Of a stretch of DNA of 64,000 nucleotides, positions 1-64,000 are shown piece after piece (position 1 is the first letter of the stretch; every line of letters starts with the position of its first letter). Source of the stretch: Oceanidesulfovibrio marinus. Lineage in GTDB: Bacteria; Desulfobacterota; Desulfovibrionia; Desulfovibrionales; Desulfovibrionaceae. The DNA is taken from positions 1 through 64,000 of the forward strand of contig NZ_CP039543.1 of assembly GCF_013085545.1 (NCBI RefSeq), read 5' to 3'. Under the pieces are notes generated by a model, which had not been told where the DNA came from, searched no databases, and was given only the letters and a program-made list of their open reading frames with translations. The translations under genes and the position numbers were made by a program.

Positions 1-1389
1 ATGGATACACGTTGGCAGGAAATCTCAGAAATTCTCCAGAATTCGATCAACCCTGGACTGTTTACCGTCTGGATCAAGCCCCTGAAGGCCAACATCGTCG
101 ATCAGGAGCTCACCCTCATTGCACCTAACGAGTTCGTCGCTGTCTGGGTACGCGACAGGCTCAAAAACGAGATCAAGGAAGCAGCGCAAACCGTTCTGGG
201 CTTCGCGCCCAACCTCTCCGTGCTGGCCGACCGCAGCCGCGTTTCCGACGCCGGTCCCGGCGCGGCAAAGCCGGCTCCCGTCATCGGCCGCCCCGTGCGC
301 GCCCGGCAGATTCCCCTTCCTGTCGAGGCGAAGCCCGGCAATCGCCTCTACAAGTGGAAGTTCTCCTTCTCCGACTTCGTGGTCGGCCCGTCCAACGAGC
401 TGGCCTACGCCGCGGCCAAGGGCCTGTGCGAGAAGACTATGGGCGCGGACCAGCTTTTCCTGAGCTCCACGCCCGGCCTGGGCAAGACGCATCTTTTGCA
501 GGCGCTGGGTCAGGCCCTGAGCACTGTCTGCAACCGGAAGAACCCGCGCATCGAGTACCTGAGCGGTGAGGAGTTCGCCCGCCGCTGGCTCGGCGCCATG
601 CAGAACCGGCAGCTCGAAAGCTTCAAGGATCGCTATCGCGACAACGTGGACATCCTGCTGCTCGAGGATATCCACTTTTTCCAAGGCAAGCAGAAGATGC
701 AGGACGAGCTGCTCGCCACCATCCGCAGCCTGCAGGACCGCGGCTCCAAGGTCGTGCTCTCCAGCTCGTTTCTGCCGCGGGAGCTGAAGGACGTGGACAG
801 CCAGCTCGCCTCGCGTTTCTGCTCCGGCTTCCTCGCCGTCATCGACAAGCCGGACTTCGAGACAAGACGACGCATTCTTATGCGTAAAGCCGACATATTT
901 GAGTATCCGCTCTCGGACAACGTCGCTTCGCTTCTTGCAGACCGTCTTACCTCCGACGTGCGGCAGCTCGAAAGCTGCCTGCAGAACCTCATTCTCAAGG
1001 CCAAGCTCCTGAACCAGGGCATCACGCCGGAGCTTGCCGAGAGGGTGCTGGAAAACTACGCGCCCCAGTCCATGGAGCTCAACATGGACGCGATCATTGA
1101 GTTCATCTGCAGAAGTTACGATCTTTCCGAGACGGATCTCAGCTCCCGCAGCCGGCAGCGCCGTACCGTCCAGGCCCGCAACACGGCCTTCTTCCTGGCC
1201 AGGAAGCATACGGAACTTTCCTTGAAGGACATCGGCAGCCGGTTCAATCGCAGGCACTCCACCGTGCTCAAAGGCATCTCCAACGTGGAGCGGGAAATGC
1301 AGCTGGAAACCCCGCTCGGCCGCCAGCTTCAGAATACGGTGGATCTGGCCGGACGCTACGGCGCCCAGGCCTCTGCGCCCCCAGAATAG
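1..1389 (+). CDS. dnaA: Chromosomal replication initiator protein DnaA
   Basis: 462 residues, normal for DnaA. It binds DnaA boxes at the origin and uses ATP to open the DNA. Domain I occupies about residues 1-75, followed by a linker. The AAA+ domain (about 120-330) has Walker A STPGLGKTH (156-164), Walker B DILLLED (217-223), the box VII arginine in SRFCSGF (271-277) and sensor 2 in DVRQLES. Domain IV (about 360-455) carries the DNA-binding helix-turn-helix. In that helix the usual GGRDHTTVL signature is NRRHSTVL (416-423), one residue shorter and without the Asp. The window starts exactly at the ATG, so any promoter or origin upstream cannot be seen. The stop (TAG) lies 2 bp from the end of a convergent gene. 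dnaN does not follow, so this could be one of two dnaA copies. Confidence 0.97.
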   Translation: MDTRWQEISEILQNSINPGLFTVWIKPLKANIVDQELTLIAPNEFVAVWVRDRLKNEIKEAAQTVLGFAPNLSVLADRSRVSDAGPGAAKPAPVIGRPVRARQIPLPVEAKPGNRLYKWKFSFSDFVVGPSNELAYAAAKGLCEKTMGADQLFLSSTPGLGKTHLLQALGQALSTVCNRKNPRIEYLSGEEFARRWLGAMQNRQLESFKDRYRDNVDILLLEDIHFFQGKQKMQDELLATIRSLQDRGSKVVLSSSFLPRELKDVDSQLASRFCSGFLAVIDKPDFETRRRILMRKADIFEYPLSDNVASLLADRLTSDVRQLESCLQNLILKAKLLNQGITPELAERVLENYAPQSMELNMDAIIEFICRSYDLSETDLSSRSRQRRTVQARNTAFFLARKHTELSLKDIGSRFNRRHSTVLKGISNVEREMQLETPLGRQLQNTVDLAGRYGAQASAPPE

Positions 1390-1391
1390 AA

Positions 1392-2147
1392 TCAGAGCAG
1401 GGCGAGCTCCATCTTGCCCCATGCCCCCATCTTCTGACCGCACTGGACGAACACCCCTTCCAGGCGCGGACCCTCCCCCCTGGCCAGCCCTTGGGCTGCC
1501 TCCAGAACCGATTCCACGTCGGCCTCCGCCTTGAGCTCGTTGCACAGGGCGGTGGCCGCCGCGTCGGCAAAGACGCCACTGGCCGAGCGGACCACCACGA
1601 GATCGCCCCGGCCGAGGCTCAGAGAGTGGCCGTACGTGGCCGAGGATGCGCACAGGGAGACGGGAAACTCGTTTGCCGGGATACGCACCCCGAGAGACGC
1701 TTCACGCCCTGGATCGGCCAGCAGGGCGATGGTGCGGTCCTTCGTGGAAATCATGTAGGTGTCGCCACCGTTCTCCACCAGGACCTCGGCGGAGAGGGGG
1801 GCCAGGGCGCGGGCCACGTGCTCTGCCACGCCGCCGGCCACGGCGGCCATGGGTCCCACGCCGCAGGCGCGGGCCGCGTCGGCCATGGCGCGGATTACGG
1901 GATGGCTTGCTTCGGGCACACCCACCGGGGTGAGGCTGGCGGCGAACTCCGGATGGCAGAGAATGAACGCCTTGAGCCGGCTGCGCAACTCGTGCACGGC
2001 GGCGGAAGCCTCGGCAGCCAGGTTGCGCGCGGCCACGATATGGAGGTCGGTTTCCTCGATGACTATCTGGAAGGCGCACTCGCCGCTGCGCGGGCAGGTG
2101 CTGGTGCGGTAGGAGCGCGCCGGGGCGATGGAGTGGGGAAATGGCAC
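1392..2147 (-). CDS. UPF0280 family protein
   Basis: About 251 residues starting at a GTG (2145-2147) with GGAA about 9 nt upstream. The reading frame stays open further upstream, but that part is out-of-frame reading of the next gene, so I place the start where UPF0280-like sequence begins (RSYRTSTC then VIEETDLHIVAARN). Family features are the opening beta strand with EETDL, a central Gly/Ala-rich stretch (GPMAAVAGGVAEHVA) and VENGGDTYM. The family is related to ApbE-type flavin transferases; its reaction is not established. The gene converges on dnaA and lies downstream of the 2201-2788 gene, probably in one transcript with it. Confidence 0.8.
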   Translation of the reverse strand: MPFPHSIAPARSYRTSTCPRSGECAFQIVIEETDLHIVAARNLAAEASAAVHELRSRLKAFILCHPEFAASLTPVGVPEASHPVIRAMADAARACGVGPMAAVAGGVAEHVARALAPLSAEVLVENGGDTYMISTKDRTIALLADPGREASLGVRIPANEFPVSLCASSATYGHSLSLGRGDLVVVRSASGVFADAAATALCNELKAEADVESVLEAAQGLARGEGPRLEGVFVQCGQKMGAWGKMELALL

Positions 2148-2200
2148 GGGATCGTGTTCCGGGCTGGAGGTCTTACGATGCGTGCTCTGGGTGATAGGCG

Positions 2201-2788
2201 CTACTGCGGCCGCTTGTCCATGGGCACGCGGATGTTCTGCGTGGACTCCGGCGGATTGATGAGCCGGGGCAGCTGGTCGCGCATCGATTTGGGTACGGCG
2301 GCGCTCACCGTCACCTGGCAGGTGCGCGGCTCCACCATGCTCTCCTCCTCCACCTCGATGGGGTCGAGAAAGCCGGCGGAGTCCGCCTGGGCCGCGTCGG
2401 ACTCCGTGGCGAAGTCGCGTACCACGGTTTCGGAGAGCAACCCCATGCCGCGGGCCACCTCCACTAGCTTGCGCCGGGCGTCCAGCCTGGCGGCCAGGCA
2501 GGCGGCGCGCTTCACGCTGTCCGGCGTGCTGAAGCGGTTCGGGGCGAGCCCTGTGCCTGTGGTGGCCAGACGTCCGCGGATCGTGTCCACGTGGGCGTAG
2601 CTTGGCAGGGCGTGTGTACCGTTGGCGGATACGGCTGCGCCGGCGCCTGCTTCGGCTTGGCCGTCTGCGGCCATTGTCTGCAGCGGCCAGGTGAGGAGCA
2701 GCGAGACCAGCAGGAGCAGCGCAGGCAGGCAAAGGAACCTGGTGCGGGGGAAGGGCGTGTTCATGACAGGGATAGTATGATCATGCAA
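2201..2788 (-). CDS. Putative periplasmic protein, LPP20-like
   Basis: 195 residues from the first ATG. A second ATG at codon 9 (2764) gives a cleaner signal peptide (MNTPFPRTR, then a Leu-rich core ending LQTMAADG). No lipobox Cys is visible, so the protein is probably soluble in the periplasm. The mature part has an Ala/Arg-rich helix (VKRAACLAARLDARRKLVEV) that resembles the LPP20 lipoprotein fold, in which such helices follow a short repeated strand. It lies 12 bp downstream of the sensor-like gene at 2801-4843, so the two are probably co-transcribed. Function unknown; the LPP20 assignment is tentative. Confidence 0.65.
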   Translation of the reverse strand: MHDHTIPVMNTPFPRTRFLCLPALLLLVSLLLTWPLQTMAADGQAEAGAGAAVSANGTHALPSYAHVDTIRGRLATTGTGLAPNRFSTPDSVKRAACLAARLDARRKLVEVARGMGLLSETVVRDFATESDAAQADSAGFLDPIEVEEESMVEPRTCQVTVSAAVPKSMRDQLPRLINPPESTQNIRVPMDKRPQ

Positions 2789-2800
2789 CGGCGACGTTGA

Positions 2801-4843
2801 TCAAGCGGATATGCCGGAGCCCATGGGAGCGCGCCGCTCTTCCCGGCCGGCGGCGGTGTCCAGCGCGTGGTACGCCTGGGCGATGTACTCTTCCGGCGAG
2901 GTGGAGGAGGTCGGCGTGAAGGCCGAAACACCGATGTGCACCTCCAGGGTGCGCGAGTCCTCCGGGCCGGCGACGGGTATGGCGAGATCGTGAACCGCCT
3001 GCCGCAGTGTCTCGCCCAGGGTTGCGGCTTCGTCCTGCAGCGTGTCGGGCAGGATTGCCACGTACTCGTGGTCGCCGTATCGGGCGAGGATGTTACACGG
3101 AAGCTGTTGCAGCTCCTGAGCCAGGGCGGAGGCCACGTGGTCGAGGGATTTCTTGGCGTGGAACTGCCCGTTGTGCGTCGAGTGCACGCCGATGCCGTCC
3201 ACCTCGATAACGATGACGCCCAGGGACTGCTTGGCCCGGTTGGAGGCGCGCACAGTGCGCGCGAACACGTCGTCGAAAAGCTGGCGGGAGAGAACCCCGC
3301 TGCGGGGCTCGAAGCAGTGGCGCAGCTCCTCGGCGGCCACAGTGGAGGCGCCGTCCTCCACGAACGAGCCTTCCAGCGGGGCCGGCGCAGTGTCCACCTT
3401 GGACATGCTCACGGTGAAGGTGGCGATGCTGCGTTTGCCCAGGGTCTGGTCGAAGTCCAGCACGCCGCCCATGTTCCGCACCAACCGCGAGCACAGGGGC
3501 ATGCCGTGCACGTCCGTGTCTTCTTCGAAGGGCAGGAAGAGCCTGTCCGGATCGCTCACCGGCGCGCACTGGAGGTAGGAAATCTTGACGAGCACGTTGC
3601 GCTCGCTGGAGGCGCTCTGGATGTTCACGTAGCCGCCGTCGGCCAGGTTTGCCAGGGCGTGGCGCACCAGGTCGATGACCACCTGGGTGAGGGCGTCGGG
3701 ATCAGCCATGGCCAGGGGGACCTCGTGGTCCAGGTCCACGCGCCACTCCACGGACCGGGCGTCCATCTCCGTGGCCAGCAGGGCGGCGGCGTTGGAGAGG
3801 AGGTTGTTCACGGAGCAGCCCTGCCGCGAGAGGTTGACCGGCTTGAGGTAGTCGCGGATGCGGTTGAGGAGCTCCTCCAGTCGGGCGGACTCTCGCAGGA
3901 TGATGTCCAGCTCCGGGGCCGGGGTCTTCTGGTTCAGGCGGCGCGCGAACCCGGCGATGGACATGAGCGGGTTGCGGATCTCATGGGCCACCTCGGCCGA
4001 GATGGAGCCCAGGGTCTTGAGCTTGGCGCTTTGCACCAGGGCCTGCTCCAGAAAGACGCGGTCGGTGATGTCCATGAACACGCCTTCCACACGGCGGCCC
4101 GCGCCGTTGGCGCGGTCATCCGGATCGCAGGGGAGTTCGGTGATGGAGCGGGCAATGCCGTGGACGATGTGGCCCTTGCGGTGGATGAGCCGGCACTCCA
4201 CGGAGAAGGGGCTGCCCTCGTCAAAGGCCTTGCGCAGGGTGCTGCGTATTGCGCGGCGGTCCTCCGGGTGGATGAGGTAGCCGAGCCAGTTGCGCCGGGC
4301 CATGGCCTCTTCCGGGGAGTAGCCCAGAAAGTGCGTGACCGACTGGTTGATGAACTCCAGGGTGAGGTCCGGCCGGATGGAGAAGACGATGAGCGGGATG
4401 CTCTGCAAGAGCAGGGAGTGGCGGTACTCGGCGCGGTGGATGCGGGCCTTGAGCCGGCGGCGCTGCCTGATCCGCTCCAGGAGCATGCCCAGGTCCTGCT
4501 CTTGCACGGGGGTGGGCAGGAAGTCGCAGGCGCCGATCTGCATGGCGCGGACCAAGGTATCGGACGACTCCGGATCGCCCATGAAGACCACGTCCTCAAC
4601 GCTCTGGCTGTCGAGCAGGGAGGTGGCGAGGTCGAGCCCACCGACCTCCTGCAGGTGGAGATTGATGAAGGCCAGGGAGTAGCGCTCGCCGTTCATGGAC
4701 TCGACCAGGTGATCTGGCTGGGCGCACGTCTGCGTGACAAAGCCGGTGCGCTCCAGCTGCATGGCGAGGCTGTCGCATGTGGCGCGGTCGTTGTCGACAA
4801 CGAGGGCGCGCGAGAGGTCGGGATCAAAAGGACACGGCTGCAT
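2801..4843 (-). CDS. REC-PAS-HisKA-HATPase-GGDEF protein with degenerate domains
   Basis: 680 residues from the ATG at 4841-4843; an in-frame ATG at 4922-4924 would add 27 low-quality residues. Domains in order: receiver (about 13-125), PAS (142-262), HisKA (271-335) with phosphoacceptor His287 in EVAHEIRNP, a HATPase-like fold (345-480) and a GGDEF-like domain (536-668). Key residues are missing in three domains. The receiver phosphoacceptor Asp is Asn61 (FINLHL) and its Lys is Thr111. The N-box Asn of the ATPase is His395 and the DxGxG box is replaced by LQCAPV. The GGDEF motif reads GDHEY (590-594). The PAS and H-box look intact. I infer a signalling scaffold or a partner of an intact kinase rather than an autonomous kinase or cyclase. 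No cognate regulator is adjacent. Confidence 0.85.
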   Translation of the reverse strand: MQPCPFDPDLSRALVVDNDRATCDSLAMQLERTGFVTQTCAQPDHLVESMNGERYSLAFINLHLQEVGGLDLATSLLDSQSVEDVVFMGDPESSDTLVRAMQIGACDFLPTPVQEQDLGMLLERIRQRRRLKARIHRAEYRHSLLLQSIPLIVFSIRPDLTLEFINQSVTHFLGYSPEEAMARRNWLGYLIHPEDRRAIRSTLRKAFDEGSPFSVECRLIHRKGHIVHGIARSITELPCDPDDRANGAGRRVEGVFMDITDRVFLEQALVQSAKLKTLGSISAEVAHEIRNPLMSIAGFARRLNQKTPAPELDIILRESARLEELLNRIRDYLKPVNLSRQGCSVNNLLSNAAALLATEMDARSVEWRVDLDHEVPLAMADPDALTQVVIDLVRHALANLADGGYVNIQSASSERNVLVKISYLQCAPVSDPDRLFLPFEEDTDVHGMPLCSRLVRNMGGVLDFDQTLGKRSIATFTVSMSKVDTAPAPLEGSFVEDGASTVAAEELRHCFEPRSGVLSRQLFDDVFARTVRASNRAKQSLGVIVIEVDGIGVHSTHNGQFHAKKSLDHVASALAQELQQLPCNILARYGDHEYVAILPDTLQDEAATLGETLRQAVHDLAIPVAGPEDSRTLEVHIGVSAFTPTSSTSPEEYIAQAYHALDTAAGREERRAPMGSGISA

Positions 4844-5071
4844 GAATGGGTTCCGGACTCGCGTTCCGTGTAGGATACGGCTTGATTTTTTGTACCTAAT
4901 CTTTTTGGAAATGGGATGCAACATCTATAATATTTTAAAATCGTTATGTTTTTCGGTGCATAGTTCTGAACGCAAGGAACGATGGGATATGCAATGGTCT
5001 TGGTGGAAGGTTTGATTTCTGGTACGGAGAAGAGCTAACTGTCGCCGCACACTGATAAAGGAGCAGCAGCC

Positions 5072-6373
5072 ATGCCATACAAAGGACTGGAAACCATCGC
5101 CCTGCACGCCGGCTATACGCCGGATTCGGAGACTCTTTCCCGGGCCGTGCCCATATACCAGACCACGAGCTTCATGTTCCGCAACACGGAGCACGCGGCC
5201 AAGCTCTTCGCCCTGGAGGAACCGGGTTTCATCTACACGCGGATCATGAACCCGACCACAGATGTGCTGGAGAAGCGACTGGCCGCGCTGCACGGAGCGC
5301 CGGCCGCCGTGGGCGCCGCATCGGGCATGTCGGCCATCTTCTACGCCGTGGCCACCATCACCCAGGCCGGGCAGAACATCGTCTCGGGCTCCAACCTGTA
5401 CGGCGGCACCAACACGCTGTTCAAGCACACGCTCTCTCGCTTCGGCATCGAGACTCGCATGGTGGACACGTCCGATCCGGCCAACGTGGCCGCGGCCATC
5501 GATGAGAACACCCGGCTGGTCTATACCGAGTCCATCGGCAACCCGCGCTGCAACGTGGACGACCTGGAGGCCATCGGCCGCATCGCGCACGAGCACAAGA
5601 TTCCCTTCATCGTGGACAATACGGTGGCGCCGCCGCCCATCTTCAACCCCATGGACGTGGGCGCGGACATCATCGTCTACTCGCTGACCAAGATCGTGGG
5701 CGGCCACGGCCTGGCCATCGGCGGCGCGGTGGTGGAGGCGGGCACGTTCGACTGGGCGGACTCGGGCAAGTTCCCGGAGATCACGGAGCCGGACCCCACC
5801 TACCACGGCATCGATTTCTGGGACGCGCTGTGCAAGCTGGAAGGCACGCCGTGCACGGCCTTTGCCTCCAAGCTGCGCACCAGTCTGCTGCGAGACATCG
5901 GGGCAGCGCCGGCGCCCATCAACAGCTTCCTCATCCTCCAGGGCCTGGAGACGCTGCCCCTGCGCGCCCGGGCGCACTGCGAGAACGCGCAGAAGGTGGC
6001 GGAGTTTCTGGAGAGCCACCCGGCCGTGCGCTGGGTGAACTACGCCGGGCTCGCGTCGCACCGCGACCATGGCCGGGCCGAGCGGTTTTTCCCTATGGGA
6101 CCGGGCGCGGTGTTCGGCTTCGGGCTGGAAGGCGGCCGGGACGCCGGGCGGAAGTTCATCGAGTCCGTGGAGCTTTGCTCCCACCTGGCCAATATCCTGG
6201 ACGCCAAGACCCTGGTGATCCACCCGGCCAGCACCACGCACTCGCAGCTTACGCCGGAGGAGCTGGAGCAGGCCGGGGTGCCGCAGGACATGGTGCGTAT
6301 CTCCGTGGGCATCGAGACCGCGGACGATATCATCGCCGACCTGGACCAGGCACTGAAGAAGTCTCAGGAATGA
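5072..6373 (+). CDS. metY: O-acetylhomoserine sulfhydrylase / Cys-Met metabolism PLP enzyme
   Basis: 433 residues, a typical length. PLP-dependent enzymes of this group condense O-acetylhomoserine with sulfide (or methanethiol) to give homocysteine (or methionine). Seen: the N-terminal TIALHAGYTPD and the YQTTSF substrate loop, ASGMSAIFYA around the cofactor phosphate site, VDNTVAPPP carrying the pyridine-binding Asp, and the Schiff-base Lys207 in YSLTKIVGGHG. A C-terminal HPASTTHSQL motif is typical of MetY. AAAGGAG lies 10 nt upstream of the ATG. A strong terminator follows, so the gene is monocistronic. Incorporating free sulfide fits a sulfide-producing organism. Methionine gamma-lyase is the main alternative. 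Confidence 0.9.
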   Translation: MPYKGLETIALHAGYTPDSETLSRAVPIYQTTSFMFRNTEHAAKLFALEEPGFIYTRIMNPTTDVLEKRLAALHGAPAAVGAASGMSAIFYAVATITQAGQNIVSGSNLYGGTNTLFKHTLSRFGIETRMVDTSDPANVAAAIDENTRLVYTESIGNPRCNVDDLEAIGRIAHEHKIPFIVDNTVAPPPIFNPMDVGADIIVYSLTKIVGGHGLAIGGAVVEAGTFDWADSGKFPEITEPDPTYHGIDFWDALCKLEGTPCTAFASKLRTSLLRDIGAAPAPINSFLILQGLETLPLRARAHCENAQKVAEFLESHPAVRWVNYAGLASHRDHGRAERFFPMGPGAVFGFGLEGGRDAGRKFIESVELCSHLANILDAKTLVIHPASTTHSQLTPEELEQAGVPQDMVRISVGIETADDIIADLDQALKKSQE

Positions 6374-6407
6374 CGCCGCCGGGGACCCGGCTGACAGTAG
6401 AAACAAG

Positions 6408-6441
6408 AAGAGCCGGACTGCGGGGCGGTCCGGCTCTTTTG
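6408..6441 (+). terminator. Rho-independent terminator of metY
   Basis: Perfect 11-bp stem, AAGAGCCGGAC (6408-6418) with GTCCGGCTCTT (6428-6438), followed by a T-run (TTTTGT). Confidence 0.9.
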
Positions 6442-6466
6442 TAGTGATGGAGAACTGTAACGGCCG

Positions 6467-6670
6467 TTACATCTTGACCACATTGGCCGCGCGCGCACCC
6501 TTGTCGCCGTGTTCGATATCAAAGGAAACGCGATCGCCCTCGTTCAGGGTTTTGAAGCCCTGAGACTGGATGGCGGAGTAGTGAACGAACACATCGTCAC
6601 CCTCTTCGCGTTGAATGAAACCGAACCCTTTTTTTTCGTTGAACCATTTCACAGTGCCTTCATACGCCAT
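6467..6670 (-). CDS. Cold-shock protein, CspA family
   Basis: 67 residues, standard for a single cold-shock domain. Both nucleic-acid-binding motifs are present: RNP1 KGFGFIQ and RNP2 [20 protein letters not shown] is the family opening. The start is the ATG at 6668-6670, with GGAGG about 7 nt upstream; the frame is open further upstream but without Csp sequence. It acts as an RNA chaperone. The gene lies about 80 bp downstream of a second csp gene on the same strand, with a perfect hairpin between them. Confidence 0.95.
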
Positions 6671-6700
6671 GGGAACCTCCACATTGCAGCAAGGAAACAA

Positions 6701-6724
6701 GTCGGCCCAACCAAAAGGGCCGAC
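6701..6724 (-). promoter_or_regulatory. Hairpin between the two csp genes
   Basis: Perfect 8-bp inverted repeat, GTCGGCCC and GGGCCGAC, around an 8-nt loop. Read on the minus strand the loop carries a TTTTGG run rather than a tail after the stem. It may be an attenuator, a processing site, or an mRNA structure in the leader of the 6467-6670 gene. Confidence 0.55.
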
Positions 6725-6753
6725 GGACAGATCATGTTCAAACGAATCGGCTT

Positions 6754-6957
6754 CTAGCAACAGCGCACGACGTTGGAAGCCCTGGGACCCTTGTCATTTT
6801 CTACGAGCTCAAAGGTGACAGCGTCGCCTTCCTGGAGGGTCTTGAAGCCGTCGGCCTGGATGGCCGAGTAGTGGACAAAGACATCCTCACCGTCATCGAT
6901 GCTGATGAAACCAAACCCTTTCTTCTCATTGAACCACTTGACCACGCCTTGGGCCAT
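6754..6957 (-). CDS. Cold-shock protein, CspA family
   Basis: 67 residues with [13 protein letters not shown]1 KGFGFIS and RNP2 DVFVHYSAI. The chain ends in an unusual Cys-Cys (VVRCC), which the neighbouring copy lacks. A strong ribosome site (AGGGAGGAG) precedes the ATG by about 8 nt. It is upstream in the csp pair. An AT-rich region of about 165 bp (6958-7122) precedes it and probably holds the promoter and a long 5' leader, as is usual for cold-shock genes. The two copies share most of the domain, pointing to a local duplication. Confidence 0.95.
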
Positions 6958-7122
6958 GAAACACGCTCCTCCCTAAAAATTGAACCAAATCGCGAAGACT
7001 GTATGAATCGGCCCTACTGCGAATGTAATAAAAGTTCAAGGGGGAATGTGAATTTTTTTTCATATCCAGTTCATTTTTCCATATCTGTGTATAAAAAGCG
7101 CACTATTGACAACGATAATGCA

Positions 7123-7158
7123 TAAAAAAAAGGACTACGGCTTGAGCCGCAGTCCTTA
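7123..7158 (-). terminator. Rho-independent terminator of the amphi-Trp gene
   Basis: On the minus strand an AAGGACT-x-CGGC stem pairs with GCCG-x-AGTCCTT around TCAA (7131-7158) and is followed by eight T residues. Confidence 0.9.
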
Positions 7159-7188
7159 GAATTGCATCTATATGAAATAGCGATGAGG

Positions 7189-7470
7189 TTAGGTTATCTC
7201 AATAGTGGGGCCGGATGTTGATATTTTCACAGTGTCGGAGCCCTTCTCGTCCTTCTTCCAACAGAGTTCCAACGTCAGCTCTTCCTTGTCCTTCTTCTGG
7301 GAGACTTCGATCTCGCACTCGACAATGTTGCCCGGACGCAGCACGACGGTCTCTTCGCCAAGTTGGACATGCACCGAGCCGGCCTTGAGGCCTCCCACGA
7401 GATCTTCCAGGTAGGAAATGACCTGGGAGAGCTCCATTGTGCCGTCGATCTTTACCTTGTTCTTGCCCAT
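7189..7470 (-). CDS. Amphi-Trp domain-containing protein
   Basis: 93 residues from the ATG at 7468-7470, which has AGGAGA 9 nt upstream; an upstream in-frame ATG has no ribosome site. The sequence shows the small amphi-Trp domain: a short helix (MELSQVISYLEDLVGGLKAG) followed by strands with alternating hydrophobic and charged residues, ending in a conserved Trp (LELCWKKDE). The domain is common in archaea and some bacteria and its function is unknown. It has its own terminator and is separated from the ech operon upstream by another terminator, so it is probably monocistronic. Confidence 0.8.
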   Translation of the reverse strand: MGKNKVKIDGTMELSQVISYLEDLVGGLKAGSVHVQLGEETVVLRPGNIVECEIEVSQKKDKEELTLELCWKKDEKGSDTVKISTSGPTIEIT

Positions 7471-7582
7471 ATGGTTCGTCTCCTGGAGATGGTGACAGGG
7501 AAAGTATATCAATAGCCCGTATCAGCGAACCCGGCAAGCAGCGGCGCGAAATATCACAATCGTGTGACACCGTTGCGCGGCA

Positions 7583-7614
7583 CAAAAAAAACCGGGCGGG
7601 ATGTTCCCGCCCGG
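7583..7614 (-). terminator. Rho-independent terminator of the ech operon
   Basis: Perfect 9-bp stem CCGGGCGGG (7592-7600) / CCCGCCCGG (7606-7614) with a 5-nt loop. Read on the minus strand it is followed by eight T. It sits 5 bp past the echF stop. Confidence 0.92.
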
Positions 7615-7619
7615 CGTAG

Positions 7620-8033
7620 CTACTTGGTGGCGTCTTTCTTTGCTGTGGCCTTCTTTTCACCCTGGGCCGCCTCGGCCTTTTTCTTGGGCTTGGGCGGCGT
7701 TCCTTGCATTTCGATCATCTGCCGTTCCGGCGTGACGGAGCGCCAGGTCTGCTTGTGGTGGAGGCAGTGGACCGGGCAGACATCCACGCAGGTGCCGCAG
7801 TAGACGCAGGCAAAGGGATCGCACTTCCAGATGCCCTTGTCCCTGTCCACGGTGATGCACTGCGACGGACACTTGCGCGCGCAGGTGCTGCAGAAGATGC
7901 ACTTGTCGATGTCGTTGTAGAGCTCTCCGCGGGCGTCCGGGAAGGGATCGCGGACAACGAACGGATAGGGCCGCGTGGACTTTGCGCTGAAGAGGTTCTT
8001 CAGGACATTGACGGTCATGGGAGTGAATTTCAT
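7620..8033 (-). CDS. echF: Ech hydrogenase subunit EchF (2x[4Fe-4S] ferredoxin)
   Basis: 137 residues from the ATG at 8031-8033. Two CxxCxxCxxxCP motifs (Cys45/48/51/55 and Cys76/79/82/86) bind two [4Fe-4S] clusters that carry electrons between soluble ferredoxin and the rest of the complex on the cytoplasmic side. After the clusters a tail of about 30 residues is rich in Lys and Ala (PKPKKKAEAAQ ... KKATAKKDATK), an addition not needed for the ferredoxin fold. It is the last gene of the ech operon, 13 bp after echE, with a terminator immediately behind. Confidence 0.93.
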   Translation of the reverse strand: MKFTPMTVNVLKNLFSAKSTRPYPFVVRDPFPDARGELYNDIDKCIFCSTCARKCPSQCITVDRDKGIWKCDPFACVYCGTCVDVCPVHCLHHKQTWRSVTPERQMIEMQGTPPKPKKKAEAAQGEKKATAKKDATK

Positions 8034-8046
8034 GTGCCGTCTCCTC

Positions 8047-9123
8047 CTAGCGCTCTGTGCAGCTGATGCACGGGTCGATGGAAAGGACGACAACCGGGAC
8101 GTCCGCGAGCTCGATGCCCGGCAGCATGGCGGCCAGGGGCGGGATGTTCGCGAATGTGGGCGTGCGGATGCGCAGCCGGTCCAGGTTCTTGGTGCCGTCG
8201 GCCTTGAAGTAGTAGAAGAGCTCGCCGCGGGGTTGCTCCACGCGCATGGTGTGCTCGCCCTCCGGGAAGCCCTTGACCTTCACGGCGGTTTCGCCGTCGG
8301 GCATCTGGCGGATGGCCTGGCGCACGAGGTTCACGGACTGGAGCGTCTCACGGAAGCGCACCTTGTTGCGGGAGTAGGAGTCGCAGCCGTGCTCCACGAT
8401 GGGCTCGAAGTCGAGCTCATTGAAGCAGGCGTAGCCCAGCTGGCGGGCGTCTTCGGCAACGCCGCTGCCGCGCAGGGTGGGGCCCACGGCGCCCAGCACC
8501 AGGGCCTGCTCCTTGGTCAGAATGCCCTTGTCCACGGTGCGCTTGCGCACGGTGTAGTCGTCCAGAATCGTGGACTCCAGCTCCTTGATTTCGCGCTCGG
8601 CGTTGTCGAGCTCGGAGAGTATCCAGCGGGTCTGCTCCGGGGTCAGGTCGCGGCGGGTGCCGCCGATGACGTTGACTGAGACGATGACGCGGTTGCCCGT
8701 GGTGGCCTCGTTGATGTCCATGATGCGCTCGCGGATGCGCCAGAACTGGTAGAAGAGGCTCTCGAAGCCGAAGGCGTCCGCGAACAGGCCCAGCCACAGC
8801 AGGTGGGAGTGCATGCGGTGGAGCTCCGACCAGATGACGCGCAGGTACTTGGCGCGCTCGGGAATCTCCACGCCCATCATCTCCTCGATGCCCTGGCAGT
8901 AGCACATGGCGTGTATCTTGGAGCAGATGCCGCAGACACGTTCCACAATCTGGATCATGTGGTGGATGTCGCGGATTTCACAGAGCTTCTCCAGACCGCG
9001 GTGCACGTAGCCCAGGGCGGGCACGGCCTCGGTCACGATCTCGTCCTCCACGGTGAGGGAGAGGTGGATCGGCTCGGGGAGGACCGGGTGTTGCGGTCCG
9101 AAGGGTATAATGGTCTTTGCCAT
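8047..9123 (-). CDS. echE: Ech hydrogenase large subunit EchE
   Basis: 358 residues, homologous to NuoD. It holds the [NiFe] active site through two CxxC motifs: ERVCGICS (Cys64, Cys67) and DPCISC (Cys352, Cys355). The protein ends three residues after the last Cys (TER). There is therefore no C-terminal extension for a maturation protease to remove, unlike standard [NiFe] large subunits. It catalyses reversible proton reduction coupled to ferredoxin and ion transport. It lies between echD and echF in the conserved order. No hydrogenase maturation genes are in the window. Confidence 0.95.
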   Translation of the reverse strand: MAKTIIPFGPQHPVLPEPIHLSLTVEDEIVTEAVPALGYVHRGLEKLCEIRDIHHMIQIVERVCGICSKIHAMCYCQGIEEMMGVEIPERAKYLRVIWSELHRMHSHLLWLGLFADAFGFESLFYQFWRIRERIMDINEATTGNRVIVSVNVIGGTRRDLTPEQTRWILSELDNAEREIKELESTILDDYTVRKRTVDKGILTKEQALVLGAVGPTLRGSGVAEDARQLGYACFNELDFEPIVEHGCDSYSRNKVRFRETLQSVNLVRQAIRQMPDGETAVKVKGFPEGEHTMRVEQPRGELFYYFKADGTKNLDRLRIRTPTFANIPPLAAMLPGIELADVPVVVLSIDPCISCTER

Positions 9124-9156
9124 GATAACTCCTGATATGCCGAAAAGGCGGCTCGG

Positions 9157-9531
9157 CTAGGATTCCTTTCGGGTGATGCCGTACTTGCAGAACGGTGTCG
9201 TGGCCACCTCTTCCTCCAGATAGAGGAAGTTGGAGAAGTTGAGGACCAGGCCCTCGAAACAGAGGCCGAACTGGTCCTGGATCTCGTTCTCCACGAGGAA
9301 GGCGGCGAAGACGACGTCGGAGATGGTCGGCGCGTTCTCGCTTTTGGGCTGCTTCATCCGCAGGTGGATCATCTGCAGATCCTTCTGGAAATGGTACAGA
9401 AGGTCGACGGTCTTTTCGTCGAGGTCCACGCAGGTCATGGTTTCCAGCCGGTAGCCGGCGTCGAGCAGGCGGTGGATCTCCGCCTTGAGCGTCTCTTGCG
9501 TGACTTCGGTTGTTTCAAGAAAGGTTGCCAT
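9157..9531 (-). CDS. echD: Ech hydrogenase subunit EchD
   Basis: 124 residues, shorter than its homologue NuoC (30-kDa subunit of complex I), as is usual for EchD. It has no metal-binding motif and is a structural part of the cytoplasmic arm. The identification rests on position between echC and echE and on NuoC-like sequence: a domain with YRLETMTCVDL and LLYHF, followed by PTISDVV. The gap to echC upstream is 3 bp and to echE downstream 33 bp. Confidence 0.88.
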   Translation of the reverse strand: MATFLETTEVTQETLKAEIHRLLDAGYRLETMTCVDLDEKTVDLLYHFQKDLQMIHLRMKQPKSENAPTISDVVFAAFLVENEIQDQFGLCFEGLVLNFSNFLYLEEEVATTPFCKYGITRKES

Positions 9532-9534
9532 GTC

Positions 9535-9978
9535 TTATTGCTCCTGTTTGGCGGCAAAGAGCTCGAGGGCCTTCACGACGCCGTCGATGATGGCTTCGGG
9601 CTTGGGGGGACAGCCGGGGACGTAGACGTCCACGGGAATGACCTTGTCCACGCCGCCCACGACATTGGGCGCCTCGCGGAAGACGCCGCCGGAGAGGCCG
9701 CAGGCGCCGATGGCGATGACGGCCTTGGGGTCCGGGATCTGATCGTAGAGGTTCTTGAGCACCTTCTTATTGCGGTGGTTCACGGTGCCGGTGACAAGGA
9801 AGACGTCGGCGTGCTTGGGGTTGCCCACGTTGATGATGCCGAAGCGCTCAACATCATATACGGGGGTCAGCACGGCCAGGGTCTCGATGTCACAGCCGTT
9901 GCAGCTGCCGCAGTCGAAGTGCAGCACCCACGGCGACTTGATTCGCGATTTCTTGATGAATTCAGATATCGGGTTCAT
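9535..9978 (-). CDS. echC: Ech hydrogenase small subunit EchC
   Basis: 147 residues, homologous to NuoB. Cysteines for the single proximal [4Fe-4S] cluster are visible: CGSCNGC near residues 23-29, IGACG in the middle, and VPGCPP near the C terminus. The subunit passes electrons from the EchF clusters to the [NiFe] site in EchE. It lacks the two further clusters of classical hydrogenase small subunits, as expected for the energy-converting (group 4) type. The gap to echB is 6 bp. Confidence 0.94.
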   Translation of the reverse strand: MNPISEFIKKSRIKSPWVLHFDCGSCNGCDIETLAVLTPVYDVERFGIINVGNPKHADVFLVTGTVNHRNKKVLKNLYDQIPDPKAVIAIGACGLSGGVFREAPNVVGGVDKVIPVDVYVPGCPPKPEAIIDGVVKALELFAAKQEQ

Positions 9979-9984
9979 GAGCGC

Positions 9985-10842
9985 CTACCTGTAATGGAGC
10001 CAGACGAGATTGATGACGGAGAAGGAGAGACCGACGGCCCAGGCCGAACCGAGCATCCACTTCCAAGTCATGCGGGAGGTGGAGTTGTCCACCAGGATTT
10101 CCACGAAGTAGGTGATCATCAGCAGGAGAATGATGCCGATGACGCTCGTGGACCAGAACAGCGAGACCAGGCCGAGGACCAGTGCGATCTCGAACCAGTG
10201 CGCCACCTCGATGATGCCGAGGTAGGGGCCGACGTACTCGGTGTACACGCCGCGGACGATCTCCTGGTGCGCATGGTGCGAGGCGGAGATGTCGAAGGGC
10301 GATTTGCGCAGCTTGATGGTCAGGGCGTAGCCCAGCACCAGGAACATCAGCGGCAGATGAAACAGGAGCGGGGTGTTCAGCTCATATATCGCGCTGACCT
10401 TGAAGCTGCCGGTGACCATGTAGATGCCCACGATGACGAGCACCAGCAGGGGTTCGTAGGTGAGAATCTGCAACAGCTCGCGGTGCGCGCCCACCTGGCT
10501 GTAGGGCGAGGGCACGGTCAGTGCGCCGACCACCAGGAAGACGGAGCCCACCGCCTGCACAAAGAAGATGAGCAGCAGGTCCGACTGGAAGAAGAAGAGC
10601 ACTGTGGCCGTGGCCGCGGCCACCAGGTAGACGAATGAGCAGAACGCGAGCCAGTAGTTGGAGAGCAGCCGTTCCTTACCGAACAGCTTGAAGACGTCGT
10701 AGAAGGGTTGGAGGATGGGCGGGCCGAGGCGCGACTGCAGGCGCGCGGTGATCCGCCGGTCCACGCCGGCGATGAGGCCGGAGGCCGCCGGGGCGAGCAC
10801 GAGCCCCACGATGAGTGCGAGGAAGACGTTGACAGAGTTCAT
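9985..10842 (-). CDS. echB: Ech hydrogenase membrane subunit EchB
   Basis: 285 residues, homologous to NuoH, with about eight hydrophobic segments. It anchors the hydrogenase arm to the membrane and forms part of the ion path. Seen: GVDRRITARLQSRLGPP near the N terminus, a NuoH hallmark, and an acidic-residue loop, KSPFDISASHHAHQEIVRG, that faces the quinone-like cavity in complex I. It starts 1 bp after the echA stop, so translation is probably coupled. Confidence 0.94.
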   Translation of the reverse strand: MNSVNVFLALIVGLVLAPAASGLIAGVDRRITARLQSRLGPPILQPFYDVFKLFGKERLLSNYWLAFCSFVYLVAAATATVLFFFQSDLLLIFFVQAVGSVFLVVGALTVPSPYSQVGAHRELLQILTYEPLLVLVIVGIYMVTGSFKVSAIYELNTPLLFHLPLMFLVLGYALTIKLRKSPFDISASHHAHQEIVRGVYTEYVGPYLGIIEVAHWFEIALVLGLVSLFWSTSVIGIILLLMITYFVEILVDNSTSRMTWKWMLGSAWAVGLSFSVINLVWLHYR

Positions 10843-10843
10843 A

Positions 10844-12778
10844 TTACAGCCCCCCGCCGATCATGAGTAGAATGAGCATGATAGCCGCACCGTTGACCCA
10901 GCCTGTGAGCGTGGACTCGCCAAAGAGGCGCTCCAGGTAGTAGTTCGCAGCGGTCGGATGGATCGCATTGCGCAGGGGACCGCGGTAGGCCGTGTTGTCA
11001 TCGGGAATCTGAACGCCGGAGAGATACGGACCCACGGCCCGCTGCTTCTTGGCGCGCTTGAACGACATGATGGCGAGCAGCCCGCCGCCGATGCACACCA
11101 GGAAGAGCGGCACGGTCGGGAACACGCCCTTGGCGTTGGCAAGGATGCCGCCGGTCGTGTCAAAGGGCGTCACGTACGTCGCCATGGGGAAGACGGATGA
11201 GAGCTGGTTGATGGAAGGCAGGATCAGGTCGGTGTAGATCCACGGGGCCGCGAAGGAGAGCACAAAGGCGCCCGTAAGCAGGCCCAGGAGCGGCACGCGC
11301 GTCAGGAACGCCTGCTTCTCCACCTCGATCCTCTCGCCGATGGGATAGCTCATGAAGATGCCGGCCCAACGCGCCCAGTACATGACGGTGATGGCGCTGC
11401 CCACGGCCAGCATGACCACGATGATGACGTTGTTCGCGGCCGACTCGATGGCCATCCACTTGCCCAACAGCATGCCGAAGGGCGGCAGGATCATGGTCAG
11501 CGAACCGAGCACCGCGATGATCGCCGTCAGCGGCATGGTGGCGTAGAGGCCGCGCATGTCCTCGATGTCCCGGCTCGCGATCCGCTGCTCGATGGTGCCG
11601 ACGCAGAGGAACATGAGCGCCTTGGACACGGCGTGGAACATGATCAGGAACATGGCGGCAGCCACGGCGGCCGGCGTGTTGATACCGGCGCAGGCGATAA
11701 TCAGGCCGAGGTTGCTCACCGTGGAGTAGGCCAGAATCTTCTTGCCGTTGGATTGGCCGATGGCCAGGGCTCCGGCGGCAAGGAAGGTGAACGCGCCGGC
11801 AATGGCCACTGCATCGGAGAAGAAGGTGCCCATGAAGGCGGGGGCGAAGCGCAGGATGAGGTAGACGCCCGCCTTGACCATGGTGGAGGAGTGGAGCAGG
11901 GCCGAGGTCGGCGTGGGCGCGACCATGGCGCCCAGCAGCCAGCTCTGGAACGGAAGCTGCGCCGCCTTGGTGAAGCCGGCCAGGCAGAGTAGACCGCAGG
12001 GAACCAGGAAGAGGGCCGTTTGCGGAGCCTCCCGGATGATCTCCTGCATGTCCAGGGTGCCGAGATCCAGATAGATCCAGGTAATTGCCAGCAGCAGCGC
12101 CACGCCGCCCAGGCAGTTCATCCATAGGGCGCGGGTGGCGTTGGTGATGGCGATGTCCGTTTTGTCGTGCCGAATGAGCAGGTACGAGCACAGCGTGGTG
12201 AGCTCGAAGAAGAAGTAGAAGTGGAGGAAGTTGTTCGTAAGGACCAGGCCGTTCATCGCGCCCAGGAACAGGACGAGCACGGCGAAGAACTGCGGCTGTC
12301 GTGATTCCTGCAGGTGCTGATGTTCCTCGTGGTTCTTCATGTACGGCAGTGCGTGGATTACGATGACGGAACCCACGATGGAGACCACGGCCACCATCAG
12401 CATGGAAAGCGAATCGCCTACGAAGAGGGGCGACTCATGCCCGTGCTTCACCAGGAAAATCTCAAGAATGGCGAGCAGGACCAACTGCGTGGAGGCGAAT
12501 GTTGTGATGAGCGCGTGCCTTTTCCTGATACCAATGCCCAGGAAAAGGAACAGCAGCAAGAAGTCCAGGACCGTAACAAGCGGGCTGAATTCTATGCCCA
12601 GCAGTCCCGGGGCCACAGCGAACGGTGCATACGAGAAGAGGGAGAGAGAAGCACCGGCAAGGAGTACTCCTGCGACCAGCACGATGAGCACCCGGATTGC
12701 GTTTGCCCTGAAAAAGTAGAGACCCAGAGCTGCAATAAAAGGTGCCACCACGAGGACGAAGAGGAGGGTATCGAGCAT
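10844..12778 (-). CDS. echA: Ech hydrogenase membrane subunit EchA (antiporter-like)
   Basis: 644 residues with 14 or more hydrophobic segments, homologous to NuoL/MrpA-type antiporter subunits that pump H+ or Na+. Family signatures are FFFELTTLCSYLLIRH, FTKAAQLPFQSWLLGAM, PTPTSALLHSSTMVKAGVYL and the HAVSKALMFL helix. It is the first gene of echABCDEF, and GGAG lies 7 nt upstream of the ATG. The upstream region carries two inverted repeats and a possible leader peptide. Ech links ferredoxin oxidation, hydrogen and the ion gradient, useful to a sulfate reducer growing on lactate, pyruvate or hydrogen. Confidence 0.95.
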   Translation of the reverse strand: MLDTLLFVLVVAPFIAALGLYFFRANAIRVLIVLVAGVLLAGASLSLFSYAPFAVAPGLLGIEFSPLVTVLDFLLLFLFLGIGIRKRHALITTFASTQLVLLAILEIFLVKHGHESPLFVGDSLSMLMVAVVSIVGSVIVIHALPYMKNHEEHQHLQESRQPQFFAVLVLFLGAMNGLVLTNNFLHFYFFFELTTLCSYLLIRHDKTDIAITNATRALWMNCLGGVALLLAITWIYLDLGTLDMQEIIREAPQTALFLVPCGLLCLAGFTKAAQLPFQSWLLGAMVAPTPTSALLHSSTMVKAGVYLILRFAPAFMGTFFSDAVAIAGAFTFLAAGALAIGQSNGKKILAYSTVSNLGLIIACAGINTPAAVAAAMFLIMFHAVSKALMFLCVGTIEQRIASRDIEDMRGLYATMPLTAIIAVLGSLTMILPPFGMLLGKWMAIESAANNVIIVVMLAVGSAITVMYWARWAGIFMSYPIGERIEVEKQAFLTRVPLLGLLTGAFVLSFAAPWIYTDLILPSINQLSSVFPMATYVTPFDTTGGILANAKGVFPTVPLFLVCIGGGLLAIMSFKRAKKQRAVGPYLSGVQIPDDNTAYRGPLRNAIHPTAANYYLERLFGESTLTGWVNGAAIMLILLMIGGGL

Positions 12779-12868
12779 ACCGTCTCCGTTACGCTAGAGG
12801 GTGGTGGGAAATAGAAACTCCGGCGAAACGGGTCTGGAACGGCACCCGAAAGCCGGGCAGGCCAAGTC

Positions 12869-12908
12869 AGAACAACCGGTATGGACAATGCCCTGAGTAG
12901 GTTGTTCT
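12869..12908 (-). promoter_or_regulatory. Inverted repeat upstream of echA
   Basis: A perfect 9-bp inverted repeat, AGAACAACC (12869-12877) and GGTTGTTCT (12900-12908), with a 22-nt spacer. Centre-to-centre spacing is 31 bp, about three helical turns, as for a dimeric regulator binding one face. A TTGACA-like box on the minus strand (12908-12913) abuts the upstream arm. It lies 91-130 bp before the echA ATG. Confidence 0.5.
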
Positions 12909-12918
12909 GTCAACAATA

Positions 12919-12966
12919 TCAGTATAGAGGAAGTATTCGTATCGGCGATATCAAACATTCGGGCAT
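12919..12966 (-). CDS. Possible leader peptide upstream of echA
   Basis: A 15-codon frame (MPECLISPIRILPLY) with a strong ribosome site, AAGGAGA, 7 nt before the ATG. It ends before the 9-bp inverted repeat described just above, which would form an RNA hairpin. It could be a translated leader for attenuation of echABCDEF, or a chance frame. The rest of 12779-13215 shows no convincing gene. Confidence 0.3.
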   Translation of the reverse strand: MPECLISPIRILPLY

Positions 12967-13005
12967 CGCTAGTCTCCTTTTGGCAAAAGCGAATATTTTT
13001 GTTTG

Positions 13006-13027
13006 TGTGTCCAGAAAATTGGACACA
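13006..13027. promoter_or_regulatory. Palindrome in the ech upstream region
   Basis: TGTGTCC (13006-13012) and GGACACA (13021-13027) form a perfect 7-bp inverted repeat around an AT-rich 8-nt centre, the shape of a homodimeric regulator site. It is about 230 bp upstream of echA and about 190 bp from the start-distal end of the next gene. Confidence 0.4.
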
Positions 13028-13215
13028 GGGGGCGAGGTTTTCGTGTTGCCGTTGCGTTTGCATGACAGTCAAGTCGTAGCATGTCGGCGTCACGATCGAT
13101 AAAAGTGTGTGTTGACAAGCTGATCTGCGCAGGGTTCTCGCCAGTTCAGCGTGTCGAAAAACGCGATATGTAATACGCAAAGGCGTAACCACGTATAGCG
13201 TATGCCGTTTGTACG

Positions 13216-13863
13216 TTACGGAGAAATGGTAAATCGTCCCGAAAAAGTGCTGCGATTGCGGTTGTCTGGATAATAATAGCCAGGCGGTGTGTAGCTTCGG
13301 TACTGCCTATACCCAGGGTAGCGCCTCGGGGGCGGCGCAGGGCGCAATTGGGAGTAGGGGGAAACTCCCGGAGCGGCGTAGGGAGGAGATCGCCGGGTTC
13401 CATACGTGGGCGGCGGATGGTGCGTCCAGCCGTTCGAAACGCCTGGAGGCGAGTATCCACGCTGGTTCCTTGGGGCAGCATAGCCGCGCCCGGAGTGTCC
13501 GCGTGGCCGCGCCGCCGGAGCCTGATGCGCCTGAACCGGACGGTAATGCGGCGGCTGTGCTTTGGGCGTCCCTGCGCCAGACCAGCGGACGCGCCGCACA
13601 CCAGGCGGCGGGATGTACGCCGGTCTGACGACAACGCGCCGTCGCGGAGAGGGGCAGCGGACTGGCCGCGGCGTGAACACGGCGTCCCACAGATAGATGG
13701 GCGTGTAGGTGGATACGCCGAAGTGGGCGTTGCCTGTGGATACGCCCACGCCAAGAGACACGAACGCGTGGGCAGGCAGGGCCGCGGCTATGGTGGACAG
13801 CGCGAGGCAGAGCACGGCAGCGGCCGTGAGCCGTAGTATGAACGAGGGCGCGAGAGGAGTCAT
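13216..13863 (-). CDS. Secreted Pro/Arg/Tyr-rich basic protein, unrecognised
   Basis: 215 residues from the ATG at 13861-13863, with AAAGGAG 9 nt upstream. A clear signal peptide (hydrophobic core about 10-28, then ALPAHA) targets it to the periplasm or outside. After a short segment (VSLGVGVSTG then FGVSTYTPIYLWDAV) the chain becomes low-complexity and strongly basic, with Pro-Pro, Arg-Arg and Tyr pairs (PPPRRYPGYRQYRSYTPPGY). It may bind polyanions or cell-wall material. No family recognised. The next secreted gene on the same strand (13989) is upstream, 125 bp away. Confidence 0.6.
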   Translation of the reverse strand: MTPLAPSFILRLTAAAVLCLALSTIAAALPAHAFVSLGVGVSTGNAHFGVSTYTPIYLWDAVFTPRPVRCPSPRRRVVVRPAYIPPPGVRRVRWSGAGTPKAQPPHYRPVQAHQAPAARPRGHSGRGYAAPRNQRGYSPPGVSNGWTHHPPPTYGTRRSPPYAAPGVSPYSQLRPAPPPRRYPGYRQYRSYTPPGYYYPDNRNRSTFSGRFTISP

Positions 13864-13988
13864 GGGGCGATACTCCTTTCCCTGGTTTCTCGGGGCCGTG
13901 CCGCCGGGGTGCAACGCCCGGACGGCACAGTTCCCATGGTCTATCCTAATTCCATATGGGCAGCGGTGTGCGCTGTCAAACCGGAGCG

Positions 13989-14468
13989 TCAGGGATAGGG
14001 CTCGTACGTATCCCGTGGCAATCGGTGGAGCTCTCCGTTCTTCAGATAGGGGTAGTATGTGCGCCGGCGGATGGTGCCCCCGCTGCTGGGAGCAGGCTCA
14101 CGGTAGTAGCCGCCGGACGAGCCCTGGGTGCGATTCGTGGCGTTGGTTTCGCGCTCCAGCTCCTGCTGCCGTTCCTTGAAACGTTGAATCTCCTCGGCCC
14201 CGGGCGTGGCGTTGCGCTCCCACAGCTCTTCCCACTCGTTTTTTCCATCGCTCTCCGTCTCGGCGGCGCGTTCCGGATGCTCGATACGGTCGATGGGCGG
14301 CACCTCACGGACAATGGGTCCTGTGGGCAGATCAAAACGACGCGCCGGCGATGAATCCGTGGCATTCTGAGCAGATGCGGTAGAGAGAGCCACGAGCACG
14401 AGGGCGAAGGCCAGAAGAAGCCGGACGCCGCATGCCGCGCCCCGGCGTATGAGGAGTTTCCGCTTCAT
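13989..14468 (-). CDS. Small secreted protein with N-x-T sequons, unrecognised
   Basis: 159 residues. An N-terminal signal peptide (MKRKLLIRRG, hydrophobic 16-31, ASAQ) predicts export. The mature part is hydrophilic with a charged helix (EEIQRFKERQQELERE, about 92-107) and a Tyr/Arg-rich end (RRRTYYPYLK). It contains four Asn-x-Thr sequons: Asn35, Asn86, Asn109 and Asn112. The C-terminal YLKNGELHRLPRDTYEPYP looks like a short exported domain. No family recognised. A promoter could lie in 14469-14760, between it and a divergent gene. Confidence 0.6.
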   Translation of the reverse strand: MKRKLLIRRGAACGVRLLLAFALVLVALSTASAQNATDSSPARRFDLPTGPIVREVPPIDRIEHPERAAETESDGKNEWEELWERNATPGAEEIQRFKERQQELERETNATNRTQGSSGGYYREPAPSSGGTIRRRTYYPYLKNGELHRLPRDTYEPYP

Positions 14469-14761
14469 AATGAATCAGTACGCCGGATGCATGGCGAGGT
14501 CAAAAAGAAAGACCGGTGCGCAGGGCGCAAATTGTCTTTTTTCGAGGATGCCGATCAGAGTGCGGGCGTTTGTCTAAAAACTTAGACAAGGGATGGCGCG
14601 CGAACGCTTCTCGTCGCCTGTGTGTGAAGGTCGCCATCACGCTGCATTGCATGCGCCTTGGTGCACGATGCGAGTGGAATTCAGCTGAGCGCATGTATCC
14701 CCGCAGCCAAAGTAAGGAGACGCGCCTTCCCATCATCCGCCCCATATTGTATGACTCCGGG

Positions 14762-15712
14762 ATGCTTCTGGATATCGTTCTACTCGTGCTGGGTGCGGTA
14801 CTGCTCTGGTTCGGGGCCGGTTGGGTCGTGGAGTCGTCCGCGGCCGTGGCGCGGCGTCTGAATATTTCGGAGCTCGTCATCGGGCTCACCGTGGTGGCCA
14901 TGGGCACCTCGGCCCCGGAGTTCTTTGTCACGGCGCAGTCCGCTTTCAAGGGGCTGCCGGCCATCAGCCTGGCCAACGTGGTGGGCTCGGACATCTTCAA
15001 CCTGGGCATCATCCTGGGGGCCATGGCCATCCTCAACCCCATCCCCACCCACCGGACCATTCTCTACCGCGACGGTGTGATGCTGTGGGCCGTGGTGGGC
15101 GTGCTGCTGCTGATGTGCACCCAGGGCGCGCTGACGCGGCCAATGGGCCTTGGGCTGCTGGTCATCTTCGGCGGGTACGTCGCCCTGCTGGTCTACAAGG
15201 GCATCCGCGATCCCGGCCCCATGGACATCGCCATGGCCGAGGAGCTGCTGGAGGAGGCGGGCGACCGCGTGGCCACATGGATCGACGGGCCCAAGCTGAT
15301 TATCGGGTTCGCGGCCATCACCCTGGGCAGCGACTGGCTGGTGGAGGGCGCGCGGGTGGTTGCTGCGGCGCTCGGCGTGTCCGACTGGGCCATCGGCCTT
15401 ACTGTGGTGGCCGCGGGCACCTCGCTGCCGGAGCTGGTGACCTGCCTGGCAGCCAGCCTGCGCGGCAAGAACGACATGCTGCTGGGCAACCTCATCGGTA
15501 GCGATTTCTTCAACCTCGCCGGGGTGCTGGGGCTCACCGCCGTGATGCGCCCCATCAGCGTGGACCCGTCCTCACTGCCGTCGCTGGGACTCATGGTGGG
15601 AGCCGTGGCGCTGGTGCTGCTGTTCATGCGCACGGGCTGGCGCATCTCGCGGCTGGAGGGCGCGCTGCTGGTGCTCGTGGGGCTCGGCCGCTGGGCGCTG
15701 GGGTTTGTGTAG
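14762..15712 (+). CDS. Calcium/sodium antiporter, CaCA family (YrbG-like)
   Basis: 316 residues from the ATG at 14762; the frame is open upstream but that part lacks membrane sequence. About ten hydrophobic segments in two inverted repeats. Each repeat carries the ion-binding alpha motif: VVAMGTSAPEFFVTA then NVVGSDIFNLG in the first half, and VVAAGTSLPELVT then NLIGSDFFNLAG in the second. It exchanges Na+ and Ca2+ (or K+) across the inner membrane. A short acidic loop (AMAEELLEEAGDR) joins the halves. It converges on the CDF gene. Confidence 0.92.
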   Translation: MLLDIVLLVLGAVLLWFGAGWVVESSAAVARRLNISELVIGLTVVAMGTSAPEFFVTAQSAFKGLPAISLANVVGSDIFNLGIILGAMAILNPIPTHRTILYRDGVMLWAVVGVLLLMCTQGALTRPMGLGLLVIFGGYVALLVYKGIRDPGPMDIAMAEELLEEAGDRVATWIDGPKLIIGFAAITLGSDWLVEGARVVAAALGVSDWAIGLTVVAAGTSLPELVTCLAASLRGKNDMLLGNLIGSDFFNLAGVLGLTAVMRPISVDPSSLPSLGLMVGAVALVLLFMRTGWRISRLEGALLVLVGLGRWALGFV

Positions 15713-15809
15713 AAGCCAAGTCAGCAATGCTCCTTCGCCCACTTGCGGCGTCAGATCTTGCTTTCTCCGCGGTCATTAGCCCGGTTCGTCCCTGGCCGCA
15801 TCCTAATCC

Positions 15810-16742
15810 TTATTCATCGTCCTCACTGAACACGCAGACGTTGTGCAGGGTGCAGCTCGAATCATCCGTCTCCAGCTGGATGGTGGCGTGGTCGATGCCG
15901 AAGCGCTCGTGCAACTCGTCGCCGATCTGGTGGAGGAAGTCGCTGTCATCCGGGATCTCGCCTGCCGGGTGCACCAGATGCACGGTCAGCGCCGTGGACG
16001 TGGTGGAGAGCGGCCAGACGTGCAGGTCGTGGTAGGCCGTGATGCCCGGGATCTCCAGCAGGTAGCGCTCTACGGCCTTGAGGTCGATGCCCCTGGGCAC
16101 GGCGTCCATGGCCAGGTCCACGGATTCCCTGAACAACCCCCACGTGCCGATGGCGATGACCGCGACGATGGCCAGGGAGATGACCGGGTCCAGCCAGACG
16201 GCGTCGGTGGCGGCGATGACCAGCGCGGCGGCAACCACGCCCAGGGAGACGCCGGCGTCCGCGGCCATGTGCAGGAAGGCCCCGCGGATGTTGAGGTCGC
16301 CCTTTCTGCCGGACATGAAGAGCAGGGCCGTGGCCGTGTTGATGATGGTGCCGACGGCTGCGACCCAGACCACCACGCCGGCCGAGACCGGCACCGGGTG
16401 CAAGAGCCGCTGGATGGCCTCCAGGGTGATGGCGCCGATGGCGACCAGCAGCAGGCAGGCGTTGATGAACGAGGCGTAGATGGTGGAGCGGCCCATGCCG
16501 TAGGTGAGCTTGCGGGAGGGCTGCTTGCGCGCCAGATAGACGGCGCCCCAGGCCAGCACGAGGCTGAGGACGTCGGAGAGGTTGTGCCCGGCGTCGGCCA
16601 GCAGGGCCATGGAGTCCGCGGCAAAGCCGTAGACCACCTCCACGACGACAAAGACGACGTTGAGCGCAATGCCGGCGGCAAAGCGCTTGTCGTACGAGGC
16701 CGGGCCATGATGATGGCCGTGGTGTGCGTGGTTGTGTGCCAT
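15810..16742 (-). CDS. Cation diffusion facilitator metal exporter (ZitB/CzcD type)
   Basis: 310 residues with six hydrophobic segments. It exports Zn2+ or a similar divalent metal in exchange for protons. The N terminus is a His-rich metal loop (HNHAHHGHHH). The transport site is formed by DAGHNLSD in the second helix and HMAADAG in the fifth. The C-terminal cytoplasmic domain (about 215-300) includes HDLHVWPLS, typical of CDF dimerisation domains. No metal-responsive regulator is adjacent. Confidence 0.93.
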   Translation of the reverse strand: MAHNHAHHGHHHGPASYDKRFAAGIALNVVFVVVEVVYGFAADSMALLADAGHNLSDVLSLVLAWGAVYLARKQPSRKLTYGMGRSTIYASFINACLLLVAIGAITLEAIQRLLHPVPVSAGVVVWVAAVGTIINTATALLFMSGRKGDLNIRGAFLHMAADAGVSLGVVAAALVIAATDAVWLDPVISLAIVAVIAIGTWGLFRESVDLAMDAVPRGIDLKAVERYLLEIPGITAYHDLHVWPLSTTSTALTVHLVHPAGEIPDDSDFLHQIGDELHERFGIDHATIQLETDDSSCTLHNVCVFSEDDE

Positions 16743-16852
16743 GCTTCCATAATTATGGAGAAAGCATGGCGGATGTCAAAGGCTGGTGCAAAAAACTCGT
16801 GAAGAACGCCGCCTTCGCAGGGCAGAGCGCGGAAGAGCGTCCGGTTGCCGGC

Positions 16853-17707
<855 letters not shown>

Positions 17708-17782
17708 GAGAATCTCGTGTGCTGCTGGTTTGAGCGTTGGTTGGATTGTAGCGGTTCCGGCCCAGGGCCTGCAAGGCAAAGG

Positions 17783-17812
17783 AACCGGACCGGCATGGGT
17801 ATGCCGGCCCGG
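17783..17812 (-). terminator. Hairpin between pstS and pstB
   Basis: A 7-bp stem CCGGCAT (17790-17796) / ATGCCGG (17801-17807) around GGGT, flanked by ACCGGA and CCCGGT that partly extend it. No T-run follows on the minus strand, so it may protect or attenuate the transcript and thereby favour pstS over pstB, rather than end transcription. Confidence 0.5.
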
Positions 17813-17835
17813 TCTGCGTCTAATAGAATGCGGAT

Positions 17836-18885
17836 TTATTTGAAAGCGGCCGCGGTCATGGGAGTCAGATCCTTGGCGGCAGCGGCGAACTCCTTGCGCT
17901 CCTGGTCAGGCATGGGGATCATGCCCTTCTCGGCAAGGTAGCCATCCGGGCCCCAGGCCTTGTCGCTGGTGAACTCGGCAACGTACTGCTCCATGCCGGG
18001 GATGGTGCCCACGTGGGCCTTCTTGATGTAGAAGAACAGGGGACGGGACACAGGGTAGGAACCGTCGGCGATGGCGTCGAAGGTGGGGGCAACGCCGTCG
18101 ATCTTGGAGCCCTGGATCTTGTCGATGTTCTGGTCGAGGTAGCTGAAGCCGAAGATGCCGAAGGCCTCGGGGTTGGCTTCCAGCTTCTGGACGATCAGGT
18201 TGTCGTTCTCACCGGCCTCGATGTAGGCGCCGTCTTCACGCACGGTCTGAGAAACGGCCTTGAACTCGTCCTTACCCATAGCCTTGATGAAGGGGAACTC
18301 CTTGGCGCCGTGCTCCATCACGAGCTCCACGAAAGCGTCGCGGGTACCGGAGGTGGGCGGCGGGCCGAGGACCTCGATCTTGGCGGCGGGCAGGGAGGAG
18401 TCGATTTCGTTCCAGTTCTTGTAGGGGTTGGCGACCAGCTTCTCGGAGCCGTCCGGAGCCGGGACCATCTTGGCCAGGGCCAGGAAGAGCTGCTTGCGGC
18501 TGAAGTTGGCCTGCTTGGCGGACTTGGAGTTGGCGAAGGTGATGCCGTCGTAGCCGATCTTCACTTCGACGATGTCCTTGACGCCGTTGGTCTGGCATTT
18601 CTCGAACTCGGACTTCTTGATGCGGCGGGAAGCGTTGGTGATGTCGGGGTTCTCGACGCCAACGCCGGCGCAGAAGAGCTTCAGGCCGCCGCCGGAACCG
18701 GTGGACTCGATCTTCGGAGTGGGGAACTTGGTGGTCTTGCCGAACTGCTCGGCCACGACCGTGGCAAAGGGATACACCGTGGAAGAGCCCACAATGGAGA
18801 TGTAATCCCGGGCCTGGGCATTGGCGGTCCCGGAGAAGCTCACGAGAACCGCCAGCGCGGCGAGTACGAGAAGAACGTTACGCAT
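17836..18885 (-). CDS. pstS: Phosphate-binding protein PstS
   Basis: 349 residues with a signal peptide ([17 protein letters not shown], cleavage near ANAQA). This periplasmic receptor delivers phosphate to PstCA. Phosphate-contact segments are [22 protein letters not shown] and PTSGTRDAF. No lipobox Cys, so it is a soluble periplasmic form. It sits third in the cluster, after pstC and pstA, whereas pstS is more often first. The 87-bp gap after pstA could hold its own promoter; I see no clear Pho box there. Confidence 0.96.
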
Positions 18886-18972
18886 GGTTTGCCTCCAAAA
18901 TAGTTGACTGGGTTGTGTATCAGGAACACGCGCGGTGCGTGTTGACCTCGTTGGATGGGAAAAAAGAACCGT

Positions 18973-20292
18973 CTACCATTGCCGTTCAAAACGTTTGCGC
19001 AAGAGGATGGCCACGGCGTTCATGGCGATGAGGAACGCCAGCAGCACCATGATCGCGGCGGAGGTGCGCTCCAGGAACGCGCGCTCCGGGCTGTCCGACC
19101 AGAGGTAGATCTGCACGGGCAGCACCGTGGACGGGTCGGTAAAGCCGCCCGGGATGTCCACGATGAACGCGACCATGCCGATCATCAGCAGCGGGGCCGT
19201 CTCGCCCAGGGCCTGGGCCATGCCGATGATGGTTCCGGTAAGGATGCCGGGCAGGGCCAGGGGCAGCACGTGGTTGAGCACGGTCTGCATCTTGGAGGAA
19301 CCGATGCCCAGGGCGGCCTCGCGGATCGACGGCGGCACGGCCTTGATGGCTGCGCGGCTGGAGATGATAATGGTCGGCAGCGTCATCAGCGTGAGCACCA
19401 GGCCACCCACCAGCGGAGCCGAGCGCGGCAGACCGAAGAAGTTGAGGAACACGGCCAGGCCCAGCAGACCGAAGACGATGGAGGGCACGGCCGCGAGGTT
19501 GTTGATGTTGACCTCGATGAAGTCGGTCCATCTGTTGGTGGGCGCGAACTCTTCCAGATAGGTGGCCGCAGCCACGCCGATGGGGAAGGAGAGGAGCAGC
19601 GTGACCACCAGGGTGTAGAAGGAACCCACCGTGGCGCCCCAGATGCCGGCGAGCTCGGGCTCGCGGGAGTCGCCCGCCGTGAAAAGCGTGGTGTTGAAGC
19701 GCTTCTCGATGCGGTCCTCGGCGCGCAGCTTGTTGATCCACTCCACCTGATCCGGGTTCAGACGGCGCTGATCCGCAGGCACACTCTCGTCAAGGTGGCC
19801 TTTCATGTACATGTCCACATCGTCGTCGGCCGGAACCCACAAGGAGATGGTCTGGCCCACCAGGCCGGGGTCATCCAGCACCTTGTCGCGAAGCTGAAAG
19901 GCGGCGCCGCTGGAAACCAGGGAGTAGAGCTTGCGCAGCTCGCGGCGGCCGCTCACGTCCGGGAACATCTTCCTGAGCGAGCTCTTGACCACGCCCTGGT
20001 AGTTGGCGTGGGCCAGATCGTCGGCAGGGATGTCGTTGGCGTCCAGCGTGAGATCGAGCTTCATGTACGTCTGCTGGAAGGCCGAGTAGCCGTTCACGCC
20101 AATGGTCAACAGCAGCGTGGCCAGCAGCAGGATGCTCACCAGGACGGCGGCGATGCCGTACATCTTGAAGCGGAACTCGGCGGCGTGGCGCTTCCTGAGG
20201 ATGCGCTTGTGCTGTTCCGCAGGCAGCAGGCCGTGGAAGCTGTTGCCGTTGTTGTTCACGGGCGCTTCGTTATCCATAGTCTGCCTATTCAT
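18973..20292 (-). CDS. pstA: Phosphate ABC transporter permease PstA
   Basis: 439 residues, longer than the usual 290-300. A cytoplasmic N terminus, one membrane segment (about 45-70) and a periplasmic domain of about 150 residues precede the permease core (about 225-439). The core has six hydrophobic segments and the EAALGIGSSKMQTVLNHVLPLALPG coupling loop. The ATG overlaps the pstC stop by 8 bp; an alternative ATG at codon 6 (20277) would not overlap. It pairs with PstC to form the channel. Confidence 0.94.
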   Translation of the reverse strand: MNRQTMDNEAPVNNNGNSFHGLLPAEQHKRILRKRHAAEFRFKMYGIAAVLVSILLLATLLLTIGVNGYSAFQQTYMKLDLTLDANDIPADDLAHANYQGVVKSSLRKMFPDVSGRRELRKLYSLVSSGAAFQLRDKVLDDPGLVGQTISLWVPADDDVDMYMKGHLDESVPADQRRLNPDQVEWINKLRAEDRIEKRFNTTLFTAGDSREPELAGIWGATVGSFYTLVVTLLLSFPIGVAAATYLEEFAPTNRWTDFIEVNINNLAAVPSIVFGLLGLAVFLNFFGLPRSAPLVGGLVLTLMTLPTIIISSRAAIKAVPPSIREAALGIGSSKMQTVLNHVLPLALPGILTGTIIGMAQALGETAPLLMIGMVAFIVDIPGGFTDPSTVLPVQIYLWSDSPERAFLERTSAAIMVLLAFLIAMNAVAILLRKRFERQW

Positions 20293-21676
20293 ATTGTTCT
20301 CTATATTTGCGCACCACGTAGAGCGCGATGACGTTGAGGACCAGGGTGATGATGAAGAGCACGAGTCCGAGGGCGAAGGCCGCGAGGGTCTTGGGGCTGT
20401 CGAACTCCTGGTCGCCGATGAGCAGGGTGACGATCTGCACGGTGACGGTGGTGACGGCCTGGAACGGGTTGGCCGTGAGGTTCGCGGACAGGCCGGCGGC
20501 CATGACCACGATCATGGTCTCGCCGATGGCTCGGGACACGGCCAGCAGGATGCCGCCCACGATGCCGGGCAGGGCCGCGGGCAGCACCACTTTGCGCACG
20601 GTCTCGGACTTGGTCGCGCCCAGGCCGTAGGAGCCTTCGCGCAACGATTGCGGCACCGCGTTGATGGCGTCGTCCGAGAGGGAGGAGACGAACGGGATGA
20701 TCATGATGCCCATGACCGAGCCGGCGGCGATGGCGCTTTCCGAGGCGATGTCCATGCCCATGGCTTCGCCCAGGCCGCGGAACATGGGTGCGACGACCAG
20801 GGCGGCGAAGAAGCCGTAGACCACGGTGGGCACGCCGGCGAGGATCTCCATGACCGGCTTGACCACGGCGCGGACCTTCTTGTCGGAGTACTCCGAGAGG
20901 TAGATGGCGGACATCAACCCCACGGGCACGGCCACGAACATGGCGATGGCCGAGATGAGCATGGTGCCCGCGAACACCGGAATGGCTCCGAAGGCGCCGG
21001 AGGAGCCCACCTGGTCGGCGCGGATGGCCATCTGCGGGCTCCAGTCGAGGCCGAAGAGGAAGTCCGTGAGCGGTACCTTGTGGAAGAAGCGGATAGCCTC
21101 GAACAGCACCGAGAGCACGATGCCGATGGTGGTGAAAATGGCCAGGGTGGAGCAGATGATGAGCACGATCTTGAGGACATGCTCCACATCGTTGCGGGCG
21201 CGGTACTCGGGCACGATCTTGCGGTAGCCGATGAACAGCCCGCCGGCGGCCACGCAGAGCACGGCCACGGCCATGGCGATGTTGCCCAGGCTCTGCAGAT
21301 TCTTGTAGTGCTCGGCCGCAGCCACGATGTCCGGGTGCTTGTCCGCGCCCATGAAGGAGCCGGAAACCACGTTGTGGATATCGTTGATGATCAGCTCAAG
21401 CCGCGAGGAAGGGAGGCTCTGCAGCGAGGCGGGCAGGTCGCGGACAACGATGCTCGTGATGATGGTGTCGTTGAACAGGCCCCAGGCGGCGAAGATGATG
21501 AACGCCGGGATGAAGCACCACAGCGCCAGCAGCCATCCATAGTACGTGGGCCGCGAGTGGAGCTCCTGAGCGCGCTTGGTCCCCCCCACAATGGCCAGCG
21601 AATGCTTGCGGCCAAAGAAGAAGGAGATGCCCGACAGGATGAAAATGGCGAGAAGGATGTTCGGCAAAGATATCAT
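20285..21676 (-). CDS. pstC: Phosphate ABC transporter permease PstC
   Basis: 463 residues, also longer than usual. Hydrophobic segments near 5-20 and 45-65 and a loop precede the core (about 250-463). The core has a clear ABC permease coupling motif (REGSYGLGATKSETVRKVVLPAALPG). It is the first gene of the pst cluster and probably carries the main promoter, though no recognisable Pho box lies in the 250 bp upstream. The long forms of PstC and PstA together suggest a system distinct from the compact enteric type. Confidence 0.94.
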   Translation of the reverse strand: MISLPNILLAIFILSGISFFFGRKHSLAIVGGTKRAQELHSRPTYYGWLLALWCFIPAFIIFAAWGLFNDTIITSIVVRDLPASLQSLPSSRLELIINDIHNVVSGSFMGADKHPDIVAAAEHYKNLQSLGNIAMAVAVLCVAAGGLFIGYRKIVPEYRARNDVEHVLKIVLIICSTLAIFTTIGIVLSVLFEAIRFFHKVPLTDFLFGLDWSPQMAIRADQVGSSGAFGAIPVFAGTMLISAIAMFVAVPVGLMSAIYLSEYSDKKVRAVVKPVMEILAGVPTVVYGFFAALVVAPMFRGLGEAMGMDIASESAIAAGSVMGIMIIPFVSSLSDDAINAVPQSLREGSYGLGATKSETVRKVVLPAALPGIVGGILLAVSRAIGETMIVVMAAGLSANLTANPFQAVTTVTVQIVTLLIGDQEFDSPKTLAAFALGLVLFIITLVLNVIALYVVRKYREQYE

Positions 21677-22309
21677 TGGTTGTCCAGAGTCACGTGTTCT
21701 TGTGGGGACTGTCGGCCGCGGCCTGGAACCCGGCGTACGCGCCGCCCGATGCGTGCGTTTTCGCAGGGCGCGGCCAGCGCCGCTTCCGAATTCCCACCTT
21801 TACGATCCAGCAAGAACTAGCATGCTGCATGTGACGGAATAGCGTCGTTCTGCAGAGGAAGCGGTGTCCTGCGCGGACCGGCGCGGTTTCGGCCGGTGTG
21901 GAGGACGTTGATTCAGCAGCCGCAAGCTTTCCCGTGAACACAGGCAGCGGAAACTACACACGCCGTATGGGGAACTCGTGGCGAGAATGTTACAATTGCA
22001 TGTCAGCGGTTGATTTGATCCACGAACGTCCTGGTATGGCGGATAGTTGTGCGCAAGAGAGGGGATTGTCCGGGGAGAATGAAATTTCCGTACGAAAGTT
22101 TCATTTTCCTTTGAACGCAGGATGAGGCAAGAGGGGAATCTTGGGGAAGAGAAGGTCCGAACAGTCCCCAACGCCTTCCCCACTTGGGTTTGGAAGGCGA
22201 ATAGTGTGGCGTGGACCTTGCCAAGGAGCATTGCGGCTGTTATTTAGACGATGGATCTACTCTATGATGCGAACCACACCCAAATTTCCATACGATCGGA
22301 GGAATACCA
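21677..22309. other. Divergent intergenic region between pstC and the BI-1 gene
   Basis: 633 bp without a supportable gene. It must hold the pst promoter (minus strand) and that of the Bax-inhibitor gene (plus strand). A 7-bp inverted repeat AATGAAA/TTTCATT (22078-22084, 22099-22105) surrounds TTTCCGTACGAAA, an AT-rich symmetric site. CGGAGGA precedes the next ATG. Confidence 0.5.
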
Positions 22310-23029
22310 ATGCCTTATAACGACTCTGTCGCATCACGCGTCGGTGCGCGCGCTGAGGTCGTCAATGCGTTCATGCGCGGCGTGTACTTCTGGATGTCCC
22401 TGGGGCTGCTCGTTACCGGCGGCGTGGCCTGGTACGTGGCCCATTCCGAGGCCGTGCTGAGCCTTTTCGTCACCCCGCAGGGCGGCATCTCCGGCCTGTT
22501 CATCGGTCTGATCATCGCCGAGTTCCTGCTGGTCATCGCGCTGTCCGCGGCCATTTCGCGCATCTCCGCCACGGCGGCCACGGCCATGTTCATGGTCTAC
22601 TCGGCGCTCAACGGCGTAACGATCTCGTTCATCTTCCTGATCTACACCCAGGCCTCCATCGTCTCCACGTTCCTCATCTGCGCGGCCATGTTCGGGGCCA
22701 TGAGCCTGTACGGCCTGATGACCAAGAAGGACCTCACGAGCATGGGCAGCTTCATGTTCATGGGGCTCATCGGCATCATCATTGCCATGGTGGTTAACAT
22801 CTTCCTGCAGAGCACCGTGCTGGACATGGTCGTCAGCGTCATCGGCGTCATCGTCTTCACCGGCCTTACGGCCTACGACACGCAGCAGCTTCGCGTGATG
22901 GGCGAGACGGTGCCCGAAGGCGACGCCACGGCCGTCCGCCGCGGCACCATCATCGGCGCACTCAGGTTGTATCTGGACTTCATCAACCTGTTCCTGATGC
23001 TGCTCCGACTGTTCGGCGATCGCAGATAA
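22310..23029 (+). CDS. Bax inhibitor-1 / YccA family membrane protein
   Basis: 239 residues with seven hydrophobic segments, the number typical of BI-1 proteins. The family pattern is visible: N-terminal FMRGVYFWMSLGLLVTGGVAW, a middle ALNGVTISFIFLIYT, and the C-terminal GLTAYDTQQLR and LYLDFINLFLMLLRLFG signatures. Bacterial members include pH-sensitive Ca2+ leak channels and YccA, which modulates FtsH. The physiological role here is unknown. A ribosome site (CGGAGGA) precedes the ATG by 7 nt and a strong terminator follows. Confidence 0.9.
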   Translation: MPYNDSVASRVGARAEVVNAFMRGVYFWMSLGLLVTGGVAWYVAHSEAVLSLFVTPQGGISGLFIGLIIAEFLLVIALSAAISRISATAATAMFMVYSALNGVTISFIFLIYTQASIVSTFLICAAMFGAMSLYGLMTKKDLTSMGSFMFMGLIGIIIAMVVNIFLQSTVLDMVVSVIGVIVFTGLTAYDTQQLRVMGETVPEGDATAVRRGTIIGALRLYLDFINLFLMLLRLFGDRR

Positions 23030-23044
23030 CATCGACACACGAAG

Positions 23045-23068
23045 AGGGGGCCGGCGGCCCCCTTTTTT
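23045..23068 (+). terminator. Rho-independent terminator after the BI-1 gene
   Basis: 7-bp stem GGGGGCC/GGCCCCC with a GGC loop (23046-23062) followed by six T. Confidence 0.93.
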
Positions 23069-23140
23069 CTTTCTGCGGTGCGGGATTCCCCGGGCCGTCC
23101 TTCTCATTCCGGCGCGCAGGGCGCGCCACCCAGTGAACAC

Positions 23141-25309
<2,169 letters not shown>

Positions 25310-25428
25310 TCCCGCGTGGTTCGCATCGTCTTGGCATTCTCGTACGTTTGGGATAGGAAAAGCCGGCTGCGTCGGTTGTTTTTTGCAAGTGATCAGAAAT
25401 TCACCTCTCCTTTAAAGGCACAGCCCCT

Positions 25429-26676
25429 GTGAGTCTTCCTAACACTGCATTTATCGCTCTGTGGCTTCCCAAGCCGTCGGAGACCTTTGTATTCCGCGAA
25501 GCCGTCTATCTGGGCACCATGGGATTGCCCCTTGTTGTCTGGTCGCATTACGGGCCGTATCCCAAGGATCTCTCGCCGGAGATGCAGGCCTACGACAAGG
25601 CAACGCACCACGGCGTGCGCCATCTGAAGCACCTGTTCCGCGACCACGCCTTCTGGCGCAAGCGCCGGCCCAAGACATACTGGCGGCTGATGCGCCAGGT
25701 CCTGGGCCAGTGGTATGGCACGATGGAACGCCAGGGCGAGAACTGGTGGGGCCTGCACATGGGCTTCACCTTCGGCCGCTACGCCCTGGAGCAGGGCATC
25801 GAGCACATCCACTCCTGCTGGGCCGGGGGCGCGGCCACATCGGCCATGGTCGCCAGCGAGTTGACAGGCGTCCCCTTCAGTTTTGCTGCGCGCGCCGGCG
25901 ACATCCACCCGCCCGAGCCGGCTCTGGCCAAAAAGCTCGAAAAAGCCAGCTTCGTGCGCGTGAACAATGCCTTCAACATCTCCTACATCCAGAGCTTTGC
26001 CGACACGCTGGACGATTCCGAGCGCCACAAGGCCAAGGTCCAGCTCGCCTACAACGCCCTGACCTTGGGCCACGGCAGCGAGGCGCCCGTGGTCATGCAG
26101 CCGCCGTACAACCTCCTCGCCGTGGGCCGGTTCGTGGCCACCAAGGGCTACGACTACCTGCTCAAGGCGTGCAAGCTGCTCAAGGACCGCGGCATCGACG
26201 TCCACCTGACCCTGGCCGGCGACGGCCGCGAAGGCCCGGGCCTCAAGAAGCTGGCCGGCGAGCTGGGCCTCGCCGACACGGTCTCCTTCCCTGGCTTCGT
26301 CACCCACGAGCGTATTGCCGAGCTCATGAGCACTGCCGATGTCTTTGTCATGCCTTCCATGGTGAACAAAACCGGCGGCCGCGACGGCATCCCCAACGTG
26401 ATTATGGAAGCCATGTCGTACACTGTGCCCGTCGTGGCCACGGACGTGGCCGGCATCAAGGAAGTGGTCCGCGACGGCGAGACCGGACGGCTCATACAAG
26501 AAAAGAACGAAACCCAGCTGGCCGACGCCATCGCCGACACCATCTCCGACCGCGACCGCGCCAGACAATGGGCCGTCAACGGCCGCGACCTCGTCTACGA
26601 GCTCTTCGACCAGGAACGCAACTGCCAGCACCTCATCGACCTCTTTGCCGCGCACAGCGGCGCCGCTACTGTCTGA
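25429..26676 (+). CDS. Glycosyltransferase, GT4 family
   Basis: 415 residues from a GTG at 25429, with AAAGG 9 nt upstream. It has two Rossmann-like halves. The C-terminal GT-B half shows LLAVGRFVATKGYDYLLKA, LTLAGDGREGPGLK and the GIPNVIMEAMSYTVPVVATDVAGI segment, including the E-x7-E-like donor site. The N terminus carries LPKPSETFVFRE, seen in exopolysaccharide GT4 enzymes of the WcaL/AmsK kind. Donor and acceptor are unknown. No other polysaccharide genes are adjacent; rfbB/rfbD, about 3-5 kb away, provide a dTDP-sugar route. Confidence 0.88.
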   Translation: MSLPNTAFIALWLPKPSETFVFREAVYLGTMGLPLVVWSHYGPYPKDLSPEMQAYDKATHHGVRHLKHLFRDHAFWRKRRPKTYWRLMRQVLGQWYGTMERQGENWWGLHMGFTFGRYALEQGIEHIHSCWAGGAATSAMVASELTGVPFSFAARAGDIHPPEPALAKKLEKASFVRVNNAFNISYIQSFADTLDDSERHKAKVQLAYNALTLGHGSEAPVVMQPPYNLLAVGRFVATKGYDYLLKACKLLKDRGIDVHLTLAGDGREGPGLKKLAGELGLADTVSFPGFVTHERIAELMSTADVFVMPSMVNKTGGRDGIPNVIMEAMSYTVPVVATDVAGIKEVVRDGETGRLIQEKNETQLADAIADTISDRDRARQWAVNGRDLVYELFDQERNCQHLIDLFAAHSGAATV

Positions 26677-26701
26677 ATACGATACGATAAAGAACTGTGA
26701 T

Positions 26702-26813
26702 CCGAGGCCCTGCCCTCGGGCACCCGCAAGGGGCCAATGGCCCCTTGACCCCGTTTTGGGGTCCAGGGGAATTTAATTCCCCTGGCAGGGGGCGTCGGGG
26801 GACAGCGTCCCCC
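26702..26813. repeat. Intergenic hairpin repeat, full unit (modules A + B)
   Basis: Four nested hairpins: CCGAGG/CCCTCGG (26702-26719); CAAGGGGCC/GGCCCCTTG; a 23-nt near-perfect palindrome centred on 26774 (CCAGGGG ... CCCCTGG, 26763-26785); and GGGGGAC-AGC-GTCCCCC (26797-26813). Part A recurs at 28381 and 29595; part B recurs, inverted, at 60957. Confidence 0.85.
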
Positions 26814-26844
26814 GGTCCGTCCCTGTGTCGCAGATTCCGCTCGA

Positions 26845-27876
26845 TCAAAGTTCCAGCTTCTGGAACCGCACGGGCCGAGGGCGGCCCTTGCGGTCCTGGA
26901 GGCGTTCCAGCTCATGCGCCAGCATTGCGGGCGTCTCGGTGGTGGGCGGGAAGCAGAAGCGCTTGGGCAGTTGGGTGTAGATCGAGCGCGGCGGCGCGAA
27001 GTCGTCTGTCATGTTTTTCAGGAGATTGCCGCCTTCGAAGGTGTGGTAGTAGATCGTCCCGATACCCAGATCGTTTTTGAGGACCTGGAGAGCCGCGGCG
27101 AGCATGGCCTCCTGCCAGATGGGCGCGTAGCGCTCCAGTACGGCGTGGGCATAGCGGACCAAACACCTGTGCTCTTTTGGGGAGACACCACGCGGTCCTT
27201 TGTCCTCATCGTAGAGGTACAGGTACCACTCGGCTTCACGCAGCCAATCGTTCTGGACCTCCTCGATGAGGGCTTCGCCCCCATCTTCAGCAATATCGAC
27301 CCGCGACCACGCCATAGTGCATTGCCCATTTGTATGCGGGTGGTCTTCATAGCAGAAGTAGCGATGCAGTTGGTTGGGAACACCCCCGAACATCATATTG
27401 TTGTGCGTGTTGCTGAAGTTCAGCATGACCACGAGGTTCATACCGGGTCGCGAGGTCTGGCACCAGGAATGCCGCTCATTGGTTTCGCTGCCCCAGTCGT
27501 CGATGGCGATGTGGAAGCACTCGGGCACGGCCGGCCAGATGCTGACCAGATCGTCCCCGGTTATGCAGGCACCTCCGCGGCGGGCGAGCAGCTCCTTGAG
27601 CACGGGCCTGCCCAGCAGCTTGGCAAAGGGGCTCTCTTTGATCTCCCGAACTGATTTGCCCTCGCCCACAAAGTGGCGCAGCAGCATGAGGGCGTATCTG
27701 TCCTTGAAGTAGTAGAAGCGCCTGTCGGATCGACTCTCCAGGACGTGCTGTTTCACCTGCAGGTACTGATTATAGCTCATCCTGGACTTTTTGCTTGTAA
27801 CCCGGTTTCGCTTACGCCTGCGGACTTTACTCTGCTCAAAATACGGCTCCATGAGATAATCTTTTCCGGTATCCAT
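26845..27876 (-). CDS. Unrecognised cytoplasmic protein with an EEVQNDW motif
   Basis: 343 residues from the ATG at 27874-27876, chosen because GGAG sits 8 nt upstream; the frame continues upstream to a TTG. A basic N terminus (KVRRRKRNRVTSKKSRMS) may bind nucleic acid. The middle has HIAIDDWGSETNERHSW and ALIEEVQNDWLREAEWYLYL, then GIGTIYYHTFEGGNLLK. From memory, the EEVQNDW segment and following helices resemble a motif ([EQ]-[IL]-Q-S-D-W) in some phage polyvalent proteins, but I cannot name a function. No signal peptide or membrane segment. It is a lone gene between repeats, on the strand opposite its neighbours. Confidence 0.6.
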   Translation of the reverse strand: MDTGKDYLMEPYFEQSKVRRRKRNRVTSKKSRMSYNQYLQVKQHVLESRSDRRFYYFKDRYALMLLRHFVGEGKSVREIKESPFAKLLGRPVLKELLARRGGACITGDDLVSIWPAVPECFHIAIDDWGSETNERHSWCQTSRPGMNLVVMLNFSNTHNNMMFGGVPNQLHRYFCYEDHPHTNGQCTMAWSRVDIAEDGGEALIEEVQNDWLREAEWYLYLYDEDKGPRGVSPKEHRCLVRYAHAVLERYAPIWQEAMLAAALQVLKNDLGIGTIYYHTFEGGNLLKNMTDDFAPPRSIYTQLPKRFCFPPTTETPAMLAHELERLQDRKGRPRPVRFQKLEL

Positions 27877-28508
27877 TGCGTGCTCCATATGAAAAGTTGT
27901 TTGTTGCAAAATATTGTTGATAAAGTTGTGAGCATTGGGTGCTCCTAGCTAAAGTTTTGGAGTTGAATACGATGCAGGACAATAGACATGACGCTATCCT
28001 CACATTGGAGTACAATGAGTAACAACGCACCAATCCGCAGCAGCGGATGCACGCAATCAAACGGCTTTCGCTATGAAAGCCGCGCCAACGTATGGAGTAC
28101 GAAGAAGAGGCGGACTACACTGGGCGATGGAGCCCGGCGAGTCCAATCTGGGATAAAATAAAGAAGAACATGGCGCATAACCTCTGTTTGTATTTGGAAG
28201 TTAAGGCCATGCACCAACGGAAAGACTGCTGGTGTACGGCAGGGAAGGGCCATTTGCTGGGAGGAGAAGACGTACTCCCAGTCATACAAAAAGCGCCCCT
28301 CCTATATTGGGTAAAAAAGCGGATGTCAAGGGAGGGGAAAAGAAAATACGATTGGTCCATTGACGATGCCCCCAGACCCTCAGAATGGGGTCAAGGGGCC
28401 ACCGGCCCCTTGCGGGGAGCCCGAGGGGCAGTGCCTCTCGGAGCGGGTATCCATCCCATCCGATATGGGCTATGTCGTCGTAACGGTATCAACACAAAGG
28501 AGGAAAAA
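27877..28508. other. Intergenic region with no supportable gene
   Basis: 632 bp, AT-richer near 27880-28030. An open plus-strand frame (28092-28508) runs into the Dabb gene but is low-complexity and crosses a repeat (28381-28441), so it is not called. The ribosome site of the Dabb gene (AGGAGG) lies at the end. Confidence 0.6.
28381..28441. repeat. Intergenic hairpin repeat, module A
   Basis: Matches the 26702-26760 part in inverse orientation: GGGGTCAAGGGGCC...GGCCCCTTGCGGG followed by CCCGAGGGGCAGTGCCTCTCGG. It forms two hairpins just upstream of the Dabb gene. Confidence 0.75.
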
Positions 28509-28799
28509 ATGGTCACGCATATCGTAATGTGGAAGCTCAAGGAAGAGAACAAGGCTGAGAACGCCCGGGAAATGAAGAAACGGCTGGACGCGATCAATGA
28601 TCTCATCCCCGGCCTGAAGCGGCTGGAGGTTTCGACCAATATCCTGGTGTCCGACCCGGAAACGGACATCGCGCTGTTCTCCCAGTTTGACACCCTGGAA
28701 GACCTGAAAACATACGCCGAGCACCCCAGGCATCTGGAAGTGGTCGCCTTCATCAAATCTGTAGCAGCCGAGCGCCGTGTGGTTGATTATGAGCTATAA
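28509..28799 (+). CDS. Dabb (stress-responsive alpha/beta-barrel) domain protein
   Basis: 96 residues from the ATG at 28509, with AGGAGG 7 nt upstream. Features of the Dabb domain: the opening VTHIVMWKLKEE with the conserved His, a central LIPGLKRLEVSTNI, LFSQFDTLEDLKTY and YAEHPRHLEVVAFI. Dabb proteins are dimeric barrels linked to stress or small-molecule chemistry; activity here is unknown. The stop lies 3 bp from the GTG of a TauE/SafE exporter gene, so translation is probably coupled. Confidence 0.9.
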   Translation: MVTHIVMWKLKEENKAENAREMKKRLDAINDLIPGLKRLEVSTNILVSDPETDIALFSQFDTLEDLKTYAEHPRHLEVVAFIKSVAAERRVVDYEL

Positions 28800-28802
28800 C
28801 AG

Positions 28803-29552
28803 GTGATTGTAACGTTTGCCGAGGTGTGCTTGACTGCTGGCGCGCTTGCACTCGGCAGTATGGTGCAGGGGCTGGCTGGATTTGGTCTGACGATTGTTGC
28901 GCTTCCCATCATGAGCCTCATTCTGCCGATGAGGACAGGGACGCCGCTGTGTGTGCTCAGTGGGCTTGTCTGCTCCCTGCCGTTGCTGTTGCGGCTTCGG
29001 AAGGATTTCGACTGGAGGAAGTTGGCCCCGCTCACCCTGGGCAATGTGTTTGGTGTGATCATCGGGACGTTTGCGCTGGTTTACGTCCCGGAGGGCATCA
29101 TTCGCATGCTCATGGGCGCGTTCATCGTTTTTTTCAGTCTGCTTTTCCTGACGGTCCGTCTGCCTGTCATCCCCGTGAACCACTGGTGGGGGGTGCTCGT
29201 GGGAACGGCCGGCGCTGCCGTATCCGCCGCATTCGGCGGTGGAGGGCCCATCGTGACCGCATGGGTGGCGCTTCAGGGATGGAAACGTGATACGGTCAAA
29301 ACCACGCTGATAGCCTACTTCACGATAAGCTCGGGTATCGTGTCCACGGCGCATGCATTTGCGGGCCTGATCGACGCCAAGGTGCTGTTGCTCCTGGCGG
29401 CGAGTCTCGTGCCCATAGCCCTGGGCGCAGCAGGGGGGCTCACGCTCTACAAGTGCATCTCGACCAAGCAGTATACCCACTTTGTTTTCCTCTTCTTGAT
29501 AATCATGGGCATAATAATGTTTGCGAAGGGGTGGGGCATGGCCGTCCACTGA
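28803..29552 (+). CDS. Sulfite exporter TauE/SafE family protein
   Basis: 249 residues with seven to eight hydrophobic segments. Starts with GTG at 28803, 3 bp behind the Dabb stop. Two similar halves carry the family motifs GSMVQGLAGFGLTIVALPIM in the first and AAVSAAFGGGGPIVTAWVALQG in the second. Members export sulfite, sulfoacetate or other organosulfur anions; the substrate cannot be told from sequence. A hairpin repeat and then a bidirectional terminator follow. Confidence 0.85.
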   Translation: MIVTFAEVCLTAGALALGSMVQGLAGFGLTIVALPIMSLILPMRTGTPLCVLSGLVCSLPLLLRLRKDFDWRKLAPLTLGNVFGVIIGTFALVYVPEGIIRMLMGAFIVFFSLLFLTVRLPVIPVNHWWGVLVGTAGAAVSAAFGGGGPIVTAWVALQGWKRDTVKTTLIAYFTISSGIVSTAHAFAGLIDAKVLLLLAASLVPIALGAAGGLTLYKCISTKQYTHFVFLFLIIMGIIMFAKGWGMAVH

Positions 29553-29594
29553 CGTCAGGCGGCTTTCCTGGCCAGGGGGAGCAATCTTCGAATC

Positions 29595-29655
29595 CCAGAA
29601 TAGGATCAAGGGAGCATTGCCCCTTGCGGGGTGTTCGAGGAGCAGCGCCCCTCGG
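29595..29655. repeat. Intergenic hairpin repeat, module A (degenerate)
   Basis: CAGAATAGGATCAAGGGAGC...GCCCCTTGCGGGG followed by GTTCGAGGAGCAGCGCCCCTCGG, the same order and orientation as at 28381 with several substitutions. Flanks the TauE gene together with that copy. Confidence 0.7.
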
Positions 29656-29686
29656 CTCCACCACATAAAAAATAGTTCTTCAGACA

Positions 29687-29726
29687 ACAAACGGCCCGGT
29701 TCGCAGTTGCGATCCGGGCCGTTTGT
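29687..29726. terminator. Bidirectional terminator between the TauE gene and rfbD
   Basis: Perfect 13-bp stem ACAAACGGCCCGG (29687-29699) / CCGGGCCGTTTGT (29714-29726) with a 14-nt loop. It serves the convergent TauE and rfbD genes. Confidence 0.85.
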
Positions 29727-29777
29727 TCTGTCCAATAATCGAGACAGAACGTCTATCTTTCTGGACAGGGTGCCGCC

Positions 29778-30659
29778 TTACTCGACAGCTCCCAGATCCT
29801 TGAACACATACTCGCGCAGCGCCTGGACCCAGGCTCTGGGCGTGGTGCCGGTCTTGTTTGTGAAGGCCTCGGTGCTGAGCACGGAGTAGGGCGGGCGGTG
29901 TGCTTTTTGCGGGTACTCGGACGAGGGGATGGCGCGGACGGCGCAGGAGAGGCCGGCCAGGTGCACGGCCTCGGCCGCCAGCTCGCACCAGCTTGCCTGG
30001 CCGGAGTTGACCATATGGTAGATGCCCTCGCCGCCGGCGTCGACCAGCTCCAGGGAGTAGCGCGCGAGATCCGGCGTGTAGGTGGGCGAGCCGATCTGGT
30101 CGTGGACCACGTTCAGGCTGTCGCGGTCCTTGGCCAGGTTCAGGATGGTCTGCACGAAGTTCTTGCGTCCGGGGCCGAAGAGCCAGGCCGTGCGCAGGAT
30201 CAGGGCGCCGGGCGCCTCGGTGGCGAGCAGGGCCTTTTCCCCGTCCAATTTCGACTTGCCGTACACGCACAGGGGGTTGGTCTCGTCCGTCTCCACGTAG
30301 GGCATCTGCTTGCGGCCGTCAAAGGCGAAGTCCGTGGAGTAGTGGACCAGCTTGAAGCCCTGCTTCTTGGAGATGCGGCCCAGGGATGCGGGCAGCTTCT
30401 TATTCAGCTCGCACGCCTTGTCCTTTTCGTCCTCGGCAAGGTCCACGGCGGTGTAGGCGATGGCGTTGAACACCACGTCCGGCGCGTGGCCGGCCAAGTA
30501 CTCGTCCAGGGCGGAGCAGGTGGTCACGTCCACGTCGTCCCTGCTCTGGGCTACGACCTCCCAGCCTGCCTTGTTCAGAACGTTGACCAGGGCCTGGCCG
30601 AGCATGCCTGTGACGCCGCCGAGCACGACGGCGCGTTTGGCGGTGTTCGCATCGGTCAT
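29778..30659 (-). CDS. rfbD: dTDP-4-dehydrorhamnose reductase
   Basis: 293 residues from the ATG at 30657-30659, which overlaps the rfbB stop (ATGA). It reduces dTDP-4-dehydro-L-rhamnose to dTDP-L-rhamnose with NAD(P)H. Seen: the nucleotide-binding VVLGGVTGMLGQALV, the short-chain reductase Tyr-x3-Lys (YGKSK) and STDFAFDG, plus the substrate loop near DQIGSPTYTPDLA. It supplies rhamnose for surface polysaccharide. rfbA and rfbC, which complete the pathway, are not in this window. Confidence 0.92.
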   Translation of the reverse strand: MTDANTAKRAVVLGGVTGMLGQALVNVLNKAGWEVVAQSRDDVDVTTCSALDEYLAGHAPDVVFNAIAYTAVDLAEDEKDKACELNKKLPASLGRISKKQGFKLVHYSTDFAFDGRKQMPYVETDETNPLCVYGKSKLDGEKALLATEAPGALILRTAWLFGPGRKNFVQTILNLAKDRDSLNVVHDQIGSPTYTPDLARYSLELVDAGGEGIYHMVNSGQASWCELAAEAVHLAGLSCAVRAIPSSEYPQKAHRPPYSVLSTEAFTNKTGTTPRAWVQALREYVFKDLGAVE

Positions 30660-31678
30660 GAGCGCTCTCCGTACCACTTTTTCATGAACTCGAGGTAGGC
30701 GCCACTGCGCACGTTGTCGAGCCACTCGCGGTTGTCGCGGTACCAGTCGATGGTTTCCTTCAGGCCGCGTTCAAAGGTGTACTCCGGCTCGAAGCCGAGC
30801 TCTTTCTGGGCGTAGGAGTAATCCATGGCGTAGCGCAGGTCGTGGCCGGGCCGGTCCTTCACATAGCTGATGAGCGAGTCCGGTTTGCCAAGGGTGGAGA
30901 GCATGGTGCGCACCACCTCGATGTTCTGCTTCTCGGCGTTGCCGCCGAAGTTGTAGACCTTGCCGGGCTTGCCCTTGCGCAGGGTGAGGTCCACGCCGCG
31001 GCAGTGGTCGCGCACGTAGATCCAGTCGCGCACGTTCTTGCCGTCGCCGTACACGGGCAGGGGCTCGTCGTTCTCGGCCTTGGTGAACATGAGAGGGATG
31101 AGCTTTTCCGGGAACTGGTACGGCCCATAGTTGTTGGAGCAGCGGGTGATGGCCACAGGGAAGCCGTACGTCTCGAAGTAGGCGCGGCAGAAGAGATCGG
31201 CCGAGGCCTTGGAGGCGGAGTAGGGGCTGTTGGGCGCCAGCGGGGTCTCTTCGGTGAACTTGCCGTCCGGGCCCAGGGTGCCATAGACTTCGTCCGTGGA
31301 GACATGCACGAACCGTTCGAGCCCGGCGCGGCGCGCACACTCCAGCAGGTTCTGCGTGCCCTGGACGTTGGTGGTGACAAACGGCGAGGGGTCGTTGATG
31401 GACCGGTCCACATGGCTCTCGGCCGCAAAGTTCACCACGGCCTCGATCTTGTGCTCCTCAATGATCCGGCTGACCGTCTCGGGATCATTGATGTCGCCGT
31501 GCTCGAAAAAGTACCGGACGCCGCCGTGCGCATCCTCCAGGGGCTTCACGCTCAAGGGGTTGCCCGCGTACGTGAGCTTGTCGAGGTTGACGACGTAGAC
31601 ATCCGGGTCGGTCTCGAACAAATAGTAGAGGAAGTTGGCGCCGATAAAGCCGCACGCTCCGGTGACAAGAAGTCGCAT
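30656..31678 (-). CDS. rfbB: dTDP-glucose 4,6-dehydratase
   Basis: 340 residues. It converts dTDP-glucose to dTDP-4-dehydro-6-deoxyglucose. Seen: N-terminal TGACGFIGANFLYYL for NAD, the catalytic VHVSTDEVYG, the YSASKASAD Tyr-x3-Lys and NNYGPYQFPEKLIP, all characteristic of RfbB/RmlB. Translation is coupled to rfbD by the ATGA overlap. A 147-bp region with AT-rich stretches (31679-31825) precedes it and can hold the promoter. The two genes make dTDP-sugar precursors, probably for LPS or EPS. Confidence 0.95.
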   Translation of the reverse strand: MRLLVTGACGFIGANFLYYLFETDPDVYVVNLDKLTYAGNPLSVKPLEDAHGGVRYFFEHGDINDPETVSRIIEEHKIEAVVNFAAESHVDRSINDPSPFVTTNVQGTQNLLECARRAGLERFVHVSTDEVYGTLGPDGKFTEETPLAPNSPYSASKASADLFCRAYFETYGFPVAITRCSNNYGPYQFPEKLIPLMFTKAENDEPLPVYGDGKNVRDWIYVRDHCRGVDLTLRKGKPGKVYNFGGNAEKQNIEVVRTMLSTLGKPDSLISYVKDRPGHDLRYAMDYSYAQKELGFEPEYTFERGLKETIDWYRDNREWLDNVRSGAYLEFMKKWYGERS

Positions 31679-31825
31679 AGGTATAATACCTCGTATGAGA
31701 TGAAGGGATTTTCAATTCGGGGTAGGCGGCTTTGCTCATATACGTTCAGCGTGCCATGGTCAATGTGACAAGGAAATGTCAAAAAGCACTTGCATCCCAT
31801 GGCTGAAATCCTTATGTACTCCCTC

Positions 31826-31901
<76 letters not shown>

Positions 31902-31914
31902 CTCAATGACCGCC

Positions 31915-31941
31915 AGGCCGGCTTCTCAGCCGGCCTTTTTT
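31915..31941 (+). terminator. Rho-independent terminator of tRNA-Val
   Basis: Perfect 9-bp stem AGGCCGGCT (31915-31923) / AGCCGGCCT (31928-31936) with a TCTC loop and a T-run behind. Confidence 0.92.
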
Positions 31942-32042
31942 ATGCCTCCTGCGGGCCCGGGCGCTGCCCCTCATACTCCCCGCCAGGGGAATAACGTCCA
32001 CCGCGAAACGCGAGAGACATTTCCAGTTCTCCTGCTTTTCTT

Positions 32043-32087
32043 CCCACCAAAAATGACGCGCCCCGACCGGGGGTGATCCGGTCGGGG
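32043..32087 (-). terminator. Probable terminator of the GntR-led catabolic operon
   Basis: Stem CCCCGACCGG (32061-32070) / CCGGTCGGGG (32078-32087) with a GGGTGAT loop. Read on the minus strand it is followed by CGCGTCATTTTTGG. A nearly identical sequence with the same T-run lies at 44901-44925. Confidence 0.6.
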
Positions 32088-32133
32088 GCCAAATGAGTCG
32101 TTGCGCTTTATGGGCTGACGACGATTTTGCAGC

Positions 32134-32832
32134 TTACGAGGAAGGAAAGGTAATCGGGGGCCGGTTGAAGCTGGAGAGGTGCCCTTTGCTGAAGTACTCG
32201 CTCAGGCTGGTGAACGTGATTTGCAGGTGCATCTTGAGAACCTTCAGCGCCTCGTCGACGTTCTTCTGTTCGCAGAAGGAGAGGATGGCCTGGTGCTCGT
32301 GTATTGTGGACTCCCTGTACCGTTGGGGGTCCATGGAGAAGAACCAGCGGAGGTAGCGCTCGCTTGTGGTGTGGAGCATGCGCAAGATGCGCAGGGTCTG
32401 CGCCCTGTTGCACGGCGCGCAGAGTGCATAGTGGAAGGCCAGGCCGTTGTGCACGCCATCCTCGACAGCCTCGCTCGATCCCTCAAGGAAGCCGCGCGCC
32501 GTATCCAGATCTTCCTCTGTGAGCACGGGGATGGAGAGCTGCAGGGCCGAAGACTCTATGAAAAGGCGCAGCTCGAACGTCTCCAGCGCCTCCTCCGATG
32601 AGAGGGGCGTGACCATGGTTCCCCGGTTGGGGTATATGACGAGCAGCCCTTCGCTTTCTAGTTGTGTGAAAGCCTCGCGAACCGGGGTGAGGCTTACGCC
32701 GAGGCGGTTGGCGATCTGTTCCTGGATGAGGGGCGTTCCGGGTTTGAACTCACCCCGAAATATGGAGTCCCGTAGACTGTCCGCCGCCAGCTTCTTGGCG
32801 GTTTTCCCCCCTTTTGCCTGCCGTGGTGCCAT
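32134..32832 (-). CDS. GntR-family transcriptional regulator (FadR/FCD subfamily)
   Basis: 232 residues. A winged helix-turn-helix (about 12-75: LRDSIFRGEFKPGTPLIQEQIANRLGVSLTPVREAF split by the wing) precedes an all-helical FCD ligand domain, with metal-type His/Asp residues in HYALCAPCNRAQ and HEHQAIL. Such regulators bind organic acids or sugar acids and usually repress the adjoining catabolic operon. It is the last gene of the minus-strand operon, 7 bp after the DUF2877 stop, so it is probably co-transcribed and may control the promoter near 44530-44558. Confidence 0.9.
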   Translation of the reverse strand: MAPRQAKGGKTAKKLAADSLRDSIFRGEFKPGTPLIQEQIANRLGVSLTPVREAFTQLESEGLLVIYPNRGTMVTPLSSEEALETFELRLFIESSALQLSIPVLTEEDLDTARGFLEGSSEAVEDGVHNGLAFHYALCAPCNRAQTLRILRMLHTTSERYLRWFFSMDPQRYRESTIHEHQAILSFCEQKNVDEALKVLKMHLQITFTSLSEYFSKGHLSSFNRPPITFPSS

Positions 32833-32839
32833 TGATACT

Positions 32840-33790
32840 CTACCTTGTCGGCAGGAAATGCCGATGTCCAGGGTTATTCACTGTTTGCCACGCCACCAAC
32901 ATGATGCCCAGCAGGAACCCTTGCCCCGACGAGTGGCCGACTCCCAGAAGCGAGCGCAGGGAGGAGACCCTGTCCGGGCTGGCCGGGCGCGCATGGCGAC
33001 GGCCGAAGAGCTGGCGCATTACGCGGAGCAAAAGGATAAACGATTCCCCTTTCGCCGCGCTCTTCAAAAAAGCGGCGCTTTGCGGCGTAGTGCGGGAACT
33101 GCAGAGTTCCTGTATGGCGAGTGACATATTTTCGCGTACCGGGCGCAAAAAAGGAAAGTTTCTTTCGAGCTCACGCGCTGCGACCATCGCTCCACAGATA
33201 ATATCGTCACCAAGCGGCGTCAGCCCCGGTCCCAGTCCCAGAAGATCATGCAGCATCCGCCGGGCCGAAGCTTGATCGCCTTGATTTTTACAATATTCCG
33301 CCATGTTTCGCAATGGGTTCCACAGCGCACGGGCCCACACGTCCGCAAGCTCGGGGGGGGCCTCTCCTCCCCCATTCAGGACCGGCAGGTGGTTCGCAAG
33401 AAGCATCGCGCTTCCCGATCCAAGGGCAGTTGCCGACCGCACCAGCCGTTCCAGGCGGAGCGGCAAGTGCTCGATGTCCAGCGAGAAATCAACGGGCTGC
33501 GGGGTCGGCGCGTTCGCGCAATCAACAACAATCCCAAGATGATGAAAGCACAGTAATTCTCCGCTGCAATGCAGTGGGCTCCCGGCTCGCGCTCCGGTCA
33601 ATGGGGCAAGGCTGGCGAGGAGAATGCCGAACGGCACGACCTCCTCGCCGGCTTCCTGCACCAGTAATATGTCGTCTCCAAAACGGCAGTATACGCCTTT
33701 GCTATGGCTGCTCAGCACGCATCCGCTCTTGCAGGGGCCCAGCACCCGCCGGGCGGTGGGGCCCAGGGCCACGCCTGCCAGACGAAGCAT
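32840..33790 (-). CDS. DUF2877 protein (AllH-like carbamoyltransferase component)
   Basis: 316 residues from the ATG at 33788-33790, which has AGGCGAG about 8 nt upstream; a TTG at 33832 would overlap the previous gene. Conserved DUF2877 segments are LGLGPGLTPLGDDIICGAM and the C-terminal VGHSSGQGFLLGIM. In allantoin catabolism DUF2877 (AllH) joins FdrA (AllF) and DUF1116 (AllG) to move the carbamoyl group of oxalurate to phosphate. Here it is seven genes from FdrA, next to the regulator. Its presence with both partners suggests a complete complex, but the substrate may differ. Confidence 0.82.
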   Translation of the reverse strand: MLRLAGVALGPTARRVLGPCKSGCVLSSHSKGVYCRFGDDILLVQEAGEEVVPFGILLASLAPLTGARAGSPLHCSGELLCFHHLGIVVDCANAPTPQPVDFSLDIEHLPLRLERLVRSATALGSGSAMLLANHLPVLNGGGEAPPELADVWARALWNPLRNMAEYCKNQGDQASARRMLHDLLGLGPGLTPLGDDIICGAMVAARELERNFPFLRPVRENMSLAIQELCSSRTTPQSAAFLKSAAKGESFILLLRVMRQLFGRRHARPASPDRVSSLRSLLGVGHSSGQGFLLGIMLVAWQTVNNPGHRHFLPTR

Positions 33791-33809
33791 GCCGCTCGCC
33801 TGATAGCGG

Positions 33810-35432
33810 TCAGGCGCTTTGACGCTTGGCAAACTGCATATCCTGGTCTTGCTTACGCACGATTACATTGACGCCTTGCCAATCCTCTGCGCGGTCGGGG
33901 AAATCCTCGCGGAAATGCGCCCCGCGGCTCTCCGTACGCAGGCTGGCCGAGCCGATCATCATCCGGGCCGTCAGCAGCATGTTCCAGAGCGAACAGAGCT
34001 GTCCGGCCTCCCTGGCCTGGGAAACCGAGCACTGCGTGGCCGCGGCTTCCAGCTCCTCCAGCTTCCGGGCGGCCTGGGCAAGCCCCGATTCGGTGCGGAT
34101 GATGCCCACCTGGGCCTGCATGAGCTCCCGCAGAGCCTCGCGCAAGAGACCCGGCGATTCGCCGTTTTGCCTGGCGCGGGCCGCATCCAGAAAGTCGGAG
34201 CCCTCGCGCGCCAGATCCAGGACGCGGGTTTCCGTGGCTATGGGCAGGTCGGCGTATTGGGACGCCAGGGTCGAGCCAACGACCTTGCCGAAGACCAGGG
34301 CCGAGGCCCCGCCGTCTCCGCCGATGCGGTTGGCCCCGTGCACGCCGCCCAGGATCTCGCCGGCGGCGAACAGGCCGGTCACCGCGGTGGCGCAGTCCGG
34401 CTGGGCCACAACGCCGCCCAGGAAGGTGTGGGCCGAAGGCGCCATCTGCGCCGGCTCCTTGCTGATGTCGATGCCCCCGCGCAACGCCGGTTCGTAGAAG
34501 ATCGCGTGGTTTTCCTTCACCAGGCTTTCCGGAAGCATGGTGACGTCGTACCAGACGCCGCCGGCAGGCGTGCCCCGGCCTTCCTGGATCTCTCGATGGA
34601 TGCGGCGCGAGAGCTCGTCCTTCTGAATCGAGCTGAAATCCGTCACAAACTGTTCCTGGTTGGCGTTGCGGAGCTCCGCCCCTGCCTTGAGCAGCGTGGT
34701 GGGCACCAGGCTGCCCCGGATGGCGTCCGGCGTGACGAATCCGCAGGGTTCGAACTGCAGGAACTCCATGTCCACCAGGTCGAGCCCGGCGCGGTAGGCC
34801 ATGGCCATGCCGTCGCCGGTGATGTCCGCCGGGTACGTGGAAAAGGCGTGGATGCGGCCGGAGCCGCCCGTGGTCAGCAGCACGGCGCGGCACTTGAACA
34901 CCTGCAACTCGCCGCTGTCCACGTCGATGCCCAACGCGCCGCATACTGCGCCCTTGTCCAGCAGCAGATCGAAAATCATGACGCCGCGTATGGATTGCAC
35001 TTCCTGATCCGACAACTGGCGGCGCAGCTTCTTCAGTATCTCCACGCCGGTCATGCACCGGTAGTGGTGCACCAGACGCGGATAGCTGGTGCCCAGTGCC
35101 TGCAGGGGGATGCAGCGGCCGGTGACGTCCTTTTTCAGGGGGACGCCCATGATGTCCAGGTCTGGGACGATCTCCTCGGTACCCTGGGCAAATACCCGGG
35201 CCAGGGCGGGGTTGTTCACCCCCTGGCCGCTGGCGTTGATGTCCGCCAGCACCAGGTCTGCAGAATCGCCAGGCAGCACGGGCGCGCTGAACCCCATGAT
35301 GTCCGGGCTGCCACCGGTGCCCAGGCTCACGATGCACACCCGGGCTCCGGCTCGGGCTGCGGTCAGAGCTCCCCGCATGCCGGCGATGCCGGATCCAATG
35401 ACCAGGACATCAGTTTCGTGATGAATAGTCAC
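33810..35432 (-). CDS. FAD-dependent oxidoreductase, fumarate reductase/L-aspartate oxidase family
   Basis: 540 residues. The FAD fold begins with VLVIGSGIAGMRGALTAARAG; TTGGSGRIHAFSTYP ADITGDGMAMAYRAG (one gap) and HGANRIGGDGGASALVFGK are family motifs, the last with the His-Ala-Asn-Arg substrate contact. The C-terminal helical domain matches succinate dehydrogenase/NadB. It overlaps the kinase stop by 23 bp. The family reduces or oxidises C4-type acids at the C=C bond, so it may act on an unsaturated product of the dehydratase. No iron-sulfur or membrane partner is adjacent, so it may be soluble. Confidence 0.85.
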   Translation of the reverse strand: MTIHHETDVLVIGSGIAGMRGALTAARAGARVCIVSLGTGGSPDIMGFSAPVLPGDSADLVLADINASGQGVNNPALARVFAQGTEEIVPDLDIMGVPLKKDVTGRCIPLQALGTSYPRLVHHYRCMTGVEILKKLRRQLSDQEVQSIRGVMIFDLLLDKGAVCGALGIDVDSGELQVFKCRAVLLTTGGSGRIHAFSTYPADITGDGMAMAYRAGLDLVDMEFLQFEPCGFVTPDAIRGSLVPTTLLKAGAELRNANQEQFVTDFSSIQKDELSRRIHREIQEGRGTPAGGVWYDVTMLPESLVKENHAIFYEPALRGGIDISKEPAQMAPSAHTFLGGVVAQPDCATAVTGLFAAGEILGGVHGANRIGGDGGASALVFGKVVGSTLASQYADLPIATETRVLDLAREGSDFLDAARARQNGESPGLLREALRELMQAQVGIIRTESGLAQAARKLEELEAAATQCSVSQAREAGQLCSLWNMLLTARMMIGSASLRTESRGAHFREDFPDRAEDWQGVNVIVRKQDQDMQFAKRQSA

Positions 35433-36654
35433 TGACGGTTCCTCCTTGTTGCTCCGCCAGGCAACGCAGGGTTTCTCGCGCCACGATGAACTCCTCGTTG
35501 GTGGGGATCCGGTAGACCGCCACCTGAGAGCCGGGCGCGGAGATGCAGCGCTCCCCGTCGGGGTTGTCGTTCAGCCGGTCGTCCAGCTCGATCCCGAGCA
35601 CGTCCATGTCCGCGCAGACATCCCGGCGGATTCGGGCGGAGTTTTCACCGATGCCGCCGGTGAAGGCCACGACATCCAGCCCGTTCATGACCGCGGCGAA
35701 CGCGCCCAGGTACTTTTTGATCTCGTGCACGAAGTGGGCAATGGCCAGATGCGCCCGTGGGTTGGTCGCCTCCTGCTCCTCCAGGTCGCGCATGTCTCCG
35801 GAAAGGCCGGATATGCCGGCCAGGCCGCTTTGCGTCACCAGCACGTCCAGGATTTCCTGCAGGCTCTTCCCTGTTTTTTCCATGAGATACGGCAGGGCAA
35901 AGGGATCCAGGTCGCCGCTGCGCTTGGCCATGGGCAGGCCACTCTGCGTGGTGAAGCCCATGCTGGTGGCCACGCAGACGCCGTGCTGCACGGCAGCCAG
36001 CGAGGAGCTTCCGCCGAGATGGCAGACGAGCACCCGCAGATCCTCCAGGGGGTGTCCGTGCAGCTCTGCGGCGCGTTCGCTCACATAGCGATGTGACGCG
36101 CCGTGGAAGCCGTAGCGCCGGACGCCGAGCTGCTCGGTCCAGGCGTAGGGCAGGCCGTACACGCTGGCGTAGTCCGGCATGTCCCGGTGGAAGGCGGTTT
36201 CGAAGGCCCCGACCAGCGGCGTGTCCGGCAAAAGGCGCTGGAACTCGCGGATGGCCTGGATGTAGGGCGGGTTGTGCGCCGGCATGACCCGGGAGAAGTC
36301 CTCCATGCAGGCCAGGACGTGCTCGGTGATGCGCGCGCTCGTTCGCAGTGAATAGCCGCCGTGCACGACCTTGAACCCCACCCCGGCCACCTCGTTGATG
36401 TCGCGGAGTACGGGCGGCGTGGCCCCCGCGCCTTTCACCAGCATGTCCAGCATGGCGGAGATGGCCTGTATGGTTCCCTGGCTGGTGTCCAGCTTGCAGG
36501 AGCCCTTGTGCCTGCCTGTCTGCCAGGAGTAGGGCGAGGCCGCGCCGCCGATGCGCTCGATGTAGCCCCGCGTCAGGGTGTCGCCGCCGGGCATTTGCAG
36601 AAGGCGGTACTTCAACGAGGTACTGCCTATGTTGACCACGAGAATATAGGACAT
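35410..36654 (-). CDS. Acetate-kinase-family kinase with altered active site
   Basis: 414 residues, full length for AckA. The ASKHA fold is clear: VVNIGSTSLKY (7-16), HNPPYI (127-132), YGFHGASHRYV, RSGDLDP, FTGGIGEN and the C-terminal IPTNEEF. Compared with Methanosarcina acetate kinase, Asp148 aligns with Glu152 (GAFETAFH), Arg91 aligns with Lys95 (GFKVVHGG), and the HLGNG motif is HLGGS (212-216). His184, Arg245 and Glu387/388 are kept. It would make ATP from an acyl- or carbamoyl-phosphate or a related species. A plain acetate kinase cannot be excluded, but operon context suggests a dedicated substrate. It overlaps the FAD gene by 23 bp. Confidence 0.8.
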   Translation of the reverse strand: MSYILVVNIGSTSLKYRLLQMPGGDTLTRGYIERIGGAASPYSWQTGRHKGSCKLDTSQGTIQAISAMLDMLVKGAGATPPVLRDINEVAGVGFKVVHGGYSLRTSARITEHVLACMEDFSRVMPAHNPPYIQAIREFQRLLPDTPLVGAFETAFHRDMPDYASVYGLPYAWTEQLGVRRYGFHGASHRYVSERAAELHGHPLEDLRVLVCHLGGSSSLAAVQHGVCVATSMGFTTQSGLPMAKRSGDLDPFALPYLMEKTGKSLQEILDVLVTQSGLAGISGLSGDMRDLEEQEATNPRAHLAIAHFVHEIKKYLGAFAAVMNGLDVVAFTGGIGENSARIRRDVCADMDVLGIELDDRLNDNPDGERCISAPGSQVAVYRIPTNEEFIVARETLRCLAEQQGGTVSDYSSRN

Positions 36655-36693
36655 CGAAGTTCCTTATTCGAAACACGTCGTAGCGACGCGGGA

Positions 36694-38388
36694 CTATACG
36701 TTTTCCTCGTCCATGCCGCGCAGCACCGCCCCCTTGGACAGCGACTGCACCGTGCGCTGGTAGATGCCGATATAGCCCTTGCGGTACGTGAGCGGCATTT
36801 CGGCGTCATGGATGCGCTGGGCGATCTGCTCCTCGCTCAGCTCCACACTGATGGTCCGATTGGGGATGTCGTAGGAGACGATGTCTCCGTCGCAGACCGC
36901 CAGCAGCGGACCGCGCAGGGCCGCTTCCGGGGACACGTAGCCGATGCAGGCGCCTTCGGTCGCGCCCGAGAACCGTCCGTCGGTGATAAGCGCCACGGAG
37001 TCGGCCAGGGGCGACCCCGCCAGCTCGGAGGTGACGACAAAGGTGCTGTTGAGTCCGGGCGCGCCCTTGCACCCCTGAAACGTGATGAGGATGACGTCGC
37101 CGGATTCGATGCCGCCGTTGCGTAGCGCCTCGATGGCGTCTTCGTTGCTGTGGAAGACCTTGGCCGTGCCCCGGAAGATCAGCAGGTTTTCCGGCACGGC
37201 CGAGACCTTGACGATGGCCCCGCCCGGCGCGAGGTTGCCCCGCAGGACTGCGAGAGCTCCGCCCTTGCTGAGCGGGTCGTCGAATGATCGGATGACCGAG
37301 GCGTCTTTGACCGCGATCCCGTCCACGTTCTCTCCCACGGTCGTTCCGGCCACGGTCAGGCTGTCCTTGTCCAGAAAGTCCGAGAGCTCGCTGAACAGGG
37401 CCCGCACGCCGCCGGCGCGGTCGAAGTCGTGCATCAGGTGCGGACCGTTGGGCGTGATGCCCATGAGCAGCGGGATATCCTGGCTCAGCTTGTCGAAGAG
37501 GCCCAGGCAGTCAATGTCCAGCTCCGCCTCGGTAGCCACGGCCGGCACGTGGACAAGGGAGTTGGTGGAGCCGCCCATGGCCAGGTCCGCGCAGATCATG
37601 TTGTGGATGTTCTGCTCGGTAATGATCTTCCGGGCGGTTACGCCCTGCTCCCACAGGTGCACGATCTGCTCGCCGGCGGAGTCGGCGAGCTGCAGCAGCT
37701 TGGTGGAGTTGGCGGGGGTGGTGGAGTTGCCCGGCATGGTCATGCCCACGGCTTCGGCCAGGATGCACATGGTGTTGGCGGTGCCCATCATGGGACAGGC
37801 GCCGGGGCCGGGGCAGGCGTTGTCGATGATGTCGTCCAGGTCCTCCCGCGTCATGGCGCCGCTCTGCACGCTGCCTACGCTGCGGCCGACGTCCACAAAG
37901 GAGAGCAGCTGCCCGCTTTTGGGGTGCACGCCGGCAGGCATGTAGCCTCCGGTCACCACCAGGGCCGGGATGTCGAGCCTGCCGGCGGCCATGAGAAAGG
38001 CCGGGATGATCTTGTCGCAGGTGCCCAGCAGAATCATGGCGTCCATGCCGTAGGCCTCGGCGTAAACCTCGATCTCGTTCACGATGAGATCACGGCTGGG
38101 CAGGATGTACTGCGAGTTGATGAGCGCGATGCCGTCGCAGAGGCCCAATACGTTGAAGCGGAAGGGAAGCCCGCCGGCCCGGACCACGCCGGTCCGGATG
38201 CTCTCTTCGATGCCTCGAAGATGGCGGTGCCCGGGATTAATGTCGCTCCAGGTATTGATGATGGCTATTTGCGGCTTCTCCAGCTCCTCGCGTGAGAGAC
38301 CCAGGCCGCGCAGCAGGGCCTCCCGCTCCGCCCATGCGACGCCGAACTCCTTTTTGCCGCGAAGGGCGGGATGCTTTTCTTTGGACAC
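36694..38388 (-). CDS. IlvD/Edd-family dehydratase
   Basis: 564 residues, close to dihydroxy-acid and sugar-acid dehydratases, which remove water from a 2,3-dihydroxy acid using an iron-sulfur cluster and Mg2+. The Cys candidates are Cys84 (LCDGIA), Cys124 (GTCDKIIP) and Cys192/198 (ACPGPGAC). The loop NPGHRHLR (52-59) has the PGH form rather than [19 protein letters not shown] and the C-terminal [21 protein letters not shown] are typical. It lies between the TRAP permease and the kinase gene, which argues for catabolism of the imported acid rather than valine/isoleucine synthesis. Confidence 0.88.
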
Positions 38389-38398
38389 GATAGACTCC

Positions 38399-40390
38399 TT
38401 ACTCCCCGCTTGTGGGGTGAACGAGACGTTTTTGGGTGATGAACTGCACGCTGAGCACCAGGACCAGCATGGTGAAGGCGATGGTGTCGGTGATCATCGA
38501 CGGTTCAATGAGCAGAAGGCTAGACGCTCCGAGAAGGAAGCGTTGCCAGGTGGCCAGCCGGTGGCGCAGGAAGCCCTCGATCGAGCAAGCCAGCAGGAAG
38601 ACACCGAAAATAGCGGTGAAGGCTACCCAGAGGGTTTCAGGCAGGGCTGCCCAGGTAAATTGGTAGAGAAGAATTTGCGGCGAATAGACGAAGAGGTAAG
38701 GGGCCAGGAATCCGGCCAGCGCCAGCTTGAAGGCAGTCCAGCCGGTGCGGCTGGGACTTGAGCAGGCTATGCCGGCCGCTGCATATGCGGGGATGGCCAC
38801 CGGTGGCGTCACGTTGGCCATCAGGCCGAAGTAGAACACGAAGAAATGGCTCACCAGCTTGGGAAGACCGAACTGCGAGGTCAGGATGGGGGCGGCGACC
38901 GTGGCCAGGATGATGTAGGCGGCCACCGTGGGAAGGCCCATGCCCAGGATGAGCGCGAAAATCATGACCATGAACAGCGCCGGCAGCAGCTGCCCCTGCG
39001 CCATGGCCAGGAGGAACTCGCCCACCGTATTGCCCACCGAGGTGAGGGTGGAGATTCCGATGACGATGCCCACGGCGGCGCAGGCCGCGGCGATGCTGAC
39101 GGACCGCTTCGCCCCGGTCTCCAGCGCCCAGATAATGTCCTGGAAACTGAGCCGCGTGTGCTTGCGAAGCTGGGTCACCACCAGGGTGATGATGATGCCG
39201 TAGAATGCAGCGTAGAGAGGCGTGAACTGCATGACCAGCATGATGAGTATGGCTATCAGGGGGATAAGCAGGTGCCCGCGCTCTTTCATCACCGTGGACA
39301 GCTTGGGCAGCTCGTCGTCGCGCAGCCCGCGCAGACCGAGCCTGCGGGCGCGCATGTGCACCATTACGAACAGGCCGGTGTAGTAGAGGACGACCGGCAG
39401 GATGGCGGCCTTGACGATGTCCAGATAGGGCACGCCAAGAAAGTCGGCCATGATGAAGGCGCTGGCGCCCATGATGGGCGGCATTAGCTGTCCTGCAGTG
39501 GAAGCAACGGCCTCCACCCCGCCGGCGAACTCGGCCGGGTAGCCGATGCGCTTCATGAGCGGGATGGTGAAAACTCCGGTCGAGACGACGTTGGCCGCGG
39601 CGCTTCCGCTGATGGAGCCGAACAGGGCGCTGGCGAAGATACTCACCTTGGCCGGGCCGCCTATGGCCTTGCCGGCCAGGGCAAGCGCCATATCCTGCAC
39701 CAGTTGGCCGAGTCCGCTACGCTCCAGGAACGTGCCGAAGATGACGAAGAGAACGATGTAGGTGGCTGATGTGCCCAGGGCCACGCTGAAGATGCCTTCC
39801 GGAATCAGGTAGAGGTGGTCGACCAGGCGGCCCAGGTCTGCGCCGCGGTGGGCGAAGATACCCGGGATATATTTACCGAAATAGCCGTAGAGCAGGAAGA
39901 CGACGGCCACCGTGGCCAGCTCGATGCCGAGCGCCCGGCGCGCGCCCTCGATGACCAGGGCCAGCGTGGCGAGGCCGAATACGATGTCCGTGTTGTTGGG
40001 CATGCCCCCCCTGAACACGATGGACTGGTAATTGACGACGATGTAGCCGGCGCAGACCGCGGACAGCACGGCCAGGATGATGTCGGGAATAGAGGGACGG
40101 CTCCTGATGGATGTCTTGCGTGCCGGGTAGATGAGAAAGACCAGCGGCAGGACAAAGGCCAGGTGCACAGCGCGCTGACGGATGGCCGCCAGCAGACCGA
40201 AGCCCGCGGTGTAGAGATGGAACACTGCCATGGACACGGCTATGACCAGAATGATCCTGCCCCATGGCCCGGTGTACTCCCGCTTGGCCACTCCGCTTTC
40301 CGCCCGCTCCGCTATGTCCTCGGCATTCCCCGGGCAGGCGCCTTCCTGCGGAGCATCCAACTTCGACAACTGAGACGTATCATTACTCAT
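38399..40390 (-). CDS. Fused TRAP transporter permease (4TM/12TM)
   Basis: 663 residues with about 16-18 hydrophobic segments, a fusion of the small and large TRAP subunits as found with TAXI-type binding proteins. The C-terminal part carries [24 protein letters not shown] and [19 protein letters not shown], both typical of the large subunit. It imports an organic anion with Na+ or H+. It follows the TAXI gene with a 123-bp gap and precedes the dehydratase with 10 bp. Confidence 0.93.
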
Positions 40391-40456
40391 TCTGAGACCT
40401 CCCCGGAAAATATCCGGTGTGGGGGTTCCTTTCAGTGCAGAAGCGATATTGCGGGC

Positions 40457-40494
40457 CCGCGGGACTGGTTGACGTGAGGACCCAGGTCCCGCGG
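40457..40494 (-). promoter_or_regulatory. Hairpin between the TAXI and TRAP permease genes
   Basis: Perfect 9-bp inverted repeat CCGCGGGAC (40457-40465) / GTCCCGCGG (40486-40494) with a 20-nt loop and no T-run. It is well placed to stabilise the upstream binding-protein message and reduce readthrough. Confidence 0.5.
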
Positions 40495-40513
40495 ATCCGA
40501 GGTAAACCGGAGC

Positions 40514-41491
40514 TTATTTCAGGACGCCCACTTCCTTGTAGTAGCGGGCTGCGCCGGGGTGGAGGGGAATGGGCGCCGAGGCCGCATCCTCGAGCGTGAG
40601 GTTCTTGAACGCGTGATGTTGTTCCTTGAGCCAGTCGATGTTTTCCCAGAATGCCTTGGTGAACGTGTAGGCGAGGTCGTCGCTCACGCCGGCATCGATG
40701 GCCAGTACAGTGGGGTTGCCCACAGTGTGGATGGGCTCCTTCTGGTTGCTGTAGACCTCGGCCGGAATGGTGAGGCGCACAAAGGGGGAGCCGGGCGTGG
40801 TCAGCTTGGCGATGGCGTCTTCGTCCAGGGAGATGAGCTTGCCCTGGTTGGTGATGGTCAGCTCGGTGAAGGTGGAGAAGGGGTAGGGCACCACTGCGGT
40901 TTCACCGTCGGCCTGACGGTTGCGCAGCAGATCGAGGCCTTCGTTGATGCCCAGGAACTGCGGCTTGATGTCGTCGTACGTGATGCCGTGCGCCGCATAG
41001 ATCGTCTTGGTCTGCAGCTCTGTGCCGCTTGCAGGACCGCCCACCACCAGGGTGCGCCCAACGAGGTCGGACATCTTGTTGATGTCCTCGCCGGTGCGCA
41101 CCAGCTGGTGGAACGCCTGCGTGTAGACCAGCGAGATGGCCCGGACATCCTTGTTCGGATGCTGCTTGAACTGGTCTTCCCCATTGACGGCCTTCTGGTT
41201 GGTAAGGCTGTCAACAATGCCCATCTCCAGGTCTTTACGTCCCATTAGAATGATGTTCTGGCCCGCACCAGTGGTGCTCTGAGCCGTGACTTTGATGCCG
41301 GATTCCTTGCTGAGCACCTGGGCGAACAGGTTGGCTACAACCTGGAAGGTGCCTCCGCTGCTCCCGCCCCCGATGGTCATGAATTTCGGTGCGTCGGCGG
41401 CATGGGCTTCCGAGAGAAATGGCGTACTCAATCCACTGCAAATCAATGCTGCCATTGCTAAGGCCACTACTGTGCGACGGAACATCTTCAT
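40514..41491 (-). CDS. TAXI family TRAP solute-binding protein
   Basis: 325 residues. A signal peptide (MKMFRRTVVALAMAALICSG, cleavage near SEAHAAD) sends it to the periplasm. Core TAXI motifs follow: MTIGGGSSGGTFQVVANLF, ITAQSTTGAGQ-like VTAQSTTGAGQNI, VGGPASGTELQTKTIYAAHGI and the C-terminal LHPGAARYYKE. It captures the ligand for the fused permease gene downstream. TAXI proteins bind diverse carboxylates or amino acids, so specificity cannot be read. No lipobox Cys is seen. Confidence 0.93.
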   Translation of the reverse strand: MKMFRRTVVALAMAALICSGLSTPFLSEAHAADAPKFMTIGGGSSGGTFQVVANLFAQVLSKESGIKVTAQSTTGAGQNIILMGRKDLEMGIVDSLTNQKAVNGEDQFKQHPNKDVRAISLVYTQAFHQLVRTGEDINKMSDLVGRTLVVGGPASGTELQTKTIYAAHGITYDDIKPQFLGINEGLDLLRNRQADGETAVVPYPFSTFTELTITNQGKLISLDEDAIAKLTTPGSPFVRLTIPAEVYSNQKEPIHTVGNPTVLAIDAGVSDDLAYTFTKAFWENIDWLKEQHHAFKNLTLEDAASAPIPLHPGAARYYKEVGVLK

Positions 41492-41520
41492 AACGAACTC
41501 CTTGGGTTACTGGTGGTTCA

Positions 41521-42936
41521 TCATGCCTGTAAGCCGTACCTTTCAGACACGCCGTGGATGGCGTCCCTGAAACATTCGAAGGGCAGACGCACAACACCTG
41601 CGCCGATCTGACCTCCTTGATGAGAAATGATGCCGCCGTGGGCCAGCGGCGTGATGCCTGTCATGCCGACTTTGAGAATGTCGATGCCGGTGGGAGGCCC
41701 GGAGAACCCGAGCAGCGGAATGGGGTAGTTGTAGTTGACCCCGGTTGTGATCTGCTTCATCTCCTCGGACTGCTGAATGCCGTCCTGGTAGCTTCCCCCC
41801 CGCAGGCGGATGACCGCCGGGGCGGCCGCTCCGGAAAATGCGCCAAGGCCGTACGCCTCCACGATGCAGCTGTCCCCCATCCACGGCACGGCGTCCTTCT
41901 GACTCCATTTTGGGGAAAGGTACATGCCCGTCAGGTAAGGGGACGGGCTGGTGAACCAGCGGTCGCCCAGGCAGCTCACCTGGATGCCATAGTCCACGGC
42001 GTTGCCGCACATGGTGCACAGCAATGTGCAGTACTCCATCCCCTTGATTCCCTTGAGCACGGACAGCGCGCTGGCGATGCCGAGCGGGTGGAACCAGCGT
42101 TCGGAGCTTACGAACAGGTCCACGCACTCCTGCAGGATGGCGTTGGACAGGTCTGCCTGCAACAGCAGCGGAATGATCTCGCTGACCAGGATATAGCCCT
42201 CGGCGGTCTGGCGGGTGTGAGTGTCGTCGTTCATCTGCAGGCCCTGGGCGATGATGTTCCTCACCGGAATGCCGTCCGAGGCTGCCAGGGCTTTGTCAAT
42301 GGCCGGGCCCAGCACGGTCTCGATCCGATGGAGGGTGGCCTCGACCTCGGGGTTGTAGACACCCCAGACCCCGAGCCCCACGCGGCCCTCGAAGGGCACG
42401 CAGTACGCCTCCTTGCCCGTATTGCGTTCCCGACAGACGTTGACGACCATGGACGGGCTGACGATACCGGCGCCGGCGCCGGCCACCCCCATGTCCATGG
42501 CCGAGCGGACGGAAATCGCACCCGATTCAACCAGGCGGAGCGCGCCCGCCTCATCCTCGGCCAGCTTTTCGTGCTGGACCGCGCCGAGGATGCCTTTTTG
42601 TTGGACCGGTGCCATGCGATCCCAGGAGATGGGGGGGCCGGAATGCAGGATGACGTTGGGCTCCATGCCGGGGACCACGTCTCGTGCGCGCTTGATGCCG
42701 ACCCAGTACGGTTCGGCATTGATGATGTGCTTGAAGGCCCTGGCGTTGGCCTCTTCCACCTTTTGGGCAATGGACTGCAGGCCCGAGCGCAGAAAGCGGG
42801 CCAGGACCGGGTCGCCTCCGGCAGGCGGCGACCACTTGACGCGCGCAGTGGGGATGCCTTGCGCGTCCAGACTGTCTGCAAAGTGAGAGAGCCCGACGTT
42901 GATGACCGACAGCGTACTGTTTAGAAGATTACTCAT
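41521..42936 (-). CDS. DUF1116 protein (YlbE/AllG-like)
   Basis: 471 residues. Family segments are VKWSPPAGGDP near the N terminus, ANARAFKHIINAEPYWVGIKRA, MDMGVAGAGAGIVS and VNYNYPIPLLGFSGPPTGIDI. YlbE is the DUF1116 member of the oxamate carbamoyltransferase complex, adjoining FdrA. The start overlaps the FdrA stop (ATGA), implying a fixed ratio of the two proteins. Sequence divergence from the allantoin-type enzymes cannot be judged here. Confidence 0.85.
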   Translation of the reverse strand: MSNLLNSTLSVINVGLSHFADSLDAQGIPTARVKWSPPAGGDPVLARFLRSGLQSIAQKVEEANARAFKHIINAEPYWVGIKRARDVVPGMEPNVILHSGPPISWDRMAPVQQKGILGAVQHEKLAEDEAGALRLVESGAISVRSAMDMGVAGAGAGIVSPSMVVNVCRERNTGKEAYCVPFEGRVGLGVWGVYNPEVEATLHRIETVLGPAIDKALAASDGIPVRNIIAQGLQMNDDTHTRQTAEGYILVSEIIPLLLQADLSNAILQECVDLFVSSERWFHPLGIASALSVLKGIKGMEYCTLLCTMCGNAVDYGIQVSCLGDRWFTSPSPYLTGMYLSPKWSQKDAVPWMGDSCIVEAYGLGAFSGAAAPAVIRLRGGSYQDGIQQSEEMKQITTGVNYNYPIPLLGFSGPPTGIDILKVGMTGITPLAHGGIISHQGGQIGAGVVRLPFECFRDAIHGVSERYGLQA

Positions 42937-44486
42937 TGCTTCTCACCTCGACGCAGCAAAATGGTTTTGCCGGCGCAATATGCGGCCTGGGCATTGTTGA
43001 AGAAGACGACGGCCCCGGCCTCTTCCAGCGTGCGCCGTTGCCCCTCGACATCCTGCGGATCGTTGTGGACGCCGCACAGGCTGACCACCACGGCCAGCTC
43101 CTGGCCGCGCTGTTTCGCCTCGCGCAGGACCTGGCTGATGCTGTCTCCCACCACGCCGGCCGGGTCTGGATGCGCGCCGAAACCGCAGAGGATGTCCAGC
43201 AGGATGACCCCTGTCTGCGGGTCGCTTGCCTCCTGGATGATCCGGGGATTGATGATGGACGGCTCGATGACGGGATGCGGCTTGCCCTGGGTGAAGATCT
43301 CGTCGCCGATGTCGATGATGCAGTCGCCTTCACTCTGGAGAGGGGACTTCAGGCTGGCGCAGCACGGCAGGGGAAGGTTGCTGTGCACGGTCAGTCCCAA
43401 CCGCTCCAGCACCAGGGCGGCCTCTTCGGCGTGGGTTCCGCCGCAGAACACCCCCCGCAGGCTGCCGCCGCCGGCCTTGGCCAGGGATGCGGCCACAGGG
43501 TCCAGCTCGCGCGCATAGTCTTCGTACGGAGACGCTGGAAGCGTTTCCCCGGCGACCAGAGCCATCGCCATGCGGGCGGCGTGCTCCAGAGTTTCCGGGG
43601 CGAGCGCGCCGGCCTTGCGGACCAGCTCCGGATCGCCGCCGAGAAAGTGCACGATGACAGGCTTGGAGCACTGGCGCACGCGTTCGAGAATGCGTTGCAT
43701 GGTGGCCGGCGCCGGGGGCTTGGACACCAGGATGAGCACCTTTGTCTCGGGGTCCTGCTCCAGCAGCTCCAGGCCGGCGAGCATGGTGCTGCCGCCCACC
43801 TCGTCCGAGAGATCGCGTCCGCCGGTGCCGATGGCGTGTGAGATGCCTCCGCCCGCCCGGTCGATGATCATGGCCATCTGATGGATGCCGCTGCCGCTGG
43901 CGCCCACGATGCCGATGGGCCCGCGCGCCGCTGCGCTCATCATGCCCAGGGCGTACCCGCCGATCAGGCTGGTGCCGCAGCCGGGCCCCATGACCAGCAG
44001 ACCTTTTTCGCGGCCCAGCTTCTTCAGGGCCACCTCGTCCGCGAGCTCCACATTGTCGCTGAAGATGAAGCAGTGTTTGCCCAACTCCAGGGCGTGCTCC
44101 GCTTCCAGGGCGGCAAAGGCCCCGGGCACGGAGATCATGACCAGATTGGAGTCGGGATGGGCGGCATTGGCCATGTCCAGCGAGGGATAGTCTTTCGGGC
44201 CATCTCCCCCGGATTCCCCGCCGGCGATGCAGAAGTCCAGCTCTGCCAGCACGGTGTTCGCGACATCCTCCTCGGCGATGTCCAGGGCGAGAATCAGGTC
44301 CTTGGAGGTCGCCGCCCGACCCGACTCATCGAGCAGGCCGGTGTCCTCCAGGACGGTCTTGTTCATATCCGTGCCCATGGCAGCGACGACTTGGTTGACG
44401 CCGGGCAGGGCACGCAGCTTTTTCGAGATGCTCAGGAGGAAGACCGAGTCATGGTATTCCCCCGCTCTGATAATGGTTTTGCGCAT
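42933..44486 (-). CDS. fdrA: FdrA-like acyl-CoA-synthetase-fold protein (AllF-like)
   Basis: 517 residues from the ATG at 44484-44486, with GGAGAAAAAGC directly upstream. It is homologous to the alpha subunit of succinyl-CoA synthetase and to E. coli FdrA. Segments: the N-terminal IIRAGEYHDSVFLLSISKKL, the LVMGPGCGTSLIGG and GPIGIVGASGSGIHQM nucleotide-type loops, and NPRIIQEASDP in the C-terminal half. In E. coli FdrA (AllF) works with DUF1116 and DUF2877. This is the first gene of the operon, directly behind a candidate promoter, so its complex is the likely core of the pathway. Confidence 0.87.
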   Translation of the reverse strand: MRKTIIRAGEYHDSVFLLSISKKLRALPGVNQVVAAMGTDMNKTVLEDTGLLDESGRAATSKDLILALDIAEEDVANTVLAELDFCIAGGESGGDGPKDYPSLDMANAAHPDSNLVMISVPGAFAALEAEHALELGKHCFIFSDNVELADEVALKKLGREKGLLVMGPGCGTSLIGGYALGMMSAAARGPIGIVGASGSGIHQMAMIIDRAGGGISHAIGTGGRDLSDEVGGSTMLAGLELLEQDPETKVLILVSKPPAPATMQRILERVRQCSKPVIVHFLGGDPELVRKAGALAPETLEHAARMAMALVAGETLPASPYEDYARELDPVAASLAKAGGGSLRGVFCGGTHAEEAALVLERLGLTVHSNLPLPCCASLKSPLQSEGDCIIDIGDEIFTQGKPHPVIEPSIINPRIIQEASDPQTGVILLDILCGFGAHPDPAGVVGDSISQVLREAKQRGQELAVVVSLCGVHNDPQDVEGQRRTLEEAGAVVFFNNAQAAYCAGKTILLRRGEKQ

Positions 44487-44529
44487 TGCTTTTTCTCCAC
44501 TTGCCGTGGTTTCCGTTGAAGTTGGTGCA

Positions 44530-44558
44530 AATTTATTTTTTAAAAATAATTTCGTCAA
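44530..44558 (-). promoter_or_regulatory. Candidate sigma-70 promoter of the FdrA operon
   Basis: On the minus strand TTGACG (44553-44558) is followed after 17 bp by TAAATT (44530-44535), in an AT-rich island unlike its surroundings. It lies 44 bp upstream of the fdrA ATG. A near-palindrome ATATTGGTCATAT (44569-44581) just upstream could be read by the FCD-type GntR regulator. No gene is supported between about 44612 and 44900. Confidence 0.55.
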
Positions 44559-44900
44559 CACTAATTTTCATATTGGTCATATCTATTTTTATTTTTCCAA
44601 TAATTTTGAGTAGCTACAGAGACAGGGCGCATGGGACTTGCCTCGGCGCGGCGAGCGCTAAGGCTGCATGTTCCTGCGAGGACAAACGAGGGGGCCGAGA
44701 CGCCGGCGGAAGCTGGCGTCACAGAGCTCGCGGGGATGGGGGGAGCGTCCGGGAGTTGCTCACAGGTCTATACAGGCGCCGTGGAGCGCGTGGAGACGTG
44801 ACTGCTGTGGCTGGTCTGGTTTTGCGTCTTTGGCTGGAGGGGCGGGGAGCCAGGCTCTCTGGCGCGGAGTGCGAGGGGTGGAATCCCTCGGAGAGCAGGT

Positions 44901-44947
44901 CCACCAAAAAGGACGCGCCCCGACCAGAGATAATCCGGCCGAGGCGC
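44901..44947 (-). terminator. Terminator of the desulforedoxin gene
   Basis: GC-rich hairpin (GCGCC 44915-44919 with GGCGC 44943-44947, extended inward) followed on the minus strand by CCTTTTTGG. The T-run and the preceding CGGGGCGCG closely match 32043-32067. Confidence 0.75.
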
Positions 44948-44972
44948 GCTTCGCAGTGGGCAGTGCGGGGTG

Positions 44973-45092
44973 CTACTCGTTGGTTTCCTGCATGGGTTCG
45001 CCGCAGCAGACGAGCTCGCCGCCGCCGTCGACGATGAGTTCCACGACGTTGCCGCAAATTTCGCACTTGTACTTTTTGCCTTCGTTGCTCAT
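44973..45092 (-). CDS. Desulforedoxin (free-standing)
   Basis: 39 residues, similar to the 36-residue D. gigas desulforedoxin. It binds one iron per monomer through Cys10, Cys13, Cys29 and Cys30 (CEIC and VCCGE). The ATG has AAAGGAG about 9 nt upstream. It is not fused to a superoxide reductase domain, unlike desulfoferrodoxin, and no rubredoxin or superoxide reductase gene is beside it. It probably carries electrons in the cytoplasm for oxygen or superoxide defence. The minimal length is normal for this family. Confidence 0.92.
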
Positions 45093-45476
45093 GGGGGGTC
45101 TCCTTTGGATGATGATTGTGTCCGCGCCGGAACCAATTGCGGAATAAACCGGGCGGAATCAAAACTTCTGACAATAGGACAAGTGTAGACTGTGCGGAGG
45201 GCTCTTTCAAGGCGGTTTCCGAATTTTCTATGGGGAAATTTTGTCACTGGGGATTTTGGGGGCTAAAACGAGAAGGACTGATGCGGCCGGAAGCCCCGAT
45301 CGATGCGGGTTTGCCAGGGAATCGAGGCAATAAGCGGCGATGACGCTTAGAAAAAATTTGTTGTGCAATGGGCACACGCGGTTGTGTTTCGTGTATAATG
45401 CTCTGGATACGGCCTTCCGGAAATGTTGCCGGGTAAGCCGTCCACAGAAAAATAATGCCAAGAAAGGAGCGTCATC

Positions 45477-45614
45477 ATGAACATGAACATCGCACTGCAA
45501 CCGCTGCTCGCCCTGATCGCCGGCATCCTTATTCTGGTCATGCCGCGGCTGCTGAACTACGTGGTGGCCATCTATCTCATTGTCGTGGGAGTCATGGGCC
45601 TGCTGCACATGTAG
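45477..45614 (+). CDS. DUF3096 membrane micro-protein
   Basis: 45 residues, nearly all hydrophobic in two stretches (LLALIAGILILVM and YVVAIYLIVVGVMGLL) split by PRLLN. It matches the DUF3096 family, which occurs in many bacteria and has no known function. A strong ribosome site (AAAGGAG) lies 8 nt before the ATG at 45477. An AT-rich region (45340-45420) upstream can hold the promoter. The next gene on the same strand starts about 120 bp further. Confidence 0.82.
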   Translation: MNMNIALQPLLALIAGILILVMPRLLNYVVAIYLIVVGVMGLLHM

Positions 45615-45734
45615 CGCCTGGCGCCGTCGTGCGGCGGCTGGGGATGCGTCACAATTCGAAACACGGAGAGGGCGTTGCATGTCAGGGTTGCCTCGGACTA
45701 GCCGAGGCCGCCCTGATTGGTTTATCGTTTCGGA

Positions 45735-47207
45735 ATGGAACTACCAGATTTCAGAAAAACGGCGGGCAAGGCGGCGGAGTCGTCGGGCATGCGCATTCTC
45801 ATGTGCGGCGCCGGCCGGCTCACGCGCGAGCTGCTCAAGATGCTGGGCAGCGGCTGGAAGGTCACGATAATCGACAAGACGGAAAAGGCCGTGAAAACCG
45901 CCTGCTCCATCTTCCCCAATGTTGTCGAGACCTTTGTGGAGGACGCGGCCAGCCCGGTGGTGCTGGAGCGGGCCGGCATGGCCGCGCACGACTACGTGCT
46001 GGCGCTGACGTCCGACGACGAGTCCAACCTGGCCGTGGCGCGGCAGGCCGTGGACGCCGGGGTGAAGCACGTGCTGTCCATCGTGCGCGACCCCGAGAAT
46101 CTGGACCGGTTCCAGGCGCTGGACATCCGGCTCATCCCCACGGAGTCTTTGCCTGCAAACTCCATTCTCCACTATCTGCAGGACCCGGGCATTCAGGTCA
46201 CGCCGCTGGTTTCCGGCGACGCGAACCTCTTCGAGGTGGATGCGGCCGACCATTTCCGCATCGTGGGCCGGCCGGCCACCGCCTTCAACGGCAAGAACTA
46301 CCGTCTTGCGGGCATCATCCGCGGCGGCGAGCTCGTTTTCCCGGACGACTCCCTGGTCATCGCGTCGGATGACCGGCTGGTGGTGCTGGGCCGGCCCGAC
46401 GTGTTCAAGACGTTTTGCGCGCTCATCGAATGCGGCAACCCGCACTTCCCGCTGGCGTTCGGCCAGGAGCTGCTGCTGGCGCTGCCTGCCGGCACGTACT
46501 CCGACATGTCCAAGCTGCTGAACAAGGGGCTGTATCTGGCCCAGAACACGCGGGTGAACCGCGCCACCGTGCTCTGCCCCGGTGAGGAGTGCGGCGTGGA
46601 TGCCTTGACCAAGGACTGGCCGCCGACCATCGCGCTGAGCGTGCGACGCATCGAGGAAGGCAGCGTTCTGGACGCCGTGCGCGAGGTGTACGAGAAGGGC
46701 AAGTTCGGGCTGGTGGTGGTGCCGCCGCTGGAGAGCAGCTTTTTACGGCAGTTCGGCAAGCCGCGGCTCATCGGCCTGGCTCACGATCTGGCCTGCCCGG
46801 TGCTGGTGGCGCGGTTCACCATTCCGTACGAGCGCATCCTGGTGCCCTTCAACGGTACGACCCGGGCCGAGCGCGCCCTGAGCATTGCCGTGGACATCGC
46901 CCGGCAGCTGGAGTGCTCGATCACCGTGGCCGTGGTGGAGGAGCCCGAGATCATCAGCGGCGAGGAAGAGGGCAAGGACACCGAGCGGATCATCAGCCGG
47001 GTGCGTGAGCTTTCCCACATCCACAAGACGCCGCTGGAAGAGGTGGTGCGTCGGGGCAACCCGGTGAAGGAGCTGGTGAAGCTCTCGGGCACGCACGACC
47101 TGCTCATCGTCGGCTCCACGAGCACGGACGCGGGCATCTTCGCCACCAACGTGGGCGAGCACGTGGCCGAGAAGGCGACGTGCTCCGTGCTTATCGTCGC
47201 AGGATGA
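45735..47207 (+). CDS. TrkA-N / TrkA-C / UspA-domain protein
   Basis: 490 residues from the ATG at 45735. The N-terminal Rossmann domain (about 19-130) is TrkA-like (ILMCGAGRLTRELLKMLG ... DYVLALTSDDESNL). It is followed by a TrkA-C-like domain (about 150-225: DHFRIVGRPATAFNGKNYRL) and a further region ending in a universal stress protein domain (about 360-490: YERILVPFNGTTRAERALS; LLIVGSTSTDAGIF). The combination suggests sensing of nucleotides to gate a potassium channel or exchanger; the Kef-type antiporter gene behind it is the obvious partner. Confidence 0.85.
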   Translation: MELPDFRKTAGKAAESSGMRILMCGAGRLTRELLKMLGSGWKVTIIDKTEKAVKTACSIFPNVVETFVEDAASPVVLERAGMAAHDYVLALTSDDESNLAVARQAVDAGVKHVLSIVRDPENLDRFQALDIRLIPTESLPANSILHYLQDPGIQVTPLVSGDANLFEVDAADHFRIVGRPATAFNGKNYRLAGIIRGGELVFPDDSLVIASDDRLVVLGRPDVFKTFCALIECGNPHFPLAFGQELLLALPAGTYSDMSKLLNKGLYLAQNTRVNRATVLCPGEECGVDALTKDWPPTIALSVRRIEEGSVLDAVREVYEKGKFGLVVVPPLESSFLRQFGKPRLIGLAHDLACPVLVARFTIPYERILVPFNGTTRAERALSIAVDIARQLECSITVAVVEEPEIISGEEEGKDTERIISRVRELSHIHKTPLEEVVRRGNPVKELVKLSGTHDLLIVGSTSTDAGIFATNVGEHVAEKATCSVLIVAG

Positions 47208-47214
47208 CGTATTG

Positions 47215-47250
47215 CGGGGGGTAAACCTTTGTGAAGAAAGGTTATTCCCC
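47215..47250 (+). repeat. Terminator-like hairpin repeat
   Basis: GGGGGGTAAACCTTT pairs with AAAGGTTATTCCCCC (47215-47250) around GTGAAG. It is followed by CGGACTCCCTTTCCAAAGACTTT. The whole block resembles, from memory, a recurring Desulfovibrio intergenic element. Confidence 0.6.
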
Positions 47251-47341
47251 CGGACTCCCTTTCCAAAGACTTTCAATTGGGTAATGAATTTTTCAAGCAG
47301 CGTTGTTGTGATCTTATGGCGCAGGAATAAAAGGATAATTC

Positions 47342-48511
47342 GTGGAACTGCATGACGCTCTCCCGCTGCTGCTCGTCACCTTTGCGGTGGCGGTTCTGCC
47401 CGGCGTGTCCCGGTTGCTGCGCGTGCCTTCGGCCGTGGCCGAGATCCTGTTCGGCGTGCTGCTGGGCAAGAGCGGATTGTCCTTGAACATGGGCGGCGAG
47501 TGGCTGCCGTTTCTGGCGCATCTGGGCTTTTTGCTGCTCATGTTCCAGTCCGGCATGGAGATCAACTTCACCATGCTGGGCCGGCAGCTCAAGCGGGAGG
47601 GGCCGTTCCAGCTTACGTTCTTCGGCGCCACGGTGGTCATTGCCCTGAGCGCCGCGCTGATGCTGGGCCAGGGCATGTTCACGGCGCTCATCCTTACCAC
47701 CACATCGCTGGGCCTGGTCATGCCCGTGCTCAAGGAGCTGAACCTGGGCAGGACGGACTTTGGCCAGTCCATGCTCATGTCCGCGACCCTGGCCGACTTC
47801 CTCACCCTGCTGGGCATCACCTTCGTCATCCTGTTCCACCGCCATGGGCTGTCCTGGCGGATGGTCCAGCCGCTGCCGCTCTTTCTGGGGTTTGCGCTGC
47901 TGCTGTGGCTGCTGCGGCTGTGGGCGTGGTGGAACCCGGAGCGCGCCGAGAAGATCATGAAGCCGGCCAGCGGCTCCGACCCTCAGGAGCTGTCCGTGCG
48001 CTACTCCCTGGCGCTGCTGTTCCTCTTTGTGGGGCTGTCTTTGCTGGTGGGGCTGGAGCCCGTGCTGGGCGCGTTCATGGGCGGGGCAATCCTCTCCTTC
48101 GTGTTCCGCGAAAAGGAGCAGCTCGAATCCAAAATATCGGCGCTGGGCTTCGGCTTTCTGGTGCCGTTGTTCTTCATCCACGTGGGCATGCAGTTCGACG
48201 TTTCCAATGTGCTGACGTTGGACCGGCTGCTCTTCACCGGCGGGCTCGTGCTTCTGGCCTTTCTGGTCAAGTGCCTGCCGGGCCTGCTCTTCCCGCTGTG
48301 GGGCAAGCCGCTCAAGCGCGGGCTCTCGGCCGGGCTGCTGCTTTCCTCGCGCCTCTCCCTGATCGTGGCCGCCGCCTCCGTGGGCCTTGCCGAAGGGCTC
48401 ATCACGGCGGAGTTCAAGGACAGCGTCGTGCTGCTGGCGCTGGTCACCTGCCTGGCCGGTCCCACCCTGTTCAAGCTGACGTACAAGGCGCCGCCGCAGC
48501 CAAAGCTGTAA
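47342..48511 (+). CDS. Cation:proton antiporter, CPA2/Kef type
   Basis: 389 residues with 12-13 hydrophobic segments, starting at a GTG with AAAAGGA 8 nt upstream. The core has the conserved helix pairs PSAVAEILFGVLLGKSGLSL and LGFLLLMFQSGMEINF, and an acidic site at TLADFLTLLGIT. The C-terminal regulatory (RCK/TrkA-N) domain found in KefB/KefC is missing; it may be supplied in trans by the preceding TrkA-N protein. It exchanges Na+ or K+ for H+. Confidence 0.88.
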   Translation: MELHDALPLLLVTFAVAVLPGVSRLLRVPSAVAEILFGVLLGKSGLSLNMGGEWLPFLAHLGFLLLMFQSGMEINFTMLGRQLKREGPFQLTFFGATVVIALSAALMLGQGMFTALILTTTSLGLVMPVLKELNLGRTDFGQSMLMSATLADFLTLLGITFVILFHRHGLSWRMVQPLPLFLGFALLLWLLRLWAWWNPERAEKIMKPASGSDPQELSVRYSLALLFLFVGLSLLVGLEPVLGAFMGGAILSFVFREKEQLESKISALGFGFLVPLFFIHVGMQFDVSNVLTLDRLLFTGGLVLLAFLVKCLPGLLFPLWGKPLKRGLSAGLLLSSRLSLIVAAASVGLAEGLITAEFKDSVVLLALVTCLAGPTLFKLTYKAPPQPKL

Positions 48512-48686
48512 CCGCCCGCCGTACCCGGTTCCCGCTGTATACCATATCGGAAACTTGGTTCCAGACTGCTCCGGTATAGAAAATTCCCTGTGATTTGTTT
48601 TACTTATGGATCGTATTGGTCTATATGGGCGATGCGCGGCAGGATATAGGCGCGCCATGTAAACTCGCGATCAGGGAATGGGGACC

Positions 48687-49559
48687 ATGCGATATCGGAT
48701 TGGTGCAATGCACATTGGCCAGATACTGGATACCGCCTTCGAGGTGTTCAGGGACCACAGCAAAACATTACTGGCGATCACCGCGGTGGTCTTTGGTCCG
48801 TATCTGATACTGTACTTTGGATCGGCATTCTCTGGTGTGTGGCCTGTCTTTAAAATCATTAGTGCTTACAAGGCCGGTGCATGGAACACGTATCGCGAGC
48901 ATTACTGGGAGTATGCTATTGGATTGGGAGTGTTCACATTCTTGCATATGGTATTCACAGTATATACTAGAGGAGCACTCGCGATCGCAATGGCAAGCAT
49001 GTATCTGAATCATCCTGTATCGACATCAACAAGCATACGTTTTATGGCATCAAGATGGTGGCCGATACCCAAAACATTTTTCATGATGTTGCCTTATTAT
49101 ACTTGGTCAAGTATTGGCATGATATTTGTTTTATTTTCTATTGCCATGTTAGGCAATGGTGTGACGGGCAATGTGTTGATGTTCACAATATTTATATTTG
49201 TAGGAACCGCGATGACATTGGTGTCGTCAATTGCTTATGGAAGGCTGTGTCTGGCATTCAATGTGGTAATTCTCGAAGATTTATCTGGGTGGAAAGCGAT
49301 AAGACGTAGTGTGTCACTTATGGGCGGTTCCTGGTGGCAAGGAGTAGTCCTTTATCTTGCGCGCTTTGTGTTAGGTCTAGTGTTGGTCGGTGCTATGAGA
49401 TTTATTCCGTCGGATTATGCAATATTTATGTTGGGTGTGTTTATAAATATCCTACTGTTGTCATTCTTTATAGCAGCAAGCGTCGTTCTCTACTTCTCGA
49501 CTCGCAGCAAACGCGAAAATTTCGACATCGAGTACATGGCGCAGTACGCGACGGCGTAA
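48687..49559 (+). CDS. Tandem membrane paralogue 1 (GPDPase-membrane-domain-like)
   Basis: 290 residues from the ATG at 48687, chosen to match the others' MxYRIG opening and its AATGGGGACC leader. About six hydrophobic segments. Shared landmarks: the Arg/Tyr opening, SRWWPIPKT, VVILEDLSGWKAIRRSVSL and LYFSTRSKRENFD near the end. It is clearly AT-richer than its neighbours and has the most divergent tail. The protein resembles the membrane domain of glycerophosphodiesterase-type proteins; function unknown. Confidence 0.75.
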   Translation: MRYRIGAMHIGQILDTAFEVFRDHSKTLLAITAVVFGPYLILYFGSAFSGVWPVFKIISAYKAGAWNTYREHYWEYAIGLGVFTFLHMVFTVYTRGALAIAMASMYLNHPVSTSTSIRFMASRWWPIPKTFFMMLPYYTWSSIGMIFVLFSIAMLGNGVTGNVLMFTIFIFVGTAMTLVSSIAYGRLCLAFNVVILEDLSGWKAIRRSVSLMGGSWWQGVVLYLARFVLGLVLVGAMRFIPSDYAIFMLGVFINILLLSFFIAASVVLYFSTRSKRENFDIEYMAQYATA

Positions 49560-49584
49560 CCCCATAGAGACAGGAGACAGGGGC

Positions 49585-50481
49585 ATGCAATACCGGATCG
49601 GGGAGCTGCGTCTGGGCGATCTTCTGGACGTCGGCTACAATGTGTTCAAGGACAATTACAAGCCATTGCTCGGCTTGGCGCTTATGGCCTTTGTTCCTGT
49701 CTTGCTGGTCTTTGGTGTGGGGGCGTTGTTCGGCGGCGTGCCTTTGATCAGTCAGGCCGATTTCTTTCCACAGCCGGGAAACCCGCCGCCGGACCCGAAG
49801 TTCCTCATGCAGAACTTCCATGCGATGTTCGCCACGATGGCGGCATCCAGCCTGGTCATGAGTATTTGCGCGCTCTTTGCCCACGGCGGCATCATCCTGG
49901 CCGTCGCCAGAGGGTACACTGGTCAGCCCATATCGGCCGGTGTGGCCCTGCGCTACAGTCTGTCGCGGTGGTGGCCGCTCATCAAGACCACGATCATCTT
50001 CGTGCTCACCATACTCCTGGTCTTTGGGGCGATTATCGGGGCGTTCCAGTTGTTCTCCGGGTTGGTTGGCAGGCACAACCACTTCTTTTTGATGATGCCA
50101 GTATTCGTCGTAAGCGTTGTTGCCATGGCGCTGGTTTTCCTGCGGTACGTGCTGTCCCTCACCGTCGTCATTCTGGAGGGCGTGTCAGGATTCGCCGCGT
50201 TGAAGCGTAGCGCCACGCTTATGAAGGGGGCCTACGGCAAGGCATTTCTGCTGCTGGTCCTCGTGAGCATCGCCAGCATGATCCCTTCGGGCCTTCTGAA
50301 CGTCCTGGTAATGATTCCTGGCGTGCCGTTCTTTCTCGTTGCCATGGGCGGTGGCATGTTCATGCAGATGATCATGATGGCGTTCGTCACCACGGTCCTG
50401 ACGATTCTCTACTTCTCCAACCGCTGCAAGCACGAGAACTTCGACCTGGTGCTTCTGGCCGAGGAGGCGGAGGAGATATAA
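49585..50481 (+). CDS. Tandem membrane paralogue 2
   Basis: 298 residues with about six hydrophobic segments. Opening MQYRIGELRLGDLLDVGYNVFKDNY, middle LRYSLSRWWPLIKT, then VVILEGVSGFAALKRSATLM, and tail SNRCKHENFDLVLLAEEAEE. The gap to the first paralogue is 25 bp and the leader is AGAGACAGG. GC-rich like the general genome. Membrane protein of unknown function. Confidence 0.8.
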   Translation: MQYRIGELRLGDLLDVGYNVFKDNYKPLLGLALMAFVPVLLVFGVGALFGGVPLISQADFFPQPGNPPPDPKFLMQNFHAMFATMAASSLVMSICALFAHGGIILAVARGYTGQPISAGVALRYSLSRWWPLIKTTIIFVLTILLVFGAIIGAFQLFSGLVGRHNHFFLMMPVFVVSVVAMALVFLRYVLSLTVVILEGVSGFAALKRSATLMKGAYGKAFLLLVLVSIASMIPSGLLNVLVMIPGVPFFLVAMGGGMFMQMIMMAFVTTVLTILYFSNRCKHENFDLVLLAEEAEEI

Positions 50482-50615
50482 GCCCCGACAGGACGTTGGG
50501 ACAAAGTCCAAGGCCTCGCAATACGTGTGGTGTGCGTCTATCGTAGCCTGGCATGCTGTCATGACACATTCGGATGGGTAATTCAGTCGCACCAGAAGAA
50601 TAAGGGAAGGGGACC

Positions 50616-51494
50616 ATGCAATACCGGGTTGGAGAAATGGGTGTTGGCGAGGTGTTCGATGTGTCGTTCAATGTGTTCAAGGACAACTACAAACCGATCG
50701 CAACGGCGGCGGCGCTGACCTTGCTGCCGTATATGCTGCTGGTCGTGGTAACCACGCTTGGCAATTTTGTGCCCCGGATCGATCAGATTCCCGAGCTGCA
50801 TACGCCGGGTACGTCTACCAGAGTCATGATCGAGGCCATGGCTCCAACTGTCCTGCTCTCAATGGTGACTGCATTCTTAGGCTATGTGAATGCCGTGTTG
50901 ATGTGCGGCGTCTTATACATCATCAGCGCAAGTTATTACCTGGATACACCTATGCGCCCACTCGTTGCTATACGGCACACGCTGTCGCGTTGGTGGCCCG
51001 TGCTGAAAACATCCCTGATGGTGATGCTGCTGATGTTTGGCGTTATGGTTCTTTTTGGGGTGGCCATTTTTGCTCTCAATATGTTGATAACAAGATCAGT
51101 AGGGAATGTTTTGCAAGCTGTGATCATGGCTGCAGTAGGCGTGCTGTTTTTAGTGGTCATGGCATTCATATATTTACGCTATCTTCTTGGGTCGAATATA
51201 GTGATGCTCGAAGGGATATCCGGACGAAAAGCATTGTCGCGTAGTGCGAATCTGATGCGCGGCGTATACTGGAAAGGCTTTGTTATCGTTCTGATACTGT
51301 TCATTGGTGGCGCAGTCATTGGATATGGAATGTCGCTCATTCCGTATGAACCAGTCGCCTTGTTCGTTCGCCTGGCCGTGAACATCAATCTCTACATGTT
51401 CGGAGCCATCGTAGGCACCATTCTCTACTTCTCCAACCGCTGCAAGCACGAGAACTTCGACCTGGTGCTTCTGGCCGAGGAGGCGGGGGAGTAA
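50616..51494 (+). CDS. Tandem membrane paralogue 3
   Basis: 292 residues. Opening MQYRVGEMGVGEVFDVSFNVFKDNY, SRWWPVLKT, then VMLEGISGRKALSRSANLM and a tail SNRCKHENFDLVLLAEEAGE. Base composition is mixed: the middle is AT-rich while the last 65-70 bp match copy 2 exactly. Ribosome leader AAGGGGACC. Function unknown. Confidence 0.8.
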   Translation: MQYRVGEMGVGEVFDVSFNVFKDNYKPIATAAALTLLPYMLLVVVTTLGNFVPRIDQIPELHTPGTSTRVMIEAMAPTVLLSMVTAFLGYVNAVLMCGVLYIISASYYLDTPMRPLVAIRHTLSRWWPVLKTSLMVMLLMFGVMVLFGVAIFALNMLITRSVGNVLQAVIMAAVGVLFLVVMAFIYLRYLLGSNIVMLEGISGRKALSRSANLMRGVYWKGFVIVLILFIGGAVIGYGMSLIPYEPVALFVRLAVNINLYMFGAIVGTILYFSNRCKHENFDLVLLAEEAGE

Positions 51495-51664
51495 GGGAAC
51501 GGCGATGGCGATCCCCCTGTGCGCGTTGCCGCGATGTGTAGCCGCCTCCAAACGGTCACAAACCGCCGTGCGGTTTTACAATGAGTGTGTTTTAGCCTAC
51601 ATAGCGGTGCAGTAGGTGGGTATTCCAACCCACGGAAGCAACGGCGTAGCCATGGAGGGAAGCC

Positions 51665-52546
51665 ATGCAGTACCGGGTAGGTGAGTTCGGCGTGGGGCAG
51701 TTGCTTGACGTCGCGTTCAACGTGTTCAAGGACAACTACAAGTCGATGCTCATCGTGGCGGTGCTGGCGTTCCTGCCGGTCACGATCATCACCGTGGCCG
51801 TACTGCTGGGCGGTTTGCTGCCCATGTACAAGCAGCTTCTGATGTTCAACGCCACAGGGGCCATGCCCGACCCCACGGTCATGTTCGCCACCATGGCGCC
51901 TTTCTTCGCGGCCGTGTCTGTGCTCGGCATCCTCTGGTATCTCACCACCATCATCTCCGAAGGCGCCATCACATTTGTCACGGCCAGCAGCTACCTGGAC
52001 AACCCGGTGGCCCCGCGCGAGGCCCTGCGCTACTGCTTCTCGCGCTGGTGGGCCCTGCTCAAGACCGCGCTGCTCATCGCGCTCATCTTCATCGGCATTT
52101 TGTTTGTCGGCGGCATATTGGTAGCGCTGGCCATGGGCGGGATTTCGCTGATTGCAGGCGGCCTGGTGGGCGGCCTGATCTCCTTCGTGCTTATCGTGGG
52201 GCTGTTCCTCGCCGCGATCATGGTTTTTCTACGCTACTTCCTGGCGCTCAAGATCGTCATCCTCGAAGGGGTGGCCGGCCGCGAGGCCCTGGGCCGCAGC
52301 GCGTTCCTTATGAAAGGGACCTACGGCCGGGCCTTTATCCTGCTTCTGTTGCTGGGCGTGGTCAGCAACATCATTGGTACGGCGGCCAACCTCATCCCCT
52401 TCGTGCCCGTGGCCATCGTGCTGAGCATCGCCCTGCAGGTGGCCATCTACGTGTACACCACCTCGGTCTGGACCATGTTCTACTTCTCCAACCGCTGCAA
52501 ACACGAGAATTTCGACCTCGTGCTCCTGGCAGAGGAAGCGGAATAA
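51665..52546 (+). CDS. Tandem membrane paralogue 4
   Basis: 293 residues. Opening MQYRVGEFGVGQLLDVAFNVFKDNY, middle SRWWALLKT, VVILEGVAG-like KIVILEGVAGREALGRSAFLM and tail SNRCKHENFDLVLLAEEAE. GC-rich. Starts 170 bp after copy 3 and ends 6 bp before the DUF4129 gene, linking the array to the DUF4129/MoxR cluster. A repeated local duplication is the simplest origin of the four genes. Confidence 0.8.
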   Translation: MQYRVGEFGVGQLLDVAFNVFKDNYKSMLIVAVLAFLPVTIITVAVLLGGLLPMYKQLLMFNATGAMPDPTVMFATMAPFFAAVSVLGILWYLTTIISEGAITFVTASSYLDNPVAPREALRYCFSRWWALLKTALLIALIFIGILFVGGILVALAMGGISLIAGGLVGGLISFVLIVGLFLAAIMVFLRYFLALKIVILEGVAGREALGRSAFLMKGTYGRAFILLLLLGVVSNIIGTAANLIPFVPVAIVLSIALQVAIYVYTTSVWTMFYFSNRCKHENFDLVLLAEEAE

Positions 52547-52552
52547 CGGCGC

Positions 52553-53257
52553 ATGGCGGCAAGTGGAACCATGACGCCGGAGACGGCGCGGCAGCTTGCC
52601 GAGACCGTGCTCTCCCGCGAGCATTTCGAGCTCGGCAAGGAAGCTGGGAAAAGCGCTATCGCAACATGGCTGGCCGACCTGCTGGAGCCCGTGAGCCGGT
52701 TCATTGCCAAGATTTTTCGCTGGTTGATCGAGTTCGGTACCCACGTCCACGAGGCGAGCCCGTTCTTGTACTGGCTCCTCGTGGGTGGTCTCACGCTGCT
52801 GCTCATCGCGCTTATCGCGCACATCGCGCTCACCTTCCGCCAGGCGCTGCGGGAACGTCAGCGCATCGGAGCCCTTTCCTGGGCCGAGGCGGCGGAGGAG
52901 GGGCCGGATCTCCTGGAAAAACGCGCCCGCGCGGCGGCCGACACAGGCGACTACTTCCTCTCCCTCAGCCTTTTGTTCAAGGCCGGGGTGCTGCGCCTGG
53001 AGATGCGCGACGACCGGCCGTTCCAGCCTGCCTACACCAACCGTGAGTACCTGCGCCGCTACGAGAAGGAGCCGGCCCATGCGCCCCTGGCAAAGCTCGT
53101 GGGGCTGCTGGAGAAATGGTACGCCGGCGAGCCCATCGGCAAGAGCGAGCACAGCGAAGGCGCGGCCGCCTACACGAGCCTGCGCAAGCTCGCGAAATCG
53201 TCTAACCGCGAACACCAGGCCCAGGCGCATCAGGCCCAAACGCTTCCGGCCGGCTAG
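52553..53257 (+). CDS. DUF4129-like domain membrane protein
   Basis: 234 residues with one membrane segment (about 75-97, WLLVGGLTLLLIALIAHIAL). The C-terminal domain (about 120-205) has the DUF4129 pattern of a helical repeat with ARAAADTGDYFLSLSLLFKA and LRRYEKEPAHAPLAKLVGLL. Proteins of this type are found beside MoxR, DUF58 and DUF4350 genes. Ends 18 bp before the DUF4350 gene. The N-terminal 20 residues are disordered-looking. Confidence 0.72.
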   Translation: MAASGTMTPETARQLAETVLSREHFELGKEAGKSAIATWLADLLEPVSRFIAKIFRWLIEFGTHVHEASPFLYWLLVGGLTLLLIALIAHIALTFRQALRERQRIGALSWAEAAEEGPDLLEKRARAAADTGDYFLSLSLLFKAGVLRLEMRDDRPFQPAYTNREYLRRYEKEPAHAPLAKLVGLLEKWYAGEPIGKSEHSEGAAAYTSLRKLAKSSNREHQAQAHQAQTLPAG

Positions 53258-53275
53258 GCCTCCGGATAGAGCGCC

Positions 53276-55060
53276 ATGTTCAAACCGGAACGGGTCATCA
53301 TCGCGGCCATTGTCCTGGCCATCATCTGCCTGACAGGCATGCTGCTTTCCATGCTCCAGCCCGAAACCCACGAGGGCCGCGGCTACGATACCTTTGGCGT
53401 GGAGCCCCACGGGCTGCGCGCGCTGTACGAGACCGTGGAGCAGGCCGGGTTCAACGTGGAGCGCGGGTTCGCACCACCGCACGCGGCCATGGCCGCGGCT
53501 GGAAAGGACGGCTGGCTTGTGCTCTGGCGGCCGGACCCCATGTGGGTCTCCCGCGACGAGCGCCAGCTCGAACGGCTCGGCGAATGGGTGGAGTCCGGCG
53601 GCGCCGTGATCTTCGCGCCGGTCTTCGATCCGGAGGCGTACTTCTACCAGCCGTGCCACTGCGAGGACGAGGAGGATGAAGCGTCCGCCGGGCAGAACGC
53701 CACGGCCGGGGGCAACGCCACGGCTCAGAGCTCAAATGCGACTGCGGAGTCCGGAAACGCCACATCGCACGACGCCAACGCAACCACAGAGGCGGAGAAC
53801 GCCACGGCCAAGGCAGAGCGACTGAAAAAATGGCGCGAAGAGATGAAGGAGCGGCAGGCCAAGCGCTTCCACGCCCTGGAGCCGCTCAAGCGTATGGGCA
53901 TTGCCGTGACGCGGCTAGGTGTGACCGACTATGCAGGGGCCATGGCGCGGGAGCGGGAGAAGATCGAGGGGTATCGCGAGAGGTTGCGTGAGAAGCGGGA
54001 GCAATGGGAGAAGTCCAAGGAGGAGATGCGGCGCAAGAACCTGGGGCAGGATGAGCCGTCGGAAGCGGAGTCCGGCAACGCCACAGAGGATGCGCCCGAG
54101 AGTCCACGTCCCATACGCAAACCGCCGCCGGACCCGAACACGACAGCCCTGAATGCTCCGGCGGAAGAACCGATAATCCTGGCGGCGCAAGGCATCGACA
54201 AGAAAAAGCGCGAGTACGACTGGTACGATTACAGGCGCTTCCTGCGCACCCTGGATCTGGACGCGCGCATGGAGCGGACCCTGACCCGGACGGTGACACC
54301 GGAAGGGGAGCTGGGCTCGCTCTGGCAGGGGCTGGAGCAGGTCTCCATAGCCGATGAGACGCAGTGCCTGCTGCCGCCGGCCGAAGGGGAGCCGGAGCCG
54401 GACGGCGTGCTGGCATTCGAGGCGCACAACGGAACCACCGCGTACCTGGCTGCGGCGTATCGCAAGGGCAAGGGGCTTGTCGTAGTGGTGGCCGATCCGC
54501 TGCTCCTGGCCAATGGGTTGCTGGCCAGGCCCGGCAATGCGTACACGGCGCTGGGACCGCTGGCTCATTATGATGGGCAGCGCGGCGAAGTGGTGTTCGA
54601 CGAGTTTTTCCACGGCCTCACGGTGCGCGGTCGGCCTGTCTGGCTGCTCACGCGGCGGCCGTACGGTCTGGTGGCTCTGGCGCTGATTCTTGCCGCCGGG
54701 CTGTGGTGCTGGCGCAGCGGTTCGCGGCTGGGACCGCCGCTACCGGCCATCGTGCCCACGCGGCGCAGTGTGGAGGAGTATCTGGAGGCCATGTCCGGGC
54801 TGTTCTTGCGCGGTGAAAAGCAGTCGTTCCTCGCGCAGGAGCTCAAGGCGGGCGTGCTGTGGTGGCTGGGCCGGCGCTATCGCCTGGGATACGGCGAAGA
54901 GGATCTGGAGGCCGTGTCCAGGGCCATGGCCCGGCGCGACCCGGAGGGCGCGGAACGGTTGCAATCCGCTGTTCATGAACTGGAAACGTTGGCCGCCCGG
55001 CGTAAGCCCTCGGTGAAGAGGCTCGTTGCCGCGGCCAGGGAGTTGACCCGATGTCTGTGA
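53276..55060 (+). CDS. DUF4350-like protein with sequon-rich periplasmic loop
   Basis: 594 residues. One membrane segment at about 7-27 and a second near 462-480 (LVALALILAAGLWCW) put the large middle region outside the cytoplasm. DUF4350 features include ERGFAPPH after the first segment and GEWVESGGAVIF. A low-complexity insert (about 137-181) has Asn-Ala-Thr at 141, 147, 154, 161, 168 and 175, followed by a charged coiled coil (about 180-260) and another Asn-Ala-Thr; two further N-x-T sites lie in 290-430. The C-terminal cytoplasmic part (about 485-594) is helical. It sits in the DUF4129-DUF4350-MoxR-DUF58 set, of unknown function. Confidence 0.75.
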   Translation: MFKPERVIIAAIVLAIICLTGMLLSMLQPETHEGRGYDTFGVEPHGLRALYETVEQAGFNVERGFAPPHAAMAAAGKDGWLVLWRPDPMWVSRDERQLERLGEWVESGGAVIFAPVFDPEAYFYQPCHCEDEEDEASAGQNATAGGNATAQSSNATAESGNATSHDANATTEAENATAKAERLKKWREEMKERQAKRFHALEPLKRMGIAVTRLGVTDYAGAMAREREKIEGYRERLREKREQWEKSKEEMRRKNLGQDEPSEAESGNATEDAPESPRPIRKPPPDPNTTALNAPAEEPIILAAQGIDKKKREYDWYDYRRFLRTLDLDARMERTLTRTVTPEGELGSLWQGLEQVSIADETQCLLPPAEGEPEPDGVLAFEAHNGTTAYLAAAYRKGKGLVVVVADPLLLANGLLARPGNAYTALGPLAHYDGQRGEVVFDEFFHGLTVRGRPVWLLTRRPYGLVALALILAAGLWCWRSGSRLGPPLPAIVPTRRSVEEYLEAMSGLFLRGEKQSFLAQELKAGVLWWLGRRYRLGYGEEDLEAVSRAMARRDPEGAERLQSAVHELETLAARRKPSVKRLVAAARELTRCL

Positions 55061-55260
55061 AGTTTTTTGTATAACAGGTAAAAGCTTGATTTTATTTATA
55101 TATCCAAGGGAAAAACAACATTTTCCTGTGTCTCCGGGGCGTTTGTCATGCGCGGTTGTTGTACCCACTTCCAGATTCAGGAGCGCCGTGTATTCGGAGG
55201 CATTTTTGAGAAAAATTCAATTCAAACTTGCAAAAAACTTTCTAGAAACTTACATAAGAA

Positions 55261-55521
55261 ATGAACGATATCGAATGGACCACCCGAGCACGCCGCCAGT
55301 TTCGCCGTATTGACGCTGCACAGCGTCCGCGCATCCTGGAAGCTGTCGAGGGCCTGACCATGTGGCCGGATACGCATCAGGACATCAAAAGCCTGCAAAA
55401 CCGAGAAGGGTACAGGCTGCGCGTGGGCCGTTACCGGGTTTTGTTCACGACCCATGAAGGCGGCGAGGTCCGCATCATTCGAATTGAGGAGGTCAAAAAG
55501 CGCGATGAACGAACCTATTAA
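55261..55521 (+). CDS. RelE/ParE (HigB-like) toxin
   Basis: 86 residues with the RelE/ParE core: an N-terminal helix pair, SLQNREGYRLRVGRYRVLFTT and EVRIIRIEEVKKR. Members are ribosome-dependent mRNA endonucleases or gyrase poisons. It precedes its antitoxin, the HigBA order, and overlaps it by 17 bp. The region before it (55061-55260) is AT-rich. Confidence 0.85.
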   Translation: MNDIEWTTRARRQFRRIDAAQRPRILEAVEGLTMWPDTHQDIKSLQNREGYRLRVGRYRVLFTTHEGGEVRIIRIEEVKKRDERTY

Positions 55522-55867
55522 GGGCGAACCGATTGAGCATCAGGTGCTGCGGGGACCGGACGGCGAGCCTTTATACGCCGTCATCCCCTGGGACGTTTTT
55601 GTGGAGCGGTTTGGGGCCGCTGCCGAGCTGGACGACGAGGTAACCATCCCACATGCGGTCATCAAGATCGAGGAGACGCAGGGCTGCTCGATCATCCGCG
55701 CCTGGCGCGAGCACCTCGGCCTGACTCAAGCAGGTCTTGCAGAGCGGATGGGCATATCCCGCGCCGCCTACGCACAGATGGAGGCCGTGGGCGCCAACCC
55801 CAGGCCGACCACATTGAAGAAGATCGCAGCGGCCATGGGGGTTAACTGGCGGCAGATACAAGATTGA
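55505..55867 (+). CDS. HigA-like antitoxin with XRE HTH
   Basis: 120 residues from the ATG at 55505. An N-terminal region (about 1-55) includes a strand-rich toxin-binding segment (VLRGPDGEPLYAVIPWDVF). The C-terminal XRE helix-turn-helix (about 65-115) has LTQAGLAERMGISRAAYAQMEA and RPTTLKKIAAAMGV. It should neutralise the preceding toxin and repress the pair. It ends 179 bp before the MoxR gene, a gap with AT-rich DNA that can hold a separate promoter for the downstream genes. Confidence 0.88.
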   Translation: MNEPIKGEPIEHQVLRGPDGEPLYAVIPWDVFVERFGAAAELDDEVTIPHAVIKIEETQGCSIIRAWREHLGLTQAGLAERMGISRAAYAQMEAVGANPRPTTLKKIAAAMGVNWRQIQD

Positions 55868-56046
55868 TTCACTTTCCTTGCGCAACCAACTTTCGGTCCG
55901 TCCCGCGTTGTGTGCGTGGAACAGCAGGTCGCCACAACATCGAGAATATTAGGTCGTGAAGTGGTGTTTATTGTTGGAGTATCCAGTGCCCAGAGGAGTA
56001 GACACTGGCGAGCATTAAGAAAGCATCCCAAAAGAGGTATATACAA

Positions 56047-56994
56047 GTGTCTGTGAAGCAACTACGCGACCGCATCCAGCAGGAGGTGGGCAAGGTCGTC
56101 TTCGGCCAGGAAGAGGCCGTGGACTACTCGCTCGCGGCGCTGCTGTCCGGAGGGCACGTCCTTCTGGAAGGCGTTCCCGGCACGGCCAAGACGCTGCTGG
56201 TCAAGGCGCTGGCCGCCACACTGCAGCTCGCCTTCGGCCGGGTGCAGATGACCCCGGACAAGCTGCCCGGCGACATCACCGGCACGTCCATCTACCGCGA
56301 GGACATCAAGGAGTTCGAGTTCAAGCGCGGGCCCATCTTCACGAACTTCCTGCTGGCCGATGAGATCAACCGCGCCTCGGCCAAGACTCAGGCCGCGCTG
56401 CTGGAGGCCATGCAGGAGTACGGCGTAACCCACGACGGCGTGACCCATCCGCTGCCCGAGCCATTCCTGATGTTCGCCACGCAGAACCCGGTGGACCAGG
56501 AGGGCACGTACCCCTTGCCCTTGGCGCAGCAGGACCGCTTCATGTTCAAGGTGATAGTGGGCTACCCGGACGCCGAGGCCGAAGAGCGGATGCTGACCGA
56601 GCACCACGTGGGCAGCCCGCACCAGCGCCTGCAGGACCTGGGCATCACCCCCGTGGCCGGCGCCAAGCACGTGCTCCAGGCCAGGGAGATCATCCGCAAG
56701 ACATACGTGCGCGAGGAGCTGGTGGGGTATGTGCGCCGGCTGGCCGCCGCCACCCGGCAGGACGAGAGCCTGCTGGTGGGAGCCTCGCCGCGCGCGGCGC
56801 TGATGTGCCTGATGGGGGCAAAAGCCGTGGCGCGGTTCTCGGACCGCGACTATGTGACCCCGGACGACGTGAAGTACGTGTTCCGCGCCGGGCTGCGGCA
56901 CCGCGTGGTACTCAGCCCCTCGTCCGAGCTGGAAGGCGGCGACGCCGACTCCGTGCTGGGCATGATCCTGGACCGCGTGGAGGTCCCGCGGTGA
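56047..56994 (+). CDS. MoxR-family AAA+ ATPase
   Basis: 315 residues starting at GTG. Walker A GVPGTAKT (42-49), Walker B LLADEIN, sensor region ATQNPVDQEGTYPLPLAQQDRF, and the later SPRAALMCLMGAKAVA motif. MoxR ATPases act with DUF58/VWA partners in assembly or folding of envelope or enzyme complexes. Its TGA stop overlaps the GTG of the DUF58 gene, so the two are translationally coupled. Upstream lies the toxin-antitoxin insertion. Confidence 0.93.
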   Translation: MSVKQLRDRIQQEVGKVVFGQEEAVDYSLAALLSGGHVLLEGVPGTAKTLLVKALAATLQLAFGRVQMTPDKLPGDITGTSIYREDIKEFEFKRGPIFTNFLLADEINRASAKTQAALLEAMQEYGVTHDGVTHPLPEPFLMFATQNPVDQEGTYPLPLAQQDRFMFKVIVGYPDAEAEERMLTEHHVGSPHQRLQDLGITPVAGAKHVLQAREIIRKTYVREELVGYVRRLAAATRQDESLLVGASPRAALMCLMGAKAVARFSDRDYVTPDDVKYVFRAGLRHRVVLSPSSELEGGDADSVLGMILDRVEVPR

Positions 56995-58352
56995 TACGCC
57001 CCTTGCGGGGAGTACGGCCAGGCGTTCGCGCCGTGGCCGCGCTGCTTGGGCTGGCCGTCATTGCGGCGGCCGGGTTTGCCGCGCCGTGGCTGGATACCGT
57101 GGTCTGGTGGGGCGTCGCGCTTGTCACCGGCCTCATTGCGGAGGATGCCGTGTTGGGTCGGCGGCGGGCCGAGAACGTGCTGGCCATGCTGGAGGCGCCG
57201 GCCGTGGTGGGCCGCGGCCGCGTCTTTTCCGTCTCCCTGATCCTGCACAACGAGGGCGAACGTACCGTGTCCGGCGCGGTGCGGGTGGAAGCACCCGAGG
57301 TGTTCCGGGTTCTGCACGGGTCCCGGCCCGGACGGCCTGGGCTATGGACAGTGCGGTTCAGGCTGCCGGCCGGGGAGCAGCAACGCTTGACCGCCCAAGC
57401 CGTGGTGGACGTGCGCGGCAAGGTAACGCTGGGGCCGGTCTGGCTGCGCATTCCAGGTCCGCTGGGGTTTGCCGAGCGCCGGGTGCAGGTGGCCGCGACG
57501 GCCGAAGTGCGAGTTTTCCCGGAAACGCTGGCCGAGCGGGAGGGCTTTCAGGATATGCGCGGGCTGCTGACAGCTCCCGAGGCCAAGACGCCCACGCGCT
57601 GGCGCGGCGAGGGGCTGGATTTCGAATCCATCACGCCGTACGAGCGCGGAGACGAGGAGCGGCACATCGACTGGCGCGCTACGGCGCGCACGGGACGGAT
57701 CATGGTCCGCCGCTATCAGCTGGAGCTCAACCGCGAGGTCTTTGTGGTGCTGGACGCCGGCCGGTTGATGGGCTCCGACACAGGGGAGGGCACCAAGCTG
57801 GATCGCGCCGTGGACGCCGGGCTGGTGCTCTGCCGTTCGGCCATCGACCATGGCGACAAGTGCGGTGTGGCCATCTATGACAGCCAGGTGCGCGGGTTCC
57901 TGCCGCCTCAGGTGGGGCCGGCCGGGTTCCGGGCCATTGTGGAGAACGTCTACGACACCGAGTGCCTGTTCCGGGAGAGCGACTTCGCCTCCATCTTTGC
58001 GCAGTTCCAGGCCAGGCAGCGCAAGCGCGCGCTGGTCATCGTGCTCTCGGACATCGTGGACGAGGCCGGCAGCCGCTCCTTACGGGAAGCATTGCACCGT
58101 CTGGCCAAGCGGCACCTCGTGGTCTTTGCGGCGCTGCGTACGCCGCTCATCGAAACGGCGTTTCGTCGGACAACGGACTCCTACCGCGGGCTGGCGCGTC
58201 AGGCCGTGGCCAGCAGGCTGCTGCAGGAACGGGAGCGCGGGCTGCACATGCTGCGCCGGTTGGGCGTGCACGTGCTGGACGTGGAGCCCTCGCAGCTCAC
58301 GGTGAGCCTGGTGAACCGCTACGTGCAGCTCAGAGAGTCGGGACGGCTGTAG
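56991..58352 (+). CDS. DUF58 domain protein
   Basis: 453 residues from GTG at 56991 (GTGA overlap with moxR); the open frame upstream is out-of-frame MoxR sequence. Two hydrophobic segments (about 10-45) anchor it. The DUF58 core holds GLDFESITPYERGDEERHIDW and the vWA-like LDAGRLM in place of a classical DxSxS metal site. The C-terminal part is vWA-like (ALVIVLSDIVDE). It is the usual partner of MoxR. The last 23 bp overlap the convergent SpoIIM gene. Confidence 0.88.
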   Translation: MIRPLRGVRPGVRAVAALLGLAVIAAAGFAAPWLDTVVWWGVALVTGLIAEDAVLGRRRAENVLAMLEAPAVVGRGRVFSVSLILHNEGERTVSGAVRVEAPEVFRVLHGSRPGRPGLWTVRFRLPAGEQQRLTAQAVVDVRGKVTLGPVWLRIPGPLGFAERRVQVAATAEVRVFPETLAEREGFQDMRGLLTAPEAKTPTRWRGEGLDFESITPYERGDEERHIDWRATARTGRIMVRRYQLELNREVFVVLDAGRLMGSDTGEGTKLDRAVDAGLVLCRSAIDHGDKCGVAIYDSQVRGFLPPQVGPAGFRAIVENVYDTECLFRESDFASIFAQFQARQRKRALVIVLSDIVDEAGSRSLREALHRLAKRHLVVFAALRTPLIETAFRRTTDSYRGLARQAVASRLLQERERGLHMLRRLGVHVLDVEPSQLTVSLVNRYVQLRESGRL

Positions 58353-59436
58353 CCGCTGCCGGCATCAACACGCCCTGCATCCGGCGGGCCTTCTTCTCCC
58401 GCCACTCATACACGAACCCCATGGCGAAGTAGCCGGCCATGGCCACGGCCACGGAGCCGGCAAAGGCCAGGCGCTCCCACGTTTCCATGTGGCTCTGGCG
58501 CAGAAAGCTCTCGATGATCGCGGCAAAGAAGAGCAGCATGCCCACGCCCAGCAGGATTTTGGCCGCTTCCTTGCCGGCCGCGGTGAGCTTTGTGATGCGC
58601 GACTCCCCGCCCGGGTTGATCACGGCTGCGCCCAGGGCAAGGCCGGCCCCGCCGCAGAGCATGATGGCCGTGAGCTCGGGCACGCCGTGCGGCAGTATCC
58701 AGGCCCAGTACTCCGCGTGTATGCCCTGGCTGAGGTGTACATAGCTGAACGCGCCGATCATCATGCCGTTGTAGATGATGAGCAGCAGGGTGGGCACTGC
58801 GGCCAGGATGCCCACGGCGAATGAGAGGATGCCGATGGTGAAGTTGTGGCGGAAGAGGAACGAGGCGAAGAAGACCTTGTGTTCGCTGCTCAGGTCGCGG
58901 CCGGAGCGCAGGGACTCGATCAACTCCTCGCGCGGAGTGCCGGGCAGCCTGGTCTCCTGGGCCGGCAGGATGGCGTAGGCGGCCATGGGGTCGGCGTTGG
59001 AGGCGTAGTAGCCGAACAGGCCGCCGCCGATGAAGATGACGGCGGAGACGAGGTGGAAGATCCAGGTGCGCGCCACGGCGCGGGGAAAGCCCGTGGCCAG
59101 GAAGAAGAGGATGCCGGCGATGGGCTTGCGCTGGGGCGGTGCGTAGATGACGCCGTGGGCGGCCGCTGCAAGGTCGTTGAGGTAGGCCACGAGGGCCGGG
59201 TCCTCGGTGCGGGTGGCGGCTCTGGCAAGCAGGGTGGTGGTGCGGCGGTAAAGCACATCCAGCCGGGAAAGCTCGTCCGCGGTCATGCGCGCCGGGCCCT
59301 TCTTGCGGGCCTTTTTCACCAAAGTTTCAAGCTCTTGCCACGAAGCCCTGTTTCGGAGTAGGGAATCAGCGGCGGGATCGAACCGCTCCGGAACATCCTG
59401 GGCCTCGATCCCGCTTTCTGTCGCGTCCACGTGCAT
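58330..59436 (-). CDS. Stage II sporulation protein M (SpoIIM/DUF95) family
   Basis: 368 residues. A soluble helical N-terminal region (about 1-100) precedes five or six hydrophobic segments (about 105-345), including YYASNADP after the first and the family core YWAWILPHGVPELTAIMLCGGAGLALG. This family is frequently encoded with MoxR, DUF58 and RDD proteins in non-sporulating bacteria, so the sporulation name is historical. It is divergently transcribed from the RDD gene and convergently overlaps DUF58. Confidence 0.85.
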   Translation of the reverse strand: MHVDATESGIEAQDVPERFDPAADSLLRNRASWQELETLVKKARKKGPARMTADELSRLDVLYRRTTTLLARAATRTEDPALVAYLNDLAAAAHGVIYAPPQRKPIAGILFFLATGFPRAVARTWIFHLVSAVIFIGGGLFGYYASNADPMAAYAILPAQETRLPGTPREELIESLRSGRDLSSEHKVFFASFLFRHNFTIGILSFAVGILAAVPTLLLIIYNGMMIGAFSYVHLSQGIHAEYWAWILPHGVPELTAIMLCGGAGLALGAAVINPGGESRITKLTAAGKEAAKILLGVGMLLFFAAIIESFLRQSHMETWERLAFAGSVAVAMAGYFAMGFVYEWREKKARRMQGVLMPAAATAVPTL

Positions 59437-59522
59437 CTCCTCGTCACTTTCTGGCTGGAGACGGCCGGGCGCCGGGCCCCTGCGCGTTCCACACCAATCC
59501 GAACCTAGCCGGGCGAACCATC

Positions 59523-60374
59523 ATGGCCGGACCGACAGTTACCTTTGAAACTCCGGAAAACGTGCAGGTCAGCTACGAGCCTGCCGGTCTCGGCACGCGC
59601 TTCATCGCGTGGTTCGTCGACTCTCTCCTACTATCCATTCTTATGTTTGTCATTTTCGTTGCCGTTATTGCGGCGGGGATAATGACGAGCGAGGTGGCCG
59701 ACTTCCTGAGAGAGTACCTGGGCCCGGTGTTCGATAAGCTTCTGGACATGCTGGGCCAGGGCGAGGCCTGGGAGAGCGGACCGGTCATGCAGATGGTCTT
59801 CTGGGCTGTCTACTCCGTACTCATGGGCTTCAGCTCGTTTCTCTACTTCGGGCTGTTCGAGTACATGATGGACGGCCGCACCCCCGGCAAGAAGTGGCTC
59901 CACATCCGCGTGGTCAAGGACCGCGGCTTCACCCTGGACGCCGGCAGCATCTTTCTGCGCAACATCTTCCGCATCATCGATCAGATCACCCTGCTGTGGA
60001 TCGTGCCGGTGGTCTCGCCCAAGTCGCAACGCCTGGGCGACATGGTGGCCGGCACCCTGGTGGTGCGCGACAAGCCGCGCAAGCTCTCCCGCGTGCGCGA
60101 AGAGCTGCTGGCCAGACCGCAGCACGCCATCCGTTTTCCCCTGGACGGCGCGCAGCTCGCCCGGCTGGACGAGAAGGTGCTGCAGGCCGCCGAGCAGTAC
60201 CTGGACCGCTACGACGATCTGAGCGCGGAGCAGCAGGAAGCGCTCGCCCTGCGGCTCTCCGCCTCCATGGCGCAACGCATGGGCCAGGAGCCGCCGGAAC
60301 GGGGCATGGCCCTGGTTTTTCTGGTGGATGCGCTCTCGCAGGTGTTCAAGCGCCGCGCCCGCCGGCTGGCGTAG
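59523..60374 (+). CDS. RDD family membrane protein
   Basis: 283 residues. The RDD domain (about 20-175) contains AGLGTRFIAWFVDSLLL, the YMMDGRTPGKKWLHIRVV motif and QRLGDMVAGTLVVRDKP. A cytoplasmic helical tail (about 180-283) follows. Three or four hydrophobic segments. RDD proteins are of uncertain function, sometimes linked to ion exchange. An 86-bp divergent gap to the SpoIIM gene probably contains both promoters. It completes the DUF4129/DUF4350/MoxR/DUF58/SpoIIM/RDD cluster. Confidence 0.85.
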   Translation: MAGPTVTFETPENVQVSYEPAGLGTRFIAWFVDSLLLSILMFVIFVAVIAAGIMTSEVADFLREYLGPVFDKLLDMLGQGEAWESGPVMQMVFWAVYSVLMGFSSFLYFGLFEYMMDGRTPGKKWLHIRVVKDRGFTLDAGSIFLRNIFRIIDQITLLWIVPVVSPKSQRLGDMVAGTLVVRDKPRKLSRVREELLARPQHAIRFPLDGAQLARLDEKVLQAAEQYLDRYDDLSAEQQEALALRLSASMAQRMGQEPPERGMALVFLVDALSQVFKRRARRLA

Positions 60375-60510
60375 GACGCGGCCGATATCCGGGCTTTTCC
60401 CGAAGCGTCGAATAGGGTACTCTGTACCCGCCAACCAATGCCGGACCGCCCAATGGCCCGGGCGCGGCTTCCGGCGGCCGTTGACCCGCGGGCCGCTTCC
60501 GGAGCGGAAT

Positions 60511-60921
60511 ATGCCTCTAGTCGAATGGAGCCCCAGACTGCACATCGGCATCGCCACGATTGACGAGCAGCATGAGTACCTCACCGGCCTTATCAACAAG
60601 CTGTATGCGGCGCACACCGACGGGAAGGACCGCGAAGCCCTCCAGCCCATAGTCAACGCCATCAGCGACTACGCCCAGTACCACTTCTCCGAAGAGCAGA
60701 AGCTCATGGAGCAGTACGAGTACCCCACCTTCGAGGGGCACAAAGCCCTGCACGACGACTTTATCGTCAAGTCCGTGGAATATCTCTTCGACTACCTCAA
60801 CGGCAAAGAAGAAGAGCTCTCCACCGAGATGCTCGACTACCTGACCGACTGGTGGCTCAACCACATCAGCAGGGTCGATCAGGAGATGGGGAACTACCTC
60901 AAATCCAAAGGCGCGAGCTAG
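60511..60921 (+). CDS. Bacteriohemerythrin
   Basis: 136 residues from the ATG at 60511 with GGAGCGG just upstream. All seven di-iron ligands are visible: His21, His58, Glu62, His77, His81, His118 and Asp123, in the four-helix order of hemerythrin. It binds O2 and probably serves as an oxygen scavenger or sensor for the cytoplasm of an anaerobe. The frame upstream is open but is not protein-like. It ends before a repeat block. Confidence 0.95.
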   Translation: MPLVEWSPRLHIGIATIDEQHEYLTGLINKLYAAHTDGKDREALQPIVNAISDYAQYHFSEEQKLMEQYEYPTFEGHKALHDDFIVKSVEYLFDYLNGKEEELSTEMLDYLTDWWLNHISRVDQEMGNYLKSKGAS

Positions 60922-60956
60922 CAGTACGGCTGCGTTTTGTCAGGCTTTCGGGTGAT

Positions 60957-61046
60957 GGGGGACTCTGTCCCCCACGCCCCCTGCGGGAGAACGACGCCTC
61001 CGGCGGCCAGGGGAACTTAATCCCCTGGACCCCCAATTTTGGCCCA
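60957..61046. repeat. Intergenic hairpin repeat, module B (inverted)
   Basis: GGGGGAC-TCT-GTCCCCC (60957-60973), then CCCCCTGCGGG, and the CCAGGGG/CCCCTGG palindrome (61007-61028) followed by ACCCCCAATTTTGG. Reverse-complemented it matches the right half of 26702-26813, with an extra segment of about 25 bp between hairpins. Confidence 0.8.
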
Positions 61047-61185
61047 GGATTTTTCTGTTCAGGGAAATCTAATGGGCAGGGTAATCAACCGAGTTGGTGC
61101 AGGGACACTTACGAACTGCACTGCCGGGGTGGCCCCCAGCGTTCAGAGGATCCTGTTTTCCTAGACCCCAGGTTCCGGATCGTTT

Positions 61186-62952
61186 TTAAATTTCAAAAGC
61201 GATGGTCATGTACTCTTCGATGGACGTTCGTCCTTCGAGGACCTTGATGGCGGCGTTCTGCTTGAGGGTGACCAGGGTCCCGGCCTTCACGGCGGCTGAG
61301 CGGATCTGGTGGGCCGAGGCGCGCTTGATGATCATGTCCTGGACGTTCTCGTCCACTTCCAGAATTTCGAACACGCCGACGCGGCCTTTGTAGCCGGAGC
61401 GGCCGCACTTTGGGCAGCCCACGGCCTTGCGGATGGTCAGGCCCTCGGACGGTTTGACGCCGAGGATCTTGAGGTGCTTGGACGTGGCCGGGATTTCTTC
61501 GGCGCAGTCGTCGCAGAGGCGGCGCACCAGGCGCTGGGCCACGGAGACGAGCAGGGTGGAGGCCACGAGGAAGGGTTCGATGCCCATTTCCACCATGCGG
61601 GTGATGGTGTCCGCGGCGTTGTTGGTATGCAGGGTGGAAAGGACCTTGTGGCCGGTGAGGGCGGACTTGATGGCGATGTCCGCGGTTTCGAGGTCGCGAA
61701 TCTCGCCCACCATGATGATGTCCGGGTCCTGGCGGAGCACGGAGCGCAGGCCGGAGGCGAAGGTCATGCCGGCTTTGCGGTTGAGCTGGATCTGGCAGAT
61801 GTTGTCCACCCGGTACTCCACCGGGTCCTCCAGGGTGACGATGTTCACGTCGATGGTGTTGAGGCGGTTCAGGATGGAGTAGAGCAGGGTGGTTTTACCG
61901 CTGCCTGTGGGGCCTGTGGCGAGGATCATGCCGTAGGGCCGGCGGGTGGCGGTTTTGAGTATCTTGGCCTCGCGTTCGCTCATGCCCAGCTCGGTGAAGT
62001 CCATGACGTCGTTGGACTGGTTGAGCAGGCGCATGACCACCTTTTCGCCGTAGATGGTGGGCGTGGTGGAAGTACGCACGCTGATCTCGGTGTCGCGGGT
62101 GCGGTAGGTGAAGCGGCCGTCCTGGGGGATGCGCGAGACCGAGATGTCCATATTAGAGAGCAGCTTGATGCGGCTGATAAAGGGCAGGTAGAAGGCCTTG
62201 GGCGGGGCCGGGGCCTCTTCCAGCTTGCCGTCCACGCGGAAGCGCAGGAGCACGTCCTTGTGCTTGGGCTGGATGTGGATGTCGCTGGCGCCGCGGTCCA
62301 GGGCCTGGACGAGCACGGAGTTCACCAGCTTCACCACGGGCGCGTCCTCGGCCATGTACTGCAGCGAACTGATGGTGACGGTGGAGTCCTCCACCGTGAT
62401 GCTCTGCTCCTGCTCCACCTCCACGTCGGCGATGCCTTCGAGCATGCGGCCGTACACGCCATAGAAGTGGCTGACGTACTCCTGCTCCGTGCAAATGACG
62501 GGCTCGACGTCAAAGCCGGAGGTCTTCATCACGATGTCGATGGCCTCAAGGTCCGTGGGGTCCATCATGGCCAGCCAGAGCAGGGAGCCGTGGCGTTCCA
62601 GCGGGACGAGCAGATGGCGGTGGGCCAGAGATTCCGGCACGACCTCGGCCATATCCGTGGAAGGCGGGAAGCGCTCCTTGTCGTAACGGCCCACGCGGAG
62701 CTGCCTGGCCAGCAGGCGGACGATGTGGCTCTCGTCCACCACGTTCTTCTGGATGAGGTACTGGCCGAGCTTGATGCCGAGGACCTTCTGGCCTTCCAGC
62801 GACTTCTGGAGCTGCTCTGTGGTGAGCAGGCCTTCCTCCATGAGCATTTCGCCCAGGCGTTTGCGGCCCGGCGGAGGGGCGGCGGGGCGCGTCGAGCGAG
62901 GCTCTGCCGGTGAGTCCTGGCTCAGGAGGGGGTTGGCAGGATCGGTCTGCAT
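61186..62952 (-). CDS. Type IV pilus / type II secretion ATPase (PilB/GspE)
   Basis: 588 residues. The N-terminal domain (about 30-160) includes the MshE/GspE-N-type LGEMLMEEGLLTTEQLQKSL repeat. The ATPase core has Walker A GPTGSGKT, the Asp box with DIHIQPK, the VEYRVDN and IMVGEIRDLETADIA (Walker B) motifs, and the His box LSTLHTNNAA. Two CxxC pairs (CDDC ... CPKC) form the zinc site typical of this family. It drives pilin or pseudopilin assembly at the inner membrane. The partner genes are outside the window or elsewhere. Confidence 0.93.
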   Translation of the reverse strand: MQTDPANPLLSQDSPAEPRSTRPAAPPPGRKRLGEMLMEEGLLTTEQLQKSLEGQKVLGIKLGQYLIQKNVVDESHIVRLLARQLRVGRYDKERFPPSTDMAEVVPESLAHRHLLVPLERHGSLLWLAMMDPTDLEAIDIVMKTSGFDVEPVICTEQEYVSHFYGVYGRMLEGIADVEVEQEQSITVEDSTVTISSLQYMAEDAPVVKLVNSVLVQALDRGASDIHIQPKHKDVLLRFRVDGKLEEAPAPPKAFYLPFISRIKLLSNMDISVSRIPQDGRFTYRTRDTEISVRTSTTPTIYGEKVVMRLLNQSNDVMDFTELGMSEREAKILKTATRRPYGMILATGPTGSGKTTLLYSILNRLNTIDVNIVTLEDPVEYRVDNICQIQLNRKAGMTFASGLRSVLRQDPDIIMVGEIRDLETADIAIKSALTGHKVLSTLHTNNAADTITRMVEMGIEPFLVASTLLVSVAQRLVRRLCDDCAEEIPATSKHLKILGVKPSEGLTIRKAVGCPKCGRSGYKGRVGVFEILEVDENVQDMIIKRASAHQIRSAAVKAGTLVTLKQNAAIKVLEGRTSIEEYMTIAFEI

Positions 62953-63196
62953 GAAGGGATCATAGCATAGGCGAGCCCCAAGAAAAAGGGGATACGCACA
63001 CGAAAATATTCAAAGTTTTGCAAGATGGGAGGGCTGGAGACGGGCGCGGTGCATGCCGGATGCACGAAGCTGCGCGAGTGCGCAATGGGAAACGGGAGAG
63101 CCACGTAGCGGCAACGATGCAATAGAAACAGGCATGGGCGCGCCCGGGGAAAACGAGCGTGCCCATGCAGAAAAAATGGAATGGGAGCGGCGGGGG

Positions 63197-63580
63197 TCAG
63201 CTGCCGGCGTACCGCTGGATGCGGGCGGCAAGCTGTTGCCCCAGGGCCGGGTTGCCGACGCGTTGGACCGCAAGGGCGCTGAGGGCCTCGCGCAGGTCCG
63301 TAATCTCGCGGGTTTCCTCGCCGCGGAGAGTCAGCAGGATGCGGCCGTTGTCGAGGAAATCGACGGTGCCTGCCTCCACCCAGCCCCAGATGGGATGGTC
63401 GTAATTCACCTGCACCAGGGTGCCGTGGGTGTGGGCGTGGGTGGTGATGGAGAAATCGTCAAGGCAGGCGGCGCGCGCCGGGCTGGCGTTTACGCCGGCA
63501 GTGATGGCGAAGAAGGCCAGAGCCAGGCAGAACACGCAGCCAAGGGTGAAACGCCGGGTGCAAAGAGCAGTCGATCTCAT
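63197..63580 (-). CDS. Small secreted protein, unrecognised
   Basis: 127 residues with a signal peptide (hydrophobic core about 13-29, then NASPARAACLDD). The mature domain of about 85 residues has a mix of strands (TLVQVNYDHPIWGWVEAG, GRILLTLRGEE) and C-terminal helices. One Cys remains after cleavage. No family recognised. It lies in the gap upstream of PilB on the same strand, but 244 bp separate them. A hypothetical periplasmic domain is the safest call. Confidence 0.55.
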   Translation of the reverse strand: MRSTALCTRRFTLGCVFCLALAFFAITAGVNASPARAACLDDFSITTHAHTHGTLVQVNYDHPIWGWVEAGTVDFLDNGRILLTLRGEETREITDLREALSALAVQRVGNPALGQQLAARIQRYAGS

Positions 63581-63972
63581 ATGGTACGTCTCCTCAAGCC
63601 GGATGCGGGCGATTCCGGCATCTTCTCAAACTAGACTGTTTGCGCTCATAGGCAACCCGTATGCACCTGAAGATTTGTTCATGTGCTGGCAATACGCTGA
63701 TAATGCAGGAATAAAGAGTGACAGGAATGGATACAGGAGCTTGTAGCCGGCTCGTAGCTACTGGCCGGGCACAGCTTCGTTCTGGACAAGGAATGCGGTG
63801 ATCGCATACAGAAAATAAAATTACACCGAGTGCAATCCGGGTGCTTATGCAAGAAAACTTGTGTCAGGCAACGGTGGTGCTTTCCGGCGTAATTGATGTA
63901 TGATTATGCCATAGATGCATGTGACATCCGGTCGCGTGCCTGCGTTGCCACAGTGCTCAAGGAGCGATCACG
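63581..63972. other. Intergenic region with no gene seen
   Basis: 392 bp, AT-richer than the coding DNA, with no supportable open frame. It can hold the promoter of the truncated gene starting at 63973 and that of the 63197-63580 gene. Confidence 0.5.
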
Positions 63973-64000
63973 ATGGTTCCAGGCAAACGAACGACTTCTC
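63973..64000 (+). CDS. Start of a truncated gene at the window end
   Basis: An ATG at 63973 with AAGGAGCG about 7 nt upstream opens a frame (MVPGKRTTS) that runs off the window. The product cannot be named. Confidence 0.4.

Follow-up and report, generated by a model that had tools for sequence, protein, structure and literature searches.

The stretch of DNA analysed here, which we call the window, comprises 64,000 nucleotides of the sulfate-reducing bacterium Oceanidesulfovibrio marinus (GCF_013085545.1, NZ_CP039543.1, positions 1-64,000; genome G000 in our set); its 5' end is dnaA and the source genome is a single contig of 4.76 Mb. In this work we have investigated a gene on the minus strand (2801..4843) whose translation and Pfam matches describe a protein of 680 amino acids with the order REC-PAS-DHp-pseudoCA-pseudoGGDEF. 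The gene runs from an ATG at 4843 to a stop at 2801. A longer reading frame starting at 4924 is unlikely, since the orthologue in a congener (G001), which is 70% identical to the window protein, begins with MQPCSFDPDL and so has a start matching the MQPCPFDPDL encoded from the ATG at 4843. The divergent neighbour is a metY-like gene of the O-acetylhomoserine sulfhydrylase type (5072..6373, plus strand). A Cys/Met-metabolism PLP gene of this type adjoins the family gene in five genomes (G000, G001, G014, G015 and G054) and is divergent in G000, G001 and G014. No kinase, response regulator or other two-component gene adjoins the window gene, and Rfam gave no riboswitch near it. Elsewhere in the window, an open reading frame beside dnaA (1392-2177, minus strand) matches PRK04334.1-3 of NCBIfam (hypothetical protein) above the cut-off and no Pfam family above the cut-off, two small cold-shock-like genes adjoin each other with an overlap of a few bases (6467-6957, minus strand), and a tRNA gene (31826-31898, plus strand) is the sole Rfam match.

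The domains of the protein, all encoded on the minus strand, carry an unusual set of substitutions. The N-terminal REC domain (residues 13-122, 4478..4807) is recognised by Pfam as Response_reg with 49.5 bits, above the cut-off, and has Asn61 (4661..4663) at the place of the phosphoacceptor Asp and Thr111 (4511..4513) at that of the conserved receiver Lys; one member of the acidic pair is also altered (DND, Asn18). It is followed by a PAS domain (residues 140-258, 4070..4426; PAS_3, 49.3 bits) and a DHp domain (residues 262-335, 3839..4060; HisKA, 41.7 bits), both above the cut-off, and the DHp domain contains the predicted phospho-histidine His287 (3983..3985) within the H-box EVAHEIRNP. The CA, or ATP-binding, domain (residues 338-483, 3395..3832) scores 21.6 bits for HATPase_c, below the cut-off of 26.4, and shows the Bergerat fold in the structural model. 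Both Asn places of its N-box are lost in the alignments, leaving Asp391 and, downstream of it, His395 (3659..3673), and the region in which the G1 box and the ATP lid are expected from the alignment and the secondary structure of the model (residues 425-447, 3503..3571) has no DxGxG and a short lid. Finally, the GGDEF domain (residues 513-668, 2840..3307; 60.5 bits, above the cut-off) has GDHEY at residues 590-594 (3062..3076) instead of the GG[DE]EF of the A-site and LPCN at residues 581-584 (3092..3103) instead of the RxxD of the I-site. A preliminary description of this locus, made from the letters of the DNA, had already named the substitutions at Asn61, Thr111 and His395, the missing DxGxG and the GDHEY loop, as well as the preserved PAS domain and H-box, and on all these points the alignments and profile scores agree with it.

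To place the protein in its family, relatives were searched in 99 related genomes and then in 297 genomes of the order. At E <= 1e-45 they occur in 66 of the 297, mostly as one copy per genome. In a profile search, matches above 260 bits were found in several further families of the phylum and the next ones drop to about 178 bits, and a wider scan (loci L037-L116) found relatives in Desulfacinum, Solidesulfovibrio, Desulforhabdus, Syntrophobacteraceae and Desulfobacteraceae. No relative was found on viral contigs. As the wider scan was seeded with the H-box pattern E[VIM]AHExRNP, its 70 rows were used for the CA domain and not for conservation of the His; for the latter we relied on 77 rows gathered by whole-protein or profile search, in which the H-box motif played no part. 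Most relatives have no GGDEF domain, which is present in 13 of the 77. In a tree with 30 functional-type kinases a fully supported branch sets the family apart from them, a picture that a closer outgroup could still alter, these kinases being from distant species.

The state of the CA domain is the same throughout this family. No relative has DxGxG at the G1 place, neither among the 77 nor among the 70 of the second, wider set, as compared with 30 of 32 functional-type kinase rows in the same scan. Matches to a DxGxG regular expression in four of the 70 and nine of the 77 rows were rejected; they lie outside the G1 place, some ahead of the strand that comes before it, others within the lid and G2 region. 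The N-box Asp and the Gly of the G2-box are 77-81 residues apart in the family and 83-100 in the 32 functional-type rows, and the missing part is the lid, whose residues are absent from all 70 rows of the wider set. In the window protein, likewise, the residues between the F-box and the G2-box are missing, where functional kinases have the lid with TTK. Some relatives retain the N-box Asn, and one of them (L046) reaches 46.1 bits for HATPase_c, above the cut-off. As this Asn persists in some members, the loss of G1 looks older than that of the N-box; the window protein has lost both. On this comparison, the loss in the CA domain appears to be ancestral to a Desulfobacterota family. Of the features that define an active HisKA kinase, the window protein thus has the phospho-His of the H-box and lacks both the N-box Asn and the G1 DxGxG, and from these residues we infer that its CA domain no longer binds ATP.

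The fold, on the other hand, has been retained. AlphaFold models gave a pLDDT of 84 for the full-length protein and 89 for DHp-CA with the 70 rows, and the histidine kinase core is kept; the CA domain is modelled with confidence (pLDDT mostly above 90) in a form like that of histidine kinases. The best structural matches, tied at Z of about 19, are DivL, ZraS and the CA domains of ThkA and other kinases, and RetS is also among the matches; the models were built without ligand, and a retained fold says nothing on function.

The other two degenerate domains have different histories. Most relatives have both key residues of the receiver, with Asp in 70 of the 77 and Lys in 69, including the congener. 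The tree needs three changes to account for the REC losses, one of them in the genus of the window, where the congener retains the Lys, and the loss in REC is recent and lineage-specific. With Asn61 in a REC fold, the window protein is a pseudo-receiver by the usual definition. The GGDEF domain is in no member of the family catalytic, as judged from its motifs: GG[DE]EF occurs in none of the 13 members that carry the domain, and the GDHEY of the window protein does not fit a diguanylate cyclase. RxxD is kept in eight of these 13, five residues ahead of the A-site, which is the exact place of the I-site. Eight loci (L012, L013, L014, L015, L018, L165, L167 and L178) combine a GGDEF domain with a dead A-site and RxxD at this place. 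Relatives with RxxD are probably c-di-GMP receptors fused to a pseudo-kinase; the window protein, with LPCN, lacks the intact RxxD that marks receptors of the PopA/SgmT type. The preliminary description spoke of three pseudo-domains, and every one of the residue losses is real, but they have separate histories, ancestral for CA and recent for REC, with a GGDEF domain that is non-catalytic in all members carrying it. Its term hybrid kinase-cyclase is misleading, as complete kinase or cyclase motifs occur in no examined member of the family. Receiver domains without the Asp are rare, amounting to only 2.0% (PMC12632262), and the CA loss recurs in all examined relatives, so that the motif losses of the window protein would seem to be more than chance.

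Could the gene simply be decaying? The preliminary description had reasoned that complete motifs in close orthologues would suggest recent decay. Such motifs were found for REC and for neither CA nor GGDEF. We rejected recent pseudogene decay: the gene has no frameshift or premature stop, the CA motifs are missing family-wide, and dN/dS between the window and congener genes is below 1 in every domain, which argues that the window gene is not a pseudogene. The values are 0.10 for DHp, 0.22 for both PAS and CA, 0.37 for GGDEF and 0.39 for REC, and the linker that joins CA to GGDEF has 0.80. The window protein is under purifying selection, and its DHp domain is the most constrained. In the 77 rows collected independently of the motif, whose tree spans 39 substitutions per site, His287, Arg290, Asn291 and Pro292 are invariant and Glu288 is found in 74. 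Glu288 and Asn291 are also the phosphatase residues of HisKA proteins, and for this reason their conservation fits phosphotransfer and phosphatase activity alike.

The neighbourhoods of some relatives, unlike that of the window gene, include other signalling genes. In 16 genomes, which form a separate and fully supported group, the family gene lies directly after a kinase-like gene, often with an overlap of 4 or 19 bases. The proteins of the partner family (encoded for example at L136:4673-6085, plus strand, and L134:7654-9054 and L149:2172-3614, both minus strand) have the H-box DIGHNVIVPN and an intact N-box and G2-box, with Ser or Thr at the G1 Asp in all rows examined, and Pfam recognises the HATPase domain and no HisKA in the scanned members. 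Homologues of the partner occur in 56 of the 99 related genomes; there is no match in the genome of the window. In another genome (G057), a run of three genes whose ends abut or overlap (L129:6036-11031, minus strand) encodes a REC-HD-GYP protein, a complete PAS-HisKA-HATPase kinase and a REC-PAS-DHp-pseudoCA protein, and it is a good candidate for a relay. Genes of other kinds are also found beside family members. At L058:6371-14959 the family gene has a glycogen-synthase-like gene on one side and, on the other, a PPDK-type dikinase gene with a GAPDH gene after it; dikinase-like proteins are also encoded near family members in L039, L046, L050 and L054, and in Desulfomicrobium (L061:4668-6113) a gene for UTP-glucose-1-phosphate uridylyltransferase comes after the pseudo-kinase.

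Why would a protein keep its phosphorylatable His and lose the site that supplies the phosphate? Because this combination is held throughout the family, the best reading is that phosphate comes from outside or is removed from a partner, and the family probably passes on or removes phosphates from other kinases. Specifically, we propose, with a probability of about one half, that the window protein is a pseudo-histidine kinase whose His287 exchanges phosphate with receivers charged by other kinases, in the manner of Spo0B, ChpT and PhyT. It would be a cytoplasmic, PAS-controlled and presumably dimeric DHp protein which retains the CA fold and does not bind ATP, and His287 would take phosphate from, and give it to, receiver domains charged by true kinases. 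In most relatives their own intact N-terminal REC could be the regulatory or phosphate input, and an internal step from REC to His is conceivable. Since the REC of the window protein is a pseudo-receiver, the input in its genus would have to come from elsewhere: either a receiver belonging to another protein would serve the DHp, or PAS would gate it. The C-terminal GGDEF would act as a non-catalytic regulatory module, which in the window protein is also without a c-di-GMP site. For the window protein itself, phosphotransfer, its partners and its signal are all what we infer. External phosphorylation or a scaffold role had been suggested in the preliminary description; the pairing of a phosphorylatable His with a lost ATP site is indeed a family-wide feature, but the losses behind it did not occur as one event.

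The residues that support phosphotransfer would also suit a dedicated phosphatase, in which the DHp uses E288xxN291 to remove phosphate from at least one response regulator, the PAS, REC and GGDEF domains set the activity and His287 merely assists. The near-invariance of Glu288 and Asn291 is what such an enzyme would show, and PhyP, a DHp protein whose ATPase domain is degenerate, was initially put forward as a phosphatase of PhyR before it was described as the bifunctional PhyT (PMC5898713). However, HisKA proteins can act as phosphatases without the His (PMC12632262), and its presence in every one of the 77 relatives is not required by this explanation alone, which we regard as possible though unlikely. 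Is the protein then a scaffold or inhibitor of the DivL or RetS kind, one that involves no phosphate chemistry and acts on an active kinase or a regulator by heterodimerisation or binding? The window protein has kept the fold while losing the ATP motifs, the Asp of REC and the A-site, and both DivL and RetS are among its structural matches. DivL, however, has replaced its His, whereas here the H-box is frozen and the DHp is the slowest-evolving domain, and a pure scaffold role seems to us rather improbable.

Two further explanations retain an ATP-dependent step. In a heterodimer, the CA domain of a partner kinase might phosphorylate the DHp in trans, after which the DHp would serve as an ordinary phosphodonor. 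The clade in which the gene directly follows the kinase-like gene, with its recognised HATPase and no recognised HisKA, is the kind of arrangement that would be expected, but the partner itself is without the G1 Asp and has no copy in the genome of the window, which makes this quite improbable. That the protein is a true kinase of weak activity, whose CA domain binds nucleotide in an unusual way, is still harder to believe: the Bergerat fold is retained and some relatives keep the N-box Asn, with the HATPase_c score of L046 as the clearest case, yet no member has the G1 box, the lid is short and the N-box Asn of the window protein is gone as well.

How does the phosphotransfer that we favour compare with known systems? 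Spo0B, ChpT and PhyT are dimeric phosphotransferases with a DHp like that of histidine kinases, a degenerate CA domain and a conserved phospho-His, and the window protein likewise joins a DHp-His to a degenerate CA. ChpT has the shape of a histidine kinase, does not autophosphorylate and gave crystals without bound ATP (PMC3433190), and the ATPase domain of PhyT is degenerated in a protein described as a bifunctional phosphotransferase (PMC5898713). The present family differs in its HisKA-type H-box (HEIRNP) and in its fused REC and PAS and, in some members, GGDEF domains, and phosphotransfer is here a prediction. No close sequence kinship to Spo0B, ChpT or PhyT was found, and none of them is among the structural matches listed, the best of which are ordinary histidine kinases and DivL; their absence from that list excludes nothing. 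The Rec-controlled kinase LvrB (PMC13269768) has its REC N-terminal to DHp-CA, an order shared by the window protein and other members; LvrB, however, autophosphorylates and its REC is phosphorylatable, whereas the family is without CA motifs and the REC of the window protein is dead. This REC resembles known pseudo-receivers (PMC12632262) in having the fold without Asp and Lys, but its loss is lineage-specific within a family of mostly intact REC domains. SgmT of Myxococcus xanthus (PMC3509222) is also a histidine-kinase protein with a C-terminal GGDEF and a degenerate A-site; it is an active kinase which keeps its I-site and binds c-di-GMP, whereas the I-site is lost in the window protein and present in only part of its GGDEF-bearing relatives. 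DivL and RetS likewise use the fold of a histidine kinase for regulation rather than for a kinase role, though DivL is without the phospho-His that is invariant here. As the defining feature of each is absent, we do not class the window protein as an active kinase, a cyclase, an LvrB-type protein or a c-di-GMP receptor. In a limited literature search we did not meet the combination of REC, PAS, HisKA-type DHp and dead CA with an optional receptor-type GGDEF, and the terms looked up in a D. vulgaris study on regulator mapping (PMC3333781) led to nothing of relevance.

It is tempting to extend the proposal to the whole family, although this is a tentative idea that we think more likely wrong than right. 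Across Desulfobacterota these proteins, with REC, PAS and an ATP-dead DHp-CA in one chain, may be hubs of phosphorelays that run from a kinase to REC, then to the DHp-His and on to the next regulator. In one sub-group a receptor-type GGDEF would let c-di-GMP gate the relay, and the genus of the window would have given up both REC and the c-di-GMP site, so that only the His relay is left. Automatic annotation would label the family members as kinases and, in the case of the window protein, as a cyclase too; going by their motifs, neither name is likely to be right for the members examined. A pseudo-kinase family that is conserved and widespread and has a frozen phospho-His offers a clean case for the role of ATP-dead histidine kinases, and its natural variants, in which REC may be intact or dead, RxxD kept or lost and the gene paired with a kinase gene or alone, could show which part is the input.

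Follow-up and report, generated by a model that had tools for sequence, protein, structure and literature searches.

The four tandem genes at positions 48,687 to 52,546 of the window (the whole 64,000-nucleotide stretch of Oceanidesulfovibrio marinus contig NZ_CP039543.1 analysed here) appear to be a tandem expansion of one membrane component, which we call M, of a conserved inner-membrane cassette. With somewhat less than even confidence, we read them as one ancestral core subunit, w4, and three retained, fast-evolving variants, w1–w3, of the M protein in what may be a MoxR-driven membrane machine.

48687..49559, + strand: w1, M-family membrane protein, 290 aa, AT-shifted, fast-evolving
49585..50481, + strand: w2, M-family membrane protein, 298 aa, starting 25 nt past w1
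50616..51494, + strand: w3, M-family membrane protein, 292 aa, with an AT-shifted body and the 3' end of w2
51665..52546, + strand: w4, M-family membrane protein, 293 aa, the conserved copy, adjoining the cassette

All four are intact, consecutive open reading frames of 290–298 residues on the same strand, as the preliminary description had it, with pairwise identities of 25–45%. A search with w3 returned w4, w2 and w1 at E-values of 3.3e-66, 4.8e-50 and 1.5e-38, and by these matches the four are true paralogues. Searches of the 4.76-Mb genome with w1 and with PF10110 matched the array alone and found no further M copy. A tblastn search of a plasmid collection found no relatives of w4 at 1e-5, and a contig scan of genomes with seven M proteins confirmed none of its 17 pattern matches. 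Alignment of w1–w4 bears out the MxYRxG opening in all four and amends the other motifs first described: the spacing in the middle motif is SRWW-x3-KT rather than SRWW-x2-KT; the third block is present, with ILEG/D-x-SG-x3-A to be read as [IM]LE[GD]-x-[SA]G-x2-A (MLEG in w3, AG in w4); and the CKHENFD tail occurs in w2–w4 only, w1 ending in SKRENFD. Seven signature residues (G11, E201, R211, S212, L215, Y273 and R277 in w4 numbering) are present in w1–w4 and are also kept in two copies, g1 and g3, from the sister species discussed below.

The array lies directly before a putative DUF4129 gene and DUF4350, MoxR and DUF58 genes, as first described, and these are followed by SpoIIM on the opposite strand and by RDD.

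52553..53257, + strand: putative DUF4129 protein (Pfam 18.4 bits, below the cut-off of 24.8; placed as in other cassettes)
53276..55060, + strand: DUF4350 protein (PF14258, 1.8e-14)
56047..56994, + strand: MoxR AAA+ ATPase (PF07726, 1.5e-59)
56991..58352, + strand: DUF58 (vWA-like) protein (PF01882, 5.8e-29; start chosen by analogy with the sister species, the mechanical ORF start being 56805)
58330..59436, - strand: SpoIIM membrane protein (PF01944, 8.8e-34)
59523..60374, + strand: RDD membrane protein (PF06271, 1.3e-16)

MoxR, DUF58, SpoIIM, RDD and DUF4350 thus co-occur in the window, each above its Pfam cut-off, and an iterated profile started from the DUF4129 gene found the same position occupied in other loci. 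The window differs from known cassettes in the amplification of M to four and in a ParE-like/HTH gene pair that sits between DUF4350 and moxR, splitting them. Upstream of the array are a Na+/H+ exchanger gene and a TrkA/Usp gene.

The proposed link between the array and the MoxR/DUF58 set holds up well beyond this locus. Of 52 complete cassettes from named genomes in several phyla, 42 have at least one M gene alongside (one copy in 40, two in one, three in one), and none was found in the stretch examined for the other 10; the loci, the best 80 of 104 found through SpoIIM, lean to SpoIIM relatives of the cassette and are not an independent sample of cassettes. Because the M family adjoins the cassette across phyla, w1–w4 belong with the MoxR/DUF58 set and, on this neighbourhood evidence, M is the additional membrane component of a MoxR/DUF58 cassette that occurs widely. 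The order and strand pattern seen here recurs, with gene calls in the compared loci made mechanically, in five loci of Planctomycetota and five of Bacilli. The cassettes nearest to the window's are from Planctomycetota; the three-protein tree was a quick one in which several rows have odd composition and L116 equals L061, and L146, which shares length and map with L060, was left out of the trees. In the scan across phyla, no more than six candidates were scored in any one genome. The 44-member M alignment (A5) used below joins six copies from the genus to 38 of 51 M stretches, a set that already lacked 13 loci.

The mycobacterial Rv3689–Rv3695 region has the same parts as the window, and we take Rv3689 to be its M protein. 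In one source, genes equated with Rv3689 and Rv3691–Rv3695 stand in a single expression table under consecutive M. abscessus numbers (PMC8191103). SpoIIM beside vWA and AAA+ genes is likewise described (Makarova et al. 2015; PMC5898192), and membrane remodelling has been proposed for the SpoIIM family (PMC5898192). We found no MoxR/DUF58/SpoIIM/RDD cassette whose job has been solved. Searches of the literature outside subscription journals returned no paper combining DUF4129, MoxR and DUF58, and nothing in them was recognised as a study of, or experiment on, the M family in such a cassette.

The second of the two known species of the genus (G001) carries three M copies, g1–g3. Clear one-to-one counterparts are w1–g1 and w4–g3, with none clear for w2; w4 and g3 are 68% identical, against 33% for w1 and g1. 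By this comparison w4 is the only copy with a well-conserved orthologue, and the others diverge fast. In the M tree, which has long branches (2.44 for g2) and an open fork among w2, w3 and w4/g3, the seven copies form one clade (support 99/96) and w1 and g1 a supported pair (98/89). Since they pair, the w1/g1 copy predates the species split and, as judged from the tree, the M expansion is older than the split of the two known species. Scattering of the copies in relatives, raised in the preliminary description as a point against a shared complex, is not seen in the genus; the M pair of G015/G078 has no cassette in its vicinity.

All seven M frames in the genus are intact. When neutral change was simulated, the frame stayed open in 0 of 300 runs at 41% and at 27% identity, in one of 300 at 45% and in five of 300 at 68%. 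At the observed divergence 7 to 11 stops would be expected on average, a figure that is overstated, as the simulation omits indels and lets a single branch carry the whole divergence from w4. Genes this diverged almost never keep an open frame under simulated neutral change, and on that ground the extra copies look retained. Of 70 M genes, w1, g1, g2 and w3 have the strongest AT shift, and the third-position GC of w1 is 0.42 lower than that of its cassette neighbours. AT drift and fast change would fit weakly constrained genes equally. An AT-rich foreign origin of w1 and w3 is disfavoured: both fall in one clade with w4/g3, and the AT shift is common to w1 and g1.

Two further features concern how the copies are maintained and expressed.

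50412..50478 (approximate bounds), + strand: 3' end of w2, containing the exact 67-nt run in common with the 3' end of w3
51571..51610, + strand: promoter-like block before w4, 29 of 40 positions identical in the sister species

All 23 comparable tail codons agree between w2 and w3, whereas 32 of 81 do so in the body, and this shared 3' end looks like gene conversion. The block before w4 stands 54 nt from the start codon in both species, and its 29 matches exceed the maximum of 24 of 40 in 60 shuffles. Among the seven pairs tried, with the 25-nt gap of w2 left out, w4/g3 alone showed upstream likeness above shuffles, and a separate promoter for w4 and the cassette is probable. A promoter consensus scan was uninformative (six sites, 3.4 expected); it placed one + strand site in the w3–w4 gap and another inside w3.

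By sequence, M is a sub-threshold relative of GPDPase_memb (PF10110), UPF0259 (YciC, PF06790) and DUF975 (PF06161). Among the 44 aligned M proteins, PF10110 matched 28 at E<=1 (best 8.5e-8), UPF0259 20 (8.2e-8), DUF975 16 (4.2e-5) and DUF7847 (PF25231) four (4.3e-4), and the NCBIfam YciC model matched 18 at E<=0.01 (best 1.9e-9). The window proteins are at the weak end of this set, all below the Pfam cut-offs of these four families: against PF10110 (cut-off 29.6 bits), w2, w3 and w4 score 11.9, 19.9 and 16.1, and w1 gives no match. No protein in the genome exceeds that cut-off. The GPDPase_memb match covers the C-terminal half of M, including the E...RS signature, and the window proteins have no attached phosphodiesterase domain. 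Sequence kinship with CysZ was not supported: PF07264 (EI24, CysZ) gave no match to w1–w4 at E<=10, and hhalign against 13 EI24 proteins returned a probability of 4.2%. A profile of the 44 M proteins found neither CTL nor CysZ among PDB sequences at E<=10, only chance-level matches, and the genome itself yielded no EI24 gene.

Predicted structures point in a direction that these searches do not. The AlphaFold models of w3 and w4 (pLDDT 78 and 93.4) superpose on nearly the whole CysZ chain (w3, Z 17.9, 227 of 227 residues, rmsd 3.9 Å; w4, Z 15.6, 224 of 226, rmsd 4.0 Å), with 9% identity; M gives no significant profile match to CysZ, and its neighbours are a MoxR cassette. The eukaryotic CTL1/PNS1 (SLC44) proteins, also without a sequence match to M, give Z of 13.5–15.1 over 240–257 residues (PNS1 15.1 and 14.7, CTL1 14.7 and 14.4, for w3 and w4), after which Z falls to 5.8 (w3) and 7.3 (w4). 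The better model has the lower CysZ score, and a best Z of 14 was typical with this aligner for mostly helical models that match nothing clearly (five such models), so the CysZ/CTL likeness may partly reflect a common helical arrangement. Foldseek alone was weak (best E 0.027 and 0.27; TM-scores to CysZ and CTL1/PNS1 mostly 0.3–0.6). With that baseline in mind, M resembles a CysZ/CTL-like fold over most of the domain.

The M model consists of three units, each a short helix followed by a transmembrane long-helix hairpin. In the alignment, unit 1 matches unit 3 (33.5; best of 60 column-block shuffles 16.1) and unit 2 (17.3; best shuffle 14.5); units 2 and 3 score 19.0, no better than their best shuffle (20.6). 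According to PMC13160678, CysZ and the CTL core comprise three helix pairs and three short helices, as in the M models, CTL1/PNS1 carry four further helices, CysZ is thought by its authors to form a hexamer, and CTL proteins are argued to be non-transporters. In the models the conserved charged motifs lie on one side, which has a mean of 11.5 K+R (94 w4 residues) against 1.1 on the other (45 residues), a bias in the same direction in 44 of 44 members; we infer that this side is cytoplasmic. The predicted fold suggests a possible membrane- or lipid-handling role for M. The family function, called unknown in the preliminary description, is thereby narrowed to a putative GPDPase_memb/UPF0259/DUF975 superfamily with a predicted CysZ/CTL-like fold.

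In the mechanism we propose, M would be the membrane-embedded, lipid-contacting core; the DUF58 protein would dock on its cytoplasmic side and recruit the MoxR ring, which would put the membrane complex together or remodel it at the expense of ATP. A functional analogue, RavA-ViaA, is an operon of two genes that is not known to include M, SpoIIM or RDD. It pairs a MoxR ATPase with a vWA protein at the inner membrane, as the cassette would, and it targets specific phospholipids and alters the membrane (PMC9489729); the likeness is one of function only, and the lipid role of M would follow by analogy. The copies w1–w3 may then be variant subunits or alternative partners that replace or accompany w4, evolving fast and drifting to AT while selection, and in w2 and w3 also gene conversion, would keep the C-terminal tail.

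The most serious competitor, unlikely in our view, is slow decay, in which w4 is the single ancestral M, duplicated in tandem, and w1–w3 are redundant, losing constraint and on their way to loss. Single-copy M as the rule elsewhere, the AT shift of w1, w3, g1 and g2, the 33% identity of w1/g1 beside 68% for w4/g3, and a sister species with only three copies, g2 among them very divergent, all speak for it. Against it stand seven of seven open frames where neutral change predicts 7 to 11 stops, signature residues kept in w1–w4, g1 and g3, and the age of the w1/g1 pair. The preliminary description had named a single ancestral gene with decay of the others as the outcome that would undo its proposal; half of that is found, in that one gene is the rule elsewhere and the other copies have drifted, but their frames are unbroken. 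That proposal, four retained copies as distinct subunits, fares similarly in that retention is supported and a fixed four-subunit composition is not.

An obligate hetero-oligomer, with all four copies fixed as distinct subunits of one ring or complex, is very unlikely. Four intact, adjacent, same-strand copies with shared ends would suit it, as would the hexamer proposed for CysZ (PMC13160678), but the sister species has three copies, two with clear counterparts, one M suffices in the 40 single-copy cassettes, w4 alone has a well-conserved orthologue and a conserved promoter-like block, and the copies differ sharply in rate and base composition, abnormal in w1 and w3. Least likely of all is that M is a CysZ-like permease for sulfate or another anion, with copies differing in substrate. 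This would suit a sulfate-reducing family, the superposition on CysZ, the lack of any EI24 hit in the genome and the exchanger and TrkA/Usp genes upstream, but M has no sequence match to CysZ, accompanies MoxR/DUF58/SpoIIM in many bacteria, and shares its predicted fold with the CTL proteins argued not to transport (PMC13160678).

A bolder extension of the core-plus-variants reading, which we consider quite unlikely, is that the array is a diversification device: a bacterial CTL/CysZ-fold core of a MoxR-driven machine is amplified in tandem time and again, its membrane bodies diverge fast and gene conversion keeps the cytoplasmic docking tail uniform, so that one ATPase cassette could serve several exchangeable membrane cores, suited to different lipids, substrates or external pressures. 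If M does fold like CysZ and CTL and turns a face of conserved motifs to the cytoplasm, these widespread cassettes would gain a concrete, testable model, and a puzzling bacterial machine would be tied to the eukaryotic CTL/SLC44 family, whose function is being reopened (PMC13160678). A genus with one constrained and several fast copies would offer a natural series for telling the ATPase-docking part of M from its variable part.

In the window, four genes for membrane proteins of one family, hereafter M, lie in tandem, as the preliminary description had stated; the motifs it quoted were slightly wrong when checked against the alignment. The genes, with three others lying further downstream, are:

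48687-49559, + strand, M copy w1
49585-50481, + strand, M copy w2
50616-51494, + strand, M copy w3
51665-52546, + strand, M copy w4
55261-55521, + strand, ParE-type toxin gene (PF05016, E 2e-8), between DUF4350 and moxR
ending at 55867, + strand, helix-turn-helix gene (HTH_3) beside the ParE-type gene, the pair spanning 55261-55867
60328-60921, + strand, hemerythrin-domain gene, overlapping the end of the RDD gene

Pairwise identity among the four copies is 25-45%, a likeness far above chance, and searches of the same genome with w1 and with the GPDPase_memb model matched only these genes. Downstream of w4 lies a cassette encoding DUF4129 (a sub-threshold match), DUF4350, MoxR, DUF58, SpoIIM (opposite strand) and RDD proteins, and upstream of the array lie a Na+/H+ exchanger gene and one encoding a TrkA/Usp protein. 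In G001, the other species of this genus (M copies g1, g2 and g3), a closely similar exchanger is encoded at the same position, and the site expected for TrkA/Usp is occupied by a 496-aa ORF, matched by position alone. In G001 DUF4350 and moxR overlap, with no ParE/HTH pair between them, so this toxin-antitoxin-like pair was either inserted in the window or lost in G001. Both species carry a second, different MoxR-DUF58 pair elsewhere (L066 9238-11650 in the genome of the window, L065 8089-10553 in G001); a single-sequence search of these 20-kb stretches found no M, SpoIIM or RDD.

The cassette was surveyed in the best 80 of 104 loci from named genomes found with SpoIIM, with parts mapped by iterated profiles. 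Complete cassettes, defined as having DUF4129, MoxR, DUF58, SpoIIM and RDD and over 1.5 kb of sequence at each end, numbered 52, with one M in 40, two in 1 (L072, Rhodospirillales), three in 1 (L079, Methylocapsa) and none in 10. The remaining 28 loci had one M in 14, two in 1 (L100, Synergistaceae) and none in 13. Except in L086, where the gene calls split a single DUF58 into two pieces that overlap, no other part was found as an adjacent pair in the maps; M is therefore the part that gets amplified. M stands ahead of DUF4129 in five Planctomycetota, five Bacilli, three loci labelled Myxococcota and the genus of the window, head to head with DUF4129 in Sphingomonas and relatives, and after RDD in most other loci. 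Within the phylum M was matched in 75/395 genomes, and four copies were seen only in the genome of the window; adjacent pairs were seen in G405, beside a complete cassette, and in G537, where no cassette was seen. Six of the 149 genomes searched in the family (this one included) have M: four genes here, three in G001, one each in G086 and G122, and two adjacent genes each in G015 and G078 (three matched pieces each). The latter tandem pairs (L015 9175-10856 and L064 3791-5064) are orthologous, and the stretches around them (19 kb and 5 kb) contain no MoxR cassette; in G015 the next gene encodes a class V aminotransferase.

AlphaFold models were obtained for w3 (7 sequences; pLDDT 77.9, pTM 0.72) and w4 (44 sequences; pLDDT 93.4, pTM 0.87). 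The w4 model consists of three units, each with a short helix and two long helices, the short helix of unit 3 being split in two. Profile comparison detected an internal repeat between units 1 and 3 (33.5, best shuffle 16.1) and weakly between units 1 and 2 (17.3, best shuffle 14.5), while units 2 and 3 did not exceed shuffles (19.0 vs. 20.6). In 44/44 M members lysine and arginine are concentrated on the side that carries the short helices and the two termini, and by the positive-inside rule, under which the positively charged side is cytoplasmic, this side would face the cytoplasm. Foldseek alone gave weak matches for both models. VIA-align placed CysZ at the top, with Z of 17.9 (w3) and 15.6 (w4), the better model thus giving the lower score; the best Z of five helical models that lack any clear match is typically 14. 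PNS1 and CTL1 came second (Z 13.5-15.1), and unrelated chains began at 5.8 and 7.3. Because nearly the whole CysZ chain is covered, two paralogues agree and a gap in Z separates these hits from unrelated chains, the predicted models argue for a real arrangement common to M and CysZ/CTL-type proteins. PMC13160678 reports the likeness of CTL/PNS1 to CysZ (DALI Z 9.7), argues that CTL proteins are non-transporters, and views a functional likeness to CysZ as hard to reconcile.

In a tree of 73 M rows, the seven copies of the genus form one clade (99/96), next to which fall the G015/G078 pairs (99/96) and then five Planctomycetota genes (96/91), themselves grouped at 94/86. Since w1 pairs with g1 (98/89) and w4 with g3 (100/97), at least one duplication is older than the species split. 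The extra copies of L079, L100 and L072 each form their own clade (100/99, 100/99 and 100/89), so tandem amplification arose independently several times. A quickly computed tree of SpoIIM, MoxR and DUF58 (72 rows) groups the genus with the same five Planctomycetota (100), apart from Mailhella and G122, and the SpoIIM of the window is 51-54% identical to those five loci and 29-38% to the other 75. On these sequence data, the simple reading would be transfer between a Planctomycetota-like bacterium and this lineage, in either direction and by any route. The three-protein tree also places two distant cassette versions in one bacterial family (L014 and the window vs. L060, L061 and L091), Planctomycetota-like in this genus and near Synergistota in Mailhella and G122; L061 (G112, same family) is identical there to L116 (Candidatus Mailhella, Desulfovibrionaceae), which makes Desulfovibrionaceae the probable family of the window.

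The copies are not equal. Between the two species w4 and g3 share 68% identity and w1 and g1 33%; for w2, w3 and g2 no one-to-one counterpart is clear. MoxR and SpoIIM share 91% and 77% between the species. In 56 single-copy M genes third-position GC, minus that of the cassette neighbours, averages -0.026 (sd 0.048, lowest -0.19), L060 and L146 being counted as two although probably one stretch. The four lowest values among 70 M genes are those of w1 (-0.42), g1 (-0.38), g2 (-0.33) and w3 (-0.28); w2 (-0.07), w4 (-0.02) and g3 (-0.01) are the other genus copies. Over the last 23-25 codons third-position GC rises in w3 (0.92 vs. 0.60 in the body), g2 (0.92 vs. 0.47) and w1 (0.79 vs. 0.46), with no rise in w4 and g3 (0.78 and 0.79 vs. 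0.89 and 0.87). All 23 comparable tail codons are identical between w2 and w3, vs. 32/81 in the body, and their exact shared 3' run, counted in the alignment, is 67 nt. The tail was likely shared through gene conversion, codon-level selection being another possible cause of the likeness. Ahead of w4, at a distance of 54 nt, lies a 40-nt block; its equivalent in G001, equally far from the gene, matches it at 29/40 positions, where 60 shuffles gave no more than 24. Six further upstream pairs did not exceed their own shuffles.

The main rival to retained variants is slow decay of redundant copies. All M frames are open in both species. In neutral simulations starting from w4 with AT bias, frames stayed open in 5/300 runs at 68% identity, 1/300 at 45% and 0/300 at both 41% and 27%. 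The scheme is a simple one and predicts too many stops, since some of the divergence is w4's own. As simulated frames so rarely stay open, some selection has probably acted on w1-w3.

The cassette neighbours of M point, by analogy, to a membrane machine, since in the RavA-ViaA system a MoxR and a vWA protein act on phospholipids and the membrane (PMC9489729) and membrane remodelling has been proposed for SpoIIM relatives (PMC5898192). M would be the lipid-contacting core of this machine and w1-w3 variants of it, a model to which we give somewhat less than an even chance.
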